Positions 1-64,000 of a stretch of 64,000 bases of DNA are shown here, piece after piece (the first letter of the stretch is position 1; each line of letters starts with the position of its first letter). The stretch is from Palleronia rufa. Its GTDB lineage: Bacteria > Pseudomonadota > Alphaproteobacteria > Rhodobacterales > Rhodobacteraceae. The stretch covers positions 158,112 through 222,111 of the forward strand of contig NZ_JQEY01000003.1 of assembly GCF_000743715.1 (NCBI RefSeq), written 5' to 3'. A program made the position numbers and the translations under genes. The notes under the pieces were generated by a model, which saw nothing but the letters and a program-made list of their open reading frames with translations, had not been told where the DNA came from and ran no database searches.

Positions 1-375
1 GCCGGCACGGGCCCTGCGTCCGGAGGGCGTCGCCATGACGGGCGCGGCACGTATCGACGCGGCCCGGAATGGCGCTCGATGTCCTGCAAGGGCAGCCGCG
101 CGGTCGGTCGGGCCCGTGCGCCGCGGATGACCGCCGCGGCCCCCGACGGATCCGGCGCGTTGCCTGGCGCCCCGACGGATCCGGCGCACGGCCTGCGGCC
201 CTCGCGGCCGTGGACGACGCCGCCGCCGCGCTGGCAACCGTCCGGGCCGCGCCCGACGCCGCCCGTGAACGGGACGTTCGACGCCCCCGAAACACCCCGT
301 TCACCCCGCCCGCCACACCGCCCGAGGAGCACCGGCGCGCGCACCGATCCCGACGGCCGCGCCGGATCGACATAG

Positions 376-537
376 GACCCGGACCCGCGCGCCTTCATCA
401 ACGACCGGATCGACCACATGACGTTCGCGCAGGTCGCAAACGCCGTGGCCGAACACTTCCCGCCTGACCGCCGCGTCGGCCGGTCGGCAATCCACGCCTG
501 GTGGAAGCTCCGGCGAAAAACGACACCTCTATCCTGA
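376..537 (+). pseudogene. C-terminal fragment of a small HTH-like protein
   Basis: After an in-frame TAG at 373-375 the frame reads a coherent peptide of about 53 residues ending at TGA 535-537. It contains FAQVANAVAEHFPPDRRVG followed by RSAIHAWW, which has the look of a helix-turn-helix segment of small phage-type or DNA-binding proteins. The only ATG is at 418, with no convincing Shine-Dalgarno sequence. The upstream 370 bases show no frame that continues the protein, so this is more likely the surviving tail of a decayed gene than an intact one. A 39-residue gene starting at 418 is the alternative. The family name is not certain. Confidence 0.3.
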
Positions 538-937
538 CCTTATCCGACGTCACACCATTCCGGATAGGAGCCGGACTTCCGGTCTCTTCCGTGTCAAAAC
601 CCCCTGTAACTCCCTGTCAGAAACAGGTGTAACCACACAGCCCTGGCCTCTGCCCCCCCCAACGCGAATGTCTCGCAGGTCGGCTTCTGCCTGGACGACG
701 ACACGCCCGGACCGTTCTCCATGAGGTTAACCCGCGAACCTGGGCATCGCCAGCACCGCCGGGATCCCTGCAGGACGGGGATCTGCGGCAGCAGTACCTC
801 GCCATCTAGGCCTTTGGCGCTATGGTTTTCCCTGAGGCGAGGGGTAAGTCTCTCACAGGTTCGCGCCCCTGCGGCGCGTATTGAACAACCGGCGCGGGCC
901 AGACCCCGTCATCGCGCCATCGCGAGGAGGAGAGCAC
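538..937. other. Non-coding region upstream of acs
   Basis: No intact gene is visible here. The first part has several AT-richer stretches unusual for this window. The 661-809 part carries protein scraps in three frames (listed separately). The last ~130 bases hold the acs leader, ending in a strong GAGGAGGA Shine-Dalgarno at about 923-930. Confidence 0.5.
661..809 (+). pseudogene. Possible lysyl oxidase-like gene remnant
   Basis: Three short peptides lie in order but in three different frames. The first is VSQVGFCLDDDT (from about 670). The second is NLGIAS (737-754). The third is DLRQQYLAI followed by TAG at 807-809. Lysyl oxidases carry, in the same order and at similar spacing, an SFCLEDT-like strand, a QGLS/QGIS segment, and a D-x-x-Q-W-I-D-I segment (family knowledge). 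Repeated frame changes and no start indicate decay if the match is real. The match is short and made by memory, so chance resemblance is possible. Confidence 0.28.
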
Positions 938-2896
938 ATGAAGGACGAAGACGCAGCCAAGATGCACCCGCCGTCGGAGGCATTCGCCAGGTCGGCCCAC
1001 GCTGATGCGGAGACCTACGAGAAGATGTACGACGCGTCCATCGCAGACCCGGACGCCTTCTGGGCAGAGCACGGCAAGCGCATCGACTGGATCAAGCCCT
1101 ACAGCAAGGTCAAGAACACGACGTTCGACTACGGCAAGGTGGATATCCGCTGGTTCGAGGACGGCACGCTGAACGTCGCCGCAAACTGCATCGACCGGCA
1201 CCTGAAATCGCGCGGCGACCAGACCGCGATCATCTGGGTACCGGACGCGGACGACGGCTCCGACCAGACGATCAGCTATAGCCAACTGGCCAGTCATGTC
1301 GGCAAGTTCGCCAACGTCCTCAAGGAGATGGGGGTGGAGAAGGGCGACAGGGTCATCATCTACCTGCCGATGATCCCGCAGGCCGCCTATGCCATGCTGG
1401 CCTGCGCGCGGATCGGCGCGGTCCATTCGGTCGTCTTCGCGGGCTTCTCCCCCGATGCGCTGGCCCAGCGCGTCAACGGGTCCAAGGCCAAGGTCGTGAT
1501 CACCTCTGACGGGTCGCTGCGCGGCGGCAAGGTCACGCCGCTGAAAGCCAATGCCGACAAGGCGTTCCAGAAGGTCGAGCACGACGCCAAGATGCTGGTG
1601 GTCAAGCGCGCCGGCAACGACATCGACTGGACCGACGGCCGCGACCACTGGCTCCATGAGATGGAGGACACGGTGTCCAACGACTGCCCGCCGGAGGAGA
1701 TGGCGGCAGAGGATCCGCTGTTCATCCTCTATACCTCGGGCTCCACCGGGCAGCCCAAGGGCGTCGTCCACAGCCAGGGCGGCTATCTGGTCTATACCGC
1801 CATGACCCACCAGTACACGTTCGACTACCACGATGGCGACGTCTACTGGTGCACGGCCGATGTCGGATGGGTCACCGGGCACAGCTACATCGTCTACGGC
1901 CCGCTCGCCAACGGCGCCACGACGCTGATGTTCGAGGGGGTGCCCACCTATCCCGACGCGGGACGGTGCTGGAAGATCTGCCAGGACCACAAGGTGAACC
2001 AGTTCTACACCGCCCCCACCGCGATCCGCGCGCTCATGTCCAAGGGCGACGACTTCGTGGAAAAGTACGACCTGTCGTCGCTCAAGGTGCTGGGCACGGT
2101 GGGTGAGCCGATCAACCCGGAGGCCTGGAACTGGTACAACGATGTCGTCGGCAAGGGCGAATGCCCCATCGTCGACACCTGGTGGCAGACAGAGACCGGC
2201 GGCCACATGCTCACCCCCCTGCCCGGCGCCACCCCCACCAAGCCGGGGTCGGCCACCCGGCCGTTCTTCGGCGTCCAGCCGGTGGTTCTGGACCCCGAAA
2301 GCGGCAAGGTCCAGGAGGGCAACGGCGTGTCGGGCGTGCTGGCCATCGCCGACAGCTGGCCGTCGCAGATGCGCACGGTCTACGGCGATCATGAGCGGTT
2401 CATGAATACCTACTTCCAGCAGTACAAGGGCTACTATTTCACGGAAGACGGCTGCGAACGGGACCAGGACGGCTATTACTGGATCACCGGCCGGGTGGAT
2501 GACGTCATCAACGTCTCCGGACACCGGATGGGCACGGCAGAGGTGGAATCGGCCCTTGTCGCCCATGACGCGGTATCGGAGGCCGCGGTGGTCGGCGTGC
2601 CCCATGACGTGAAGGGTCAGGCGATCTATTGCTACGTGTCGCTCATGGACGGACAGCAGCCGTCCGACGGGCTAAAAAAGGAGCTCAGCGACTGGGTGCG
2701 GAACGAGATCGGCCCCATCGCCAAGCCCGACTACATCCAGTGGGCGCCCGGCCTGCCCAAGACCCGGTCGGGCAAGATCATGCGGCGGATCCTGCGCAAG
2801 GTCGCGGCGAACGAGCACGATCAGCTTGGCGACACCTCGACGCTGGCGGAGCCGGAGGTCGTGGACGATCTGATCGAGAACCGCCTGCTGAAATAG
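938..2896 (+). CDS. acs: Acetyl-coenzyme A synthetase
   Basis: This 652-residue protein is the usual length for Acs, which activates acetate with ATP and CoA to acetyl-CoA through acetyl-AMP in the cytoplasm. The N-terminal acetyl-CoA synthetase domain covers roughly residues 20-80 and the AMP-binding domain follows. The phosphate loop [11 protein letters not shown] is at about 265-275. The C-terminal domain carries [11 protein letters not shown] at about 607-617, whose lysine (about 613) is the residue adenylated in catalysis and acetylated by Pat-type enzymes in relatives. The start at 938 is preferred to an upstream in-frame ATG at 881 because GAGGAGGA lies just ahead of it and homologues begin near here. 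The gene stands alone, with decayed DNA upstream and a divergently read transporter downstream. It would feed the glyoxylate route that glcB completes. Confidence 0.97.
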
Positions 2897-2904
2897 GGGG
2901 CACG

Positions 2905-2932
2905 GGCGCGCGGGACCGGGCGTCCGCGCGCC
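2905..2932 (+). terminator. Candidate terminator hairpin after acs
   Basis: A GC-only stem (arm 2905-2916 against 2922-2932, one bulged base, 5-nt loop) begins 8 bases after the acs stop. There is no T-run after it, so it may be a 3'-end stabilising hairpin rather than a true intrinsic terminator. It lies between the tails of acs and the convergent transporter gene. Confidence 0.3.
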
Positions 2933-3048
2933 GTATCCGTGGCTTCGGCCCCGCAGGCCAAGGCCCTGCGGGGGCCGGGGCTGTGTTGGCCGTCGGACCG
3001 GGACAAGGACCCGGCCCGGCGCAGGTCATGCCGCGCCCGCCTCCGGTC

Positions 3049-3936
3049 TCAGCCTTGGGGCGCGCGCGGGGCGGGGACCAGCGCGACGACCGCCAGCCCG
3101 GCCAGGATCGTTCCGGCGGCAAGCACGCCCAAGCCCGTCAGGCGTTCGCCGACGACCCAGACCGCAAGGACCAGCGCGGTCACCGGCTCGGCCAGCGCCA
3201 GGGTCACGCCGGTGGAGGCCGCCATCCGCGTCAGGCCCCAGGTATAGAGCGCATAGGACAGGCCCGTCGCCCCGATCCCCAGAAAGATCAGCGGCCCCCA
3301 GACCCCGGGCGCGCCCAGCCAGCCGAGCGGAGCCAGCGCCAGCACCGGTGCCGCAAGGGCCGCCGCCACCACGAACGTTCCCGCGGCCAGCGACGTGGAC
3401 GGCACGCCCCGCCCGACGCGGCTGGTCGCCAGCGAATAGGCCGCGTAGCAGGCGCCCGCGGCCAGGGCGAGCGCAACGCCCTGCCCCGCCGTCCCGCCTG
3501 TCCCGCCGCCCAGCCCCAGCAAGCCGACCCCCAGGACGGCCAGACCCTGCGCCCCGCCGCGCAGCCGGCCGGGCCAGCGACGGTCCCACGCGATCTCCCA
3601 GGCCGTGGCCCAGATCGGCGCGCTGCCGATGGTGACGGCGGTGCCGACGCCCACGCCCGCATCGCTGACCGCGCGGAAAAACAGCAGGTTGTAGGCGCCG
3701 ATGGCGATCCCGGCAAAGAGGACGCCCCGCCAGGGCAGACGCGCCAACCCGCGGCGGGTATCGGGCCGCGACAGGGCGAGCGCCAGCAGCGCCAGCGCGC
3801 CGATGGCCAGCCGCAGGGCGCCGACGACCAGCGGCTCCCGCGCGTCGGGCAGGGCCGTCTGGACCGTGCCCGTGCTTCCCCAGAGCACCGCGGCGGCCAG
3901 AACGGCGGCGATGCCCGTCCATCTCGCCCTGGTCAT
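3049..3936 (-). CDS. EamA/DMT-family transporter
   Basis: This 295-residue, strongly hydrophobic protein has about ten predicted membrane segments in two five-helix halves, the arrangement of the drug/metabolite transporter superfamily with two EamA domains. The first half begins around residue 8 with AAVLWGSTGTVQ. The second begins near 150 with LALAAGACYAAYSLAT and ends with EPVTALVLAVWVVGERLTG, the conserved E-P and G-E signatures of the EamA repeat. Members export amino acids, amines or other small metabolites; the substrate cannot be read from sequence. The start ATG is followed by a short basic stretch (TRARW), a normal inner-membrane topology signal. The gene points towards acs and is divergent from the transglycosylase gene 154 bases away. 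Confidence 0.85.
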   Translation of the reverse strand: MTRARWTGIAAVLAAAVLWGSTGTVQTALPDAREPLVVGALRLAIGALALLALALSRPDTRRGLARLPWRGVLFAGIAIGAYNLLFFRAVSDAGVGVGTAVTIGSAPIWATAWEIAWDRRWPGRLRGGAQGLAVLGVGLLGLGGGTGGTAGQGVALALAAGACYAAYSLATSRVGRGVPSTSLAAGTFVVAAALAAPVLALAPLGWLGAPGVWGPLIFLGIGATGLSYALYTWGLTRMAASTGVTLALAEPVTALVLAVWVVGERLTGLGVLAAGTILAGLAVVALVPAPRAPQG

Positions 3937-4090
3937 GTCGCCCTCCCGTCGTCATGCCGCGCGGCCCGGCGGACCGCCCCTGTCCGTCGCAAGCCGACCG
4001 CGCCGCCGCAAGGCGAATCTGTGCCTGCCCCCTTCCCCACCGTCGCGCGGCTGGGCTAGGCTGCGCCCAGACCCCGATCCGGAGCCCGAT

Positions 4091-5329
4091 GTGACCCTGC
4101 GCGCCCTTCTGCTGCTCCTTGCAATCGCCCTGGCCGCGCCCGCCGCGGCACAGGACCGCGCCGGCGTGGAACGCCAGTTCCGCACCTGGCTGGAACGGAC
4201 CGTCTGGCCCCGGGCCCGCAACCAGGGCGTCGCGCGGGCCACGTTCGACGCGGCCTTTGCGGGCGTGGCGCTCGACTGGGATCTGCCGGATCTCGTCCCG
4301 CCGGGCAGCGCGCCGCGCAGCGCCCGCACCCAGAGCCAGTCCGAATTCGGCGCGCCGTCGCGCTACTTCAGGCGCGGCACGGTGGACGGGGCCACCTCGG
4401 TGGGGCGGCAGATGGCGCGCGCCCATGCCGGAACGCTCGCCCGGGTCCAGTCCGCGACCGGCGTGCCCGGCCGCATCATCCTGGCGATCTGGGGTCGCGA
4501 AAGCGGCTACGGCCGCGCCGCCATCCCCCATGACGCGTTCCGCGTGCTGGGAACCAAGGGCTTCATGAGCACCCGGGCGGACTATTTCACCGATGAGCTT
4601 GTGGCCGCGCTGCGCATCGCCCAGGCCGGCTACGCCCCCGAAAGCGCGATGAGATCCAGCTGGGCGGGCGCGCTGGGACAGCCGCAGTTCATGCCGTCGA
4701 GCTTTCTGCGCTATGCCGCGGACGGAGACGGCGACGGGCGCGCCGACATCTGGCGGTCGGAGGCCGACACCATCGCGTCGATCGGCAGCTACCTGGCGCG
4801 GCACGGCTGGGTCGCGGGCCGCGACTGGGGGTTCGAGGTGACGCTGCCGGCCTCTGTTTCCTGCACGCTGGAAGGCCCCGACCAGGGCCGCCGGATCGCC
4901 GACTGGGCGGCCATGGGCATCACCCGCGTCTCCGGACGGCCCTTTCCGGACGCGGAACTGCGGGGCGAGGGGTTTCTCATGCTGCCGGCGGGCCGGAACG
5001 GTCCCGCCTTCGTGGTCACGCCGAATTTCTACGTGCTCAAGGACTACAACATGAGCGATCTCTACGCGCTCTTCGTGGGCCACGTGGGCGACCGGATCCA
5101 GTATGGCGTCGGCGATTTCGCCGCCCCCTGGGGACAGGTCGGGCGGATGATGCGCTCGGACATCGCGGCGATGCAGCGGGGGCTGGAGGCCATGGGCCAC
5201 GACGTCGGCGGCGCGGACGGATTGCCGGGCTACAAGACGCGTCGCTCCATCGGCCGCTGGCAGGAGGCGACGGGCCAGCGCGCGACCTGCTTTCCGCAGC
5301 CGTCGATGACGTCCGCCCTGGCCCGCTGA
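4091..5329 (+). CDS. Lytic murein transglycosylase, MltB-like, with peptidoglycan-binding tail
   Basis: This 412-residue exported enzyme is predicted to cut the MurNAc-GlcNAc bond of peptidoglycan, forming 1,6-anhydro ends. Residues 1-20 are a signal peptide ending AAPAAAQ. The SLT_2/MltB-type catalytic domain spans about 25-330, with the likely catalytic glutamate E137 in AIWGRESGYGR. The segments ALGQPQFMPSSF and DIWRSEADTIASIGSYL are typical of this family. A peptidoglycan-binding repeat follows at about 345-400 (AAMQRGLEAMGHDVGG). The GTG start is chosen because it begins the signal peptide exactly and has GGAGCCC upstream; longer in-frame extensions read through the divergent promoter region. 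The next small gene starts 3 bases after the stop, so the two are probably co-transcribed. Confidence 0.9.
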   Translation: MTLRALLLLLAIALAAPAAAQDRAGVERQFRTWLERTVWPRARNQGVARATFDAAFAGVALDWDLPDLVPPGSAPRSARTQSQSEFGAPSRYFRRGTVDGATSVGRQMARAHAGTLARVQSATGVPGRIILAIWGRESGYGRAAIPHDAFRVLGTKGFMSTRADYFTDELVAALRIAQAGYAPESAMRSSWAGALGQPQFMPSSFLRYAADGDGDGRADIWRSEADTIASIGSYLARHGWVAGRDWGFEVTLPASVSCTLEGPDQGRRIADWAAMGITRVSGRPFPDAELRGEGFLMLPAGRNGPAFVVTPNFYVLKDYNMSDLYALFVGHVGDRIQYGVGDFAAPWGQVGRMMRSDIAAMQRGLEAMGHDVGGADGLPGYKTRRSIGRWQEATGQRATCFPQPSMTSALAR

Positions 5330-5332
5330 ACG

Positions 5333-5680
5333 ATGGCCAGAGACCATCCGGAGACGCCGGACGGGCGCTATTTCGTCGCCAAGGGCCGGCTCTGGCGCAG
5401 GACCGATCCGCGCCTGCCCGACGCGGAGCGCCGCGCCGCCGTCAAGGCGCTGATGCAAGCCCGCCGCGACGTGGGGCGCGCGACCGGCGACGACGAACGA
5501 CGGGACGCGCGCAGCCGGGTCGATGCGGCCAAGCACCGGCTGGGCGAGCGCGGGCCCGTCTGGTGGACCGACGGCGCCCCGGACGAAAGCCGGCGCGCGC
5601 CCTGGAACAGCAGCTATGCGGCGTGGTGGGCGGCGCTCGACGACGCGACCAGGGCCAGGGGCGCGCCTCAGACCCCGTGA
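5333..5680 (+). CDS. Conserved hypothetical protein (GPVWWTDGAPD type)
   Basis: This 115-residue soluble, charged protein has N-terminal DGRYFVAKGRLWRR, a central arginine-rich helix (about 30-75) and a C-terminal GERGPVWWTDGAPDESRR motif. Short proteins with this pattern recur in alphaproteobacteria, but I know of no assigned function. It begins 3 bases after the transglycosylase stop, suggesting a two-gene operon. Its 3' end overlaps the convergent DUF1989 gene by 13 bases. Confidence 0.8.
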   Translation: MARDHPETPDGRYFVAKGRLWRRTDPRLPDAERRAAVKALMQARRDVGRATGDDERRDARSRVDAAKHRLGERGPVWWTDGAPDESRRAPWNSSYAAWWAALDDATRARGAPQTP

Positions 5681-6513
5681 CTGCGGTCGTAGCCGGAGAC
5701 CGGCGGCTCCCGCCACGCCGCCAGGACCGCGGCGGAGGGGGCCAGAACCTCCATCTCCAGCGGATGGCAGGCGGCCGTGTCGCTGGAATGTTCGGTCCCG
5801 CAATCGCCGCCCGGGCAGGCGCTGAGCACCGCCAGAAGGTCGATTTCGGCCAGAAGGTCAAAATGGTCGCCGGGGCGCACCGGGCTGGCCTTCATGAAAT
5901 ACTGGCCCCTGTCGGCGGTGAAGCCGGTGCACATGAACACGTTCAGGACATCGTGGACATGGGCCTCTGCCGCCACCCGGCCCAGACCCGTGGCCTGCGC
6001 CAGCGCGCGGGTCAGGTTGGAGTGGCAGCAATGGTGGTAATCCGCATCCGACAGCAGCCGCCCCGTATAGGGATCGCAGCGCGTGCCGATCACGTCATGG
6101 ACCCGCGCGCCCCAGGCATCCGTGCCGTACCAGTCCAGACTGTCGGCCGCCACCGTCGCCATGGGCCGCAGGTAGGGAAAACAGGACCACATCCGGTCCC
6201 CCGTCCCCAGATGGGTGCCGTGGAGGGCGCGGGTCTTGCCGGAATAGAACCGCTCGGCCAGGTTCGCGGCGGCGAACAGGTTCAGATCGCCCACCTGGGG
6301 GCCCTCGACGCTGAGGATCCGCAGGACGTGACCTTTGGGCACCCGGATCGCTGCGGCGTCGCGGGGCGGCACGCGCAGGCCGTCCACGGGGGTCAGATCG
6401 GACAGGACCGCGTCGATGCGCCCCGAGTCGGGGCGGGGCAGGCGTTCCGCGGGATAGCAGAGGACGGGGGCGACGGCGCGACGCTTCGCGGCGTCCGCCG
6501 GGGCGTCAGGCAT
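5668..6513 (-). CDS. DUF1989 family protein (urea carboxylase-associated type)
   Basis: This 281-residue protein matches the DUF1989 fold. Members are found beside urea amidolyase/urea carboxylase genes and some act in guanidine or carboxyguanidine breakdown (family knowledge). The conserved cysteines and histidines are visible in MWSCFPYLRPM, DYHHCCHSNL and HDVLNVFMCTGF, consistent with a metal site. The C-terminal part holds SACPGGDCGTEHSS, also typical. No urea amidolyase or carboxylase genes are nearby, so the pathway role is open. The start ATG overlaps the stop of the upstream lipoprotein gene by 8 bases, indicating co-transcription. Confidence 0.82.
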   Translation of the reverse strand: MPDAPADAAKRRAVAPVLCYPAERLPRPDSGRIDAVLSDLTPVDGLRVPPRDAAAIRVPKGHVLRILSVEGPQVGDLNLFAAANLAERFYSGKTRALHGTHLGTGDRMWSCFPYLRPMATVAADSLDWYGTDAWGARVHDVIGTRCDPYTGRLLSDADYHHCCHSNLTRALAQATGLGRVAAEAHVHDVLNVFMCTGFTADRGQYFMKASPVRPGDHFDLLAEIDLLAVLSACPGGDCGTEHSSDTAACHPLEMEVLAPSAAVLAAWREPPVSGYDRSHGV

Positions 6514-6754
6514 CGCAGACCTGGACGCCCTGATCGTTCAGCAGGCGAACGCCCTCGGCGGTCTCGGACTGTACCAGAACGATCCCGTAGCAGCCGTCCG
6601 CGTCGCGGATTAGAAAGGCCGGGTCGATGCCCGCGGGCAGCGCCGCCAGGGCGGCGGGGGAGATGTTGCGAAGGCGCCCCTCCTCGTCGTATTCCGACAT
6701 CACGCAGGCGCCCAGCAGCAGCAGCGCCGCCAGGCCGATCGATCCGTTCCGCAT
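6506..6754 (-). CDS. Small lipoprotein of unknown function
   Basis: This 82-residue protein has a lipoprotein signal: a short basic start, a hydrophobic run and the lipobox LLLGAC, with the cysteine at residue 17. The mature part is about 65 residues and has two further cysteines (about 55 and 80) that could form a disulphide. It is too short for a known domain that I can name. It reads into the DUF1989 gene with an 8-base overlap. The start is the only ATG that gives a proper signal peptide. Confidence 0.72.
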   Translation of the reverse strand: MRNGSIGLAALLLLGACVMSEYDEEGRLRNISPAALAALPAGIDPAFLIRDADGCYGIVLVQSETAEGVRLLNDQGVQVCDA

Positions 6755-7012
6755 GCGCCACGTCTCCCCTGCTGCGACCTCGCGGAGGCTAGCAGAGGGC
6801 CCAAGGGGGTCAAGGAGGGGCCGGAGCGGCGCCGGACCCGGCCCCGCCGCGTGGCAATAACACATCGGTCGCGCGCCGCGGCCCGGTCGCCTGCCCGCAG
6901 AACACCGCGATTTTCCCTGCGGCGTTCGCCTTTCCCCCGCCGTAACCCTATCATATAGACAGCCGAACAGGGGCCGATCCACGATTGGCCGGAACAAAGC
7001 GACGAGGACGGC

Positions 7013-7504
7013 ATGAGCGACACGCGGCACGATTCCGATGTGGCCTTTATCAAGGCCCTTGCCGAGCTTCTGCGAGAGAACGACCTGACCGAACTGCGGG
7101 TAAAACGCGAATACGCCGAGGACGACAGCCTGGATGTCCGCGTCTCCCGCGGCGGACCGCCGCCCGGTCCGGCCCAGATCCAGGCGCCGCAGCCCGCCGC
7201 ACCCGCCCCCGGCGCCCAGAGCGCCGGTCCCGCGCCCGCCGGCGGAGACGCCGCGGACCCTGCCGCGGATCCCGGCGCCATCGCATCGCCCATGGTCGGA
7301 ACGGTGTATCTGGCGCCGGAACCCGACGCCCCGCCGTTCATCAAGGTCGGCGACACCGTCGAAGAGGGTGAGACGCTGCTGATCGTCGAAGCCATGAAGA
7401 CGATGAACCACATCCCCGCTCCGCGATCGGGAAAGGTCACCCGGATCATCGTCGAGGACGGCGCGCCGGTCGAATACGGCGCGCCCCTCGTGATCCTGTC
7501 CTGA
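7013..7504 (+). CDS. accB: Biotin carboxyl carrier protein of acetyl-CoA carboxylase
   Basis: This 163-residue protein carries biotin and shuttles carboxylate between biotin carboxylase and the carboxyltransferase in the first step of fatty acid synthesis. The N-terminal helical region (1-45) is followed by a Pro/Ala-rich flexible linker (about 48-90). The C-terminal biotinyl domain contains the EAMKTMN signature with the biotinylated lysine at about K129. The insertion [13 protein letters not shown] is the bacterial BCCP thumb. accC follows after 9 bases. The 258-base upstream gap should hold the promoter; TATCAT at 6949-6954 is a possible -10, but the -35 is poor. Confidence 0.97.
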
Positions 7505-7513
7505 GGCGGGCGC

Positions 7514-8860
7514 ATGTTCGACAAGATCCTCATCGCCAATCGCGGCGAAATCGCGCTTCGGATCATCCGGGCGGCACGGGAGATGGGGATCGGATCGGTC
7601 GCGGTCCATTCCACCGCCGATGCCGACGCCATGCATGTGCGCATGGCCGACGAAAGCGTGTGCATCGGACCGCCCTCCGCCGCGCAGTCCTACCTGAACT
7701 TTCCGGCGATCATCTCCGCCTGTGAGGTCACCGGCGCCCAGGCGATCCACCCCGGCTACGGCTTTCTGTCGGAGAACGCCAGTTTCGTGCAGATCGTGGA
7801 GGATCACCAGCTGACCTTCATCGGCCCCACGGCCGAGCATATCCGGATCATGGGCGACAAGATCACCGCCAAGGACACGATGCGCGCCCTTGGCGTACCT
7901 TGCGTTCCGGGCTCCGACGGCGGCGTGCCGGATCTGGAGACGGCGCGCGCCGTGGCGGCCGACGTGGGCTTTCCGCTGATCGTCAAGGCAACCGCCGGCG
8001 GCGGCGGGCGCGGCATGAAGCTGGCGAAGACGCCCGCCGATCTGGACCGCGCCTTCCAGACCGCGCGCGCGGAGGCCAAGGCCGCCTTCGGCAACGACGA
8101 GGTCTATCTGGAACGCTACCTGGGCCGCCCCCGCCATATCGAGGTGCAGGTCTTCGGCGACGGGCGCGGCGGGGCCGTGCATCTGGGCGAGCGGGACTGC
8201 TCGCTCCAGCGCCGCCACCAGAAGGTTCTGGAAGAGGCGCCCGGCCCGTCGATCACGCCGGAGCAGCGCGCCGACATCGGCGCCCGCTGCGCCGCCGCCG
8301 TGGCGCGGATCAACTACGCCGGCGCCGGCACGGTCGAGTTCCTCTACGAGGACGGAGAGTTCTTCTTCATCGAGATGAACACCCGCCTCCAGGTCGAGCA
8401 CCCCGTGACCGAGGCGATCTTCGGTGTCGATCTGGTCCGCGAGCAGATCCGCGTCGCCGCCGGCCTGCCGCTCAGCTTCACGCAGGATGAGCTGGTCCCC
8501 CGCGGCCACGCCATCGAAGTCCGGATCAACGCCGAGAAACTGCCCGCCTTCTCGCCCTCCCCGGGGCGGATCACCCAGTATCACGCGCCCGGCGGCCTGG
8601 GCGTGCGGATGGACAGCGCGCTCTATGACGGCTACCGGATCCCGCCCTATTACGACAGCCTGATCGGCAAGCTCATCGTTCACGGGCGCGACCGGCCGGA
8701 GGCTCTGGCGCGTCTGGGCCGCGCCCTGGGAGAGTTGATCGTGGACGGGGTGGACACCACGGTGCCCCTCTTCCATGCGCTTCTGCAGGAAGAGGCGATA
8801 CAGACCGGGGACTATACGATCCACTGGCTCGAACACTGGCTTGAGACCCATCTGGGGTGA
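7514..8860 (+). CDS. accC: Biotin carboxylase subunit of acetyl-CoA carboxylase
   Basis: This 448-residue protein is the normal length for AccC, which carboxylates the biotin of AccB using ATP and bicarbonate. The N-terminal preATP-grasp domain begins [14 protein letters not shown]. The ATP-grasp domain includes the glycine-rich loop [10 protein letters not shown] (about residues 160-169) and the metal-binding [15 protein letters not shown] (about 287-301). The C-terminal domain ends near WLETHLG. Residues VFGDGRGG and [16 protein letters not shown] are also diagnostic. It follows accB by 9 bases and overlaps aat by 4 bases (GTGA), so accB-accC-aat is one transcription unit. Confidence 0.97.
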
Positions 8861-9498
8861 GCGCCCGCGGCCTCACGCCGGAGCTTTTGCTGTCGGCCTA
8901 TGCGCGCGGCATCTTCCCCATGGCCGACAGCCGCCATTCGTCAGAGATCTACTGGATCGACCCGCGGCTGCGCGGCGTGCTGCCGCTGGACGGCTTCAGG
9001 GTCTCCCGGTCGCTGCGCCGCACGATCCGCAGCGCGCGGTTCGCGCTCGGCTTCGACGCGGATTTCGCGGGCGTCCTGGACGGCTGCGCCGACCGGGCAG
9101 AGACCTGGATCAACCCCGAAATCGCCCGCCTCTACATGGAACTCCACGCCGCGGGCCACGCCCATTCCATCGAGGTCCGGGAGGGCGGCACGCTGGTGGG
9201 CGGCGTCTACGGCGTCACGCTGGGCGCGGCGTTCTTCGGGGAATCGATGTTCTCGCGCCGCACGGATGCCTCCAAGGTGGCACTGGCCTATCTGGTGGAC
9301 CGGCTTCGGCTATCGGGCTTCCGCCTCTTCGACACCCAGTTCCTGACCCCGCACCTGGCCTCTCTCGGCGGGGTCGAGATCGGCCGCGCGGACTACCATG
9401 CCGCATTGGACCGCGCGCTCGCCATCCCGGCCCGGCTCGACACATCCGCGCCGGACCCCCCGGCTCAGGTCCTGCAGCGCATGACCCAGATATCGTAG
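8857..9498 (+). CDS. aat: Leucyl/phenylalanyl-tRNA-protein transferase
   Basis: This 213-residue enzyme moves Leu or Phe from aminoacyl-tRNA to proteins with N-terminal Arg or Lys, marking them for ClpAP through the N-end rule. The family signatures [43 protein letters not shown] and [10 protein letters not shown] are all present. The start is GTG inside the accC stop (GTGA overlap), the only start that preserves the conserved N-terminus TPELLLSAY. Its last 34 bases overlap the 3' end of the convergent DUF2155 gene, an unusually long tail-to-tail overlap, though both protein C-termini look complete. Confidence 0.95.
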
Positions 9499-9950
9499 CG
9501 GGGATGCTCCAGCGCGTTCAGCGCCGGAGAGTCGGCGATCATCCAGCCCGCAAAGGACGGCTGCTGCGCGCCGGGCTCGCGGATCACCAGATAGGCGTAG
9601 GCATTGCCGTTGGGGTCCGTCACCGGATAGCGGCACTCTCCCAGGGTGACCTGCAGACGGCCCACCTCGGCAGTCTCGCCCACCGCGACCTCCAGATCGC
9701 CGACATCGCCCGTCAGCTTGTCGAGCCCGCGCAGAACGGCGCCGCCGGCCTGCTCGACACGGTCGCTTTCCTCGGTGGTGACGTCGCCGCCCAGCGGACC
9801 CAGCACGCCGTTTTCCCAATCGTCCCGAAGCTGCTCCTCATCCACCTCGTCGGAAAACAGATCCTCGGCGCCGGGGATAATCTCCTGCGCCGGAGCGGAT
9901 CCGGCCCAGAGGACGAGGCCCAGAAGGGCCCCGGCAGTGAGGAGGGTCAT
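9465..9950 (-). CDS. DUF2155 secreted protein
   Basis: This 161-residue protein has a signal peptide (1-21, ending SAPAQE), an acidic stretch (about 22-90) and a C-terminal DUF2155 domain. That domain shows [20 protein letters not shown] and the closing [11 protein letters not shown]. Family members are alphaproteobacterial exported proteins of unknown function, often next to the NDUFA12 gene as here. The two cysteines (in GECRYP and VMRC) could pair. The start is the ATG overlapping the NDUFA12 stop (ATGA). The 3' end overlaps aat by 34 bases on the other strand. Confidence 0.88.
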
Positions 9951-10327
9951 TCCGGCGTCCATGCCTCGTAATCCTCTTTCGGGGCCGGCTGGAGCCGCCG
10001 GATCGATCCTGCGGGCGCGTAGGCCGCGGGCGTCCCGGTCAGGTTCGGCAGATGCGGCTTCTCCCAGGACTTGTGCGCAATGGGACGCTCCGTCGGCGGC
10101 GCGTCCCAGGTGTGGTGCAGCCAGCCATGCCATTCCGGCGTCACCCGGCTGGCCTCTGCCTCGCCGGAGAAGATCACCCAGCGGCGCCCCTCCTTGGAAC
10201 TGTAGTAGGTGTTTCCGGCCTCGTCCTCGCCCACCTTGGTGCCGTGACGGCTGGACCACAGCAGCGTGTTCAGCGTCGCCCCGTTCCACCAGGTGACGGC
10301 CTGCAGCATGCGGTTGAGGATACCCAT
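9947..10327 (-). CDS. NADH:ubiquinone oxidoreductase subunit NDUFA12-like
   Basis: This 126-residue protein is related to the B17.2/NDUFA12 accessory subunit of complex I, an alphaproteobacterial and mitochondrial trait. Signatures are [35 protein letters not shown] and [11 protein letters not shown], plus a C-terminal tail with [10 protein letters not shown]. The start at 10327 (GGAGAGA upstream) is chosen over an upstream ATG because homologues begin with a short MG-x-LxR segment. It is the first gene of an operon with DUF2155 (4-base overlap) and lies 60 bases after ridA on the same strand. The nuo operon itself is not in the window. Confidence 0.92.
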
Positions 10328-10387
10328 GGGTCTCTCCGTTCTCGACTGGTCCGCTATGGCCCATGGAAGCGCCAACGTCCAGCGCCG

Positions 10388-10768
10388 TCACTCCGGCAGG
10401 CGGGCGTCCACCTCGATCTCGATCTTCATCTGCGGTGTCTGCAACCCGGCGACGAACATCGTCGCGGCGGGCCGGATGGCGCCGAACACGGTAGAGGTCA
10501 CCGGCCAGCAGGCCTCCCAATCCGCCCGGTCGGACAGGATGTAGCGTACCCGCACCACGTCCGCCATGGAGGCCCCGGCCTGGGTCAGCGCCGCCTCGAT
10601 CGTGAAAAGGGCGTTGCGACATTGCGCGGCCACGTCCTCGGGCATCTCCATGCTGGCGTAGTCGTAGCCCGTGGTCCCCGCGACGCAGACCCAGCCATCG
10701 CTGACCACCGCCCGGCTGTAGCCGATCCGCTCTTCGAAGGGCGATCCGGTCGAGATCAGCTTTCTCAT
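10388..10768 (-). CDS. RidA family protein
   Basis: This 126-residue YjgF/YER057c/UK114 (RidA) fold protein is cytoplasmic. RidA homologues are trimeric and several hydrolyse reactive enamine/imine intermediates made by PLP enzymes. Seen here are FEERIGYSRAVV, the core MADVVRVRYIL, and the near C-terminal MKIEIEVDARLPE. The arginine that binds the carboxylate in active RidA is plausibly the R in VRVRYIL. The usual C-terminal motif is replaced by ARLPE, so this may belong to a Rid subfamily rather than RidA proper. The start was set at 10768, where the conserved N-terminus begins. Confidence 0.88.
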   Translation of the reverse strand: MRKLISTGSPFEERIGYSRAVVSDGWVCVAGTTGYDYASMEMPEDVAAQCRNALFTIEAALTQAGASMADVVRVRYILSDRADWEACWPVTSTVFGAIRPAATMFVAGLQTPQMKIEIEVDARLPE

Positions 10769-10883
10769 GCCCGCGTCCCTTCCGACATGGTCCGGGCGCA
10801 CCTGCTCCCGGCCGCGCGGGGATCCTTGGAAAACGGCCGGTGGCCCCGCAGGGCCCCTCTGCCGGATCGGCCGGCAGGGCGCA

Positions 10884-12140
10884 TCAGCCCGCGCTGGCCG
10901 ATTCCTTCTGGTCGGCATAGATGGTCAGCGGCGCGGCGTCCGATGTCACGGCCTCGTCGTTGACCACGACCTCCTGCGCGTTCTCGGTGCCCGGAAGGTC
11001 GAACATCGTGTCCAGCAGGATGTCCTCCATGATCGACCGCAGCCCCCGGGCGCCGGTCTTGCGCTCGATCGCGCGCTTGGCGATGGCCGACAGGGCATCC
11101 TCGGTAAAGCTCAGCTTTACGTCCTCAAGCTCGAACAGGCGCTGGTACTGCTTGACCAGGGCGTTCTTGGGCTGGGTCAGGATGGTGACCAGTGCCTCTT
11201 CGTCCAGATCCTCCAGGGTCGCGATCACCGGCAGGCGGCCGACGAATTCGGGGATCAGACCGAACTTCAGCAGATCCTCGGGCTCCAGCTCCTGGAACTG
11301 CTCGCCCACGCCGCGGTCGTCGTTGTTCTTCACATCGGCGCCGAAGCCGATGGAGGATCCCTTGCCGCGCTGGGCGATGATCTTTTCCAGCCCGGCAAAG
11401 GCGCCGCCGCAGATGAACAGGATGTTCGTCGTGTCCACCTGCAGGAATTCCTGCTGGGGATGCTTGCGCCCGCCCTGCGGAGGAACGCTCGCCACCGTGC
11501 CCTCCATGATCTTCAGCAGCGCCTGCTGCACGCCCTCTCCGCTCACGTCGCGGGTGATCGACGGGTTGTCGGACTTGCGGGTGATCTTGTCGACCTCGTC
11601 GATATAGACGATGCCGCGCTGGGCGCGCTCGACATTGTATTCCGACGCCTGCAGCAGCTTGAGGATGATGTTCTCCACATCCTCGCCCACATACCCCGCC
11701 TCGGTCAGGGTGGTGGCGTCGGCCATGGTGAACGGCACGTCGAGGATCCGCGCGAGCGTCTGGGCCAGCAGCGTCTTGCCGCAGCCCGTGGGGCCGATCA
11801 GCAGGATGTTGGACTTCGCCAGCTCTATGTCGGACTTGCCGGCGTTGTTGAGCCGCTTGTAGTGGTTGTGGACCGCGACCGACAGGACCCGCTTGGCGAC
11901 CCGCTGGCCGATCACGTAATCGTCCAGCACGTCGCAGATCTCCTTTGGGGTCGGCACCCCGTCGGAGGATTTCAGCCCGGTCGTCTTGGTCTCCTCGCGG
12001 ATGATGTCCATGCAGAGCTCGACGCATTCGTCGCAGATGAACACCGTCGGCCCGGCGATCAGCTTGCGGACCTCATGCTGGCTCTTGCCGCAAAACGAGC
12101 AGTAGAGCGTGTTCTTGCTATCGCCTGAGTTGTTCGCCAT
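10884..12140 (-). CDS. clpX: ATP-dependent Clp protease ATP-binding subunit ClpX
   Basis: This 418-residue protein is the unfoldase partner of ClpP. The N-terminal C4 zinc finger uses C14, C17, C36 and C39 (CSFCGK and ICDECVELC). Walker A, GPTGCGKT, lies at 116-123 and Walker [10 protein letters not shown], around 177-185. The pore and ClpP-docking features are present: the GYVGEDVE loop, a GGRKHP (RKH) loop and the IGF tripeptide in SSIGFGADV. It is transcribed 124 bases after clpP on the same strand, the common clpP-clpX order. Length and domain content are complete. Confidence 0.98.
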
Positions 12141-12264
12141 CGATCATCCTTCGGGGCATCCCGCCCTTCTCGTCCTGCACGGCACGCGCCTTCGGCAAAG
12201 CCTAGGACGGCGGTGCCGCGCTCGCAATGTCAAAAACCTCGAAAAAGATCGCGGCCGACGGGGC

Positions 12265-12894
12265 TCACCCGGCCTCCTCGCGCTCCTTGCGGTTCTCCAC
12301 GATCTCGTCGATATGGCCCCATTCCTTGGCCTCCTCTGGCGTCATCCACTTGTCGCGGTCAAGCGCCCTCTGCACCGTTTCGAAGTCCTGCCCGGTGTGC
12401 TTGACGTAGAGCTTGTAGAGTCTCTCGCGGTTGCGTTCGATGTTGCGCGCCGAGATCAGGATGTCCTCGGCCGTGCCCTGGAAACCGGCCGAGGGCTGGT
12501 GCACCATGAACTCGGAGTTGGGCAAGGAGAACCGCATTCCCTTCTCACCGGCCATGGACAGCACCGACCCCATCGACGCCGCAAGCCCGCAGACCAGCGT
12601 GGACACTTTCGGCCGGATGTACTGCATCGTGTCGTAGATCGACAGGCCCGCCGACACCGACCCGCCGGGAGAGTTGATGTACATGGAGATCTCCTTCTTC
12701 GGATTCTCCGCCTCCAGATGCAGCAGCTGTGCGACGATCAACTGGCTCATGCCGTCGTGGACGGGGCCGTTCACGAAGACGATGCGCTCCTTCAGCAGCC
12801 GCGAGAAGATGTCATAGGCCCGCTCTCCGCGGGAGGTCTGTTCGACCACCATCGGGACCAGGTTGTTGGTGTAGTTCTCGATGGGGTCGCGCAT
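12265..12894 (-). CDS. clpP: ATP-dependent Clp protease proteolytic subunit ClpP
   Basis: This 209-residue serine peptidase forms the tetradecameric chamber of ClpXP/ClpAP. The catalytic triad is readable: S107 in GLAASMGS, H132 in MVHQPSAG and D181 in LDRDKWM. The N-terminus [19 protein letters not shown] is the standard bacterial start after a very short leader, so the first ATG is accepted. It precedes clpX. The aat product upstream feeds N-end rule substrates to Clp machines, which gives a loose functional link. Confidence 0.98.
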
Positions 12895-13032
12895 GAACCG
12901 GCCTTTCCTGTGCCTGCCTCGAAGTCGGACGAGTCTTAGTCACGCGCCGGGACAGCCGCAAGGCTTGGCCGGTCCGACGATCGCCCCGCAATTGCGGGGC
13001 GGGGCGGGGATGTCAACCCGGCGCGCGGGACG

Positions 13033-14136
13033 CTACCACGCCGCCTCCAGGATCCCGACCAGCACGCCCGCCTCCAGCGCCACCGGATTTCCCCGCATCG
13101 ACGACGACCCGGCCGCCGCTTCGGCCACATCCCGAATGTCGTCGCGCGACAGGCCCATCTCGCCCAGGCGCGGCAATCCGTGGCGCCGCGCCCAGTCCCC
13201 GATGTCGCCGCCGAGCGCCGCGCGGCTCCACGCCTCGACCTCCGCGATCCGCTCCGGCACGGCGCCCGCGGCCCGGTTCGCGGCCAGCCCGTGGGGCAGG
13301 AGCGCACCGCAAATGGCCCCGTGCGGCGCGCCCGAGACCCCGCCCAGCGGTCCCGCCAGGCCGTGCACGACCCCCAGCCCGGCATTGGCCAGCGCCATTC
13401 CGCCGCACAGGCTGACCCAGGCCATGCGGTCGCGGGCGTCCGCGTCCTCGACCTCCATGAGCCGTGCCAGGGCCTGCAGACCCGCCGGGATCGCCGCGCG
13501 GCAGAGCGCGTCCGTCAGCGGGTTGGCGCGGGCGGACAGGTAGGGCTCGATCACTTGGCAGACCGCGTCGAGCCCGGAGGCCAGCGTGACCGGTTTCGGG
13601 CACCCGTCGGTCAGCGACGGGTCCACCAGCGCCAGATCGGCCAGCATCCGGTCGTCCCGAAGCGAGACCTTGCGCCGCATCTGCGGGACCGCGATCACCG
13701 CGTTCTTGGTGACTTCCGCGCCGGTCCCGGCAGTGGTCGGAATCGCCGCGAAGGGAAGCGGATCGGCGTCCAGCGGCCGCCCCTCCCCCACCACTTCCAG
13801 ATGCCGCATCGCGCCGCCGGGTGCGGGCAGCAGCGCCGCCAGGGCCTTGCCGGCGTCGATCGCCGATCCGCCGCCCAGGGCCAGGACCACCTCGGCGCCC
13901 CGCGCCCGCCGCACACCGTCCTCGACCAGCGCGACGTCGGGCTCGCGCGGGACGGACAGCCGCACGACCTCGCAGCCAAGCGCCTCCAGCGCCGCCGCCA
14001 GCCCGTCGGAGCGCCCCGCCGACGCCCCCCCGACCACGCAGACCCGCCGCCCGCGCGCTACCGCCCAGGGCGCCGCCTCGGCGGCGACCCCGCGCCCGAA
14101 ACGGATCTCTCCCGCCGTGCGAAACGTGAACGTCAT
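13033..14136 (-). CDS. Iron-type alcohol dehydrogenase family protein
   Basis: This 367-residue protein belongs to the Fe-ADH/dehydroquinate-synthase-like fold. The N-terminal dinucleotide domain carries LGGGSAIDAGKALAAL (about 94-109) and the phosphate/substrate motif IPTTAGTGAEVTKN. The helical metal-binding domain holds GLDAVCQVIEPYLS, VVHGLAGPLGG and APHGAICGALLPHG. Classic members bind metal with Asp, His, His, His (FucO D196, H200, H263, H277). Here the position equivalent to the first His appears to be Gln (LDAVCQVIE). The start at 14136 gives the standard N-terminus FRTAGEIRFGRG; longer versions read through the intergenic repeat. Substrate is unknown. The Gln variant may mark a separate subfamily. 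Confidence 0.88.
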   Translation of the reverse strand: MTFTFRTAGEIRFGRGVAAEAAPWAVARGRRVCVVGGASAGRSDGLAAALEALGCEVVRLSVPREPDVALVEDGVRRARGAEVVLALGGGSAIDAGKALAALLPAPGGAMRHLEVVGEGRPLDADPLPFAAIPTTAGTGAEVTKNAVIAVPQMRRKVSLRDDRMLADLALVDPSLTDGCPKPVTLASGLDAVCQVIEPYLSARANPLTDALCRAAIPAGLQALARLMEVEDADARDRMAWVSLCGGMALANAGLGVVHGLAGPLGGVSGAPHGAICGALLPHGLAANRAAGAVPERIAEVEAWSRAALGGDIGDWARRHGLPRLGEMGLSRDDIRDVAEAAAGSSSMRGNPVALEAGVLVGILEAAW

Positions 14137-14306
14137 CCAAACCCTCCGATCCGACCCCGCGGGCCGTGCCCCCGCCACCGGCGCGCGGCGCCCGCGGGCT
14201 TTCCGCCACGGACCGCGCCCGGAACTCCGGAACCGCGCTCCCCCGCCAACACCGCGCCGGCACCGCATCCCGAACCCCCGGGAGCCGCCCGCCGCGGACG
14301 ATGCAT

Positions 14307-14365
14307 CTTCATCTTTCCAGAAATATCCCGGGGGGCCGCCGCAGGCGGCGGGGGCAGCGCCCCCT
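14307..14365 (-). repeat. Dispersed palindromic element, copy A
   Basis: On the minus strand this 59-base element reads two adjacent hairpins followed by a conserved tail, GGGATATTTC and GGAAAGATGAAG. It is nearly identical to copies at 44813-44872 and 56785-56844. The first stem GGGGGC-GCT-GCCCCC is the same in all copies. The second is GCCGCC-TGC-GGCGGC here and GTCGCC-TGC-GGCGAC in the others, a paired change that keeps the stem. It starts 8 bases after the glpK stop in the same orientation, so it may act as a terminator or 3'-end structure for glpK. Confidence 0.85.
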
Positions 14366-14373
14366 CCCACCCC

Positions 14374-15861
14374 TCATACCGACATCGTCGCCGCGACGGC
14401 GCGTTTCCAGCGGGCGTATTTCCCGGCGCGCAGGTCCGCCTCCATGGCCGGCTCGAACGATCGGTCCAGCCGCCAGCTGTCCGCGAACCCCTCCATCCCC
14501 GGATAGATCCCGGCCCGCATCCCCGCCAGCCAGGCGGCGCCCAGCGCCGTGGTCTCCAGCACCTCGGGCCGGTCCACCCGCGCGCCGATGATGTCGCTCA
14601 GGAACTGCATCGCCCAGTCAGAGGCGCTCATGCCGCCATCGACGCGCAGCGTCTCGGGCTCGCCCTTTCCGGACCAGTCGTCGAACATCGCTTCCAGCAG
14701 GTCGCGGGTCTGGTAGCCCACGCTCTCCAGCGCCGCGCGCGCGACCTCCTCGGGCCCCGTCGCCCGCGTCAGCCCGTAGACCGCGCCGCGGCAGTCCGCG
14801 TTCCAGTAGGGCGCGCCGAGGCCCACGAAGGCGGGCACCAGCACCACGTCCTGGCCCTCGTCCGACCTCTCGGCCAGGGCTTGCGTCTCTTCGGCCGAAC
14901 GGATGATCTTCAACCCGTCCCTGAGCCATTGAACCACGGCGCCGGCGATGAAGATCGAGCCCTCCAGCGCATAGGTCGTCCTGCCGTCGATCTGGTAGGC
15001 CACCGTGGTCAGCAGCCGGTTCTGCGACCGCACCGGCGTCTCGCCGGTGTTCAGAAGCGCGAAGCACCCGGTGCCGTAGGTCGATTTCATCATCCCGGGC
15101 TGGAAGCAGGCCTGGCCGATGGTGGCCGCCTGCTGGTCGCCCGCGACGCCCAGGATCGGGATCTCGCGGCCGAAGAGATCGCGCCGGGTCACGCCGAAGT
15201 CGGCGGCGCTGTCCTTGACCTCGGGCAGCATCTCCATGGGGATGTCCAGCATCCCGGCGATGGTCGTGGACCACCCGCCCTTGAAGCTGTCATAGAGCAG
15301 CGTCCGGCAGGCGTTGGTGGCGTCCGTCACATGGGACTTCCCGCCGGTCATCTTCCAGATGAGATACGTGTCCACGGTGCCGAACAGCAGCTCGCCGTTC
15401 CTCGCCCGCGCGCGGCTGCCGTCCACGTGGTCGAGGATCCATTTCAGCTTCGTCCCCGAGAAATACGGGTCGAGCAGCAGCCCGGTCTTCTCGATCACCT
15501 GATCCTCGTAGCCACTGTCCTTCATCTCCGCACAGATCTCCGAGGTGCGGCGGTCCTGCCAGACGATGGCGTTGTGGATCGGCTTGCCGGTCTCCTTGTC
15601 CCAGACCACGACGGTCTCGCGCTGGTTGGTGATCCCGATGCCGGAGATTTCGCCCTCCGGCACCCCGGCCTTCTCGATCGCCGACCGGCACACCGCGGCG
15701 GTCGAGGACCACAGGTCCGACGGATCGTGCTCGACCCAGCCCGACTGCGGGTAGTGCTGCTCGAACTCCTCCTGGGCGCTGGCCACGACCTTCATGTCGC
15801 CGTCGAAGATGATCGCCCGGCTCGACGTCGTGCCCTGGTCGATCGCCATGATATGAGACAT
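14374..15861 (-). CDS. glpK: Glycerol kinase
   Basis: This 495-residue FGGY-family kinase phosphorylates glycerol to glycerol 3-phosphate. The N-terminal ATPase fold starts [13 protein letters not shown]. Substrate residues are in [10 protein letters not shown] and [11 protein letters not shown]. The second domain carries the FGGY signatures [23 protein letters not shown] and [12 protein letters not shown]. Length equals the family norm. It belongs with glpD, upstream in transcription direction, but the two are separated by a broken plus-strand gene, so they may have separate promoters. No glpF or glpR is in the window. A palindromic repeat element (copy A) directly follows its stop. Confidence 0.97.
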
Positions 15862-15986
15862 GCGCTTCCTCCCTGTTCCTGCCGTGCGTCCGTTCCGGCA
15901 CGCTGCACAGCACCTAGGGCGCGCGGCGCTGGTGCAAACCGGCGTTAAATCCTACCGCGTCTCCAGATCGGGAAAAGGCGTTGCGC

Positions 15987-16756
15987 ATGAAACTCGGGTT
16001 GTAGGTCGGGACGCTGGCCGGAACGGTCCTTGTCCACAGCTGGATCGCGGCGGTGCTGGTGTCGTTCTCGTCCGAGGCGATGGCCGGCCGGGTGCTGGCC
16101 GCCCTCCGGGACACGCCTTTCGGCGGTGCGGTGGTCGAGGCCGCGGGGCATCGTGCCCTGGAAGACCGGATCGAAGCGCTCCGGGGCGACCTGGACCGGC
16201 TGCGCGCCGAGCGCGACCGGGCACGCGGCGCGCTGGAGGATGCGGGTCGGCTGATCGCCGTCTCCCGGACCGGGCAGGACCGATTGCAGGACATGCCGGA
16301 CGACGCGGGGCGACGCCTCGCGCTGGCCGTGACGGCCGGAGGGGAGGCAGAAGAGCGCCGGAAGCAGCAGGAGAGACGGATCCGCGCGGCGGCGGGCGCG
16401 GTGCGCTCGGCCTCCGCCCAGGTTGCGCGGCGCACCTCGCGCGCCGCCGCGCGCAACACGCGCGCCTGCCGGCCGAGGTGATGCCCTTCGCCGGCGTGGC
16501 GGTCATCGTCGGGGCGACGCCGCTCGATCTCTGCGACGTCTGCGCCATCATCCGGGACATGAACCGGATCCGCGCCGCGGTCGGTCTGGACCAGCTGCAC
16601 GACACCGTCTCGGCGACCTGCGCCTGGACCGAGAAGATGAACACCTACGTCCCGTGTCACGCGCCCGACCGCGCGGCCCAGGTCGCGACCCTGCGCCAAC
16701 AGGGACTGCCCGAGGATGCCGAGGCGCTGGCGGACACCTGCACAGAGGACGGCTGA
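15987..16756 (+). pseudogene. Broken conserved coiled-coil membrane-anchored protein
   Basis: Reading from ATG 15987 the frame gives MKLGL then TAG (16002-16004). It then continues in the same frame as a sensible protein: a hydrophobic N-terminal segment (LAGTVLVHSWIAAVLVSF), a long charged coiled coil rich in Arg/Asp/Glu (about 16130-16250), and a basic end at 16479. The C-terminal part continues one frame away: RLPAEVMPFAGVAVIVGAT (hydrophobic), LDLCDVCAIIRDMNRIRAAV, then a Cys-containing tail to TGA 16754-16756. One missing base in the GC repeat near 16455-16465 would restore the frame. The architecture (membrane helix, coiled coil, second hydrophobic helix) resembles rhodobacterial hypothetical proteins of unknown role. 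Two lesions argue for a pseudogene over a single sequencing error. Confidence 0.6.
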
Positions 16757-16758
16757 GG

Positions 16759-18387
16759 CTATTCCGCCGCCTGGACCGCGCCGCGTTCGGCCTGCATCCA
16801 CTCGTCCAGCGCCGCGATCTGCTCCTCGGTCATCCGCAGGCCCAGCTTGGTGCGGCGCCAGACCACGTCGGCGGCGCGGCGGGCGTATTCGCGGCTCATC
16901 TGCCAGCGCACCTCGGCCTCGGTCAGCGTGCCGCCGAAGTCGCGGCCCAGATCCTCCAGGGAGCCGGCCGCGCCCAGGATCTCCCGCGCCTCCGTGCCAT
17001 AGGCGCGGAACAGGCGCGCGGCGTGGTAGTCGCCCAGGAACGGATAGGCGGAGCGCAGCTCTGCGGTGCGGGCCGCCACCTGATCCACGGGAAAATCGCC
17101 GCCCGGGAGCGCCACGCGCGCGGTCCAGGCGTCGCCCATGTCGGTAAAATAGGGCTTGAGCTTGGCCAGCGCCTGCTCGGCCAGCTTGCGATAGGTGGTG
17201 ATCTTGCCGCCGAACACGTTGAGCAGCGGCGGCTCCATCCCCACCGGACCGTCGGTCATCGGACCGGCCTCCACGCTCAGCACGTAGTCCCGCGTCGCCG
17301 CCGTGGCCGATTTCGCCCCGTCGTCATAGAGCGGGCGCACGCCGGAATAGGTCCAGACGATGTCGTCGCGGGTGACGGACTTCTCGAAATACTGGGTGGC
17401 GAAATCGCACAGGTACTGCTGTTCCTCCGGCGTGCATTCGGCCTTTACCGACGGGTCGTGGCCGTGGTCCTTGTCGGTGGTGCCGATCAGGGTGAAGTCG
17501 GTCTCGTAGGGGATCGCGAAGATGATGCGACCGTCCTCACCCTGGAAGAAATACGCCTTGCCGTGATCGTAGAGGCTGGGCACCACGATGTGGCTGCCCC
17601 GGACCAGCCGCACCCCTTCGGTCGAGTTGATCCGGATCGTGCTCTTGACCACGTCCTCGACCCACGGACCGCCGGCGTTGACCAGCCCGCGTGCGCGGAT
17701 GCGCTGGGTATCGCCGGTCTCGACGTCGCTCACTGTGACGGTCCACGCGCCGGCCTCGCGCTCGGCCGACACGACCCTGGTCCGGGTCATGATGCGCGCG
17801 CCCCGCGCCTCGGCATCGCGCGCGTTGAGCATGACCAGGCGGGAATCCTCCACCCAGCAGTCGGAATACTCATAGGCAAGCTTGAAGCGGTCGCGGATCG
17901 GCTTGCCCTCGGGGGCGGTGGTCAGGTCCAGCGTGCTGGTGCCGGCCAGATACTTCCGCCCACCGAGATTGTCGTACATGAACAGACCCAGCCGGATCAG
18001 CCACGCCGGCCGGCGCCCCTTCATCCAGGGCATGACCGTATTCAGCAGCTTCGATGTCGGCGTGTCGCCCTCGAACCGCATGTCGGGGCTGTAGGGCAGC
18101 ACGAAGCGCATCGGCCAGGAGATATGCGGCATCGCCTCCAGCAATACCTCGCGCTCGACCAGCGCCTTCTTGACCAGGCCGACCTCGAAGAACTCCAGAT
18201 AGCGCAGCCCGCCGTGGAACAGCTTGGTGGATTTGGAGGACGTGGCCTCTGCCAGATCGCCCATCTCGGCCAGGCAGACGTTCAGCCCGCGGCCCTGCGC
18301 GTCGCGGGCGATGCCGGTGCCGTTGATGCCGCCGCCGATCACGAAAAGATCGTAGACGTATTCGGCCGGTGCGTCGCTCTGGGTCAT
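16759..18387 (-). CDS. glpD: Aerobic glycerol-3-phosphate dehydrogenase
   Basis: This 542-residue FAD-dependent enzyme oxidises glycerol 3-phosphate to dihydroxyacetone phosphate at the membrane and passes electrons to quinone. The N-terminal FAD-binding motif VIGGGINGTGIARDAQGRG lies around residues 16-34. SSKSTKLFHGGLRYLE and GLVNAGGPWVEDV are strongly conserved, as are the C-terminal VFGGKITTYRKLAEQAL and the DAO_C domain to about 530. The start at 18387 has GGAGA upstream; an ORF extension of 30 residues is rejected as it runs into the promoter. A CATATA at 18420-18425 (TATATG on the gene strand) is a possible -10. It works with GlpK. Confidence 0.96.
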   Translation of the reverse strand: MTQSDAPAEYVYDLFVIGGGINGTGIARDAQGRGLNVCLAEMGDLAEATSSKSTKLFHGGLRYLEFFEVGLVKKALVEREVLLEAMPHISWPMRFVLPYSPDMRFEGDTPTSKLLNTVMPWMKGRRPAWLIRLGLFMYDNLGGRKYLAGTSTLDLTTAPEGKPIRDRFKLAYEYSDCWVEDSRLVMLNARDAEARGARIMTRTRVVSAEREAGAWTVTVSDVETGDTQRIRARGLVNAGGPWVEDVVKSTIRINSTEGVRLVRGSHIVVPSLYDHGKAYFFQGEDGRIIFAIPYETDFTLIGTTDKDHGHDPSVKAECTPEEQQYLCDFATQYFEKSVTRDDIVWTYSGVRPLYDDGAKSATAATRDYVLSVEAGPMTDGPVGMEPPLLNVFGGKITTYRKLAEQALAKLKPYFTDMGDAWTARVALPGGDFPVDQVAARTAELRSAYPFLGDYHAARLFRAYGTEAREILGAAGSLEDLGRDFGGTLTEAEVRWQMSREYARRAADVVWRRTKLGLRMTEEQIAALDEWMQAERGAVQAAE

Positions 18388-18501
18388 GGGTGTCTCCGAT
18401 TGGGTCGGCGTTCCCCTGTCATATAGAAAGACTGTCCGGGTTTCAGGGGGGTGGGCGGGGTTTCGCGGCGAAATCACGCGCCTGCCCGAAAAACGGGCGG
18501 T

Positions 18502-19542
18502 CTATCCGGCGCGGATGCGTTCGGCGACGATGGCATCGGCCAGATGGTGGGGGCTGGTCCGCGCGGCGGCGGCGCGGGTCAGGATCCGGTCCAGCGTCCG
18601 CCCCAGCGCATCGAGCTTTTCGGCCACGAAGGCGGGCGCGTCGTCGATGCGCAGGATCTCGGTGGCGACGTTGACGATACCGCCGGCATTGGCGATGTAA
18701 TCGGGCGCGTAGAGGATGCCGCGGCGGTGCAGCCGGTCCGCGTCCTCGGGGCCGGCCAGCTGGTTGTTCGCGGCCCCGCAGACGGCGGCGACGCGCAAGG
18801 CCGGGACCGTGTCGGCGTTCAGCACCGCGCCCACCGCGCAGGGGGCCAGGATGTCCGCGTCGACGGCCAGGATGCCGTCGGGCGCGGCGGAGCGGGCGGA
18901 CAGATCGGCCACCGCGCGATCCACCTCCGACGCGCGGGGATCGGCCACGATGAGGCGCGCGCCCGCCCCGGCCAGAAGCTCTGCCAGCGCCCGGCCCACA
19001 TGGCCCAGCCCCTGCACGGCGATCCGCAGCCCCGACAGATCGTCCGACCCGAAGCGGTGGCGGGCGGTGACGCGCAGGCTCTCGAACACGCCCCGCGCGG
19101 TGACGGGGGACGGATCGCCGCTGGCGTGGCGGCCGGAGGCCAGGCCCGCCACATAGCCCGTTTCCCGCGCCAGTTCGGCCATGTCGCCGGGGGCCATGCC
19201 CATGTCCTCGGCGGTCCAATAGAGACCGGCAAGCGATTCTACAGCCCGCCCCATGGCGCGAAGCTGCGCGGGCGTCTTGGCGTCCGGATCGCCCAGGATC
19301 ACCGCCTTGCCGCCGCCCAGCGGCAGGTCGGCGGCGGCGTTCTTGTAGGTCATGCCCCGGCTCAGGCGCAGCACGTCCTCCAGCGCCGCCGCCTCGTCGC
19401 CATAGACCCGCATCCTGAGTCCCCCGGCCGCCGGGCCCAAGGTGGTGGAATGGATGGCGATGTAGCCGGTCAGGCCGGAGCCCTCGTCGGTGACGCGCAG
19501 AACCCGCTCATGGGTGTCGGTCGCCATGTCCTCGATCCGCAT
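18502..19542 (-). CDS. Glu/Leu/Phe/Val dehydrogenase family protein
   Basis: This 346-residue NAD(P)-dependent amino-acid dehydrogenase is the length of the leucine/phenylalanine dehydrogenase branch rather than ~450-residue glutamate dehydrogenases. The N-terminal catalytic domain shows LGPAAGGLRMRVYGDE, SRGMTYKNAAADLPLGGGK (lysines about K67 and K79, the substrate and catalytic lysines in relatives) and TAEDMGM. The Rossmann domain includes AVQGLGHVGRALAEL, and late motifs are AANNQLAGPEDAD and PDYIANAGGIVN. This points to leucine- or valine-type dehydrogenase, but substrate is not certain. The start at 19542 has GGAGGGG upstream. It lies 92 bases from pntB. Confidence 0.9.
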   Translation of the reverse strand: MRIEDMATDTHERVLRVTDEGSGLTGYIAIHSTTLGPAAGGLRMRVYGDEAAALEDVLRLSRGMTYKNAAADLPLGGGKAVILGDPDAKTPAQLRAMGRAVESLAGLYWTAEDMGMAPGDMAELARETGYVAGLASGRHASGDPSPVTARGVFESLRVTARHRFGSDDLSGLRIAVQGLGHVGRALAELLAGAGARLIVADPRASEVDRAVADLSARSAAPDGILAVDADILAPCAVGAVLNADTVPALRVAAVCGAANNQLAGPEDADRLHRRGILYAPDYIANAGGIVNVATEILRIDDAPAFVAEKLDALGRTLDRILTRAAAARTSPHHLADAIVAERIRAG

Positions 19543-19634
19543 GTCCCCTCCGCTGTCGACCCGGTCCCGTCCTATCGGACGCGTGCCGCGCGACTTCAAC
19601 CGGTCGCGCGCCGGGTCCGCGATGTTTCCCCGGA

Positions 19635-21080
<1,446 letters not shown>

Positions 21081-21093
21081 ATGTCCCGCTCCC

Positions 21094-22659
21094 TTAGGAT
21101 TTCACGAACATCGACAGCATCCGGCGCGTCACCAGAAAGCCGCCGACGATGTTGATGCTGGCGATGAGAATGGCCACGAACGACAGGATCACCACCAGCC
21201 AGTTGCCGGCGCCCACCTGCAGCAGCGCGCCCAGAATGATGATGCCGGAAATCGCGTTGGTCACGGCCATCAGCGGCGTGTGCAGGCTGTGCGCCACGCC
21301 CCAGATGACCTGAAAGCCGACGAAGCAGGCCAGCGCGAAGACGATGAAATGGCTCATGAAGCTTTCCGGCGCGACCGAGCCGATCAGCAGCATCACCACC
21401 GCCCCCACGGCCAGAAGCCCGATCTGGCCGCGGGTCTGCCTGGCGAAGGCGGCCTTTTCCTCGGCGTGCTTCTCCTCGCGGGTCTTTTCCTTCTTCTTCT
21501 CCTGCCGCGGCTTCTGCGGAGACGGGCTTTCCGTCTTTGGCGGCGGCCAGGTCACCTCTCCGCCATGCGCGACTGTCGCGCCGCGGATCACCTGGTCGTC
21601 CATGTCGTGGTTCACCTGACCGTCCTTCTCGGGCGTCAGGTCGGTCAGGAAGTGCCTGATATTGGTCGCGTAGAGGGTCGAGGACTGCTTGGCCATCCGG
21701 CTGGGGAAATCCGTGTAGCCGATGATCGTCACGCCGTTGTCGGTGACGATCTTCTCGTCCTTCACGGTCAGCTTGCAGTTGCCGCCCTTCTCGGCGGCCA
21801 GGTCCACGATCACCGAGCCGGGCTTCATCGCCTTGACCATGTCCTCGGTCCACAGCTCGGGCGCCTCCCGGTTCGGGATCAGCGCCGTGGTGATGACAAT
21901 ATCCATGTCCGGCGCGATCTCACGGAACTTCGCAAGCTGCGCCTCGCGGAACTCGGGGCTGGACGGGGCGGCGTAGCCGCCGGAGCCTTCCTCCTGCTCG
22001 CCCTCGAAGTCGAGATAGACGAACTCGGCGCCCATGCTCTCGACCTGCTCGGCGACCTCGGGGCGGACGTCGAACGCGTATGTGATGGCCCCGAGGGAGG
22101 TGGCCGCGCCGATCGCCGCCAGACCGGCGACGCCGGCGCCCACGACCAGGATCTTGGCCGGCGGCACCTTGCCCGCGGCGGTGATCTGCCCGGTCATGAA
22201 CCGCCCGAAATTGTTCGCCGCCTCGATCACCGCGCGGTAGCCGGCGATATTGGCCATGGACGACAGCGCGTCCATCTTCTGCGCCCGGCTGATCCGGGGC
22301 ACCATGTCCATGGCGACCAGCGTGGCGCCCTTGTCGGCGGCGGTCTTCAGCAGCGCCTCGTTCTCGGCCGGGTAGAAGAACGAGATCAGCGTCTGCCCCT
22401 CGCGCAGGCGCTCCACCTCCGCTTCGGTGGGCGGGCGGACCTTGCCGATGATGTCGGAGACCTCGAACACCTTCTCGGCGCTGTCCAGAACCTCGACGCC
22501 CGCCTCGCGGTAGAGATCGTCGGAGATGTCGGCCCTGGCCCCGGCGCCGGCCTCCACCACGATCTCATGGCCGAGCTTGCGGATCTGCTCGGCCGAGGCC
22601 GGGGTGAGCGCAACCCGCGCCTCCGTTTCCTGGCTTTCTTTCACGACCCCAAATTTCAT
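21094..22659 (-). CDS. pntA: NAD(P) transhydrogenase subunit alpha
   Basis: This 521-residue single-chain alpha subunit has the NAD(H)-binding dI (about 1-375; start [19 protein letters not shown], nucleotide fold [20 protein letters not shown]). A highly charged Lys/Glu linker follows (about 378-415, [17 protein letters not shown]). The C-terminal part holds about four membrane helices (to 521, with [14 protein letters not shown]). Many alphaproteobacteria split this into PntA1 and PntA2; here it is fused in the enteric style. The Lys-rich linker is longer than usual. It leads the pntA-pntB operon. The upstream gap to the methyltransferase gene is 74 bases, on the same strand. Confidence 0.97.
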
Positions 22660-22733
22660 GGCGTCCGTCCCCCTGTTTCCGGTCTCTCAGCGCATATCCT
22701 GCGCAATATTGTTTCGCAAGCGCGCCGGACGGC

Positions 22734-23183
22734 TCAGACCCATCGCCTGACCCCGGCGCGCCAGCGGCAGAACCCCGCGCCGAAACCGGCGCGGAGACGC
22801 GCTTCCTCGGGTAAGATAAATCGGCGCGTGAGGATCGCCACCAGGGACGGGATCAGCAGCACGCCCCAGACCGTTCCGGCCCAGAACACCGCGCCGCCCA
22901 GCACCAGTACGTCGCCCAGGTAGATCGGATTGCGGCTGAACGCGAAGGGTCCGGTGGTCACCAGCGCGTCCGGCACGCGATGCGGGATCACCGTGGTCCG
23001 GTGCCGGGCCATGACCGCCACCGCCCAGACCATGAGCGCCAGGCCCAGAACCGCCAGCGCAGCCCCCACCCCGTCCCAGACCGGTCCGTCCAGGCGCGGG
23101 CCCAGACCGCGCCCCAGCCACAGCGCGGCCAGATGCGCCGCCGTCCAGACCGGCGGCAGGTCGGCCCAACGTGTCCAGCCCAT
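22734..23183 (-). CDS. Isoprenylcysteine/phospholipid methyltransferase-like membrane protein
   Basis: This 149-residue membrane protein has about four hydrophobic segments and the PEMT/ICMT-type C-terminal signature. That signature comprises PDALVTTGPFAFSRNPIYLG, a tryptophan-containing helix, then ILPEEARLRAGFGAGF, where the E-E pair and the nearby arginines bind S-adenosylmethionine in relatives. Members methylate isoprenylated cysteine, phosphatidylethanolamine or other lipids; which one applies here cannot be told. The start at 23183 has GGAGGGG upstream; the longer ORF extending to 23609 is antisense to the SDR gene. It is divergent from the SDR gene with 52 bases between. Confidence 0.82.
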   Translation of the reverse strand: MGWTRWADLPPVWTAAHLAALWLGRGLGPRLDGPVWDGVGAALAVLGLALMVWAVAVMARHRTTVIPHRVPDALVTTGPFAFSRNPIYLGDVLVLGGAVFWAGTVWGVLLIPSLVAILTRRFILPEEARLRAGFGAGFCRWRAGVRRWV

Positions 23184-23235
23184 TGCATCCCCTCCGCGTC
23201 GCGGCCACCCTAGCGCAAACGGAACGGGAGGGGCC

Positions 23236-24000
23236 ATGACCGATCTCAACGCACGACACGCCATCGTCACCGGAGGAGGGTCGGGCATCGGCCTGGCCAT
23301 CGCGCGGTCCCTGGCCGGCGCCGGGGCCGACGTGACGATCACCGGGCGCACCCTGTCGCGGCTGGAAGAGGCCGCGGCGGGCGACCCGCGGCTGCATCCC
23401 CTGGCCATGGACGTGACGGACGAATCGTCTGTCGCCGACGGCATCGCCGGGGCCGTCGCCGCGCGCGGGCCGATGGCCATCTGCGTCGCCAACGCCGGCG
23501 TGGCCGAGGGGCGCAACCTGCTCAAGACAGACCTGACCTTCTGGCGGCATATCATGGCGACCAATCTCGACGGCGCGTTTCTGACCATCCGCGAAAGCCT
23601 GCGCAGCATGGCCGCGCTGGACTACGGACGGGTCATCGCGGTCAGCTCCATCGCGGGGGTGCGCGGTCTGAAGGGCGCGCCGGCCTACTCCGCCTCCAAG
23701 CATGGCGTCATCGGCCTGATCCGCGCCCTGAGTGAGGATTTCCTGGGCAAGCCGGTGACCTTCAACGCCATCTGCCCGGCCTATGTGGACACCGACATCG
23801 TGACCCGGAACGTCAACGCCATCCGCGACCGCGCCGGGGTGACGGATGAGGAGGCGCTGCAAATGATGGTTTCGCAGAACCGCCACAAGCGGCTGATCGA
23901 CGCCTCGGAGGTCGGCGCCGCGGCGCTGTGGCTCTGCGATCCGGCCTCCGGCTCCGTGAACGGGCAGACCATAGAGATCGCGGGCGGCCAGGCGGCGTGA
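23236..24000 (+). CDS. Short-chain dehydrogenase/reductase
   Basis: This 254-residue classical SDR has the cofactor loop TGGGSGIG (about 12-19), NAG at 86-88, catalytic S138 and Y151-x-x-x-K155 (YSASK). Arg38 after the second strand (TGRT) suggests NADP preference, but this is soft. The late segment AICPAYVDTDIV is typical. It overlaps the kynureninase gene by GTGA, so they form an operon. In several rhodobacteria, kynU and an SDR sit among genes for 2-aminobenzoyl-CoA (anthranilate) catabolism, which would make this a hydroxyacyl-CoA dehydrogenase; no other such genes are here, so that is inference. GGGAGGGG precedes the start. Confidence 0.9.
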   Translation: MTDLNARHAIVTGGGSGIGLAIARSLAGAGADVTITGRTLSRLEEAAAGDPRLHPLAMDVTDESSVADGIAGAVAARGPMAICVANAGVAEGRNLLKTDLTFWRHIMATNLDGAFLTIRESLRSMAALDYGRVIAVSSIAGVRGLKGAPAYSASKHGVIGLIRALSEDFLGKPVTFNAICPAYVDTDIVTRNVNAIRDRAGVTDEEALQMMVSQNRHKRLIDASEVGAAALWLCDPASGSVNGQTIEIAGGQAA

Positions 24001-25187
24001 CCGACTTCGCCGCCACGCGGGCGCTGTTCGACCTGCCCGACGGGATCGCCTATCTCGACGGCAACTCCCTGGGGCCGCTGGCACGCGCCGTGCCGGACCG
24101 GGTGGCGCGGACGATGACGCGCGAATGGGGTGGCGATCTGATCGGCGCCTGGAACAGTGCGGGATGGATGGACTGGCCGGAGCGCCTGGGCGACCGGATC
24201 GCGCCGCTGATCGGCGCGGCGCCGGGCACCGTCACGCTGGGCGACACCCTGTCGATCAAGGTGCACCAGGCGCTGGCGGCCGCACTGTCGCTGACCGACC
24301 GTCGCGTGATCCTCAGCGATACCGGTAACTTCCCGACCGATCTTTACATGGCGCAGGGGCTGGTCCGGACGCTCGACGCCGGCCATGCCCTGCGTGTCGT
24401 TGCGCCGGAGGAGGTCGAGTCCCACCTGTCCGACGACATCGCCGTGCTCCTGCTGACAGAGGTGGACTACCGCACGGGACGCCGCCATGACATGGCCCGG
24501 CTGGGCGACAGAGCGCGCCGGAACGGCATAATCACGGTCTGGGATCTGGCCCATTCCGCCGGGGCGCTGCCGGTGGACGTGACCGCCTGCGGCGCCGATT
24601 TCGCGGTCGGCTGCACGTACAAGTATCTCAATTCCGGCCCCGGCGGCCCCGCCTTCCTGCATGTCGGCCCGCAGATCGCGCACCGCATCGACCCCGCCCT
24701 GCCCGGCTGGCTTGGCCACGCGGCGCCGTTCGACTTCGACCCGCAGTACCGCCCCGCCGCCGCCGCAAAGCGGTTCCGCATCGGCACGCCGCCGGTCCTG
24801 CAGATGGCCGCGCTCGACGCCGCGCTGGATGTCTGGGACATCGCCTCGATCCACGATGTGCGCGCCCGGTCCGTGGACCTGTCGCGCCGGCTCATCGACG
24901 GGGTCGGCGCGGCCTGCCCGGCGCTGGTCCTCGCCTCGCCCGGCGACGATGCGGCGCGGGGCAGCCAGGTGTCGTTCCGCCATCCGCAGGGCTACGCCAT
25001 CATGCAGGCGCTGATCGCCGACGGCGTGATCGGCGACTTCCGGGCGCCGGACATCCTGCGGTTCGGGATCACCCCGCTCTATATCGGCTTGGCCGAAATC
25101 GACCGCTGCGTGGAGACCCTGGCCCGGATCATGGACCGCGGTCTCTGGGACGATCCCGCCTTCCGCCGGAGGCAGGCGGTGACGTGA
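23997..25187 (+). CDS. kynU: Kynureninase
   Basis: This 396-residue PLP enzyme cleaves kynurenine to anthranilate and alanine. The N-terminus AYLDGNSLGPLARAVPDRV is the family start. The active-site stretch ADFAVGCTYKYLNSGPGG holds the PLP lysine (about K209). DLAHSAGALPVDV carries the PLP-ring aspartate, and the tail RFGITPLYIGLAEIDR is also diagnostic. The start is GTG inside the SDR stop codon (GTGA overlap); the upstream in-frame ATG at 23928 would overlap the SDR gene by 73 bases. Tryptophan 2,3-dioxygenase and formamidase, which would complete the pathway, are not in the window. Confidence 0.95.
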   Translation: MTDFAATRALFDLPDGIAYLDGNSLGPLARAVPDRVARTMTREWGGDLIGAWNSAGWMDWPERLGDRIAPLIGAAPGTVTLGDTLSIKVHQALAAALSLTDRRVILSDTGNFPTDLYMAQGLVRTLDAGHALRVVAPEEVESHLSDDIAVLLLTEVDYRTGRRHDMARLGDRARRNGIITVWDLAHSAGALPVDVTACGADFAVGCTYKYLNSGPGGPAFLHVGPQIAHRIDPALPGWLGHAAPFDFDPQYRPAAAAKRFRIGTPPVLQMAALDAALDVWDIASIHDVRARSVDLSRRLIDGVGAACPALVLASPGDDAARGSQVSFRHPQGYAIMQALIADGVIGDFRAPDILRFGITPLYIGLAEIDRCVETLARIMDRGLWDDPAFRRRQAVT

Positions 25188-25383
25188 CGCAGGCGCCGCG
25201 CGATGGGATCGCCGGGCGTGTCGCGGCTCTGCGCCATCCCCTCGGGTGCCGCGCCGCGTTGCGCGATCGATCGGGTCGGCGGCTGGCCCCCGGACGGACT
25301 GGATCGCCGGACCCGGCACGCGCGCTATCTGCACGATGCAGCGCGGGGGCGCTGCGTGCGCCGCGGCCCGCAGGAGGTTCCCC

Positions 25384-26013
25384 ATGCGTCCGATCGTGCT
25401 GATGTGCGGGCTTGCGTGGGCGGCGGCGGCGGTCCCGGCCATGGCGCAGGAGGGCGACGACACCCGGCTGGGCGGTGTCGGGCGGATGGTCTGCGCCCAG
25501 CTCGCCGGGGCGCGGAATGCACCCTATCTGGGGCAGGTGGGCGACTGGGCGCTGGGCTACATGGTCGGCCGCGTGGACGCCGGCCAGACGCCCGTGGACG
25601 GCGCGACCCTGTCCACGGCGGACCCGGCGGATGTGGTGGCCGGCGTGGCGCTGCGCTGCCGGCAGGATCCCGACATGGCGGTGATCGACGCGGTGCGCAG
25701 CTATGCCACGGAGGTGTTCGGAGAACCGGCCCGGGGCGGTCCGGTCGCGGCCGATCCGCTGCCGCCCGCGGCCGCCCCGCCCGACATCCCCGCGCCCGAC
25801 CTGCCCGCAGATCTGTCGGGCGAGGCGATCGACCATACCCCGAAACCCCGGCCCCGTCCCGCCGCCGAAACGGCCCAAGGCGCCGGTGCGGAGGCGGACG
25901 ATGACCCCGCGGACGGCGGCGGCGGTGACGACGGCCCCGCGGACACGCAGGATGACACGGGCCCCGGCGGGACCGGCGGCGCCGGGCCGAGCGCCGATCC
26001 GGGCAACACGTGA
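25384..26013 (+). CDS. Secreted hypothetical protein with acidic, low-complexity tail
   Basis: This 209-residue protein has a signal peptide ending around residue 21 (AAAAVPAMAQ). The small folded part (about 25-110) contains two cysteines (RMVCAQL and ALRCRQD), the stretch DWALGYMVGRVD, and an alpha-helical end MAVIDAVRSYATEVFG. This is reminiscent of small periplasmic HdeA/Rap1a-type helical proteins, but I cannot confirm the family. The rest is a Pro/Ala- then Asp/Gly-rich disordered tail. AGGAGG lies 4-10 bases before the ATG. It follows kynU by 196 bases and is convergent with the C26 amidase gene. Confidence 0.7.
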   Translation: MRPIVLMCGLAWAAAAVPAMAQEGDDTRLGGVGRMVCAQLAGARNAPYLGQVGDWALGYMVGRVDAGQTPVDGATLSTADPADVVAGVALRCRQDPDMAVIDAVRSYATEVFGEPARGGPVAADPLPPAAAPPDIPAPDLPADLSGEAIDHTPKPRPRPAAETAQGAGAEADDDPADGGGGDDGPADTQDDTGPGGTGGAGPSADPGNT

Positions 26014-26044
26014 CGCCCGGGCGGGCAGCCCGATGCGGCTCCGG

Positions 26045-26824
26045 TCACGCGATGGCGCGGGTGGGCACGCGGGCGGCGCCGTCGGCCCAGTCGCGCAGGG
26101 CCGCGCCGAAGGCGCCGAACAGCGCGCGCGAGACCGGATCCCGCGCGGCATCGTATTCGGGGTGCCACTGGACCGACAGGGTGAACCCCGGCGCATCGGC
26201 GATATAGGCGGCCTCCGGCGTGCCGTCCGGCGCCCACCCGTCGATCGCGAAGCGCGGACCGGGGGCCATCACACCCTGCCCGTGCAGCGTGTTGGTCATC
26301 ACCCGCTGCGCGCCCATGAGCCGATGGAACGGGCCGCCCTCGGAAAAGGTCACCTCATGGCGGAGGGCGAATTTCTCCGCGATCGTACCGTCGGGCGGCA
26401 TCCGGTGGTTGAGCCGCCCCGGCAGGTCGCGGATCTCGGGGTGCAGTACCGACCCGAAGGCGACCGCGACCTCCTGATAGCCCCGGCAGATCGCCAGAAA
26501 CGGCTGGCCGCGCTCTGTCAGGCTACGGATGAGCGGCAGGGCAACGCGGTCGCGGGGCCGGTCGAAGGTGCCGTGGGCCTCGGTCTCGCCATGGCCGTAT
26601 TCCTCGGGATGGACGTTGGGCCGGCCGCCGGTGAACAGGAACCCGTCGCAGGTCTGCATCAGATCCTCGACCGACACCAGCGCCGGGTCCGACGGCACGA
26701 TCAGCGGCACCGCCCCCGCCACCTGCGCCACCGCCTCCGAGTTCATGCGGCCTCCGCCGTGAATCTCATAGGTGTCGTTCACCAGATGATAATTGCCGAT
26801 GATGCCGACAACCGGGCGGGGCAT
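26045..26824 (-). CDS. Gamma-glutamyl-gamma-aminobutyrate hydrolase family (peptidase C26) protein
   Basis: This 259-residue class I glutamine amidotransferase-like hydrolase is of the PuuD type. The oxyanion/nucleophile elbow is AICRGYQEVAVAFGS, with the catalytic Cys about residue 113; the His is in SVQWHPEYD. The segment FTGGRPNVHPEEYG is diagnostic of the C26 family. Members remove gamma-linked glutamate, for example from gamma-Glu-GABA in putrescine breakdown or from gamma-glutamyl anilide; no putrescine pathway genes are adjacent, so substrate is open. It is convergent with the secreted protein gene and 99 bases upstream of glcG on the same strand. Confidence 0.88.
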   Translation of the reverse strand: MPRPVVGIIGNYHLVNDTYEIHGGGRMNSEAVAQVAGAVPLIVPSDPALVSVEDLMQTCDGFLFTGGRPNVHPEEYGHGETEAHGTFDRPRDRVALPLIRSLTERGQPFLAICRGYQEVAVAFGSVLHPEIRDLPGRLNHRMPPDGTIAEKFALRHEVTFSEGGPFHRLMGAQRVMTNTLHGQGVMAPGPRFAIDGWAPDGTPEAAYIADAPGFTLSVQWHPEYDAARDPVSRALFGAFGAALRDWADGAARVPTRAIA

Positions 26825-26923
26825 GGGGTCATCCTTTGTTGCGAATAGCCCCTATCTAGTGCCCGCCCACCCCGGTAGGCAACCGCGTCGCGCCCGGCGA
26901 TTGCCGCAGAGCGGTTGCGACCG

Positions 26924-27346
26924 TCAGGCGGCGCCGGTCAGGCCGGCGGCCTCCAGCCCCTTCATCCCGGCCGCGGCGTCGTTGTCCGACGTGTCGCCGG
27001 TCACGCCCAGCGCGCCGATCACCGCGCCGGCTTCGCTGATCAGGATCCCGCCCGGGACCGGGATCACCGCGCCCCCGAAGGCCCCGTTGGCGGCGGTCAT
27101 GAAGTAGTGCTGCTCTTCGGCCCGCTGCATCTGGGCGGAACCGGGCATCCCCAGCATCACCGCGCCGTAGGCCTTGCCATGCGCGATGGCGAAGCGGCCG
27201 GGCGACGCGCCGTCCTGCCGCTCGAAGGCCAGGACATGGCCGCCGGCATCCAGCACGATGGCCGAAAGCGGTTTCAGTCCCGCCTCCGCCCCGGCGTCGA
27301 ACGTGGCGCGGATCGCGGCGCGGGCGACGTCGAGCGTGAGGGTCAT
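26924..27346 (-). CDS. GlcG/HbpS-type heme-binding family protein
   Basis: This 140-residue member of the GlcG/HbpS (DUF336) family is recognised by [48 protein letters not shown] and [14 protein letters not shown]. Homologues bind heme or cofactor-like ligands; GlcG itself is linked to glycolate use. Its start overlaps the glcB stop by ATGA, so it is co-transcribed with malate synthase G, as in many glc loci. No signal peptide is visible. Confidence 0.9.
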
Positions 27347-29574
27347 TGGGTCATCTCCTTTTTCTCGCGGCGGCGCGCGTGCAGGACCGGTTCGGTATAG
27401 CCCGAAGGCTGCTCGCGCCCCTCAAGGACCAGATCGCAGGCCGCCCTGAAGGCCGGACCGTCGAAGCCCGGCGCCATCGGGGCATAGGCCGGATCGCCGT
27501 CGTTCTGGCGGTCCACAACCTCGGCCATCTTGCGCATGGTCTCCATCACCCGGTCGCGGGAGACGACGCCGTGGTGCAGCCAGTTCGCCAGGGCCTGGCT
27601 GGAGATGCGGCAGGTCGCGCGGTCCTCCATCAGCCCGACGTCGTGGATGTCCGGCACCTTCGAGCAGCCGATCCCGTGGTTCACCCAGCGCACCACATAG
27701 CCCAGGATCCCCTGTGCGTTGTTCTCGATCTCCTCGTCGATCTCCGCATCGCCCCAGTCGGCCTGCGCCAGCGGCAGCGTCAGCAGGTCGTCAAGCGACG
27801 CGCGCGGCCCGCCGCGCGCCAGTTCCTGCTGAACCGACAGCACGTCCACCTCATGGTAGTGCAGCGCATGCAGCGTCGCCGCAGTGGGCGACGGCACCCA
27901 GGCACAGTTGGCGCCCGCCTTCGGATGGCCGATCTTCTGTTCCAGCATCTCCGCCATCCGGTCCGGCATGGCCCACATGCCCTTGCCGATCTGCGCGCGG
28001 CCGCGCAGCCCGCAGGCCAGCCCGATGTCCACGTTGCGATCCTCATAGGCGCGGATCCAGGCAGAGTTCTTCATCTCTCCCTTGCGCACCATCGGACCGG
28101 CCTCCATCGAGGTGTGGATCTCATCGCCGGTGCGGTCCAGGAAACCGGTGTTGATAAAGGCCACCCGGCCCTTCGCGGCGCGGATGCATTCCTTGAGATT
28201 GGCGGAGGTGCGGCGTTCCTCATCCATGATGCCGATCTTCACGGTCCCGGCGGGCAGGCCCAGCATGTCCTCGACCCGCGCGAAGAGACGGTCGCTGAAG
28301 GCGACCTCCTGGGGTCCGTGCATCTTCGGCTTGACCACGTAGATCGAACCGGTCTGCGAATTGCCGCCCTCCCGGTTCAGGTCGTGGAGCGCGAGGAGAC
28401 AGGTCATCACGCCGTCCAGCAACCCCTCGAACACCTCGTTTCCGTCGCGGTCCAGGATCGCGGGCGTGGTCATCAGATGGCCGACATTGCGCACCAGCAT
28501 CAGCGCCCGGCCCTTGAGCCGCAGCGCGCCGCCGTCGGGGGCGGTGAACTCCCGGTCGCCATGCAGGCTGCGGGTGAAGGTCTCACCGCCCTTTGCGATT
28601 TCCTCGGACAGATCGCCCCGCATGAGGCCAAGCCAGTTGCGATAGGCCAGCGCCTTGTCCTGCGCATCGACGGCGGCGACGGAATCCTCACAGTCCATGA
28701 TCGCGGAAATGGCGCTTTCGATCTCGACATCGGCCAGTCCGGCCGCGTCCCGCTTGCCGATCCGGTGCTCCCTGTCGATCACAAGAATGACGTGCAGCCC
28801 GTTGTTCTTGAGCACGATTTCGGTCGGTGCATCCCTGTCGCCGCGGAACCCGACGAAGGTCTCGGGCCGGTCGAGGGGCAGCGCGTGCTCGACCCGCGGC
28901 GTGTCGCCGGACGGCCGCGCCTTGTCGCTCTTGCGGGTGGCGTCGGCCGTGCGCCAGTCCTCGCCGTTGAGGATCAGCGCCTCCAGGCCCTGCGCTCCGA
29001 TGCGGTATCCGACGGCCATCTCGTGGCTGCCGGACGCAAGCGGAAAATGCGTGTCGAGGAACGTCTTGGCGCGGGCGATGACGCGGTTGCCCCGCGCGGG
29101 GTCGTACTCCGTTCCTTGGGGGGCGTCGCCCAGCGCATCCGTGCCGTAGAGCGCGTCATAGAGCGATCCCCAGCGCGCGTTCGCGGCATTGAGCGCATAG
29201 CGGGCGTTCATGATCGGCACCACGAGCTGCGGACCCGGGATGTCGGCAATCTCCGGATCGGTCCGGCCGGTCTCGATGGCGAAGTCGGGGCCCTCCTCGA
29301 CCAGATAGCCGATTTCGCGGAGAAAGTCCCGATAGGCGTCGCCATCTGCGACCGGGCCGGGCCGGTCCCTGTGCCAGGCGTCGATCTTTTCCTGCAGATC
29401 CGCGCGGGCCGACAGCAGCGCGGCATTTTCCGGGCCCATGTCGTGCAGGATCCCCGAAAGCCCGGACCAGACCGCCTCGGCGGTCAGATCCAGCCCCTCA
29501 AGAGCCTCTTTTTCCACGAATTCCGCCAGGGGGGCGGCCACCCGCAGCCCCCCGCGCTCAACCCGTTCGGTCAT
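27343..29574 (-). CDS. glcB: Malate synthase G
   Basis: This 743-residue enzyme condenses glyoxylate with acetyl-CoA to malate; the length matches the single-chain G isoform (E. coli 723). Seen motifs are [51 protein letters not shown] (acidic metal/catalytic region), [43 protein letters not shown] and [20 protein letters not shown]. The start at 29574 is preferred over a 35-residue longer version because it overlaps the DUF2256 stop (ATGA) and gives a standard N-terminus. The order is small membrane protein, DUF2256, glcB, glcG, all tightly coupled. With acs it allows growth on C2 compounds; isocitrate lyase is not in view. Confidence 0.97.
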
Positions 29575-29756
29575 GTCGTCGTCTCCCTTGTCCCGCGGCT
29601 GCGGCATTTTGCGCTGCAGTACTTCACACGGTCCCAGTCCGTCCGCCACTTCTTTCTCCATGAAAACGGATGTCCGCAAACGGCGCAGGTCTTGCTGGGC
29701 AGGTCTGCCTTGCGGACCCGCGGGGCGGGCGCGTCACTGCGTGCTTGTCGCGGCAC
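29571..29756 (-). CDS. DUF2256 small zinc-ribbon-like protein
   Basis: This small protein carries the DUF2256 signature [20 protein letters not shown], continuing D-W-D-R-V-K-Y-C-S-x-x-C-R. The four cysteines (CAVC and CSAKC) suggest a zinc ribbon. Function is unknown; family members are 50-60 residues. A GTG at 29756 gives 61 residues and little overlap with the upstream gene; an ATG at 29804 would give 77 residues but overlap it by 71 bases. The stop overlaps the glcB start. Confidence 0.72.
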
Positions 29757-29937
29757 CCGTTCCGCCCTGTTCCTCGCCGATGGGTTTGTCGTTGCCGGGC
29801 TCATTGCCGGAGAAGCTGAGCCAGACCAGCAGGCCGATCAGCAGGACCGCAGACCAGACCACCGTCCACACCATTCCGACCAGCGGCACCTTGTGCTGCT
29901 TTTCCTGCTTCTTCACATTCGTCTCGGGCGCTGACAT
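29734..29937 (-). CDS. Small single-pass membrane protein
   Basis: This 67-residue protein has a charged N-terminus (about 1-16, KKQEKQHK), one membrane segment (about 19-42, MVWTVVWSAVLLIGLLVWL) and a short polar C-terminal tail. It is unrecognised. It lies upstream of and slightly overlaps DUF2256 if that gene starts at 29756, so it may head the glcB transcription unit. It is divergent from pepN with 99 bases between. The GAAAGGAAC ahead of its ATG is an acceptable ribosome site. Confidence 0.62.
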   Translation of the reverse strand: MSAPETNVKKQEKQHKVPLVGMVWTVVWSAVLLIGLLVWLSFSGNEPGNDKPIGEEQGGTGAATSTQ

Positions 29938-30036
29938 GTCGTTCCTTTCGGCTGTGCGATCTGCCCGGTTCCGGGCATTCATGCCGATAACGTAAGACGG
30001 CGGCACAAGGTTCGCCACGACCCCCAGGAGGTTTCG

Positions 30037-32595
30037 ATGAAAGATGCCCAGCCGCGCGCGATCCGCCTGTCGGACTACAGGCCGCCGGCCTATCTGGTCG
30101 ATCACGTCGATCTGACGTTCCGCCTGCATCCAAAGGCCACGCGCGTGCTGTCGCGCATCGCGTTCCGGCGCAATCCGGACGGTTCGGGCGGCCCCCTGGC
30201 GCTGGACGGCGAAGGGCTGCGGCTGATCGGCGCATGGATCGACGGCGCCCCCGTGACGCCCCGCCTGACGGACACGGGCCTGGAGATCGCGGCGCCGGAC
30301 AGCTTCACCTGGGAGGCGGAGGTGGAGATCGCGCCGGAGGAGAACACCGCGCTCGACGGGCTCTACATGTCGGGCGGGCTCTACTGCACCCAGTGCGAAG
30401 CCGAGGGCTTCCGCAAGATCACCTATTATCCCGACCGCCCCGACGTCATGGCGCCCTTCCACGTGCGCATCGACAGCGACCTGCCGGTGCTTTTGTCCAA
30501 CGGCGACGCGGTCCGGACCGGCGGCGGCCACGCCGTCTGGCACGACCCGTGGAAGAAGCCCGCCTATCTCTTTGCGCTGGTCGCGGGCGATCTGGTCGCC
30601 CGGTCGGACCGGTTCACCACCATGGACGGTCGGGACGTCACGCTGAACATCTGGGTCCGCGCCGGGGACCAGGACCGTTGCGCCTACGCCATGGACGCGC
30701 TGAAGCGCGCCATGCGCTGGGACGAGACGGAGTACGGCCGCGCCTACGATCTGGACGTGTTCAACATCGTCGCGGTGGACGACTTCAACATGGGGGCGAT
30801 GGAAAACAAGGGGCTGAACATCTTCAACGCCCGCTACGTCCTCGCCTCGCCGGAAACGGCCACGGATGCCGATTACGCCCGGATCGAGGCGATCGTCGCG
30901 CATGAGTATTTCCACAACTGGACCGGCAACCGCATCACCTGCCGCGACTGGTTCCAGCTCTGCCTCAAGGAGGGGCTGACCGTGTTCCGGGACCAGCAGT
31001 TCTCCGGGGATGCGCGGTCCGGCGCGGTCAAGCGGATCGAGGACGTGCAGATGCTCCGCGCCCGCCAGTTCCGTGAGGACGCAGGGCCGCTGGCGCATCC
31101 GGTGTTGCCGAAATCCTACATAGAGATCAACAACTTCTACACCGCGACGGTTTACGAGAAAGGCGCCGAGATCATCGGCATGCTCAAGCGTCTGATCGGG
31201 GACGACGCCTATCGCGCCGGGTGTGACCTCTATTTCCTCCGTCATGACGGGCAGGCCTGCACGATCCAGGACTGGCTGAAGGTGTTCGAGGACACGACCG
31301 GCCGGGACCTGGCGCAGTTCGCCCTGTGGTATCACCAGGCCGGAACGCCCAGGGTCCATGTCGCCCACCGGATGGAGGGCGGCACCATGGTGCTGGAGGT
31401 CCGCCAGGAGATCCCGGCCACGCCGGGACAGGACGCGAAGGCCCCGCATCTCATCCCCCTGGAGCTTGGCGTGATCGGCGCGGACGGCGCCGAGCTTGTG
31501 CCGAGCCAGGTGGTCGAGCTGACGGAGCCGCGCCAGGAATTGCGGCTGGAGGTCGGGGCAGAGGCGGCGGTGCCGTCGGTCCTGCGGGGCTTCTCCGCCC
31601 CGGTGATCCTGACCCAGACGCTGTCGCGTGCCGACCGCGCGCTCCTTCTGGCCCATGACACCGATCCGTTCTGCAAATGGGAGCAGGGCCGCATCCTGGC
31701 ACGCGACTCCCTGCTGGGGATGGTCGCGGACGGAGCCGCCCCGGACCCCGCCCATATCGACGCGCTGGCGCCGGTGCTGACGGATGGCACGCTGGATCCG
31801 GCGTTTCGCGCGCTGGTGCTGGGGCTGCCGTCGGCGGACGACCTGGCGCAGGCCCTGTCGGACCGCGGCACCGTCCCCGACCCCGCGGCCATCGACGCGG
31901 CCCGGACAGCACTCCAAACCGCCATGGCCGATGAGCTAAAGCCCGTGCTGACCGATCTTTTCGACCGGATGGCCGTCGCCGGCCCCTACAGCCCCGGCGC
32001 GGAACCGGCCGGGCGGCGCGCGCTGCGCAACGCCTGCCTGTCGCTGCTGACCCGCCGGGACGGGGGCGCGCGGGCGCGGGCGCAGTTCGCGGCCGCCGAC
32101 AACATGACCGACAGCATCGCGGCACTTGCCGCCCTTCTGCGCATCGGCGCAGGCGATGACCAGGCCGCGGCCTTCCACGACCGCTGGCAGGGGGACCGGC
32201 TGGTGCTGGACAAGTGGTTCTCGCTCCAGATCACCGCGGCGCCGGGCGACACGGGCGCGGCCGTCGCCGCCCGTCTGACCGGCCATCCGGCCTTCGACTG
32301 GAAGACCCCGAACCGGTTCCGTGCCGTCATCGGCGCGCTGGGGACCAATCACGCGGCCTTTCACGCCCCCGACGGCAGCGGCTACGATCTGGTCGCGGAC
32401 TGGCTGATCCGGCTCGATCCGCTGAACCCGCAGACCGCCGCCCGGATGACCACCATGTTCGAGACCTGGCGCCGCTACGATACCGGCCGCCGGGACAGGG
32501 CGTCCCGGGCGCTGGAGCGCATCGCCGACACGCCCGGCCTCAGCCGCGACACCGCCGAAATGGTGTCGCGCATCCTTGGCGCCTCCGCGGGCTGA
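30037..32595 (+). CDS. pepN: Aminopeptidase N (M1 family)
   Basis: This 852-residue zinc metallopeptidase trims N-terminal residues from peptides in the cytoplasm; length is close to E. coli PepN (870). The exopeptidase motif GAMENKGLN lies near 260. The zinc site is H289-E290-Y-F-H293 with E312 eighteen residues on (HEYFHNWTGNR then LCLKE). Tyr in the ASTVY-like ATVYEKGAE follows. DUF3458-type Ig and C-terminal helical domains fill residues about 440-852. AGGAGG precedes the ATG at the right distance. It stands alone, divergent from the glcB cluster. Confidence 0.96.
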   Translation: MKDAQPRAIRLSDYRPPAYLVDHVDLTFRLHPKATRVLSRIAFRRNPDGSGGPLALDGEGLRLIGAWIDGAPVTPRLTDTGLEIAAPDSFTWEAEVEIAPEENTALDGLYMSGGLYCTQCEAEGFRKITYYPDRPDVMAPFHVRIDSDLPVLLSNGDAVRTGGGHAVWHDPWKKPAYLFALVAGDLVARSDRFTTMDGRDVTLNIWVRAGDQDRCAYAMDALKRAMRWDETEYGRAYDLDVFNIVAVDDFNMGAMENKGLNIFNARYVLASPETATDADYARIEAIVAHEYFHNWTGNRITCRDWFQLCLKEGLTVFRDQQFSGDARSGAVKRIEDVQMLRARQFREDAGPLAHPVLPKSYIEINNFYTATVYEKGAEIIGMLKRLIGDDAYRAGCDLYFLRHDGQACTIQDWLKVFEDTTGRDLAQFALWYHQAGTPRVHVAHRMEGGTMVLEVRQEIPATPGQDAKAPHLIPLELGVIGADGAELVPSQVVELTEPRQELRLEVGAEAAVPSVLRGFSAPVILTQTLSRADRALLLAHDTDPFCKWEQGRILARDSLLGMVADGAAPDPAHIDALAPVLTDGTLDPAFRALVLGLPSADDLAQALSDRGTVPDPAAIDAARTALQTAMADELKPVLTDLFDRMAVAGPYSPGAEPAGRRALRNACLSLLTRRDGGARARAQFAAADNMTDSIAALAALLRIGAGDDQAAAFHDRWQGDRLVLDKWFSLQITAAPGDTGAAVAARLTGHPAFDWKTPNRFRAVIGALGTNHAAFHAPDGSGYDLVADWLIRLDPLNPQTAARMTTMFETWRRYDTGRRDRASRALERIADTPGLSRDTAEMVSRILGASAG

Positions 32596-32748
32596 GGCGG
32601 AACCGGCGACGCCGGCGCGGGGGACGCTGACCCTACACGGACCCGCGCGCGGCCTGAGACATGCGGCCGCCCCGCGGAACCCGCCGCGCCCCGCGCCGTT
32701 TCGCCCCCAGGATCAACCGACATGTTACAGAGTGAAAGGATGCATCCC

Positions 32749-33309
32749 ATGGACCGTATAGACACCGCCAGAATCGCGATCTTCGCCACCGACGGGTTCG
32801 AGCAATCCGAACTGACCACGCCCAAGAACGACCTGACCGACGCCGGCGCCACCGTGACCGTCGCCACGCCGGACGGATCCTCCATCAGGGGATGGGACGG
32901 CGACGACTGGGGCGACGTCACCGCGGCCGACGCCAGGATCGAGGATATCGACATCGCCGATTTCGACGCGCTCGTGCTGCCGGGCGGCCAGATCAACCCC
33001 GACCTGCTGCGCGCCATGCCCGCGGTGGTGGACAAGATCCGCGCCTTCGCGGACAGCGGCAAACCGGTCGCCGCCATCTGCCACGCGCCGTGGCTGCTGA
33101 TCGAGGCTGGCGTGGTCGAGGGACGGCGCATGACCTCGTTTAACTCGATCCGCACGGATCTGAAGAACGCCGGCGCCGACGTGGTGGACGAAGAGGTGGT
33201 GACCGACGGCAACGTCATCACCAGCCGCAACCCCGGCGACCTGCCCGCCTTCGTCAGGGCCATCGTGGACGCCGTGACACGCGCGGCGTCCGAAGGCCGG
33301 GCCGCGTGA
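32749..33309 (+). CDS. DJ-1/PfpI family (type 1 glutamine amidotransferase-like) protein
   Basis: This 186-residue protein has the PfpI/YhbO fold. ARIAIFATDGFEQSELTTP opens the fold with the conserved Glu, and the nucleophile elbow AAICHAPWLLIEAG carries the Cys and His. The segment ALVLPGGQINPDLLR is diagnostic. Homologues have been described as proteases, chaperones or glyoxalase/deglycase enzymes protecting against methylglyoxal; which applies here is unknown. ATG 32749 is chosen because AAAGGA (32735-32740) sits 8 bases before it and overlaps an alternative ATG at 32740. Confidence 0.9.
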   Translation: MDRIDTARIAIFATDGFEQSELTTPKNDLTDAGATVTVATPDGSSIRGWDGDDWGDVTAADARIEDIDIADFDALVLPGGQINPDLLRAMPAVVDKIRAFADSGKPVAAICHAPWLLIEAGVVEGRRMTSFNSIRTDLKNAGADVVDEEVVTDGNVITSRNPGDLPAFVRAIVDAVTRAASEGRAA

Positions 33310-33430
33310 CGGCCGCCCGGGCGGCGATGGGCGGGTCGCTGCCCAGCCGCCCGATTCCGTATGCCGTGCCTTGCCTTTCGGTGGTCCTCGGGCCATTTCA
33401 ACATGATATGCGTCATGTCCCGAGGCACCC

Positions 33431-34306
33431 ATGGGGATGAAAGAGCGGATAGACGAGCAGATCGTCGAACGGGCCGGATGGCTCGAACGCCCGAATCCGG
33501 TGGTTTCCGGCATCCGGGCGGTGCTCAACCGGATGCTCAGCTACGACCGCACCATCGCCCTGGCCCGGGAGATGGAAAGCTGGTCCGGACCCCGGATCAT
33601 GGACCGGATGGGCCGGATGCTGGCCCAAGAGGTCGAGGTGACCGGCCTGGACCGCATTCCCCGGGCGGGCGGGGCGCTGATCGTGTGCAACCATCCCACC
33701 GGCATCGCGGACGGCATCATCCTGTGGTCGCTGCTGGCGCCGATCCGCCCGGATCTTTTCTTCTATGCCAATTCCGACATCCTGCGGGTCGTCCCGCAGC
33801 TGGAGTCGATGATCGCGCCGGTCGAATGGCGCCAGGACAAGCGCAGCCATTCCAAAACGCGCGAGACGATGGCCTATACCCGCGAAGCGCTCAGCAACGA
33901 CCGGCTGGGCATCATCTTCCCTTCCGGCCGCCTGGCCAAGAGGCGCGGTCTGCGCCTGTACGAACGGCCCTGGATGACCTCTGCGGCGATGATCGCGCGC
34001 AAGTTCGACGTTCCGGTGATCCCCATCAACATCCGCGCCCGCAACTCCGCGCTGTTCTACATCTTCGACCTGATCCACCCGTCCTTGCGCGACATCACCC
34101 TGTTCCATGAGACGTTGAACAAGGCGCGCCAGCCCTACCGCATCAGCGTCGGGGATCCGATCTCGCCCAAGGCGCTGTCGGCGGATGCGGAGGACGCCAT
34201 CGACGTGATGCGCCGCGCCACCCTGGCGCTGGGCGGACGCCACGCGCCCGAAGTGTCGCTTCTCGACATGACCAAGCGCCCCAGCTGGTCCGCCCGCCCC
34301 TACTGA
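33431..34306 (+). CDS. 1-acyl-sn-glycerol-3-phosphate acyltransferase-like protein
   Basis: This 291-residue protein contains an LPLAT/PlsC acyltransferase domain. Motif I is VCNHPTGIADGI, H88 to D94, an HX5D spacing seen in the 'hemolysin-related' branch rather than the classic HX4D. Motif III is IIFPSGRLAK and motif IV is VPVIPINIRARNS. No clear membrane helix is seen, suggesting peripheral attachment. It probably transfers an acyl chain to a lysolipid or ornithine-lipid precursor. The ATG follows a GAGGCACCC leader. Its last 7 bases overlap the convergent SLT gene. Confidence 0.85.
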   Translation: MGMKERIDEQIVERAGWLERPNPVVSGIRAVLNRMLSYDRTIALAREMESWSGPRIMDRMGRMLAQEVEVTGLDRIPRAGGALIVCNHPTGIADGIILWSLLAPIRPDLFFYANSDILRVVPQLESMIAPVEWRQDKRSHSKTRETMAYTREALSNDRLGIIFPSGRLAKRRGLRLYERPWMTSAAMIARKFDVPVIPINIRARNSALFYIFDLIHPSLRDITLFHETLNKARQPYRISVGDPISPKALSADAEDAIDVMRRATLALGGRHAPEVSLLDMTKRPSWSARPY

Positions 34307-35115
34307 CCCCCGGACACAGGGGCCGGGCGTCCCGGATCGTCGCCGAGCACATCGTCGTCGTCCCGCGCGTCCGAGGTCTCTGCCAGGTTCGACGCCGGCG
34401 CGCGGCCGCCGCGCAGCCCCGCCTCGGGCCGCTGCAACGGCACCAGCGGCGCGCGGTAGGGGCCGGACACAAGGGTCCGGGGCGCCGGTCGCGGCTGCGG
34501 GCGCGGGCTGACGCCGATCTGGCAGTACTCCTGCGACCGCAGCCAGCGCCGCATGTCCTGGCGCTTTTCCGCCGAGCGCATCGGGCCCCAGTCGGCCGAG
34601 ACCCCGGACCAGCGCGGCTGGCGCGCGTGAATCACCCCGTCGCGGGGCACGGTGCGGGCCATGATGCGGATCGCGCAGGACAGATTGGCGGCGCCGTCCT
34701 TCAGCGCCTCTCCGGTTCCGGCGGCGCAGCCGTACTGCCGCGCGGTCGAGGGCAGGATCTGCAGCAGGCCGTACCACAGACCGCCGCCGCCCACGGCGCG
34801 GGGCTTCCAGGTGCTTTCGTATTTCGCAAGCGCCGACAGGAACCCGACCCAGAAGGCCCGCCGCTCCGTCCCGGACGCGCGCGGATAGCCGGGACACCAG
34901 CGGCGGACATCGCGGGGGGTGTAGTCCACCAGCCTGCGCCCATGGGACTTCAGCGCGGTGAGAGAGGCCCGGCTCCAGTCCTCGCCCTCGGGGCGGAAAT
35001 CCCAGCGCGTCACCGGGATCGGGTCCGCCACCGGGCGGGGTCTGGGGCGCTGGGGCTCTGCCCAGAGAGGCTGGGCCGCCAGCAGCGCCAGAAGCAGGAT
35101 GAGGGCGCGTCGCAT
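34300..35115 (-). CDS. Exported SLT-fold lytic transglycosylase (paralogue 1)
   Basis: This 271-residue protein has a signal peptide (1-19, ending QPLWAE). The lysozyme-like domain spans about residues 35-205 with WDFRPEGEDWSRA, the likely catalytic E100 in LAKYESTW, AVGGGGLWYGLLQI, and a Cys-containing RSQEYC end. The C-terminal ~65 residues are Pro/Arg-rich and disordered. It is a clear paralogue of the next gene, with the same sequence blocks in the same order, so the pair arose by tandem duplication. Four cysteines (WCPGYP, YGCAAG, LSCAIR and EYCQIG) are shared and may form two disulphides. The start at 35115 begins the signal peptide. Confidence 0.85.
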   Translation of the reverse strand: MRRALILLLALLAAQPLWAEPQRPRPRPVADPIPVTRWDFRPEGEDWSRASLTALKSHGRRLVDYTPRDVRRWCPGYPRASGTERRAFWVGFLSALAKYESTWKPRAVGGGGLWYGLLQILPSTARQYGCAAGTGEALKDGAANLSCAIRIMARTVPRDGVIHARQPRWSGVSADWGPMRSAEKRQDMRRWLRSQEYCQIGVSPRPQPRPAPRTLVSGPYRAPLVPLQRPEAGLRGGRAPASNLAETSDARDDDDVLGDDPGRPAPVSGGQ

Positions 35116-35176
35116 CCGCGTCAGTAAACCGCCCCCGCGCCTCTGGCGCAACGGCCCGCCCGGCCCCGTCGGCGGA

Positions 35177-35758
35177 TTACGCCTGCGGTCGGCAGTAGGA
35201 CTGGGACCGTGTCCAGGCCGACATCTCGGCCCGCTTCGCGGCAGAATAGAACGGTCCCCAATCGCGCATCCCCCGGGCGATGGTGCCGCGCTTGGTCACC
35301 TGCCGCGCCGCGATCCGCACGCCGCAGCGCAGGTTGGCGATGGGGTTCTTCAGCGCCTCTCCGGACTGCGCTTCGCAATCATAGGCGCGCGCGGTCCGCG
35401 GGTCGATCTGCACCAGCCCGTACCACAGCCCGCCGCCGCCCACGGCCTCGGGCCGCCAGGTGCTCTCGTGCTTGGCCAGCGCGGAAAACAGCCCGGCCCA
35501 GAACGCGGCGCGGTTCTCTGCCGTCTGGTCTGGGTAGGCGGGGCACCATTCGGCGTAGTCGGCGGGCACCATCGCCGGCAGGCCCGCGCCGAAGGTCTGC
35601 AGCGCCTCCATTGTGCTTTCGGTCCAGGGGGCGCTGTCGGGCCGGAAATCCCAGCGCATCACCGGCGGCGTCTCCGGCTCTTCGGGCTGCGCCGCATTGG
35701 GGGTAGTGGCGCAGGCCGAAAGGCCAAGAAGGCCCAGGATAAGCAACAGTCGCCGCAT
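35177..35758 (-). CDS. SLT-fold lytic transglycosylase lipoprotein (paralogue 2)
   Basis: This 193-residue lipoprotein has a signal with lipobox LGLSAC (C16). It is then colinear with paralogue 1: WDFRPDSAPWTEST, WCPAYPDQ, LAKHESTW (candidate catalytic E98), VGGGGLWYGLVQIDPRTA, and the tail SAAKRAEMSAWTRSQSYC. It lacks the Pro/Arg-rich C-terminal extension of paralogue 1. Lipid anchoring here versus a cleaved signal in the neighbour implies the two act at different places in the envelope. It is transcribed 61 bases ahead of paralogue 1. ORF extension to 35920 is rejected because it overlaps the divergent gatB start. Confidence 0.85.
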   Translation of the reverse strand: MRRLLLILGLLGLSACATTPNAAQPEEPETPPVMRWDFRPDSAPWTESTMEALQTFGAGLPAMVPADYAEWCPAYPDQTAENRAAFWAGLFSALAKHESTWRPEAVGGGGLWYGLVQIDPRTARAYDCEAQSGEALKNPIANLRCGVRIAARQVTKRGTIARGMRDWGPFYSAAKRAEMSAWTRSQSYCRPQA

Positions 35759-35918
35759 TTTCTCACTTGCCGGTTGCGCCGGCTCCGATGCGGCCGGCAG
35801 CGGACCCCTAGACCGATTCGCGGCCGACTGGCGAGTCCCCGCCGGCGGAGTCGGCGGCGTTGCGCTCACCCGCGGCCGGGGATAGGACACCGCCACCCGC
35901 GAATGAAGGAGTCCGGCC

Positions 35919-37433
35919 ATGCTCGACCTGACCTATGAGCCGCCCGCGCCCAAGGTGATCCAGGGCGCGCGAGACGACTGGGAACTGGTGATCGGGCTGG
36001 AAGTCCACGCCCAGGTCGCAAGCGCGGCCAAGCTGTTTTCGGGCGCCTCCACGCTTTTCGGCGCGGAGCCGAACGCCAACGTCGCCTTCGTGGATGCCGG
36101 AATGCCCGGCATGTTGCCGGTCATCAACGAGGGCTGCGTGGCGCTGGCGGTCAAGACCGGTCTGGGGCTGAAAGCCGCGATCAACCTGACCTCCGCCTTC
36201 GACCGCAAGAACTATTTCTACCCCGATCTGCCGCAGGGCTACCAGATCAGCCAGCTCTACCACCCCATCGTGGGCGAGGGCGAGGTGATCGTGGACATGG
36301 CCCCCGGCATCGCCCGCCGGGTGCGGATCGAGCGCATCCACCTGGAGCAGGATGCCGGCAAGTCGATCCACGACATGGACCCCGCCCTGTCCTTCGTGGA
36401 CCTCAACCGCACCGGGGTGGCGCTGATGGAGATCGTGTCGCGCCCCGACATCCGCGGGCCGGAGGAGGCCGCCGCCTACGTGCTGAAGCTGCGCCAGATC
36501 ATGCGCTACCTCGGCACCTGCAACGGCGACATGCAGAACGGCAACCTGCGCGCCGACGTGAACGTGTCGGTCTGCCGCCCCGGCGATTACGAGCGCTACC
36601 AGGAAAGCGGCGATTTCGCCCATCTGGGCACGCGGTGCGAGATCAAGAACATGAACTCCACCCGGTTCATCCAGGCCGCCATAGAGGTAGAGGCCCGGCG
36701 CCAGATCGCCATTCTGGAGGACGGCGGCACGGTGGTGCAGGAGACCCGCCTGTTCGATCCCGACAAGAGCGAAACGCGATCCATGCGCTCCAAGGAAGAG
36801 GCGCACGACTACCGCTATTTCCCCGATCCCGACCTGCTGCCGCTGGAGATCGAGCAGGCCTGGGTGGACGACATCGCCACCTCCCTGCCGGAGCTTCCCG
36901 ACGAGAAGAAGGCGCGCTTCGTGCTCGACTACGGCATGACGGAATACGATGCCGACGTGCTGACGGCCGAGGTCGAGAACGCCGCCTATTTCGAGCAGGT
37001 CGCCCAGGTGTCCGGCGATGGCAAGGCCAGCGCCAACTGGGTCATCAACGAGCTTTTCGGGCAGCTCAAGAAGGACGATCGCGACATCGGCGACAGCCCG
37101 CTGTCGGCAGCGCAGCTCGGCCGGATCGTGGCGCTGATCAGGGCCGGGGACATCTCCGGCAAGATCGCCAAGGACCTGTTCGAGATCGTCTATCTGGAAG
37201 GCGGAGACCCGGAGGCCATCGTCGACGAGCGCGGCATGCGCCAGGTCACCGACACCGGCGCGATAGAGGCGGCGGTGGACGACGTCATCGCCGCCAACCC
37301 GGCTCAGGTCGAGAAGGCCCGCGCCAATCCGAAGCTGGCCGGCTGGTTCGTGGGTCAGGTGATGAAGGCCACGGGCGGCAAGGCCAATCCCGCGGCGGTC
37401 AACCGGATCGTCCAGGACCGGCTGGGGCTCTGA
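35919..37433 (+). CDS. gatB: Aspartyl/glutamyl-tRNA amidotransferase subunit B
   Basis: This 504-residue kinase subunit of GatCAB converts Glu-tRNA(Gln) to Gln-tRNA(Gln), and Asp-tRNA(Asn) likewise. GatB signatures are [44 protein letters not shown] and [14 protein letters not shown]. The C-terminal tRNA-binding YqeY-like domain covers about 380-504, ending [25 protein letters not shown] precedes the ATG. gatC and gatA are elsewhere, as is common in alphaproteobacteria. It ends convergent with a small lipoprotein gene. Confidence 0.97.
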
Positions 37434-37510
37434 CCCGCCGGGCCGCGGGCCAAAGCGAATTTCCGGGGCGCGCGGCATGTCAGGGCCGGTGGGGCGATCG
37501 CGCCACGTAA

Positions 37511-37548
37511 CCCGATGCCGGTCTGCAAGGGGCAAGACCGGCATCGGG
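37511..37548. terminator. Strong 14-bp-stem hairpin between convergent genes
   Basis: A perfect 14-base inverted repeat (37511-37524 against 37535-37548) with a 10-base loop lies between the 3' ends of gatB (+) and the small lipoprotein gene (-). Neither side has a T-run, but the position and strength suggest a bidirectional terminator or transcript-end stabiliser. Confidence 0.55.
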
Positions 37549-37624
37549 CCGCGGAAGGGTCAGTCAGCAGGATGTAGGCTCACCGGCCGCGGCGAAAGAG
37601 CGGCCCCGCGGCTGCCGGGCCGGC

Positions 37625-37777
37625 TCACTCCGCTTCAATCTCGTTGTCGAACCCGTCGCTGGGATTTTCGATGGTTTCCGGCTCATCGACCGAGGTGATC
37701 TCCCTGGCGGTCGGCCCGCCGGTCTGGCAGGCGGCGAGGAACACGAGAAGGGCTGAGAAGGCGGTGATACGGGTCAT
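37625..37777 (-). CDS. Small lipoprotein
   Basis: This 50-residue precursor has a lipobox signal, ALLVFLAAC (Cys at 17), and a mature part of only about 34 residues, highly acidic and ending NEIEAE. AAGGAG lies 6-11 bases before the ATG, which strongly supports expression. Such tiny acidic lipoproteins are common in rhodobacteria but have no assigned role. Confidence 0.68.
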   Translation of the reverse strand: MTRITAFSALLVFLAACQTGGPTAREITSVDEPETIENPSDGFDNEIEAE

Positions 37778-38103
37778 GTGGTCTCCTTGAAGATCGGTGA
37801 GGTGAAAGGTCCGCAAGAGAAAGGCCAATCGTGGATCGGTGCGACGGGTCCGCGCCGGCGGACGGCACGGGGTTGCCGGGACGGGAACCTGCGGGGCAGG
37901 TTCACCATTGCCCACGTCCCGAACCGGCTGTGAAAGCGGACGGACATGGCGCCGCGTCCGCGTTCTGCGCCCCGGAACTCCGAGGCAACGGCGGAACCCG
38001 CCGGGGGTTCCCGCCGCCGGGCGAAAAACCGCGCCGCCCCCGGCTTGCGCAGGTCCGGTCCCTTGACCTAGAGATCGGCGGGCCGATCCAGAGAGAACGC
38101 CCC
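37778..38103. other. Divergent intergenic region between lipoprotein and DUF4177 genes
   Basis: No gene is visible. There is a GC-rich imperfect inverted repeat at about 37990-38015. A 7-base perfect inverted repeat GATCGGC-GG-GCCGATC lies at 38073-38088, 15 bases before the DUF4177 start, and is operator-like. TTGCGC (38045-38050) and CTAGAG (38068-38073), 17 bases apart, are a weak promoter candidate for DUF4177. Confidence 0.35.
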
Positions 38104-38556
38104 ATGTCCCACTACGAATATCGTGTCGTGCCGGCCCCCGCTTCCGTGCCCCGCATCAAGGGGGCCAGGACGCCGGAGGATCGCTTTGCCCAATCCATGG
38201 CGCAGATCCTGAACGCCGAAGGGCTGGCGGGCTGGGAATTCCAGCGCTCCGAAAGCCTGACGGCGGAGGTCCGGCGCGGCTGGCTGGGCAAGCGGTCGCC
38301 GGAGACGCTGGCGGTGCTGATCTTCCGCCGCTGGATCGACACGGGAACGGGGGACGCATGGGACGACAGCGCCGCCGCGCCGGACGACACCGCCCCCCTC
38401 CGGCCGGAGCCCGGCGTCGCGCAGCCGCGACCGTCCGCGTCCGAAACGGCCCGTGGCGATCCCGTGGATGCGCCGGGCCAGACCGGCCCGCGCCTGTCGG
38501 CCCGGCGGGAGGGAGACGGCCGGCTCCGGCCCCTGCCCGGGACCTCGCGCGACTGA
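38104..38556 (+). CDS. DUF4177 domain protein with disordered tail
   Basis: This 150-residue protein has an N-terminal DUF4177-like fold (about 1-80). It begins YEYRVVPAPASVPRIKG, with LNAEGLAGWEFQRSES and a closing strand LAVLIFRRW, followed by a Pro/Ala/Arg-rich low-complexity tail of about 65 residues. DUF4177 proteins are small alpha-beta proteins of unknown role. The inverted repeat GATCGGC-GG-GCCGATC just upstream may be regulatory. It ends 18 bases before the 3' end of the convergent BolA gene. Confidence 0.78.
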   Translation: MSHYEYRVVPAPASVPRIKGARTPEDRFAQSMAQILNAEGLAGWEFQRSESLTAEVRRGWLGKRSPETLAVLIFRRWIDTGTGDAWDDSAAAPDDTAPLRPEPGVAQPRPSASETARGDPVDAPGQTGPRLSARREGDGRLRPLPGTSRD

Positions 38557-38574
38557 GGGCGCTATGCCGCGCCG

Positions 38575-38832
38575 TCAGCCGTCCGCGTCGATCGCCAGGG
38601 CGTGGATCCGGTCCATCAACCCCTGTCCCAGCGCGTCATGCACGGCCCGGTGGCGCGCGATACGCGACATATCGCCCAGTTCTCCGGCACGGATGCGCAC
38701 GGCGAAATGGCTCTGCCCCCCGTCCGGGGCCCCGGCGTGACCCGCATGGAGCGCGGACTCGTCCTCGACGGCCAGTTCGCGCGGGGCGAACCGGGTCTCC
38801 AGCCGCGATTTGATCTCTTCGGCAACACGCAT
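38575..38832 (-). CDS. BolA family protein
   Basis: This 85-residue protein has the BolA/YrbA fold. It starts MRVAEEIKSRLETRFAPREL, then ESALHAGHAGAP, SHFAVRI and RIARHRAVHDALGQGLMDRI, where the histidine of RHRAVHDAL is the conserved Fe-S/monothiol-glutaredoxin contact. BolA proteins work with Grx4-type glutaredoxins in iron-sulfur delivery and iron sensing. ATG 38832 is chosen because GGGAG lies 9 bases ahead; two codons upstream another ATG overlaps the Shine-Dalgarno. It is divergent from the J-domain gene over a 76-base promoter region, a pairing frequently seen in alphaproteobacteria. Confidence 0.92.
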   Translation of the reverse strand: MRVAEEIKSRLETRFAPRELAVEDESALHAGHAGAPDGGQSHFAVRIRAGELGDMSRIARHRAVHDALGQGLMDRIHALAIDADG

Positions 38833-38908
38833 TAGAAGCATCTCCCTCTTCACCTCTCGCGGTGGACCTCTAAACTCTCGTCTCCGAGTCGGAAAGGAGC
38901 ACTGCCCC

Positions 38909-39541
38909 ATGCCGAAAAGCGACCCATTCGGATTCGACATGCGCGTGTCGTCGGCGAAAAAGAAAAACCCGCGCGGCAAGCGGGGCATGTCCGGCGCGTT
39001 CGAGACCTCGACGCGGGTCTGCGAACATCCCGGCTGCGCCGAAAAGGGTCTCTACCGGGCGCCCCGCTCACCCGATCACCTGGATGAGTACCTGTGGTTC
39101 TGCAAGGATCACGTCAGAGAGTACAATCTGAAGTGGAACTTCTTCAACGGCCAGACCGAGGAGGAATTCGACGAGCAGATCTCCAAGGACAAGGTCTGGG
39201 GCCGCGACACCAAGCCCTGGCGGTCCGAGGAGCAGCGCGCCTGGGCGCGGCTGGGCGTGGACGACCCGCATCAGGTGCTGGGCAACAACGCCACCCGCAA
39301 CCCCGGCAAGTCCGAGACCGGCGGCACGACCCGCCGACTGCCCCCGACAGAGCGCCGCGCGATCGAGATCCTGGATGCGCGCGACCACTGGACCAAGGCG
39401 GAAATCCGCAAGGCCTACAAGGCTTTGATCAAGGTTCTTCACCCCGACATGAACGGCGGCGACCGCGGTCACGAGGAACAGCTGTCAGAGGTGGTCTGGG
39501 CCTGGGATCAGATCAAGGACAGCCGTCACTTCACCGGCTGA
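38909..39541 (+). CDS. J-domain (DnaJ-like) protein with N-terminal Cys/His region
   Basis: This 210-residue protein has its J domain at the C-terminus (about 155-205): DHWTKAEIRKAYKALIKVL then H178-P179-D180. The N-terminal part has Cys38, Cys43, Cys65 and His68 (CEHPGC and WFCKDH), a likely zinc-binding cluster, and aromatic-rich NLKWNFFNG. J proteins stimulate DnaK ATPase; the substrate adaptor role of the N-terminal part is unknown. AAAGGAG sits before ATG 38909. It is divergent from bolA and convergent with msrB, 44 bases away. Confidence 0.9.
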   Translation: MPKSDPFGFDMRVSSAKKKNPRGKRGMSGAFETSTRVCEHPGCAEKGLYRAPRSPDHLDEYLWFCKDHVREYNLKWNFFNGQTEEEFDEQISKDKVWGRDTKPWRSEEQRAWARLGVDDPHQVLGNNATRNPGKSETGGTTRRLPPTERRAIEILDARDHWTKAEIRKAYKALIKVLHPDMNGGDRGHEEQLSEVVWAWDQIKDSRHFTG

Positions 39542-39585
39542 CGCGTCGGGCGCGCACCTTGCGGCCGCGCCCGGTCAGGTCCGCT

Positions 39586-40071
39586 CTAGCCGACGACCTT
39601 CGCGCCCCCGGCGGAGGGGGCGAAGTACATCGCCACGCCGTTCATGCACCATCTCTGTCCGGTGGGCTCCGGCCCGTCCTGGAACACATGACCCATGTGA
39701 CTGCCGCAGCGGTCGCAATGGACCTCCGTGCGCGTGCCGAACAGCCCCGGGTCGGGCTTGGTGCCCACGGCATCCTCAAGCGGCGCCCAGAAGGACGGCC
39801 AGCCGGTGCCGGACTTGAACTTGGTGTCCGACGGGTAGAGCGCCTGATCGCAGCCCTTGCAGTGATACGTTCCCTTGTCCGTGATCGCGTTCAGCGGTGA
39901 GCTGAACGCCCGTTCGGTGCCCTCGTCCCGCATCACCCGGTATTCGGCGTCGGTCAGCATCGCCCGCCATTCCTTGCGCGAGCGGGTCACCTCGAACGCC
40001 TCTGCGGCGCGGGCGGCGCCGGGCAGCAGGGCGGCCATGGCGCCGGCGGTCAGGAAAGCCCTTCGGTACAT
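39586..40071 (-). CDS. msrB: Exported peptide methionine (R)-S-oxide reductase
   Basis: This 161-residue MsrB has an N-terminal export signal with a twin-arginine look (YRRAFLTAG, then AARAAEA), so it is probably periplasmic. The zinc site is C71/C74 (CKGC) and C119/C122 (CDRC). The catalytic Cys is C142 in QRWCMNGVAM, and the G-W-P-S-F motif is present. It repairs methionine-R-sulfoxide in oxidised proteins. It lies 102 bases after the anti-sigma gene on the same strand, so the sigma factor may control it. Confidence 0.93.
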   Translation of the reverse strand: MYRRAFLTAGAMAALLPGAARAAEAFEVTRSRKEWRAMLTDAEYRVMRDEGTERAFSSPLNAITDKGTYHCKGCDQALYPSDTKFKSGTGWPSFWAPLEDAVGTKPDPGLFGTRTEVHCDRCGSHMGHVFQDGPEPTGQRWCMNGVAMYFAPSAGGAKVVG

Positions 40072-40161
40072 CGGTCGTCCTCCGGTTTGGATCTTCGGTG
40101 GATACAGTAACCCGCAGGGCCGGCGGGGCGACAGCGGCATGGCGCAGACGTGATCGACGTG

Positions 40162-40185
40162 TCAGGCGTCTTCTCAGGCGTCTTC
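40162..40185 (-). repeat. 12-bp tandem duplication over the anti-sigma stop codon
   Basis: TCAGGCGTCTTC occurs twice in perfect tandem. On the gene strand it encodes Glu-Asp-Ala-stop twice, so the gene ends with two identical in-frame stops four codons apart. It is probably a replication-slippage duplication. Confidence 0.9.
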
Positions 40186-40890
40186 CACCGCGCCGACCGC
40201 CAGGATCGGACCCGAAGGCGCGGCATCCGGAGAGCCGCCGGGCGGTTCGTCCGAAATCGCCAGCGTCCCGGTGGGAATGGCGCCGGCGAGATCGTCCGGC
40301 ACGTCCACCTCGACCTCCCGGCCCTCGGGCAGCACGCCCAGAGATACCGGGCCTTCCGCGCCCTCCGCGATCAGCCACAGCTCCAGCACCCGTCCCGGCG
40401 CCGGGCCGCCCGCCTGGCGCAGCACGGTGATCGCGTTGTCGCGCGGATCGAAACGGGCCTGCACCACCAGGTCCGAGTCCTCTCCCTGCAACTGCGCGGC
40501 ATAAAGCGGCCCCGAATAGGGCGGCTCGATCCGCGGCAGGGCCACGGTCAGAAACAGGACCGCCGCGCCCGCCGCCAACAGCCCGCCCAGACCGCCGGCG
40601 AACAGCCGCCCCAGCACCGAACCGCGCCGCCGCCGCTCATTGTGGCGCGCGTCGGCCACGGCCTGTCTCAGCGCCGCGCGGATGCCGGCGGGCGGATCGA
40701 CGGGCGCGACCGTGTCGGCCAGCTGCGCGAACCGCTCGCTCCACTGTGCGACAAGAGCGCGGAACGCGCCATCGACGGCCAGCCGGTCCTCTGCCGCCCT
40801 GCGCGCCTCTGGCGGCAGCAGGTGGAGGACATATTCGCCCGCCAGCACCGCATCGCTCCCGAAGGGTCCGTCGATCGTCCCGTCGCTCAT
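40174..40890 (-). CDS. RskA-type anti-sigma factor
   Basis: This 238-residue membrane protein has a cytoplasmic N-terminal anti-sigma helix region (about 10-60, VLAGEYVLHLLPPEARRAAE). One transmembrane helix follows at about 94-117 (LFAGGLGGLLAAGAAVLFL), then a periplasmic RskA domain (about 125-238) with LELWLIAEGAEGPVSLGVLP. It should hold the adjacent ECF sigma factor at the membrane until a signal releases it by proteolysis. Its start overlaps the sigma stop by ATGA, the usual arrangement. A periplasm-facing sensor and a neighbouring exported msrB hint at envelope oxidative stress. Confidence 0.9.
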   Translation of the reverse strand: MSDGTIDGPFGSDAVLAGEYVLHLLPPEARRAAEDRLAVDGAFRALVAQWSERFAQLADTVAPVDPPAGIRAALRQAVADARHNERRRRGSVLGRLFAGGLGGLLAAGAAVLFLTVALPRIEPPYSGPLYAAQLQGEDSDLVVQARFDPRDNAITVLRQAGGPAPGRVLELWLIAEGAEGPVSLGVLPEGREVEVDVPDDLAGAIPTGTLAISDEPPGGSPDAAPSGPILAVGAVEDA

Positions 40891-41465
40891 CCGCCCAGGC
40901 ACTCCCTCAGCTTGATCAGGCTCCGCCGGAGCCATGTTCGCATCGTGTTCAGCGGCACGGCGAACCGGTCCGACAGGTCCTGATAGGACTGGCCGTCCAG
41001 ATACGCACCCCGCACGGCGGCGGCGCGGTCGTCGTCCAGCTCATCCAGGCAGCGGGCGATCTCCCGCGCCTGGGAGGCGGCGATGGCCTGCGCCTCCGGG
41101 CCGGGCGCCTTGTCCTCAAGCCCGCCCACGGCATCGGCATCCTCATGGACCACCTTGCGCGCGCGCAGCCGGTCGATCGCCGTGTTCCGGGCGATGGTGA
41201 TGAGCCACGTCATCGGGCTGAGCCCGTTCGCGGAATAGCGCCCGGCATTGCGCCAGACCTTCACGAAAACCTCCTGCAAGACCTCTTCCGCATCGGGCCT
41301 GCTGTCCAACACACGCAGGCAGACGCCGAACAGTTTCGCCGATGTCGCGTCGTAGAGAGCAAGGAAAGCGTCCCGATCCTGTTGCGCGGTGCGGGCGATC
41401 ATCGCCTCGATATCGTCTCTGGTGGTGGTCGCCAACGGCGTCGCTCCGGATCTGGGGACGGTCAC
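40887..41465 (-). CDS. ECF-family RNA polymerase sigma factor
   Basis: This 192-residue ECF sigma has region 2 (about 25-100, FLALYDATSAKLFGVCLRVL, EEVLQEVFVKVWRNAGRY and WLITIARNTAIDRLRAR) and region 4 (about 135-190, QSYQDLSDRFAVPLNTMRTW then LRRSLIKLRECL). Pairing with an RskA-type anti-sigma fits the SigK-like ECF group. It overlaps the anti-sigma gene (ATGA). It is divergent from cobS with a 135-base gap, where an autoregulated promoter would be expected. Confidence 0.93.
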   Translation of the reverse strand: MTVPRSGATPLATTTRDDIEAMIARTAQQDRDAFLALYDATSAKLFGVCLRVLDSRPDAEEVLQEVFVKVWRNAGRYSANGLSPMTWLITIARNTAIDRLRARKVVHEDADAVGGLEDKAPGPEAQAIAASQAREIARCLDELDDDRAAAVRGAYLDGQSYQDLSDRFAVPLNTMRTWLRRSLIKLRECLGG

Positions 41466-41600
41466 TGACCGCGGTTAGACCAAACCGGCGCTGTTCTGGC
41501 CAGACGGAAAAGGCCTTTCCCTTGCGGGCGGGGGCCATATGTTGCACGACGCCTGCGACACGCGACCCCCGCCCCGGCGCGGAGAAAGAAGGACCCAGAC

Positions 41601-42587
41601 ATGGCCGACGGCAGCCTCGACATCCAAGCCAAGCCGAACCGCAAGGTCTCGGTGCGCGAGACCTTCGGCATCGACAGCGACATGGTGGTGCACGGCTTCG
41701 CCGATCGCTCGGAGCGGGTGCCGGAACGCGACCCGACCTATCGCTTCGACGCCGACACGACGCTGGCGATCCTGGCCGGGTTCGAGCACAACCGCCGCGT
41801 CATGATCCAGGGCTACCACGGCACCGGCAAGTCCACCCATATCGAGCAGGTGGCCGCGCAGCTGAACTGGCCCTGCGTGCGCGTGAACCTCGACAGCCAC
41901 ATCAGCCGGATCGACCTGATCGGCAAGGATGCGATCAAGTTGAGGGACGGGGTGCAGGTCACGGAATTCCAGGAAGGAATCCTGCCCTGGGCGCTGAGCA
42001 ACCCGACCGCCATCGTGTTCGACGAATACGACGCGGGCCGCGCCGACGTGATGTTCGTGATCCAGCGGGTGCTGGAGGTGGACGGCAAGCTGACGCTCCT
42101 GGACCAGAACAAGGTGATCCATCCGCATCCCTATTTCCGCCTCTTCGCCACGTCGAACACCGTGGGGCTGGGCGACACGACCGGACTCTATCACGGCACC
42201 CAGCAGATCAACCAGGGCCAGATGGACCGCTGGTCGCTGGTGGCGACGCTGAACTACCTGGAGCATGACGCGGAGGCGCGGATCGTGCTGTCGAAGATGC
42301 CCGGCTACGACACCGACACGGGGCGCCGGACCATCAACCAGATGGTGACCGTGGCCGATCTGACCCGCACCGCCTTCATGAACGGTGAGCTGAGCACCGT
42401 GATGAGTCCCCGGACCGTGATCGCCTGGGCCCAGAACGCCGAGATCTTCGGCAATGTCGGCTACGCCTTCCGGCTGAGCTTTCTCAACAAGTGCGACGAG
42501 CTTGAGCGCGAGACCGTGGCCGAGTTCTACCAGCGCTGCTTTGACGAGGAACTGCCCGAAAGTGCCGCCAGCGTCAGCCTGGGCTGA
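41601..42587 (+). CDS. cobS: Cobaltochelatase subunit CobS
   Basis: This 328-residue AAA+ ATPase subunit of the aerobic CobNST cobaltochelatase inserts cobalt into hydrogenobyrinic acid a,c-diamide. Walker A is GYHGTGKS (71-78) and Walker B is [32 protein letters not shown] and the N-terminal [10 protein letters not shown] are CobS markers. AGAAGGA precedes the ATG. cobT lies 332 bases downstream on the same strand; cobN is not in the window, as is common. Confidence 0.96.
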
Positions 42588-42919
42588 CCTGCGCGCGGCG
42601 CGTTAGGGCCGCCGAAAGGCGCGCCGGGGCATCACCCCCCGGCGCGCGACAGGACGACGACAGGGATCAGGGGCCACCTCCGGCCTGGCAATCGGAGGGG
42701 GTGGCCGCAACGGTCTCACCGGTGAGAGAAACGGCCCGGGGGTGACGCCCCGCCGCAGCATCCCTGCCCCGACCGGGTGGCGCCACCAATCGTCCCCATC
42801 ACGGACATCCGCCGTCCCCCGGCCCGCCTTGCGGGGCTCCGGGGCGAAAGGCGTGGCGGCGGCCGGCAACATCGCCCGGCCCCATTGTGCCTGCCGTCCC
42901 AGCGGCTAGATTGCACCCC
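42588..42919. other. Intergenic region between cobS and cobT
   Basis: No gene is convincing here. A perfect 11-base-arm hairpin lies at 42619-42629/42637-42647 with a 7-base loop, about 30 bases after the cobS stop, and is a likely terminator without a T-run. A 12-base palindrome CTCACCGGTGAG is near 42715-42726. An imperfect inverted repeat (GGCCACCTCCG against CGGAGG..TGGCC) lies around 42673-42707. These suggest cobT has its own promoter. Confidence 0.45.
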
Positions 42920-44800
42920 ATGGCGAACAAGACCGAAAATCCGGCCGATCCGTTCAAGAAGGCCCTGGCAGAGGCGACGCGCACGCTCGCCAACGACCCG
43001 GAGATGGGCGTGACCTATTCGGTCGATCCGCCGGGGATTTCCAACGACGGGCTGCGCCTGCCGCAGGTCAGCCGCCGCATGACCCGCGACGAGGTCATGC
43101 TGGCGCGCGGCACCGCCGACAGCTACGCGCTGCGCCGCCGGTTCCACGACGGCGCGACGAACCGCCGCTACGCCCCGGAGGGCGATCTGGCGCGGGAGAT
43201 CTTCGAGGCGATGGAACACGCCCGCTGCGAGGCGATCGGCGCCCGCGCCATGCCCGGCACCGCGTCCAACATCGACACGCGGATCGAGGCGGATGCCGCG
43301 CGCAAGGGCTACAAGTCGCTGGTCGCCAAGGAAGAGGTGCCGCTGTCGGTCGCCGCGGGCTACCTGGTGCGTCAGATGGCCACCGGCCGCGACCTGCCGG
43401 AAGGCGCCGACGTGGCCGCGAACCTGTGGCGCGCGCATTTCGAGGATCAGGCCGGGGCGACCCTGGGCGAGCTGGACGACGCGCTGTCCGACCAGGCCCG
43501 GTTCGCGCGGATGGCGCGGCAGGTGATCGACGATCTGGGCTACGGCGACCAGCTGGGCGACGATCCCGACGGCGACCCGGACGAGGAGGGCGACGACCAG
43601 GAGGCCGATGCCGCGGAGGAGGACCAGCCCGATTCGACCGGCGGCGACCAGGAGGACAGCGACGAACAGGAGGCCGCGCCCGACCAGAGCCAGGAGACCC
43701 AGACCGACGCGGCCGAGGCGCAGGTCTCCATGGACGACATGGCCGATGCCGCCGAGGGCGAAGAGAGCGACCTGCCCGACGGCGACGCGCCCCTGGAGCC
43801 GCCGCCGCCCCCCGCCGTGAGCGAGGCCGACAGCAACTACAAGGTGTTCCTGCAGCAGCACGACGAGATCATCCGCGCCGAGGAGCTGGCCGAACCGGCC
43901 GAGCTGGAGCGGCTGCGCGCCTATCTCGACAAGCAGCTGGAGCCGCTGAAGGGCGCGGTGTCGCGCCTGGCCAACAAGCTGCAGCGCCGTCTCCAGGCCA
44001 AGCAGAACCGGTCCTGGGAGTTCGACCGCGACGAGGGGCTGCTGGATGCCGGGCGGCTGGCGCGGGTGGTGGCGTCGCCGACGACGCCGCTCAGCTACAA
44101 GGTCGAGAAGGACACCGAGTTCCGCGATACCGTGGTCACGCTGCTGCTGGACAACTCCGGCTCGATGCGGGGGCGGCCGATCAGCATCGCCGCGATCTGC
44201 GCCGACGTGCTGTCCCAGACGCTGGAACGCTGCGACGTCAAGACCGAGATCCTGGGCTTCACCACCCGCGCCTGGAAGGGCGGCCAGAGCCGGGAGGCGT
44301 GGCTGGCCGCCGGCCGCCCGCAGTTGCCGGGCCGGCTGAACGACCTGCGCCACATCATCTACAAGTCCGCCGACGCGCCCTGGCGCCGCGCGCGCGCGAA
44401 CCTGGGGCTGATGATGAAGGAGGGTCTGCTGAAGGAGAACATCGACGGCGAGGCGCTGGAATGGGCCTACCGGCGCATCGCCGCACGGCCGGAGCAGCGC
44501 AAGATCCTGATGGTGATCTCTGACGGGGCGCCGGTGGACGACAGCACCCTGTCGGTGAACCCGGCGAATTACCTCGAAAAGCACCTGCGCGACGTGATCG
44601 CCATGGTCGAGAAGAGGCGCGCCGTGGAACTCTGCGCGATCGGCATCGGCCACGACGTGACGCGGTACTACGACCGGGCGGTGACGATCACCGATGCCGA
44701 CCAGCTGGCCGGCGCGATCACCGAACAGCTGGCGAGCCTCTTCGACATCGACCGCCGCAAGCGCGCGCGGATGCTGGGCAGGCCGGGCCGCGCGGCCTGA
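42920..44800 (+). CDS. cobT: Cobaltochelatase subunit CobT
   Basis: This 626-residue partner of CobS has an N-terminal CobT domain (about 1-210). A strongly acidic Asp/Glu/Gln-rich linker covers about 213-295. The C-terminal von Willebrand A domain has its MIDAS motif D-N-S-G-S starting at about D411 ([15 protein letters not shown]) and [19 protein letters not shown] later. Together CobS and CobT form the chelatase motor. ATG 42920 is chosen since homologues start MA-x-K-x-x-NPADPFK; an in-frame ATG 11 codons upstream lacks a ribosome site. The stop is followed 12 bases later by repeat element copy B. Confidence 0.96.
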
Positions 44801-44812
44801 CGGCGCGCAAGA

Positions 44813-44872
44813 AGGGGGCGCTGCCCCCGTCGCCTGCGGCGACTCCCCCGGGATATTTCGGGAAAGATGAAG
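44813..44872 (+). repeat. Dispersed palindromic element, copy B
   Basis: This 60-base element has stem 1 GGGGGC-GCT-GCCCCC, stem 2 GTCGCC-TGC-GGCGAC, and the conserved tail GGGATATTTCGGG and AAAGATGAAG. It differs from copy C by one base and from copy A (minus strand, 14307-14365) by a few, including a compensatory pair in stem 2. It begins 12 bases after the cobT stop in the cobT direction. Its tail overlaps the leader of the aminopeptidase gene, with a spurious ATG at 44867. Confidence 0.85.
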
Positions 44873-44881
44873 GGCGGGGCC

Positions 44882-46687
44882 ATGTTCCAGAGCTTTGAGA
44901 CGGCGGGCGAGCGGGATGCGGGGCCCGGACGGCTGATGCAGTTGCGCGCCGCCATGGCCGCGGCGCGGCTCGACGCGTTTCTGGTGCCCCGCGCCGATGC
45001 GCATCAGGGCGAGTATGTGGCCGAGCGCGACGCACGGCTGCGCTGGCTGACGGGCTTCACCGGATCGGCGGGGATGGCCGTGGTGACCGCGCAGGCGGCG
45101 GCGATCTTCGTGGACGGGCGCTACGGCGTGCAGGTCCGCGCGGAGGTGGCGCCCTGCTTCGAACCGCAGCAGGTGCCCGGGCGCAAGGTTTCCGACTGGC
45201 TGGCCGGCCGGCTGGGACAGGGGGCGCGCGTCGGCTTCGATCCGTGGCTGCACACCCGGTCCGACATCGACGGGCTGCGCGACCGTCTGGGCGCCGGGAT
45301 CGGCGTGGTGCCCGTGACGCCCAATCCGGTGGACGGGATCTGGACCGACCGCCCCGCCCCGCCCCGGGGTCCGGTCCGCGCCTTTCCCGAAGCCATCGCC
45401 GGGGCCACACGGGCGGAGAAGATCGCCGGCATCTGCGCGGCGATGAAAGCGGAGGGACAGGCCTTTGCCGCGCTCAGCGTGCCGGATTCGATCTGCTGGC
45501 TGCTGAACATCCGCGGAGCGGACATTCCCCGCACCCCCGTCGTCCACGCCTTCGCCCTGATCGAGACCGCCACCGGCGCCGTGACGCTCTTTGCCGATCG
45601 AGCCAAGTTCCGCGACATGGACCCCGGCGTGCCGGTGCTGCCGCAGGAAGCCATCGTCCAGGCGCTGTCCCAACTCTCCGGGCCCGTGCGCGTGGACCGC
45701 GACACCGCCCCCTTCGCCTTTGGCGACATGCTGGAGGAGAGCGGGGTGGAGATCGCCTGGGCGCCCGATCCCTGCATCCTGCCCAAGGCGCGCAAGACCG
45801 GCGCGGAGATCGCGGCGACCCGCGCCGCGCATCTCCGCGACGGGGCGGCCATGGCGCGGTTCCTGCACTGGCTGGCGGGCGCGGAGGCGCGCGTGCTGGC
45901 CGGCGACCGGGTGACCGAGATCGACGTGGTCACGGCGCTGGAGGGGTTCCGGCACGAGACCGGCGCGCTGCAGGACATCTCGTTCGAGACCATCGCCGGC
46001 AGCGGTCCCCATGGGGCCATCGTCCATTACCGGGTGACGCGGCGGACCGACCGGGCGCTGGCGGCCAGAGAGCTGCTGCTGGTCGATTCGGGCGCCCAGT
46101 ACGAGGACGGGACCACCGACATCACCCGCACCGTGGCCATCGGCGCGCCCGGCGCCGAGGAAATCGCCTGTTTCACGCGCGTGTTGCAGGGGATGATCGC
46201 GCTGTCCCGCGCGCGCTGGCCCGAGGGGCTGGCCGGCCGCGACCTGGATGCGCTGGCGCGGGCGGCGCTGTGGCGGGCGGGACAGGACTACGACCACGGC
46301 ACCGGCCACGGGGTCGGCGTGAACCTGTCGGTCCACGAGGGGCCGCAGCGGATCTCTCGCCAGTCGGCCACGCCGCTTGAACCGGGCATGATCCTGTCGA
46401 ACGAGCCCGGCTACTACCGCGAGGGGGCGTTCGGCATCCGCATCGAGAACCTGGTCGCGGTCGCGCGCGCGGCGCCCCCCCCGGGCGGCGATCCGGACCG
46501 CGAGATGCTGGAGTTCGAGACGCTGAGCTTCGCACCCATCGACCGGCGGCTGATCGACACGGACGCGCTCTGCGCCTCGGAACGCCGCTGGCTCGACGGC
46601 TATCACGCCGCCGTGGCGGCGCGGATCGGTCCGCTGGTCCCCGCGGAGGTCGCGGCCTGGCTCCGGGACGTGACCCGGCCCCTGTGA
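44882..46687 (+). CDS. M24 family aminopeptidase P (Xaa-Pro aminopeptidase)
   Basis: This 601-residue protein is of the long, three-domain APP type. Two creatinase-N-like domains lie at about 20-150 and 165-310, followed by a pita-bread catalytic domain (about 315-530) and a short M24_C end (WLDGYHAAVAARI). The dinuclear metal ligands are visible: two Asp in LVDSGAQYEDGTTDITRT, His in GTGHGVGVNLSVHEG, and two Glu in NEPGYYREGAFGIRIEN. It removes N-terminal residues before proline. ATG 44882 (FQSFETAGER follows) is preferred to ATG 44867, which lies in the repeat element. Confidence 0.94.
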   Translation: MFQSFETAGERDAGPGRLMQLRAAMAAARLDAFLVPRADAHQGEYVAERDARLRWLTGFTGSAGMAVVTAQAAAIFVDGRYGVQVRAEVAPCFEPQQVPGRKVSDWLAGRLGQGARVGFDPWLHTRSDIDGLRDRLGAGIGVVPVTPNPVDGIWTDRPAPPRGPVRAFPEAIAGATRAEKIAGICAAMKAEGQAFAALSVPDSICWLLNIRGADIPRTPVVHAFALIETATGAVTLFADRAKFRDMDPGVPVLPQEAIVQALSQLSGPVRVDRDTAPFAFGDMLEESGVEIAWAPDPCILPKARKTGAEIAATRAAHLRDGAAMARFLHWLAGAEARVLAGDRVTEIDVVTALEGFRHETGALQDISFETIAGSGPHGAIVHYRVTRRTDRALAARELLLVDSGAQYEDGTTDITRTVAIGAPGAEEIACFTRVLQGMIALSRARWPEGLAGRDLDALARAALWRAGQDYDHGTGHGVGVNLSVHEGPQRISRQSATPLEPGMILSNEPGYYREGAFGIRIENLVAVARAAPPPGGDPDREMLEFETLSFAPIDRRLIDTDALCASERRWLDGYHAAVAARIGPLVPAEVAAWLRDVTRPL

Positions 46688-46822
46688 CACGCGCCCCCGG
46701 TTGGGCGCGTCCCCGGTGACGGGCGCCCCGCAAAGCGCCTGTCGCAATTGCCTGCGACGCGCGACCTGCTACAGTCCACCGACCGGGCCCGGATCGGCGG
46801 CCCGCGACCGGGGGAGAACACC

Positions 46823-47164
46823 ATGGCGGAAAAGATCACCATCGAAGAGGCCGACGGCACCTGGGTCGTGCGGGCCGGCGGCGCGGTCATCGGCGAAAGC
46901 GCCGCGGCGCTGCGGCTGATCGAGGACGGCCATGACGACGTCATCTACTTTCCGCGCGGCGATGTGGCGATGGCCTTCCTGGACCCCTCGGACACCACGA
47001 CGGAGTGCCCGCACAAGGGAACGGCCAGCTATTTCAGCATCCAGACCAAATCGGTGACGCTGAAGGACGCGGCCTGGAGCTACGAGCAGCCCAAGGCCGG
47101 CGTGGGCCGGATCGAACGCTGCCTGGCATTCCAGGGCGACACGGTGACGGTCGAGCAGGTCTGA
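46823..47164 (+). CDS. DUF427 family protein
   Basis: This 113-residue small beta-rich protein has the DUF427 pattern: GTWVVRAGGAVIGES, VIYFPRGDVAMAFL, TECPHKGTASYFSI and AWSYEQPKAGVGRIERCLAF. The Cys-Pro-His-Lys-Gly motif is the family's most conserved point. Function is unknown. GGGGAGAA precedes the ATG. Its stop is 4 bases from the convergent livM stop. Confidence 0.92.
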   Translation: MAEKITIEEADGTWVVRAGGAVIGESAAALRLIEDGHDDVIYFPRGDVAMAFLDPSDTTTECPHKGTASYFSIQTKSVTLKDAAWSYEQPKAGVGRIERCLAFQGDTVTVEQV

Positions 47165-47168
47165 GCGG

Positions 47169-48473
47169 TCATTTCTCCGGGATCAGCCCGCGCGGACTGA
47201 ACCGCAGCACCAGCAGCAGAACCACGCCCATGGTCAGCAGCCGCATATGCGCGACCGAGTCGAGCAGATGCGATTTCAGCGGCGAGGCGTCGGACATGCC
47301 GGACGTGGCCAGCGACATGACCAGCTGGCCCAGAGGCTCGACCTGGACCCAGAGAAACCAGATCAGGAACCCGCCCAGCACGGCCCCCAGGTTCGAGCCC
47401 GACCCGCCGACGATCACCATCACCCAGATCAGGAAGGTGTAGCGCAGCGGCTGGTAGGTGGTCGGGGTCAGCTGCCCGTCCAGTGTGGTCATCATCGCGC
47501 CGGCCAGCCCGCAGACGGCGGAGCCCAGGACGAACACCTGCAGATGGCGGCGGGTGACGTCCTTGCCCATGGCGCGGGCGGCAACCTCATTGTCGCGGAT
47601 CGCGCGCATCATCCGGCCCCAGGGGCTGTGTAGCGCCAGTTGCGCCAGGACGAAGACGATCGCCAGAACCACGGCGAAAAGCCCGCCATAGAGCAGCTTG
47701 ACCCAGAGGCCGGAGGCGGTGACGGGGTCGATCCCCAGCGCATCGGCACGCTCCACGAAGGCGGAGGAGCGCTGCAGGTCGATTTCGTAGGGGACGGGGC
47801 GCGGCAGTCCGATGACGTTCTTGACGCCGCGGGCCAGCCAATCCTCGTTCTTCATGACGGCGATGACGATCTCGGCGATGCCGAGGGTGGCGATGGCCAG
47901 ATAGTCGGACCGCAACCCCAGCGCCGTCTTGCCGATGACCCAGGCGGCCCCCGCGGCCAGCAATCCGCCCGCGGGCCAGGCCAGCAGGATCGGCAGTCCC
48001 AGCCCGCCCAGATAGCCGGTGGTCGAGGCGTCCACCGACTCCACCGCCGCGACGCCCGGATCGAGCACCGCGCGGAACAGCACGAACCCCAGGATCAGGA
48101 TCGCCACCATGGCCACCGCCCGCACCCGGCCCGGCGCCAGCAGGCGCCAGGCGGCAATGGCCGCCGCGATGCTGACGGCCCCCAGCGCCAGCCCCGCCAG
48201 GATGCGCAGCCCGCCGGCCGACCAGGCCGCCCCCACCGGCGGCATGGAGACCAGCACCGACGCCAGACCGCCCAGCGCCACGAACCCCATGACACCGACG
48301 TTGAAGAGCCCGGCAAAACCCCATTGCAGGTTCACCCCCAGCGCCATGATCGCCGAGACCAGCCCGAAGTTCAGGATGAACAGAGCCGAGTTCCAGCTTT
48401 GCAGCACGCCCGTGCCCAGGATCAGCAGCGCCACGATGCCGAAAAGGCCGGCGTTGCGGACGGGTTCGCTCAT
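47169..48473 (-). CDS. livM: Branched-chain amino acid ABC transporter permease LivM
   Basis: This 434-residue inner-membrane permease has about ten or more hydrophobic helices. The BPD_transp_2 core shows ALGVNLQWGFAGLFNVGVMG, LRSDYLAIATLGIAEIVIAV and the cytoplasmic coupling loop GRMMRAIRDNEVAARAMGKD. It is longer than many LivM (about 320-420), with extra hydrophobic N-terminal helices. It overlaps livH by ATGA and is the last gene of the liv operon. Confidence 0.94.
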   Translation of the reverse strand: MSEPVRNAGLFGIVALLILGTGVLQSWNSALFILNFGLVSAIMALGVNLQWGFAGLFNVGVMGFVALGGLASVLVSMPPVGAAWSAGGLRILAGLALGAVSIAAAIAAWRLLAPGRVRAVAMVAILILGFVLFRAVLDPGVAAVESVDASTTGYLGGLGLPILLAWPAGGLLAAGAAWVIGKTALGLRSDYLAIATLGIAEIVIAVMKNEDWLARGVKNVIGLPRPVPYEIDLQRSSAFVERADALGIDPVTASGLWVKLLYGGLFAVVLAIVFVLAQLALHSPWGRMMRAIRDNEVAARAMGKDVTRRHLQVFVLGSAVCGLAGAMMTTLDGQLTPTTYQPLRYTFLIWVMVIVGGSGSNLGAVLGGFLIWFLWVQVEPLGQLVMSLATSGMSDASPLKSHLLDSVAHMRLLTMGVVLLLVLRFSPRGLIPEK

Positions 48474-49480
48474 ACCGATTTCCCCCTGAAAAGGCCGGTC
48501 GGGCGGAACAGCAGCACCACCACCAGGATCATGAAGCTGACCGCGAACTTGTAGTCGGTGGACAGCAGCTGGACCAGGCCATCCGGCTCCCACCCGTCGG
48601 GCGTCAGATAGCCCAGCACCTTCTTCCAGGCGTAGGTGACCGTGACCTCTGAAAAGGCGATGACGAAGCCGCCGGCGATGGCGCCCAGCGGGCTGCCGAG
48701 CCCGCCGACGATGGCGGCGGCGAAGATCGGCAGCAGAAGCTGGAAGTAGGTGAAGGGCTTGAACGACTTGTCGAGCCCGTAGAGCACCCCCGCGATGGTG
48801 GCGAGTCCCGCGACCAGCAGCCATGTGACGGTGACCACCCGCTCGGGCGAGATCCCCGAAAGCAGGGCAAGGTCCTCGTTGTCGGAAAAGGCGCGCATGG
48901 ACTTGCCGGTGCGGGTGCGGTTGAGGAACCAGAAGAGCGCGGCCACCACGATCACCGCGGTGACGACGGTGACGGCCTGCGTCGTGCGGATCGCCAGCCC
49001 CTCCTCAAGCCCCGTGGCCTTGCGGAAGTCGCCGACCGAGATCAGGAACCGCGCCCCGTCCGCGAAACGCTGGTCGTCGGGTCCGATGACGATCCGGGTG
49101 ATGCCGTTGTAGATGAACATCACCCCCATGGAGACGATCACCAGGATCACCGGATTGGCCTTTTGCGCGCGGTAGAAGCGATAGACCAGCCGGTCGGTGC
49201 CCAGGAGCAGCAGCGCGCAGCCGGCGATCCCGAAGGGCAGCGCCAGTAGCGCGGTGGGCACGGGGCCGAGGCTCAGCCCCATGGACTGGAACCACCACGT
49301 GAACAGCACCGTGACCATGGTGCCGATGGCCATGGTGTCGCCATGCGCGAAGTTCGAGAACCGCAGGATCCCGTAGACCAGCGTCACGCCCAGCGCACCC
49401 AGCGCCAGCTGGCTGCCATAGGCGATGGCCGGGATCAGGACGAAATTGGACAGCGCCACGACGGCGTTCAGAAGGTCCAT
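48470..49480 (-). CDS. livH: Branched-chain amino acid ABC transporter permease LivH
   Basis: This 336-residue permease with about eight helices is LivH-like: LALGALGVTLVYGILRFSNF, AHGDTMAIGTM, TRTGKSMRAFSDNEDLALLS (coupling helix) and IVGGLGSPLGAIAGGFVIAF. It pairs with LivM to form the channel for leucine/isoleucine/valine or related substrates. Its start overlaps by 13 bases the end of an unrelated small exported protein gene (49468-49917). Confidence 0.95.
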   Translation of the reverse strand: MDLLNAVVALSNFVLIPAIAYGSQLALGALGVTLVYGILRFSNFAHGDTMAIGTMVTVLFTWWFQSMGLSLGPVPTALLALPFGIAGCALLLLGTDRLVYRFYRAQKANPVILVIVSMGVMFIYNGITRIVIGPDDQRFADGARFLISVGDFRKATGLEEGLAIRTTQAVTVVTAVIVVAALFWFLNRTRTGKSMRAFSDNEDLALLSGISPERVVTVTWLLVAGLATIAGVLYGLDKSFKPFTYFQLLLPIFAAAIVGGLGSPLGAIAGGFVIAFSEVTVTYAWKKVLGYLTPDGWEPDGLVQLLSTDYKFAVSFMILVVVLLFRPTGLFRGKSV

Positions 49481-49917
49481 ACGGCGGGCTCCGTTCCGTT
49501 CATGGAGAGCAGGTCGGGCGCGGTCTCAGCGCAGCTGCCCGTCCAGTGCGGCTGGTCGAGCCCGCCCGGCTGCGACCAGTCGGGCACTTTCAGAAGGCTA
49601 AGATCGGATCTTTCGATTGCATATTCCATCGTATCGAACGGAGCGCCGGACCCAAGATAGTCGACAAAGGCGTATTGGCGTTCGTGGGGCACATAGGTGA
49701 TCCGTCTCAGCCGCTCTTTCCGAATGACAAGGGTCGCGGTCGCGCCCCCTTCCCTCAGCGAGAACCGATGCGTTTCGGGTGCGATCGGAACGCAGTTTGC
49801 CCCCAGGATGCGCCCGTCGCACCGCGCCGTGACGGTGCAGTTCAAGGTTGTCATATCGGCCTGTGCCGTCGATGACAGGGCGAGCGTGAAGGCCAGCAGG
49901 GGAAGCCACCGGATCAT
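49468..49917 (-). CDS. Unrecognised exported protein inside the liv operon
   Basis: This 149-residue protein has a signal peptide (1-20, LLAFTLALSSTAQA). The mature part is beta-rich with four cysteines (LNCTVTARCDG, NCVPIAPE and GSCAETA), suggesting two disulphides, plus RHRF- and TATLVIRKERL-like strands. I do not recognise a family. It sits between livF and livH, starting 4 bases after the livF stop and overlapping livH by 13. The 60-base stretch 49621-49680 counts 32 G+C (53%), against about 73% in a livF stretch, suggesting a later arrival. Confidence 0.75.
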   Translation of the reverse strand: MIRWLPLLAFTLALSSTAQADMTTLNCTVTARCDGRILGANCVPIAPETHRFSLREGGATATLVIRKERLRRITYVPHERQYAFVDYLGSGAPFDTMEYAIERSDLSLLKVPDWSQPGGLDQPHWTGSCAETAPDLLSMNGTEPAVWTF

Positions 49918-49921
49918 TCCG

Positions 49922-50755
49922 TCACCCCCCCAAGAACGACTTGCGGACTTCGGGGTCGGCCAGAAGCTCCTGCCCCGTTCCGGAGAATCCGTTGCGGCCC
50001 TGGACCAGCACATAGCCGCGGTCCGCGATCTCCAGCGCCTGGCGGGCGTTCTGCTCGACCATCAGCACCGGCAGGCCGGTGCGGGCGACCTCGATGATGC
50101 GGTCGAAGAGCTCGTCCATGACGATGGGGCTGACGCCGGCGGTGGGTTCGTCCAGCATCAGCACCTTGGGCCGGGTCATCAGCGCGCGGCCCACGGCGAC
50201 CTGCTGGCGCTGGCCGCCGGACAGCTCCCCGGCCATCTGGCGGCGCTTTTCGCGCAGGATCGGGAACAGGTCATAGACCTGCTCCATGGTCGGGCGGATG
50301 TCGTCGCGGCGGATGAAGGCGCCCATCTCCAGGTTCTCCTCCACGCTGAGCGAGGTGAAAATGTTCGAGGTCTGCGGCACGAACCCCATGCCCGCCGCCA
50401 CCCGGTCCTGGGGCGACAGAGCGGTGATGTCCCGCCCGTCCAGGATCACCGCGCCCTCGCGCAGGTCCAGCATCCCGAAGATCGCCTTCATCGCCGTGGA
50501 CTTGCCCGCGCCGTTCGGCCCGACGATCACCGCGATCTCTCCGGCGTTCACCGACACCGTGCAGTCGTGCAGGATGTCCGGCCCCTTGCCGTAGCCGCCC
50601 GTCATCGCGCGGCCTTCCAGGAACGGCGCGTCCGCCACCTGCGGCGCGGGGCCGCCGGTCCGATGCGCCGCACGCAGCCTCCCGCCCCCGCGCGGGTTCA
50701 CGATGGAGGCGTCGCGCGTGCCGCGCCCGCCGTAGTCGGTGCCGCTTTCACTCAT
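49922..50755 (-). CDS. livF: Branched-chain amino acid ABC transporter ATP-binding protein LivF
   Basis: This 277-residue ATPase has Walker A GPNGAGKST (about 76-84), signature LSGGQRQQVAVGRALM, Walker B PKVLMLDEPTAGVSP and the H-loop replaced by the family VLMVEQNARQAL. The N-terminal ~45 residues (SESGTDYGGRGTRDAS) are an extension beyond typical LivF, starting from the ATG that overlaps the upstream gene stop (ATGA); a later start near GRAMTGGYG would also give a full domain. It energises LivH/LivM with LivG. Confidence 0.94.
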   Translation of the reverse strand: MSESGTDYGGRGTRDASIVNPRGGGRLRAAHRTGGPAPQVADAPFLEGRAMTGGYGKGPDILHDCTVSVNAGEIAVIVGPNGAGKSTAMKAIFGMLDLREGAVILDGRDITALSPQDRVAAGMGFVPQTSNIFTSLSVEENLEMGAFIRRDDIRPTMEQVYDLFPILREKRRQMAGELSGGQRQQVAVGRALMTRPKVLMLDEPTAGVSPIVMDELFDRIIEVARTGLPVLMVEQNARQALEIADRGYVLVQGRNGFSGTGQELLADPEVRKSFLGG

Positions 50756-51366
50756 TGCGCGGGCCACATCAAAGGGCGAAGTCTCTCGACCCGTTGATTT
50801 GCAAGCCGCAGCATCTGCCCGCGCAGAAATGCTCGCGGATCCGGGATCGGATCGAGATAGCGCCAGGCTATCGCACCGTAGCCCGGCGGCTCCGCCGGGA
50901 TTGGCGCGCCGGACGGCACGAATCCATAGACCGCCTTTGCATGGAACCGCAGATAATCCGCGAACGGGCCGGACGTGTCCGAGAGCGCCGCCAAAGGTTC
51001 CGCGATCAGGGCAAGATTGCCTAGCGCGGTATAATATCGGGGGTCCCGCACGGTCGCACCCGGCCAAAGATGCGCGACCGTCCAGCCCTTGGCACTGTGC
51101 GTTGCGCGAATCCCGTGTGACCAAAACAAGGCCCAGCGCGGAGTGGTGTTGTCATCGACCAGCACGTCGGACGTGCCGTGCCGGATCACACGCAAGCGAT
51201 CTTTCATCGGACCGCGAACGGACGGGAACATCGCACCATTCATTTTTGCGACGACATCGGGGTGCGGCAACAAGGTGTGACGCGCGGCGATGCGGATCAG
51301 GTCGGCTACGTCCGCGCCGAGGGCGGGCGCTCCCGGAAGCACGGGTTGGTCCGTTTTCTCTCTCAC
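50752..51366 (-). CDS. Unrecognised protein inside the liv operon, between livG and livF
   Basis: This 204-residue soluble protein is linked by ATGA overlaps at both ends (to livG upstream and livF downstream). No signal or membrane segment is seen. Notable stretches are RWALFWSHGIRATHSAKG, WTVAHLWPGATVRDPRYYTA and LGNLALIAEPLAALSD, then FADYLRFHAKAVYGFVPSG. Comparable W/H/Y-rich proteins with a VAHLWP-D-x-x-Y-Y pattern exist as hypotheticals, possibly nuclease-like, but this is not secure. Base composition is lower than neighbours (36 of 60 G+C in 50761-50820). It is not a transporter component by any feature I can see. Confidence 0.7.
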   Translation of the reverse strand: MREKTDQPVLPGAPALGADVADLIRIAARHTLLPHPDVVAKMNGAMFPSVRGPMKDRLRVIRHGTSDVLVDDNTTPRWALFWSHGIRATHSAKGWTVAHLWPGATVRDPRYYTALGNLALIAEPLAALSDTSGPFADYLRFHAKAVYGFVPSGAPIPAEPPGYGAIAWRYLDPIPDPRAFLRGQMLRLANQRVERLRPLMWPAQ

Positions 51367-52151
51367 GCGCCCGTCCCCAGCTTGTCGCGATTTTTAAGGC
51401 CGGTGCCCAGATAGGCCTCGATCACGTCGTCATTGGCCTTGATCTCTTCCAGGGTGCCTTCGGCCAGCACGCGGCCTTCGGCCATGCAGATCACCGGATC
51501 GCACAGCCGGCCGATGAATTCCATGTCGTGTTCGATGACCACGAAGGTATAGCCGCGCTCTTGGTTCAGGCGCCGGATCGCGTCGCCGATGGTGTTCAGC
51601 AGCGTCCGGTTCACGCCCGCGCCGACCTCATCGAGGAACACGATTCGCGCGTCCACCATCATCGTGCGGCCCAGTTCCAGCAGCTTCTTCTGCCCGCCGG
51701 AGACTTGCCCGGCCTTGTGATCGGCCAGGTGCGCGATGGTCAGGAACTCCAGCACCGCGTCGGCCTTGGCGCGCAGGGCGCGCTCCTGCTCCGCGATGCG
51801 GCGGCGGCCGAACCAGGTGTCCCAGAGCCGCTCTCCGGCCTGGCCGCCGGGCACCATCATCAGGTTCTCCCGGCAGGTCATGGACGAAAACTCATGCGCG
51901 ATCTGGAAGGTCCGGAGCAGACCCTTGTGGAACAGCACGTGGGGCGGCAGCCCGGTGATGTCCTCTCCGGCCATGGTCACGCGGCCGGAGGTAGGCTCAA
52001 GAACGCCTGCGATCACGTTGAAAAGCGTGGTCTTTCCCGCGCCGTTCGGTCCGATCAGTCCGGTGATCGTGCCCTCGCGGACGGTCAGGCTGGCGCCATC
52101 GACCGCGCGGAATCCGCCGAAATGCTTGTGAACGTCCTGAACGACGATCAT
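51363..52151 (-). CDS. livG: Branched-chain amino acid ABC transporter ATP-binding protein LivG
   Basis: This 262-residue ATPase has Walker A GPNGAGKTT, the LivG-type insert LLRTFQIAHEFSSMTCRENL, signature VSGGQKKLLELGRTMM, Walker B ARIVFLDEVGAGVNR and H-loop FVVIEHDMEFIG. The signature uses Lys-Lys-Leu, typical of LivG. The D-loop-adjacent residues VGAGV replace the usual PTAGL. It lies downstream of livK, separated by an intrinsic-terminator-like hairpin. Confidence 0.95.
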   Translation of the reverse strand: MIVVQDVHKHFGGFRAVDGASLTVREGTITGLIGPNGAGKTTLFNVIAGVLEPTSGRVTMAGEDITGLPPHVLFHKGLLRTFQIAHEFSSMTCRENLMMVPGGQAGERLWDTWFGRRRIAEQERALRAKADAVLEFLTIAHLADHKAGQVSGGQKKLLELGRTMMVDARIVFLDEVGAGVNRTLLNTIGDAIRRLNQERGYTFVVIEHDMEFIGRLCDPVICMAEGRVLAEGTLEEIKANDDVIEAYLGTGLKNRDKLGTGA

Positions 52152-52171
52152 GCCCCTGCCCCTGTCATGCG

Positions 52172-52199
52172 AAAACAGCCCGAACGCGCGTCCGGGCTG
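52172..52199 (-). terminator. Intrinsic terminator/attenuator between livK and livG
   Basis: On the minus strand a 7-base perfect stem (CAGCCCG ... CGGGCTG, 10-base loop) is followed directly by TTTT. It lies between the livK stop (52221) and the livG start (52151). A partial terminator here would make binding protein in excess over the transporter, the usual arrangement in such operons (inference). Confidence 0.65.
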
Positions 52200-52220
52200 C
52201 CCTGTCGTCGGATCGTGCGA

Positions 52221-53405
52221 TCAGCGGTAGCCGACCACCTCCAGCGCGCCGTCGGTGACGGTGTATTCGGCGTAGCTGCCGGCGGCCTCGCCGGGTTCGA
52301 CGAGCTCCACGCCGGTGGCGCCCTGATAGTCCACATCGCCGCCGTCGGCGATGATCTGCAGCGCCTTGGCAAGCTCACCGGGCAGGATCGGCTCACCGGG
52401 GGCATTGGCGATCCCCATCACCTCTCCCGCGTAGTCGGAGGCCGAGGTCGAGCCGGCCTTCGCCATCGCCAGCAGCAGCAGTGCGGCGGCGTCGTAGCTT
52501 TCGCCCGCATAGACGGAGGTGCCGTCGATCCCCGCGCCCGAGGCCATCTCGGCGAACATGCTGCCGCCTTCGTTGTCGGAGCCGGGCGCCGTGCCAACGG
52601 TGCCGTCGATGTCGGTGCCGAACCGCTCGGTCAGGCTGTCGCCGATCATGCCGTCGCCCAGCGCGAAGGTGTCGAACGCGCCGCTGTCCAGCGCCGACTG
52701 GATGATCCCGGCGCCGCCCTGGTCCACGTAGCCCAACACCACCAGCGCGTCTCCGCCGGCCGAGGCCAGCGCGCCGACCTCCGCCGAGTAGTCCGCCTTG
52801 CCGTCCTCATGGGCGGCCGACAGGGTGATCGTGCCGCCGGCGTCCTGGAACGCGGCTTCGAACGCGTCGGCGAAACCCTTGCCGTAGTCGTTGTTCGTAT
52901 AGGTCACCGCGACCTCAGACATGCCCTTTTCGGACAGGATCGTGGCCAGCACCTCGCCCTGGCGGGCATCGGACGGCGCGGTGCGGAAGAACAGGCCGTT
53001 GTCCTCTGCGTCGGTCAGCGCGGGGGATGTGGCCGCGGGAGAGATCATCGCCACGCCGTTGGGCACCGCCACATTGGCCAGCACCGCGGTGGTCACGCCG
53101 GAACAGTCGGCGCCCATGATCGCCGTCACCCCGTCGGAGGTCACCAGCCGCTCTGCCGCGGTGGTGGCGGCGGCGGCGTCCACGCAGGTGGCGTCGGCGC
53201 GCACCGGCTCAACCGTGGAGCCGTCCATGAAGTTGGCGTCGCCGGAAACCTCGGAAATGGCCATTTCCGCGCCGGTGGCCATGGCGGGGGTGAGGCTTTC
53301 GATCGGGCCGGTGAAGCTGAGCAGGACGCCCATCTTCACGTCCTCGGCCCAGGCGGCGCCGGCGATCAGGGTAAGGGCGGCGGTGGTCGTCATCAGGTGT
53401 TTCAT
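52221..53405 (-). CDS. livK: Branched-chain amino acid ABC transporter substrate-binding protein
   Basis: This 394-residue periplasmic binding protein has a signal peptide (1-20, TTTAALTLIAGAAWAEDVK). The type-I two-lobed fold includes GVLLSFTGPIESLTPAMATG, a DG-rich ligand site AIMGADCSGVTTAVLAN, and AVTYTNNDYGKGFADAF between the lobes. Four cysteines are not all typical; a pair (DATCVDA and GADCSG) may be bridged. The ligand could be Leu/Ile/Val or another hydrophobic amide. It heads the liv genes; the 118-base upstream gap has TTGACG at 53488-53483 on the gene strand as a possible -35. Confidence 0.93.
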   Translation of the reverse strand: MKHLMTTTAALTLIAGAAWAEDVKMGVLLSFTGPIESLTPAMATGAEMAISEVSGDANFMDGSTVEPVRADATCVDAAAATTAAERLVTSDGVTAIMGADCSGVTTAVLANVAVPNGVAMISPAATSPALTDAEDNGLFFRTAPSDARQGEVLATILSEKGMSEVAVTYTNNDYGKGFADAFEAAFQDAGGTITLSAAHEDGKADYSAEVGALASAGGDALVVLGYVDQGGAGIIQSALDSGAFDTFALGDGMIGDSLTERFGTDIDGTVGTAPGSDNEGGSMFAEMASGAGIDGTSVYAGESYDAAALLLLAMAKAGSTSASDYAGEVMGIANAPGEPILPGELAKALQIIADGGDVDYQGATGVELVEPGEAAGSYAEYTVTDGALEVVGYR

Positions 53406-53523
53406 CGTCTCTCCTGTTGGCTGTCCGGGCCCGTGCGGCGGGCCTTCCTTGACGGGCGCATTGGTCTGGAACTCCGCGCGATCGTCAATGATTATTGCGG
53501 ATAGGTGGCGAAAACCCGGCGTC

Positions 53524-55188
53524 TCAGGCGTTTTTCGCGGCGTCCCGGCCGGCCTGGCGAATCTGGCCGAGGCTCTGGCGCGGGGTCAGCGCCTCTGCCG
53601 AGACGTCCAGATCCAGAAGCCCGCCGGTCGGCGAGGCAAGGGCACGCGCGAAGGCGGCGGCGAAGTCCGCCGTCGCCGCGATGCGCTCGGCGTGGAACCC
53701 GTGGGCGCGGGCCAGGGCGGCGAAATCGGGGTTGGCCAGGGCGGTGCCCGACACGCGGTCGGGGTAGTGGCGTTCCTGATGGGCGCGGATCGTGCCGTAG
53801 GTGCCGTTGTTGACCACCAGGATCACCGGGCAGGCGCGCTCCTGCGCCGCGGTGGCCAGTTCCTGCGACGTCATCTGCAGGTCGCCGTCGCCCGCCACGC
53901 AGACCACAGTCCGGTCGGGATACGCGATCCTTGCGGCGATGGCGGCGGGCAGGCCGTAGCCCATCGCGCCCGACTGCGGCGCCAGCAGGCGCGCGTCCTC
54001 TGCGTAGCGGAAAAGCTTGTTGGACCAGATCGAGAAGTTGCCCGCCCCGTTGGTCAGGATCGCGTCCCCGGGCAGCACGTCCTGGAGGTGCGCGATCACC
54101 GCGCCCATATCGACCGCAGAGGGCTGCGGCGGCACGTCCAGGCTGGCCTCGTACCCCGCGCGGGCCTCCGCCCGCCAGCCGGCCCAACCGCCCGAGATGG
54201 GAGAGACCGCGCGGACGAACGCGTCGTGATGGGCGTGGATGCCGAGCGCGGGCTGGTAGACCTTGCCGATCTCCCGGTCGGAGGCGTGGACATGGATCAC
54301 CCGCTGCCCGGGCACCGGCACGTCGAGGAGGGTGTAGCCGCCGGTGACGTTCTCTCCGAACCGGGTGTTGAGCGCCAGAATCACATCGGCCCCGGACATG
54401 AGCGCGCGCACATGGGGCGGCATCCCGACGCCAGCTTCACCCGCGAAAACCTTGGAATTGTTGTCGATCTTGTCCTGGTAGCGGAACGCGGCCACCACCG
54501 GGATGTCGGAGCCTTCGGCAAAGGCGCGCAGGGCGGCGCGGCCCGCCCCGCTCCAGTTCGCGCCGGCGATCAGGATGAGCGGGCGGGCGGCCTCTCCCAG
54601 CATCCGCCGGGCCTCTGCCACGGCGTCGGGGTCCGGCGCGGCGGGGGCGATGCGCGCGGCGCGGGTCAGCGGCGCCACGTCGGAGCGCGCCGACAGCATG
54701 TCCTCCGGCAGGGCGACGACCACGGGACCGGGCCGCCCGGTGGTGGCCGTGGTCCAGGCGCGGGCGACGAGTTCCGGCAGCCGCCCGATCCGGTCGATCT
54801 CGACCGTCCATTTCGCCAGGGGGCCGAACATGGCGCGGTAGTCGACCTCCTGGAACGCCTCGCGCCCGGTCATGGCGGTGCCGACCTGGCCGATAAACAG
54901 GATCATCGGCACCGAATCCTGCATCGCCGTATGGACCCCGATGGAGGCGTTGGTGGCCCCCGGCCCGCGGGTGACGAAGGCGATGCCCGGACTGCCCGTC
55001 AGCTTGCCCCAGGCCGCGGCCATGAAACCGGCGCCGCCCTCCTGCCGGCAGTTGACGAAATCGAGCCTTCCGGCCGTGTCGTGGAGCGCGTCGAGCACGG
55101 CCAGGAAGCTCTCTCCCGGCACGCCGAAGCACTTGCGCGCGCCCAGCGCCACAAGGCTGTCGATCAGGATCTGTCCGCCGTGGCGCAT
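53524..55188 (-). CDS. Thiamine pyrophosphate enzyme, acetolactate synthase large subunit-like
   Basis: This 554-residue enzyme has the three TPP-family domains. N: LIDSLVALGARKCFGVPGE, with the catalytic Glu in FVNCRQEGGAGFMA. Middle: PLILIAGANWSGAGRAALRA. C: GDGDLQMTSQELATAA with VVNNGTYGTI, the thiamine-metal GDG-N signature. It resembles IlvB-like 'acetolactate synthase' homologues that are not biosynthetic, since no ilvN lies downstream; other options are benzoylformate decarboxylase- or oxalyl-CoA decarboxylase-like activity. Its position upstream of livK on the same strand suggests a link to amino or keto acids. The start at 55188 has AGGGGA upstream; longer ORFs run across purU. Confidence 0.9.
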   Translation of the reverse strand: MRHGGQILIDSLVALGARKCFGVPGESFLAVLDALHDTAGRLDFVNCRQEGGAGFMAAAWGKLTGSPGIAFVTRGPGATNASIGVHTAMQDSVPMILFIGQVGTAMTGREAFQEVDYRAMFGPLAKWTVEIDRIGRLPELVARAWTTATTGRPGPVVVALPEDMLSARSDVAPLTRAARIAPAAPDPDAVAEARRMLGEAARPLILIAGANWSGAGRAALRAFAEGSDIPVVAAFRYQDKIDNNSKVFAGEAGVGMPPHVRALMSGADVILALNTRFGENVTGGYTLLDVPVPGQRVIHVHASDREIGKVYQPALGIHAHHDAFVRAVSPISGGWAGWRAEARAGYEASLDVPPQPSAVDMGAVIAHLQDVLPGDAILTNGAGNFSIWSNKLFRYAEDARLLAPQSGAMGYGLPAAIAARIAYPDRTVVCVAGDGDLQMTSQELATAAQERACPVILVVNNGTYGTIRAHQERHYPDRVSGTALANPDFAALARAHGFHAERIAATADFAAAFARALASPTGGLLDLDVSAEALTPRQSLGQIRQAGRDAAKNA

Positions 55189-55419
55189 CTGCCGTCCCCT
55201 CCGTTGCGATGCGCCGATCCTGCACGCCCCGCGGTCGCGGCGAAACCGCGAAATGGCGCTGCCCGCGTCGGTTTCCGTCCGCCCGCCGTCGGTGGCGCGC
55301 CACGCGCCGTCCGGAAACGCCGCTAGCGAGGGGCAAGGGGTTGCACCTGCCTCTCGCCCCGCCGACACCCCCGACGCCGGTGTGCCCGGCCCCAACCCAT
55401 TTCCGCCCGGAGCCCGTCC

Positions 55420-56304
55420 ATGGACACCATCGCGCTGACCGTCACCTGCCCGTCGACCCGCGGGATCGTCGCGGCGATCTCGGTCTTTCTGACCGAAAAG
55501 GGCTGCAACATCGTGGACTCCGCGCAGTTCGACGACCTCAGGACCGGCCGGTTCTTCATGCGCCTGTCTGTGCGGGCCGAGACCGGCGCGACGGCAGACG
55601 GCCTGGCCGAGGCCTTCACCGCGGTCGCGCAGCCTTTCGACATGGAATTCGCCTTCCACGACGAGTCGCGGAAGATGCGCGTGGTGGTCATGGTCTCCCG
55701 GTTCGGGCATTGCCTGAACGACCTGCTCTACCGCTGGCGCATCGGCGCGCTGCCGATCGACATCGCGGGCGTGGTGTCGAACCATCTCGACTACCAGAAG
55801 GTGGTGGTGAACCACGACATCCCGTTCCACCACATCCGCGTCACCAAGGACAACAAGGCCGATGCGGAGGCGCGGCAGATGGAGATCATCGACGAGGCCG
55901 GCGCCGACCTGATCGTGCTGGCGCGCTACATGCAGGTCCTGTCGGACCGGATGTGCCGGGAGTATTCGGGGCGGATCATCAACATCCACCACTCGTTCCT
56001 GCCGTCGTTCAAGGGCGCCAACCCGTACCGGCAGGCGTTCGAGCGGGGGGTGAAGCTGATCGGCGCAACGTCCCACTACGTGACCGGCGATCTGGACGAG
56101 GGCCCGATCATCGAGCAGGACACCGTGCGGGTGACCCACGCCCAGTCGAACGAGGATTACGTGAGCCTGGGCCGCGACGTGGAGGCGCAGGTCCTGGCCC
56201 GCGCGATCCACGCCCATGCGCGCCACCGGGTGTTCATCAACGGCGACAAGACGGTGGTCTTTCCGCCCTCCCCCGGCTCCTACACCTCGGATCGAATGGG
56301 GTGA
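55420..56304 (+). CDS. purU: Formyltetrahydrofolate deformylase
   Basis: This 294-residue protein has an N-terminal ACT domain (about 1-80, CPSTRGIVAAISVFLTEKGC) and a formyl-hydrolase domain (about 90-290). The latter shows VVMVSRFGHCLNDLLYRW, NINIHH-like IINIHHSFLPSFKGANPYRQ, SHYVTGDLDEGPIIEQD and the C-terminal HRVFINGDKTVVF. It hydrolyses 10-formyl-THF to formate and THF, balancing one-carbon pools. The stop codon TGA overlaps the first base pairs of a 71-bp tandem repeat array. It is divergent from the TPP enzyme with 231 bases between. Confidence 0.96.
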   Translation: MDTIALTVTCPSTRGIVAAISVFLTEKGCNIVDSAQFDDLRTGRFFMRLSVRAETGATADGLAEAFTAVAQPFDMEFAFHDESRKMRVVVMVSRFGHCLNDLLYRWRIGALPIDIAGVVSNHLDYQKVVVNHDIPFHHIRVTKDNKADAEARQMEIIDEAGADLIVLARYMQVLSDRMCREYSGRIINIHHSFLPSFKGANPYRQAFERGVKLIGATSHYVTGDLDEGPIIEQDTVRVTHAQSNEDYVSLGRDVEAQVLARAIHAHARHRVFINGDKTVVFPPSPGSYTSDRMG

Positions 56305-56657
56305 GCGCCGATCCGGCTCTGCCGGCGATCGCTCCGGTGGAGCGATCGAGGCGCGAACGGGCGGAGCCCCGCAGAGCGCCGATCCGGCTCTGCCGGCGAT
56401 CGCTCCGGTGGAGCGATCGAGGCGCGAACGGGCGGAGCCCCGCAGAGCGCCGATCCGGCTCTGCCGGCGATCGCTCCGGTGGAGCGATCGAGGCGCGAAC
56501 GGGCGGAGCCCCGCAGAGCGCCGATCCGGCGCATCCGGCGATCGCTCCGGTGGAGCGATCGGGGCGCGAACGGGCGGAGCCCCGCAGAGCGCCGATCCGG
56601 CTCTGCCGGCGATCGCTCCGGCGGAGCGATCGGGGCGCGAACGGGCGGAGCGCGGCA
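56303..56657. repeat. Five tandem 71-bp hairpin repeats
   Basis: Five units start at 56303, 56374, 56445, 56516 and 56587, an exact 71-base period. Each holds a 10-base-arm inverted repeat, CGATCGCTCC-GGT-GGAGCGATCG (unit positions 24-46), plus two smaller ones, CCGGC-TCT-GCCGG (11-23) and GGGC-GGA-GCCC (57-67). Units 1-3 look identical; unit 4 changes TCTG to GCAT in the small stem; units 4-5 have GGGGCG for GAGGCG; unit 5 has C for T in the main loop and diverges at its end. The main stem arms never change. Because 71 is not a multiple of three, any reading frame shifts at each unit, so it is not a protein repeat. The array begins within the purU stop codon. Confidence 0.97.
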
Positions 56658-56784
56658 GTCGTCGATCGCCCAGAGCGGTTCCGGCGCCGGGCGGACCGGG
56701 CTCCGGCGAGCGCCGTTGCGGGGTCGCTGGGCCGATCGCGGCGGTCGGCACCTGCGTGGCGGCGTGCCTTGAGTTTTTCGCGGG

Positions 56785-56844
56785 AGGGGGCGCTGCCCCC
56801 GTCGCCTGCGGCGACTCCCCCGGGATATTTTGGGAAAGATGAAG
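56785..56844 (+). repeat. Dispersed palindromic element, copy C
   Basis: This element is identical to copy B (44813-44872) except C to T near the GATATTT tail. It lies alone between the 71-bp array and the 3' end of oxyR, in the opposite orientation to oxyR, so unlike copies A and B it does not directly follow a same-strand stop codon. Stems GGGGGC-GCT-GCCCCC and GTCGCC-TGC-GGCGAC are intact. Confidence 0.85.
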
Positions 56845-56904
56845 GGCGGGACGGGCGCGGGCGCGGGCTGCGGTCCGGCGACGCGTGGGCGCGGGCGGTG
56901 TCTG

Positions 56905-57813
56905 TTACGCGGGGGGTGAGCCGGTCTCGCGCAGCGCGTCCCCGACCGTGGCGGAGAGCCGGGCGAGCTGGCCGCCCAGCGGCGTGGTGCGGCGCCAGAT
57001 CATGCCCAGGCGCCGGGACGGGGCGGGCGGGGCGAAGCGGCCGGTGGCGACCCGGGCCAGCCGGGTTTCCACCGGGACGGCCATCTCCGGAACCAGGGTG
57101 ACGCCCATGCCGGCGCCGACCATCTGCACCAGGGTCGAGAGCGAAGTGGCGTCCAGCCCATGGGCGGTGTGCGCCCGGTCCATGTCGCAAAAGGACAGGG
57201 CCTGATCGCGGAAACAATGGCCCTCTTCCAGCAGCAGCAGGCGCATCTCGCGCAGCGCGGCGCGGTCCGGCATGGGGCGGGAGCCGTCGGCGGCGGGACG
57301 CACCAGCACGAACGGTTCCTCGTGAAGCGGCTCTTCGTGCAGGCCGGGTTCGGAGACCGGCAGGGCGACGATGGCGGTGTCGAGCCGCCCGTCCGCGATT
57401 TCCCGCAACAGATGCGCGGTGGCGGTCTCGCGGATGTCGATGGCGAGCCCGGGCCAGCTGCGCTGGAGACGGCGCATGAGTCGCGGCAGCAGATAGGGCG
57501 CGACGGTCGGGATGACGCCGAGGCGCAGGTGGCCGGTCAGGCCCTCTCGCGCCGACCGGGCCAGGTCCTCCAGGTCGTCCACCGCGCGCAGGATGTCGCG
57601 GACGCGGGCGGCAAAGCCGTCGCCGAAGGCGGTCAGGCGGACGCCCTTCGGCGCGCGCTCGAACAGCGGCGCGCCCAGCCCGGTCTCCAGCGTCCGGATC
57701 TGCACGGACAGGGCGGGCTGGGAGACGTGGCACAGATCGGCCGCGCGGCCGAAGTGACGCTCCTGCGACAGGGCCTCGAAATAGCGAAGCTGCTTGAGGG
57801 TCAGGTGACTCAT
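56905..57813 (-). CDS. oxyR: Hydrogen-peroxide-responsive LysR regulator OxyR
   Basis: This 302-residue LysR-type activator has an N-terminal winged HTH (FEALSQERHFGRAADLCHVS, about 12-32) and an effector domain. The redox pair is C200 and C209 in EGHCFRDQALSFC, matching E. coli OxyR C199/C208 and its GHCLRDQAMGFC context, so this is a true OxyR rather than a generic LysR protein. TATATVAPYL-like VIPTVAPYLLP and GVTLVPEMAVP also fit. It is divergent from katG 98 bases away, its likely target, with a T-N11-A site between. Confidence 0.94.
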   Translation of the reverse strand: MSHLTLKQLRYFEALSQERHFGRAADLCHVSQPALSVQIRTLETGLGAPLFERAPKGVRLTAFGDGFAARVRDILRAVDDLEDLARSAREGLTGHLRLGVIPTVAPYLLPRLMRRLQRSWPGLAIDIRETATAHLLREIADGRLDTAIVALPVSEPGLHEEPLHEEPFVLVRPAADGSRPMPDRAALREMRLLLLEEGHCFRDQALSFCDMDRAHTAHGLDATSLSTLVQMVGAGMGVTLVPEMAVPVETRLARVATGRFAPPAPSRRLGMIWRRTTPLGGQLARLSATVGDALRETGSPPA

Positions 57814-57823
57814 AGCGCAGAGT

Positions 57824-57836
57824 TATCGCGCGGATA
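57824..57836. promoter_or_regulatory. Candidate OxyR/LysR box in the oxyR-katG promoter
   Basis: TATCGCGCGGATA has the dyad T-N11-A form (TATC-N5-GATA) typical of LysR-type sites. It is 11 bases upstream of the oxyR start and about 76 from katG. The rest of the 98-base region is AT-rich for this window. This site could serve autorepression; the second half-sites needed for OxyR tetramer binding are not clear. Confidence 0.35.
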
Positions 57837-57863
57837 TGGAAATGCAATTTTTCTTTATGCTGA

Positions 57864-60128
<2,265 letters not shown>

Positions 60129-60254
60129 CCGCCGGAGGGGGCGCCGTCCGCAGGGGGGCGCCCTGCCCGCCCGGGCGCGGGATGGGGCCGGGCGGCGCGG
60201 TGCCAGGCGCCGGGTCGCCCGGGCACCGCCGCCGCGACCGTCCGCGCCGCAGCG

Positions 60255-60300
60255 CGCCAGTCGGGCCGCCAGTCGGGCCGCCAGTCGGCCGTCAGTCGGG
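60255..60300. repeat. 12-bp short tandem repeat at the 3' end of the cation efflux gene
   Basis: CGCCAGTCGGGC appears at 60255-60266 and 60267-60278, then with one change at 60279-60290, and a partial fourth copy (GTCAGTCGGG) runs to 60300 and contains the stop codon of the efflux gene. It is likely slippage-derived. Confidence 0.85.
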
Positions 60301-61182
60301 CAGGATGACGCCGGAGCGCTTCTGCTTGTGCTCCGGCTCGACATGGATGGTGATCCGCGCGCCGTCGATGGCGGTCTTGAGCGCGGCCTCCAGGCGGTCG
60401 CATATCTCATGGGCGTCGAACACGGTCGTGTCGCCGGGAACGACAAGGTGGAAGTCGATGAAGGTCGCCTGGCCCGCGTGCCGGGTGCGCAGGTCATGGG
60501 CCTGGACGGCGCCGCCGGCCTCCGAGGAGATGACGGCGCGCACGGTGTCCAGGGTCTTTTCGGGCACCGCTTCGTCCATCAGCCCGCTCAGCGATTCGCG
60601 CACCACGTGCGATCCGGACCACAGGATGTTCACCGCGACAAGGGCCGCCAGGATCGGGTCGAGCACCCACCAGCCGGTCAGGATGGCCAGAAGCACCCCC
60701 AGCGCCACCCCGACCGAGGTGACGACATCCGTGAACAGGTGCCTGCCGTCCGCGACCAGCGCCGGAGAGCGCGCGTCGCGCCCGCGGCGGACCAGCACCC
60801 CGGCCCAGATGGCATTGAGAACCGTCGCGGCACCGTTGACCAGCAGCCCCCCGAACGGCAGGTCCAGCGCCGTGGGGTTCAGGATGCCCGCATAGGCCTC
60901 GCGCAGGATCAGCAACGCGGCGACGATGATCATCACGCCCTCCAGAACGGCGCTGAAGAATTCGGCCTTGTGATGGCCGTAGGGATGGGACGCGTCGGCC
61001 GGCCGCGCGGCGATGCGGATCGCGATCAGCGCCGCGAAGGCGGTGGCGACATTGACGGTGCTTTCCAGCGCGTCGGACAGGAGCGCCACCGATCCCGTCA
61101 GCCACCAGGCCAGGATCTTGATGGCCAGCACCAGCGCGCCTACGAATATGCTTCCGATGGCGAGCCGAACGGTGGTGGTCAT
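60292..61182 (-). CDS. Cation diffusion facilitator (FieF/CzcD-like) metal efflux protein
   Basis: This 296-residue CDF transporter has six membrane helices and a cytoplasmic C-terminal domain. Metal-site residues are in LLSDALES (helix 2) and HLFTDVVTSVG (helix 5), and HPYGHHKAEFFSAV lies in the loop. The Asp of SDALES together with His/Asp in HLFTD resembles the DD-HD or HD-HD pattern used for Zn/Fe/Mn. The C-terminal domain has VQAHDLRTRHAGQATFIDFH and ends in His/Glu-rich VEPEHKQK. It probably exports iron, zinc or manganese. It is convergent with katG copy 1 and divergent from copy 2, a context that links metal and peroxide stress (inference). Confidence 0.9.
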   Translation of the reverse strand: MTTTVRLAIGSIFVGALVLAIKILAWWLTGSVALLSDALESTVNVATAFAALIAIRIAARPADASHPYGHHKAEFFSAVLEGVMIIVAALLILREAYAGILNPTALDLPFGGLLVNGAATVLNAIWAGVLVRRGRDARSPALVADGRHLFTDVVTSVGVALGVLLAILTGWWVLDPILAALVAVNILWSGSHVVRESLSGLMDEAVPEKTLDTVRAVISSEAGGAVQAHDLRTRHAGQATFIDFHLVVPGDTTVFDAHEICDRLEAALKTAIDGARITIHVEPEHKQKRSGVILPD

Positions 61183-61503
61183 CGCAGCCTCCGGGGGTCT
61201 GACCGGTCGTCGTGAGGCGGGAGCGGCACGGGCGGCGGGCGGTCGCGCCTCGCAACGACCCCGTCGCGGCGTGCTCTAGCGTCCTTCGGCGGGCGGGCAT
61301 AGGCCAAAGATCGCGACCGGGCCGCCGCCGCCAGACGGGCCGCGCGCCCGCTGCCGCCCGCGCCGAGGGTCACGATTGCGAGAGATCGCAGGGGTTGTCG
61401 CAACGGGAACCCGGCGCAACCGGCGGCAGGACGACGCGGGCCGGAACCGCACGCACGAAACGCCATTGAGAGGGACGGAAAGATCCCCAAGGAGTCCCTC
61501 GTC
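61183..61503. other. Promoter region of katG copy 2 and the efflux gene
   Basis: No gene is seen. Inverted repeats TGCGA-GAGA-TCGCA (61377-61390) and GTTG-TCG-CAAC (61394-61404) could be regulator sites. A 7-base inverted repeat GAGGGAC/GTCCCTC (61470-61476/61494-61500) brackets the AAGGAG ribosome site of katG copy 2 (61489-61494) and could form an RNA stem at the start codon. Confidence 0.45.
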
Positions 61504-63810
61504 ATGAAAGATCACGCAGCAACCCAGGGCGCCTGCCCGTTCCGCGGCACGCGCGTCGGCGGCGCGCTCGGCTCGGAGCCGCAGCTCGACCACTGGTGGC
61601 CGAACCGGCTGAAGGTCGAGTTGCTCCACCAGAACCCGGTGCAGGCCAATCCGCTTGGCGAAGGGTTCGACTACCGCGAGGCATTCGCGCGCATCGACTA
61701 CGAGGCGCTGAAGGAGGACGTGCGCGCCCTGCTCCATACATCGCAGGACTGGTGGCCGGCGGATTACGGCCATTACGGTCCGCAGATGGTCCGCATGTCG
61801 TGGCATTCCGCGGGAACCTACCGCATCGCCGACGGCCGCGGCGGCGCGGCCGAGGGGATGCAGCGCTTTGCGCCCATCAACTCCTGGTGGGACAATGGCA
61901 ACACCGACAAGTCGCGCCGCCTGCTCCTGCCGATCAAGCAGAAATACGGCTCCGCGCTCAGCTGGGCCGACCTGATGGTGCTGGCGGGCACCGTCGCGCT
62001 GGAGGACATGGGCCTGCCGATCCAGGGGTTCGCCTTCGGGCGGATCGACGCCTGGGAGGCCGACCGCGCGACCTACTGGGGCCCGGAGGGCTGGAACGGC
62101 AAGAAGCCGACCGAGACCGCCGCCGGCCCGATGGAGGGCCACCCCGACCAGATGGTCACGCGGACCCTGCGCTGGGAGGGCGACGTGAAGTCGGATCACT
62201 ACGACCTGGAGAACCCGGTCGGGGCGTCCCACCAGGCTTTGATCTACGTCGATCCGGAAGGTCCGAACGGCAACGGCGATCCGATGGATTCGGCCCGCGA
62301 CATCCGCGAGACCTTCTCGCGCATGGCCATGAACGACGAAGAGACCGTGGCCCTGATCGCCGGCGGGCACGCCTTCGGCAAGTCCCACGGCATGACCCCA
62401 GCGGAAGAGATCGGCCCGGCGCCCGAAGGCGCGCCCATGAAGGCGATGGGCATGGGCTGGCAGAACCCCCGCGGGACGGGCTTTGCCCAGCACACCATGA
62501 CCAACGGCATCGAAGGGTCCTGGACCCCGCATCCCACCCACTGGGACAACAGCTATCTTGAGAACCTCTTCGCCTTCGAATGGGAGCAGACCAGGAGCCC
62601 GGCCGGCTCTGTCCAGTGGACCCCGAAGGATCCCGACGCGCCCAAGACGCCGGACGCCCATATCGAGGGGCAGATGAACCCGCTGATGATGATGACCTCC
62701 GACATCGCCTTCAAGGTGGATCCCGAATACCGCCGGATCTGCGAGCGTTTCCTGGAGGATTTCGACTATTTCACGGAGGCGTTCTCGAAGGCGTGGCACA
62801 AGCTGATCCACCGCGACATGGGTCCGAAGTCGCGCTACATCGGACCCGACGTGGGCGGCGACTTCATCTGGCAGGACCCCATGCCCGAGGCGGACCATCC
62901 GCTGGTGGACGAGGCCGACGTGGCCGACCTGAAGCGCCGCATCCTGGACGCCGGGATGCCGGTGCGCGATCTGGTGGCGGCGGCCTGGGCCTCCGCCTCG
63001 ACCTATCGCGACACGGACAAGCGGGGCGGCGCCAACGGCGCGCGCGTCCGGCTGGCCCCCCAGAAGGACTGGGACGTGAACGCGCCCGACCGCCTGGCCG
63101 GGGTTCTGTCGATGTTGGAGCGGATCAAGTCGGACTTCGACGGCGTCGGGGAAAAGCGCGTGTCCATGGCCGACCTGATCGTGCTGGCGGGCGCCGCGGC
63201 GGTTGAGAAGGCGGCACGCGACGGCGGCCATGAGGTGACCGTGCCCTTCGTGCCGGGCCGGACCGACGCGACCGACGACCAGACCGACGCGGAAAGCTTC
63301 GACTGGCTCAAGCCGGTATCGGACGGGTTCCGCAACTACCACGACACGGCGGTGGGCTTCGGCGTGGCGCCCGAGCACATCTTTCTGGACCGTGCCGCCC
63401 TGCTGACCCTGACCGCTCCGGAATGGACGGCGCTGACGGGCGGGATGCGCGCGCTCGACCAGAATTACGACGGCGCGCCGCATGGCGTCTTTACCGACCG
63501 CAAGGGGGTGCTGACCAACGACTTCTTCAAGGTGCTGGTCTCCATGGACTACCGCTGGGAGCCGCATGACGCGCAGGAGATGAGCTTTGACATCGTCGAG
63601 CGGTCCAGCGGCCGGACGCGCCATACCGCGACGCGCTGCGACCTGGTGTTCGGCGCCAATGCGGAACTGCGTCAGGTGGCCGAGCTCTACAGCGGTTCCG
63701 ACGGCGAAGCGCGGCTGGTCAAGGACTTCGTGCGGGCCTGGACCAAGGTGATGATGCTCGACCGCTTCGACGTGCCAGAGGCGCGGCGGGCGGCCATGTC
63801 GATCTGCTGA
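61504..63810 (+). CDS. katG: Catalase-peroxidase KatG, copy 2
   Basis: This 768-residue KatG has distal residues R97, W100, H101 ([12 protein letters not shown]), proximal H289 ([12 protein letters not shown]), and the crosslink set W100-Y248-M274 ([11 protein letters not shown] and [10 protein letters not shown]). It is 30 residues longer than copy 1, mostly in the loop after [11 protein letters not shown] (about 181-240), the LL1 region carrying the crosslinked tyrosine. The Met preceding that tyrosine strand in copy 1 (QMGLIY) is absent here (HQALIY). The two copies differ throughout, so they are not a recent duplication. AAGGAG precedes the ATG. Confidence 0.96.
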
Positions 63811-63886
63811 GCGGATCGGCCAGGGCGTGACGGGAAACGGGCTGCGGAACACCGTGACGCATTCCGCCTAGCGGGACCAGAAAAGT

Positions 63887-63910
63887 TCAGCCGGCCTCAG
63901 GGCCGGCTGA
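63887..63910 (-). terminator. Intrinsic terminator at the right edge
   Basis: A 10-base perfect stem (63887-63896 against 63901-63910, 4-base loop TCAG) is followed on the minus strand by AACTTTTCT. It begins 2 bases after the stop codon of the minus-strand partial gene and is its probable terminator; it may also end katG copy 2 transcripts. Confidence 0.7.
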
Positions 63911-63911
63911 C

Positions 63912-64000
63912 TCATTCGTCGTGAGGAATCGCTCCAGCCTCTTCCAGATCATCCGGGCCTAGCTCCCCCGGATCGGGCTCGTGGCGGGCTTTGACTGGTT
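63912..64000 (-). CDS. Partial CDS, C-terminal end only
   Basis: The minus strand reads about 29 codons into the window edge, ending PGELGPDDLEEAGAIPHDE then TGA (63914-63912). The acidic, hydrophilic end looks like a real C-terminus and a T-rich terminator hairpin follows at once. The protein cannot be identified from this fragment. Confidence 0.5.
   Translation of the reverse strand, partial: PVKARHEPDPGELGPDDLEEAGAIPHDE

Follow-up and report, generated by a model that had tools for sequence, protein, structure and literature searches.

The 3′ end of purU poses the question of what kind of sequence is repeated where an exactly phased tandem array begins inside a stop codon. Across the window (the whole 64-kb stretch of DNA analysed), TRF returned a single array at 56303–56658 with a period of 71, 5.0 copies, 96% matches, 0% indels and a score of 656, the runner-up array scoring only 88. 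The purU TGA lies at 56302–56304, and the array therefore begins at the second base of the stop, as the original prediction had claimed in describing five exact 71-bp units starting inside this codon. Units 2 and 3 are identical to unit 1, and units 4 and 5 each show four differences from it; the 10-bp arms (unit positions 24–33 and 37–46) are constant in all five units, with changes found in loop 1, at one base of the weaker stem 1, in the triloop of stem 2, in the linker and in the tail of unit 5, the last being an addition to the otherwise matching account of unchanged arms and variable loops, linkers and weaker stem given originally. The further claim that the unit is a nucleic-acid structure linked to the stop codon, and not a protein repeat, has likewise been borne out. 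Judged by comparison with other members of the family, the true start of the element is GTGAG at 56301–56305 (Table 1).

All five units are recovered at 58–90 bits by a search model, R2, built from 44 two-hairpin elements including the window's own; like arrays are present in other assemblies, and the count of five at purU is as assembled. Another R2 match in the window (41213–41271, minus strand, 17.3 bits) was taken as chance and falls within an ORF resembling, by eye, a sigma factor. Separately, a second dispersed intergenic repeat, a hairpin with terminal ggatattttgggaaagatgaag, lies 3′ of the array at 56783–56849 and has matches at ∼10 other loci.

Table 1. Features of the purU array, in window coordinates, and arrays in the same genome.
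Feature	Position	Strand	Remarks
purU, formyltetrahydrofolate deformylase	55420..56304	+	ORF list; NCBIfam PurU TIGR00655, E 2.9e-102; last codon GGG, stop TGA 56302–56304
GTGAG, element 5′ end	56301..56305	+	TGA is the purU stop and half of the proposed tandem G.A step facing GAAC
Unit 1 (71 bp)	56303..56373	+	R2 score 89.9 bits; unit itself a member of the R2 model
Unit 2, same as unit 1	56374..56444	+	
Unit 3, same as unit 1	56445..56515	+	
Unit 4, unlike unit 1 at 4 positions, one of which disrupts a hairpin 1 pair	56516..56586	+	
Unit 5, 4 differences from unit 1; tail hairpin with one pair broken	56587..56657	+	
Outer stem 5′ arm GCGCC (unit 1)	56305..56309, partner 56350–56354 GGCGC	+	Covarying helix 1 of A2
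Hairpin 1, CCGGC-TCT-GCCGG (unit 1)	56313..56325	+	Helix 2 of A2
Hairpin 2, 10 bp, triloop GGT (unit 1)	56326..56348	+	Helix 3 of A2
GAAC linker and mini-hairpin GGGC-GGA-GCCC (unit 1)	56355..56369	+	GNA triloop in 151 of 155 elements
Own-genome array C3			The purU array; starts at stop codon of upstream ORF
Own-genome array C13			4.1 × 60, units 100% identical; starts at stop codon of upstream ORF
Own-genome array C1			5.3 × 61, 100%; starts at stop codon of upstream ORF
Own-genome array C22			Two units 59 bp apart, decay beyond

The unit probably belongs to a REP-like family of mobile palindromic elements in the Rhodobacteraceae that neither code for protein nor move autonomously, and of which one copy has been amplified at purU. 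Within the window's own genome, the tail CGAACG[GC]GCGGAGC occurs in perfect form in 16 places, all within four arrays; comparison of the unit with its own genome, a check proposed originally, yielded two further loci by array search, and models add weaker copies, one of them at the stop of a lepA-like gene. A sister array on C1 near 451.8 kb (L425 1276–1576; 4.5 × 67 bp) has a different tail, GAACGCCCGAG..., and starts at the stop of a gene whose protein ends in ...LEWE.

Beyond this genome, a search for the hairpin core and tail in GTDB species genomes gave 109 stretches, all conforming to a single hairpin-core pattern, some from close relatives, and with divergent subfamilies under-represented; among the 80 titles listed, the label is Proteobacteria alone for two MAGs and Planctomycetota for one entry, and the rest bear Rhodobacterales names. 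The contig of the Planctomycetota-labelled MAG carries a well-formed element (L135 2244–2279), by contamination or transfer. A second model, R1, built from 26 one-hairpin elements, has matches in 88 of the 121 genomes that were sampled across the order (0–27 per genome under stricter filters), those listed all falling within the window's family, and R2 has matches in 12 of 14 genomes of the window's genus, which the likeness of its loci suggests, by eye, to be Palleronia. Genome G195 holds 51 exact tails, and 11 nearly identical copies there, several cut by contig ends, lie inside a longer repeat. A survey by tail pattern gave matches in 95 of 295 genomes and is weak for single copies, because a reversed control pattern matches as often or more in many genomes; the argument is carried by the arrays and model searches, not by this survey. 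The hairpin-plus-tail pattern has also been observed on twelve IMG/VR viral contigs (L308–L319).

This dispersal bears directly on a plain minisatellite, in which a chance palindrome behind purU has multiplied by slippage. Such a history would suit the exact period and the identity of units 1–3, and the comparison of copy number in relatives found an array at purU only in the window's genome among the 12 genus genomes in which the locus was read; recurrence of fold and tail at unrelated loci, both within this genome and family-wide, largely refutes it and renders it barely credible as a full account, with slippage the likely origin of the five copies. Of the three readings first offered for the array (a stem-loop array on purU mRNA, iterons or a minisatellite), the minisatellite thus stands only as local amplification, and the dispersed element had been missed.

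The element is laid out as GTGAG-NNNN, one or two hairpins, NNNN-CGAAC and a mini-hairpin GSGC-GNA-GCSC, with three recurrent layouts: one 10-bp hairpin, one 11-bp hairpin, or the two hairpins of the purU type. From a starting set of 126 distinct or array elements, with exclusion of 36 without an upstream TGAG/TAAG, two alignments were made, A1 comprising 26 one-length elements out of 45 of types 1 and 2, and A2 comprising 43 of 45 two-hairpin elements and the window's own. In A1, 98.6% of cells pair, both sides are changed in 52 cells and covariation is 0.319 against 0.074 in shuffles; in A2, 97.3% of cells pair, both sides are changed in 133 cells and covariation is 0.337 against 0.099, values to be read with kinship among the sequences, which can push covariation above shuffles, and with a search pattern that dictated four inner pairs of the hairpin, the closing base of the outer stem and the greater part of the tail, the 5′ arm being picked by best pairing among TGAG/TAAG sites. 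None of 500 shuffles reached the observed covariation in either alignment and slid controls drop to 0.008–0.069, so that the covariance test put forward in the original prediction returned strong stem covariation. Between lineages, stems change by compensation and not by the stem-breaking drift that had been named as counting against a functional role, although decay of a single copy does occur (locus L223).

A freer collection of 155 elements, for which a minimum of 6 of 7 outer pairs was required and GA facing GA earned a small bonus, has GTGAG at the 5′ end in 120 and GTGAA in 11; six copies with GTTTG, GTTCG or GTTTA at this end were also found. GA lies opposite GA in 138 of the 155, an arrangement that the scoring bonus favoured, and the adjacent pair in those 138 is G-C in 122 and A-T in 10; conservation of the 5′ end fits a putative outer helix that includes a tandem G.A step. 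The tail triloop is GGA in 144, GAA in 6, GTA in 1, GGC in 3 and AAA in 1 (GNA in 151), the loop being free in the collecting script, yet many loci having been fetched with GGA in the pattern. GNA loops and tandem G.A steps are stable motifs. PMC11101458 also touches on this subject. Folding as DNA gave z-scores of −2.4 to −4.4 for four elements, the window unit adopting the proposed fold, L094 nearly so, and L106 and L341 folding otherwise; folding of the same strand as RNA gave −0.8 to −2.6, with unit 4 folding differently. Because no pairing is assigned to the G.A step by the energy model, the proposed step rests on conservation. Pairing of an upstream G-run with the tail C-run was set aside by eye, as GGGG persists when the tail is GCGC. 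An Rfam scan of 2.7 kb of the window and eight loci, at E up to 1, gave no match on the element, the few weak matches falling outside it.

Whether this structure is maintained in DNA or in RNA was addressed through the imperfect pairs. RNA under selection is expected to favour G-U over A-C in stems. Among 1562 pairs, the non-Watson–Crick ones include 14 G-U and 14 A-C, in a comparison run without an RNA family as positive control; their equal rarity argues against RNA-level selection on each copy. A structured-RNA reading, favoured early for its covariation, was set back by these counts, and the pattern is read as structure maintained in the lineages that move, with neutral loss in individual copies.

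Movement itself is suggested by copies within insertion sequences. The element lies inside IS3-family sequence in G375 and G188, at the apparent orfA end, inside an IS91 transposase gene in G250, inside an IS5-like one in G295 and, by eye, within an apparent transposase in G303. Between IS3 copies in G375 the element is identical at 64 of 64 positions with left flanks matching at 88–97 of 110; two IS91 copies in G250 have identical elements (64/64) and left flanks matching at 95 of 110; and the IS5-like copies in G295 have elements identical at 63–64 of 64 and flanks at 102–104 of 120, while a second G375 group diverges (element 61/64, flank 73 of 110). The empty IS3 site of G188 reads GGGA-AACTTC-TAAGCCCC and the filled site GGGA-GTGAG...GAGCCCC-TAAGCCCC; as aligned, 6 nt are replaced for a net gain of 54. 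Filled and empty states are found at the IS3 site, within the single genome G188 and in other records, and also at the IS91 site, where the net gain is 61 with G-run ambiguity at the junction; no clean target duplication was found at the aligned IS3 and IS91 sites. Near-identical elements within diverged IS copies, together with filled and empty IS3 sites, therefore indicate that the element appears mobile; gene conversion could be an alternative explanation for the identity. In the plasmid search for an empty IS5 site, one IS5 record was returned, covering 47% of the query and leaving the junction uncovered.

The IS3 site includes GGGAAAC, which we take to resemble a frameshift heptamer. Other small inserts occur at the orfA end in plasmids of Thioclava, Paracoccus saliphilus and Cereibacter sphaeroides (L377, L378, L379), marking it as a small-insertion hotspot. 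Mobilisation by RAYT is unsupported: Y1_Tnp (PF01797), the sole enzyme family searched, is absent from G000 and from 10 of 11 carrier genomes, the single Y1 carrier among the 11 having a partial match of 26.6 bits; Y1 is present in one of 10 genus genomes (G295) and in three of 15 overall.

A close association with stop codons has been identified across the family. For the first element at each of the 109 loci, the stop triplet (TGA, in a few TAA) is the exact stop of the predicted upstream gene in 65; the others comprise 17 sense copies at a greater distance downstream, 9 that follow an antisense gene, 15 inside or overlapping predicted ORFs and 3 at contig edges, classes that rest on a simple, crude gene caller. 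The 65 stop-sharing proteins fall into 33 protein clusters, many of them housekeeping, including SucC, SucD, Asd, UvrC, Zwf, GuaA, LepA, DnaJ, CarB and GlyS, as well as an M3-peptidase-like protein and TIGR02466; GuaA, LepA and Zwf reach the last or last-but-one position of their NCBIfam models and are therefore not truncated. The last residue before the shared stop is G in 46, E in 13, V in 5 and Q in 1, all of them residues that would be preserved by a junction following codon position 2, with G-TGA contributed by the element and GG a short way upstream, the 19 Glu, Val and Gln cases fitting a looser motif. GGN.TGA stops, element-bearing ones included, number 84 in the loci (13% of 646 GGNTGA sites, counting stops and non-coding DNA together), against 562 GGNTGA sites in non-coding DNA, and the motif alone therefore cannot account for the stop preference; the excess over the GGNTGA prediction implies selection or a stop-linked mechanism absent from the insertion model. 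In eight plasmid records obtained with a type-1 query, for which the gene table is incomplete, the element is at an annotated stop in none, and in three it is antisense, between gcvH and gcvP in Ruegeria. At one recurrent locus (L069, L094, L102, L150, L153) an ATG follows within a few bases of the element's end, and the element's GGAG could serve as the ribosome-binding site of the downstream gene.

At purU, 26 loci were read, exclusive of L205 and L206 (51–53% identity) and of second purU copies, and four have the element or a remnant: the window array, a diverged copy in G300 (R2 38.7 bits), a decayed-looking one in G296 and, by eye, a tail variant in G046. The last purU codon is GGG in all four and in none of the 22 element-free loci, where it is GGC in 20, GGA in 1 and GGT in 1; three of the carriers belong to one genus and are therefore perhaps not independent. 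Of the 12 loci read in the window's genus, nine are element-free and the array, the diverged copy and a remnant account for one each, and genomes G295 and G298 gave no close purU match. In rpmD, for which four of 10 loci were compared, the element is present in G379, GGG TGA occurs in G363 with no element, and G294 and G326 have GGA TAG; the G363 locus means that GGG is no proof of insertion.

Array formation appears secondary to such insertions. One copy is present in 81 of the 109 groups and more than one tail within 200 bp in 28, counted as direct repeats with inverted pairs left out; 36 of 46 spacings between tails are 60–81. Units within an array are mostly alike, with two subtypes mixed in L127 and L185, and this homogeneity points to local duplication after insertion. 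An array of DNA sites for a host protein, iteron-like or bound by a nucleoid protein, would be consistent with phased direct repeats, a conserved core and the lack of any sign of RNA-level selection, but is highly improbable given a single copy at 81 of 109 loci and stem sequences that vary freely, which a sequence-specific binder would not allow.

For the favoured reading of a mobile palindrome, a route to the purU array can be proposed. The element would move as a single-stranded DNA fold, handled by an enzyme, and join after GG(N); where the last codon is GGN, GAR, GTN or CAR and the junction falls behind its second base, the element's leading G and TGA would restore residue and stop, leaving the protein unchanged and the insertion tolerated. 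The purU array would have arisen by one insertion (GGC to GGG, TGA, G) followed by head-to-tail duplication to five copies, a course shared with other loci. As a by-product, a terminating ribosome would at once meet a stable stem, making mild effects on purU mRNA decay or termination plausible. A tentative extension is that the tandem G.A step of the palindrome (TGAG facing CGAA) also serves as an opal stop and that insertion occurs preferentially at real stops, possibly through a translation- or transcription-linked single-stranded DNA mechanism, so that elements land in essential genes with proteins unaltered.

Retention by selection as a functional 3′-end RNA, in which the hairpin after the stop protects the 3′ end of the mRNA or holds back ribosomes during termination, is unlikely, although 65 of 109 elements at stop offset 0 exceed the target-motif prediction and the same gene is hit in more than one named genus for TIGR02466, dnaJ, glyS and a metallo-hydrolase-like gene. 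In PMC12306157, which cites an earlier study, ribosome stalling is attributed to E. coli REPs lying within 15 nt of a stop; by analogy, it would be a fair prediction that the array affects PurU output. Set against this retention are the equal G-U and A-C counts, the antisense and IS-internal copies, the turnover at purU (nine of 12 genus loci element-free) and the different subtypes behind the same gene: uvrC is followed by subtype 1 in L136, subtype 3 in L157 and subtype 2 in L175, as expected of separate insertions.

REP-like elements are common, and this family gives a sharp, single-base case of their gathering at gene ends. With stop-sharing genes such as sucC, guaA, lepA, dnaJ, carB and uvrC, and with empty orthologous sites obtainable, it becomes testable whether gene-end placement results from targeting, tolerance or function. 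Two cautions follow for annotation: such arrays create spurious long ORFs, and strong covariation may disguise a DNA element as a regulatory RNA.

No description of the element family was apparent among the titles of the matches listed from the open-access literature, and a term search of PMC5107571 gave no match. Comparison with known palindromes draws on PMC3733652, in whose main text Rhodobacter, Roseobacter and Paracoccus do not occur. CGTC-tagged REPs are described there as a palindromic family of Alphaproteobacteria with no dedicated transposase, with 8–9 bp stems starting with A-T pairs, 4–5 nt loops, mostly CCA tails and HH dimers. The present elements are alike in being alphaproteobacterial palindromes, apparently without a dedicated transposase, but differ, by description, in the 10–11 bp hairpin, triloop and GNA mini-hairpin, and they form direct repeats at 28 of 109 loci; A1 and A2 show neither terminal CGTC, 8–9 bp stem, 4–5 nt loop nor CCA tail, and an internal CGTC precedes the hairpin in part of the type-1 elements. 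Rickettsia palindromic elements, palindromes within or at the ends of ORFs (mentioned in PMC3733652), are likewise set apart by description, as they are described as adding coding sequence whereas the element here mostly ends the ORF.

The general features of REPs, short palindromes at many loci and often near 3′ ends, are shared, whereas the >100 copies per genome given for REPs in the abstract of PMC2817692 contrast with 0–27 R1 matches per genome and with the 51 exact tails of G195. GTAG-tagged REPs are reported in PMC3733652 as short palindromes lying mostly after coding regions and in some cases within genes, their ends often giving a TAG stop to flanking ORFs. The likeness to this GTAG REP/RAYT system lies in short palindromes behind genes that supply the stop codon; the elements here differ in having no GTAG end (GTGAG in 120 and GTGAA in 11 of 155) and supplying TGA, in a compound fold that combines an outer helix with a GNA mini-hairpin, in head-to-tail arrays, and in the absence of Y1 transposase from 10 of 11 carriers searched. 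The closest published kind is the REP, from which the stop-supplying habit is already known; what distinguishes this family is its fold, its use of TGA, its tandem arrangement and its lack of Y1 in all but one of the carriers searched.
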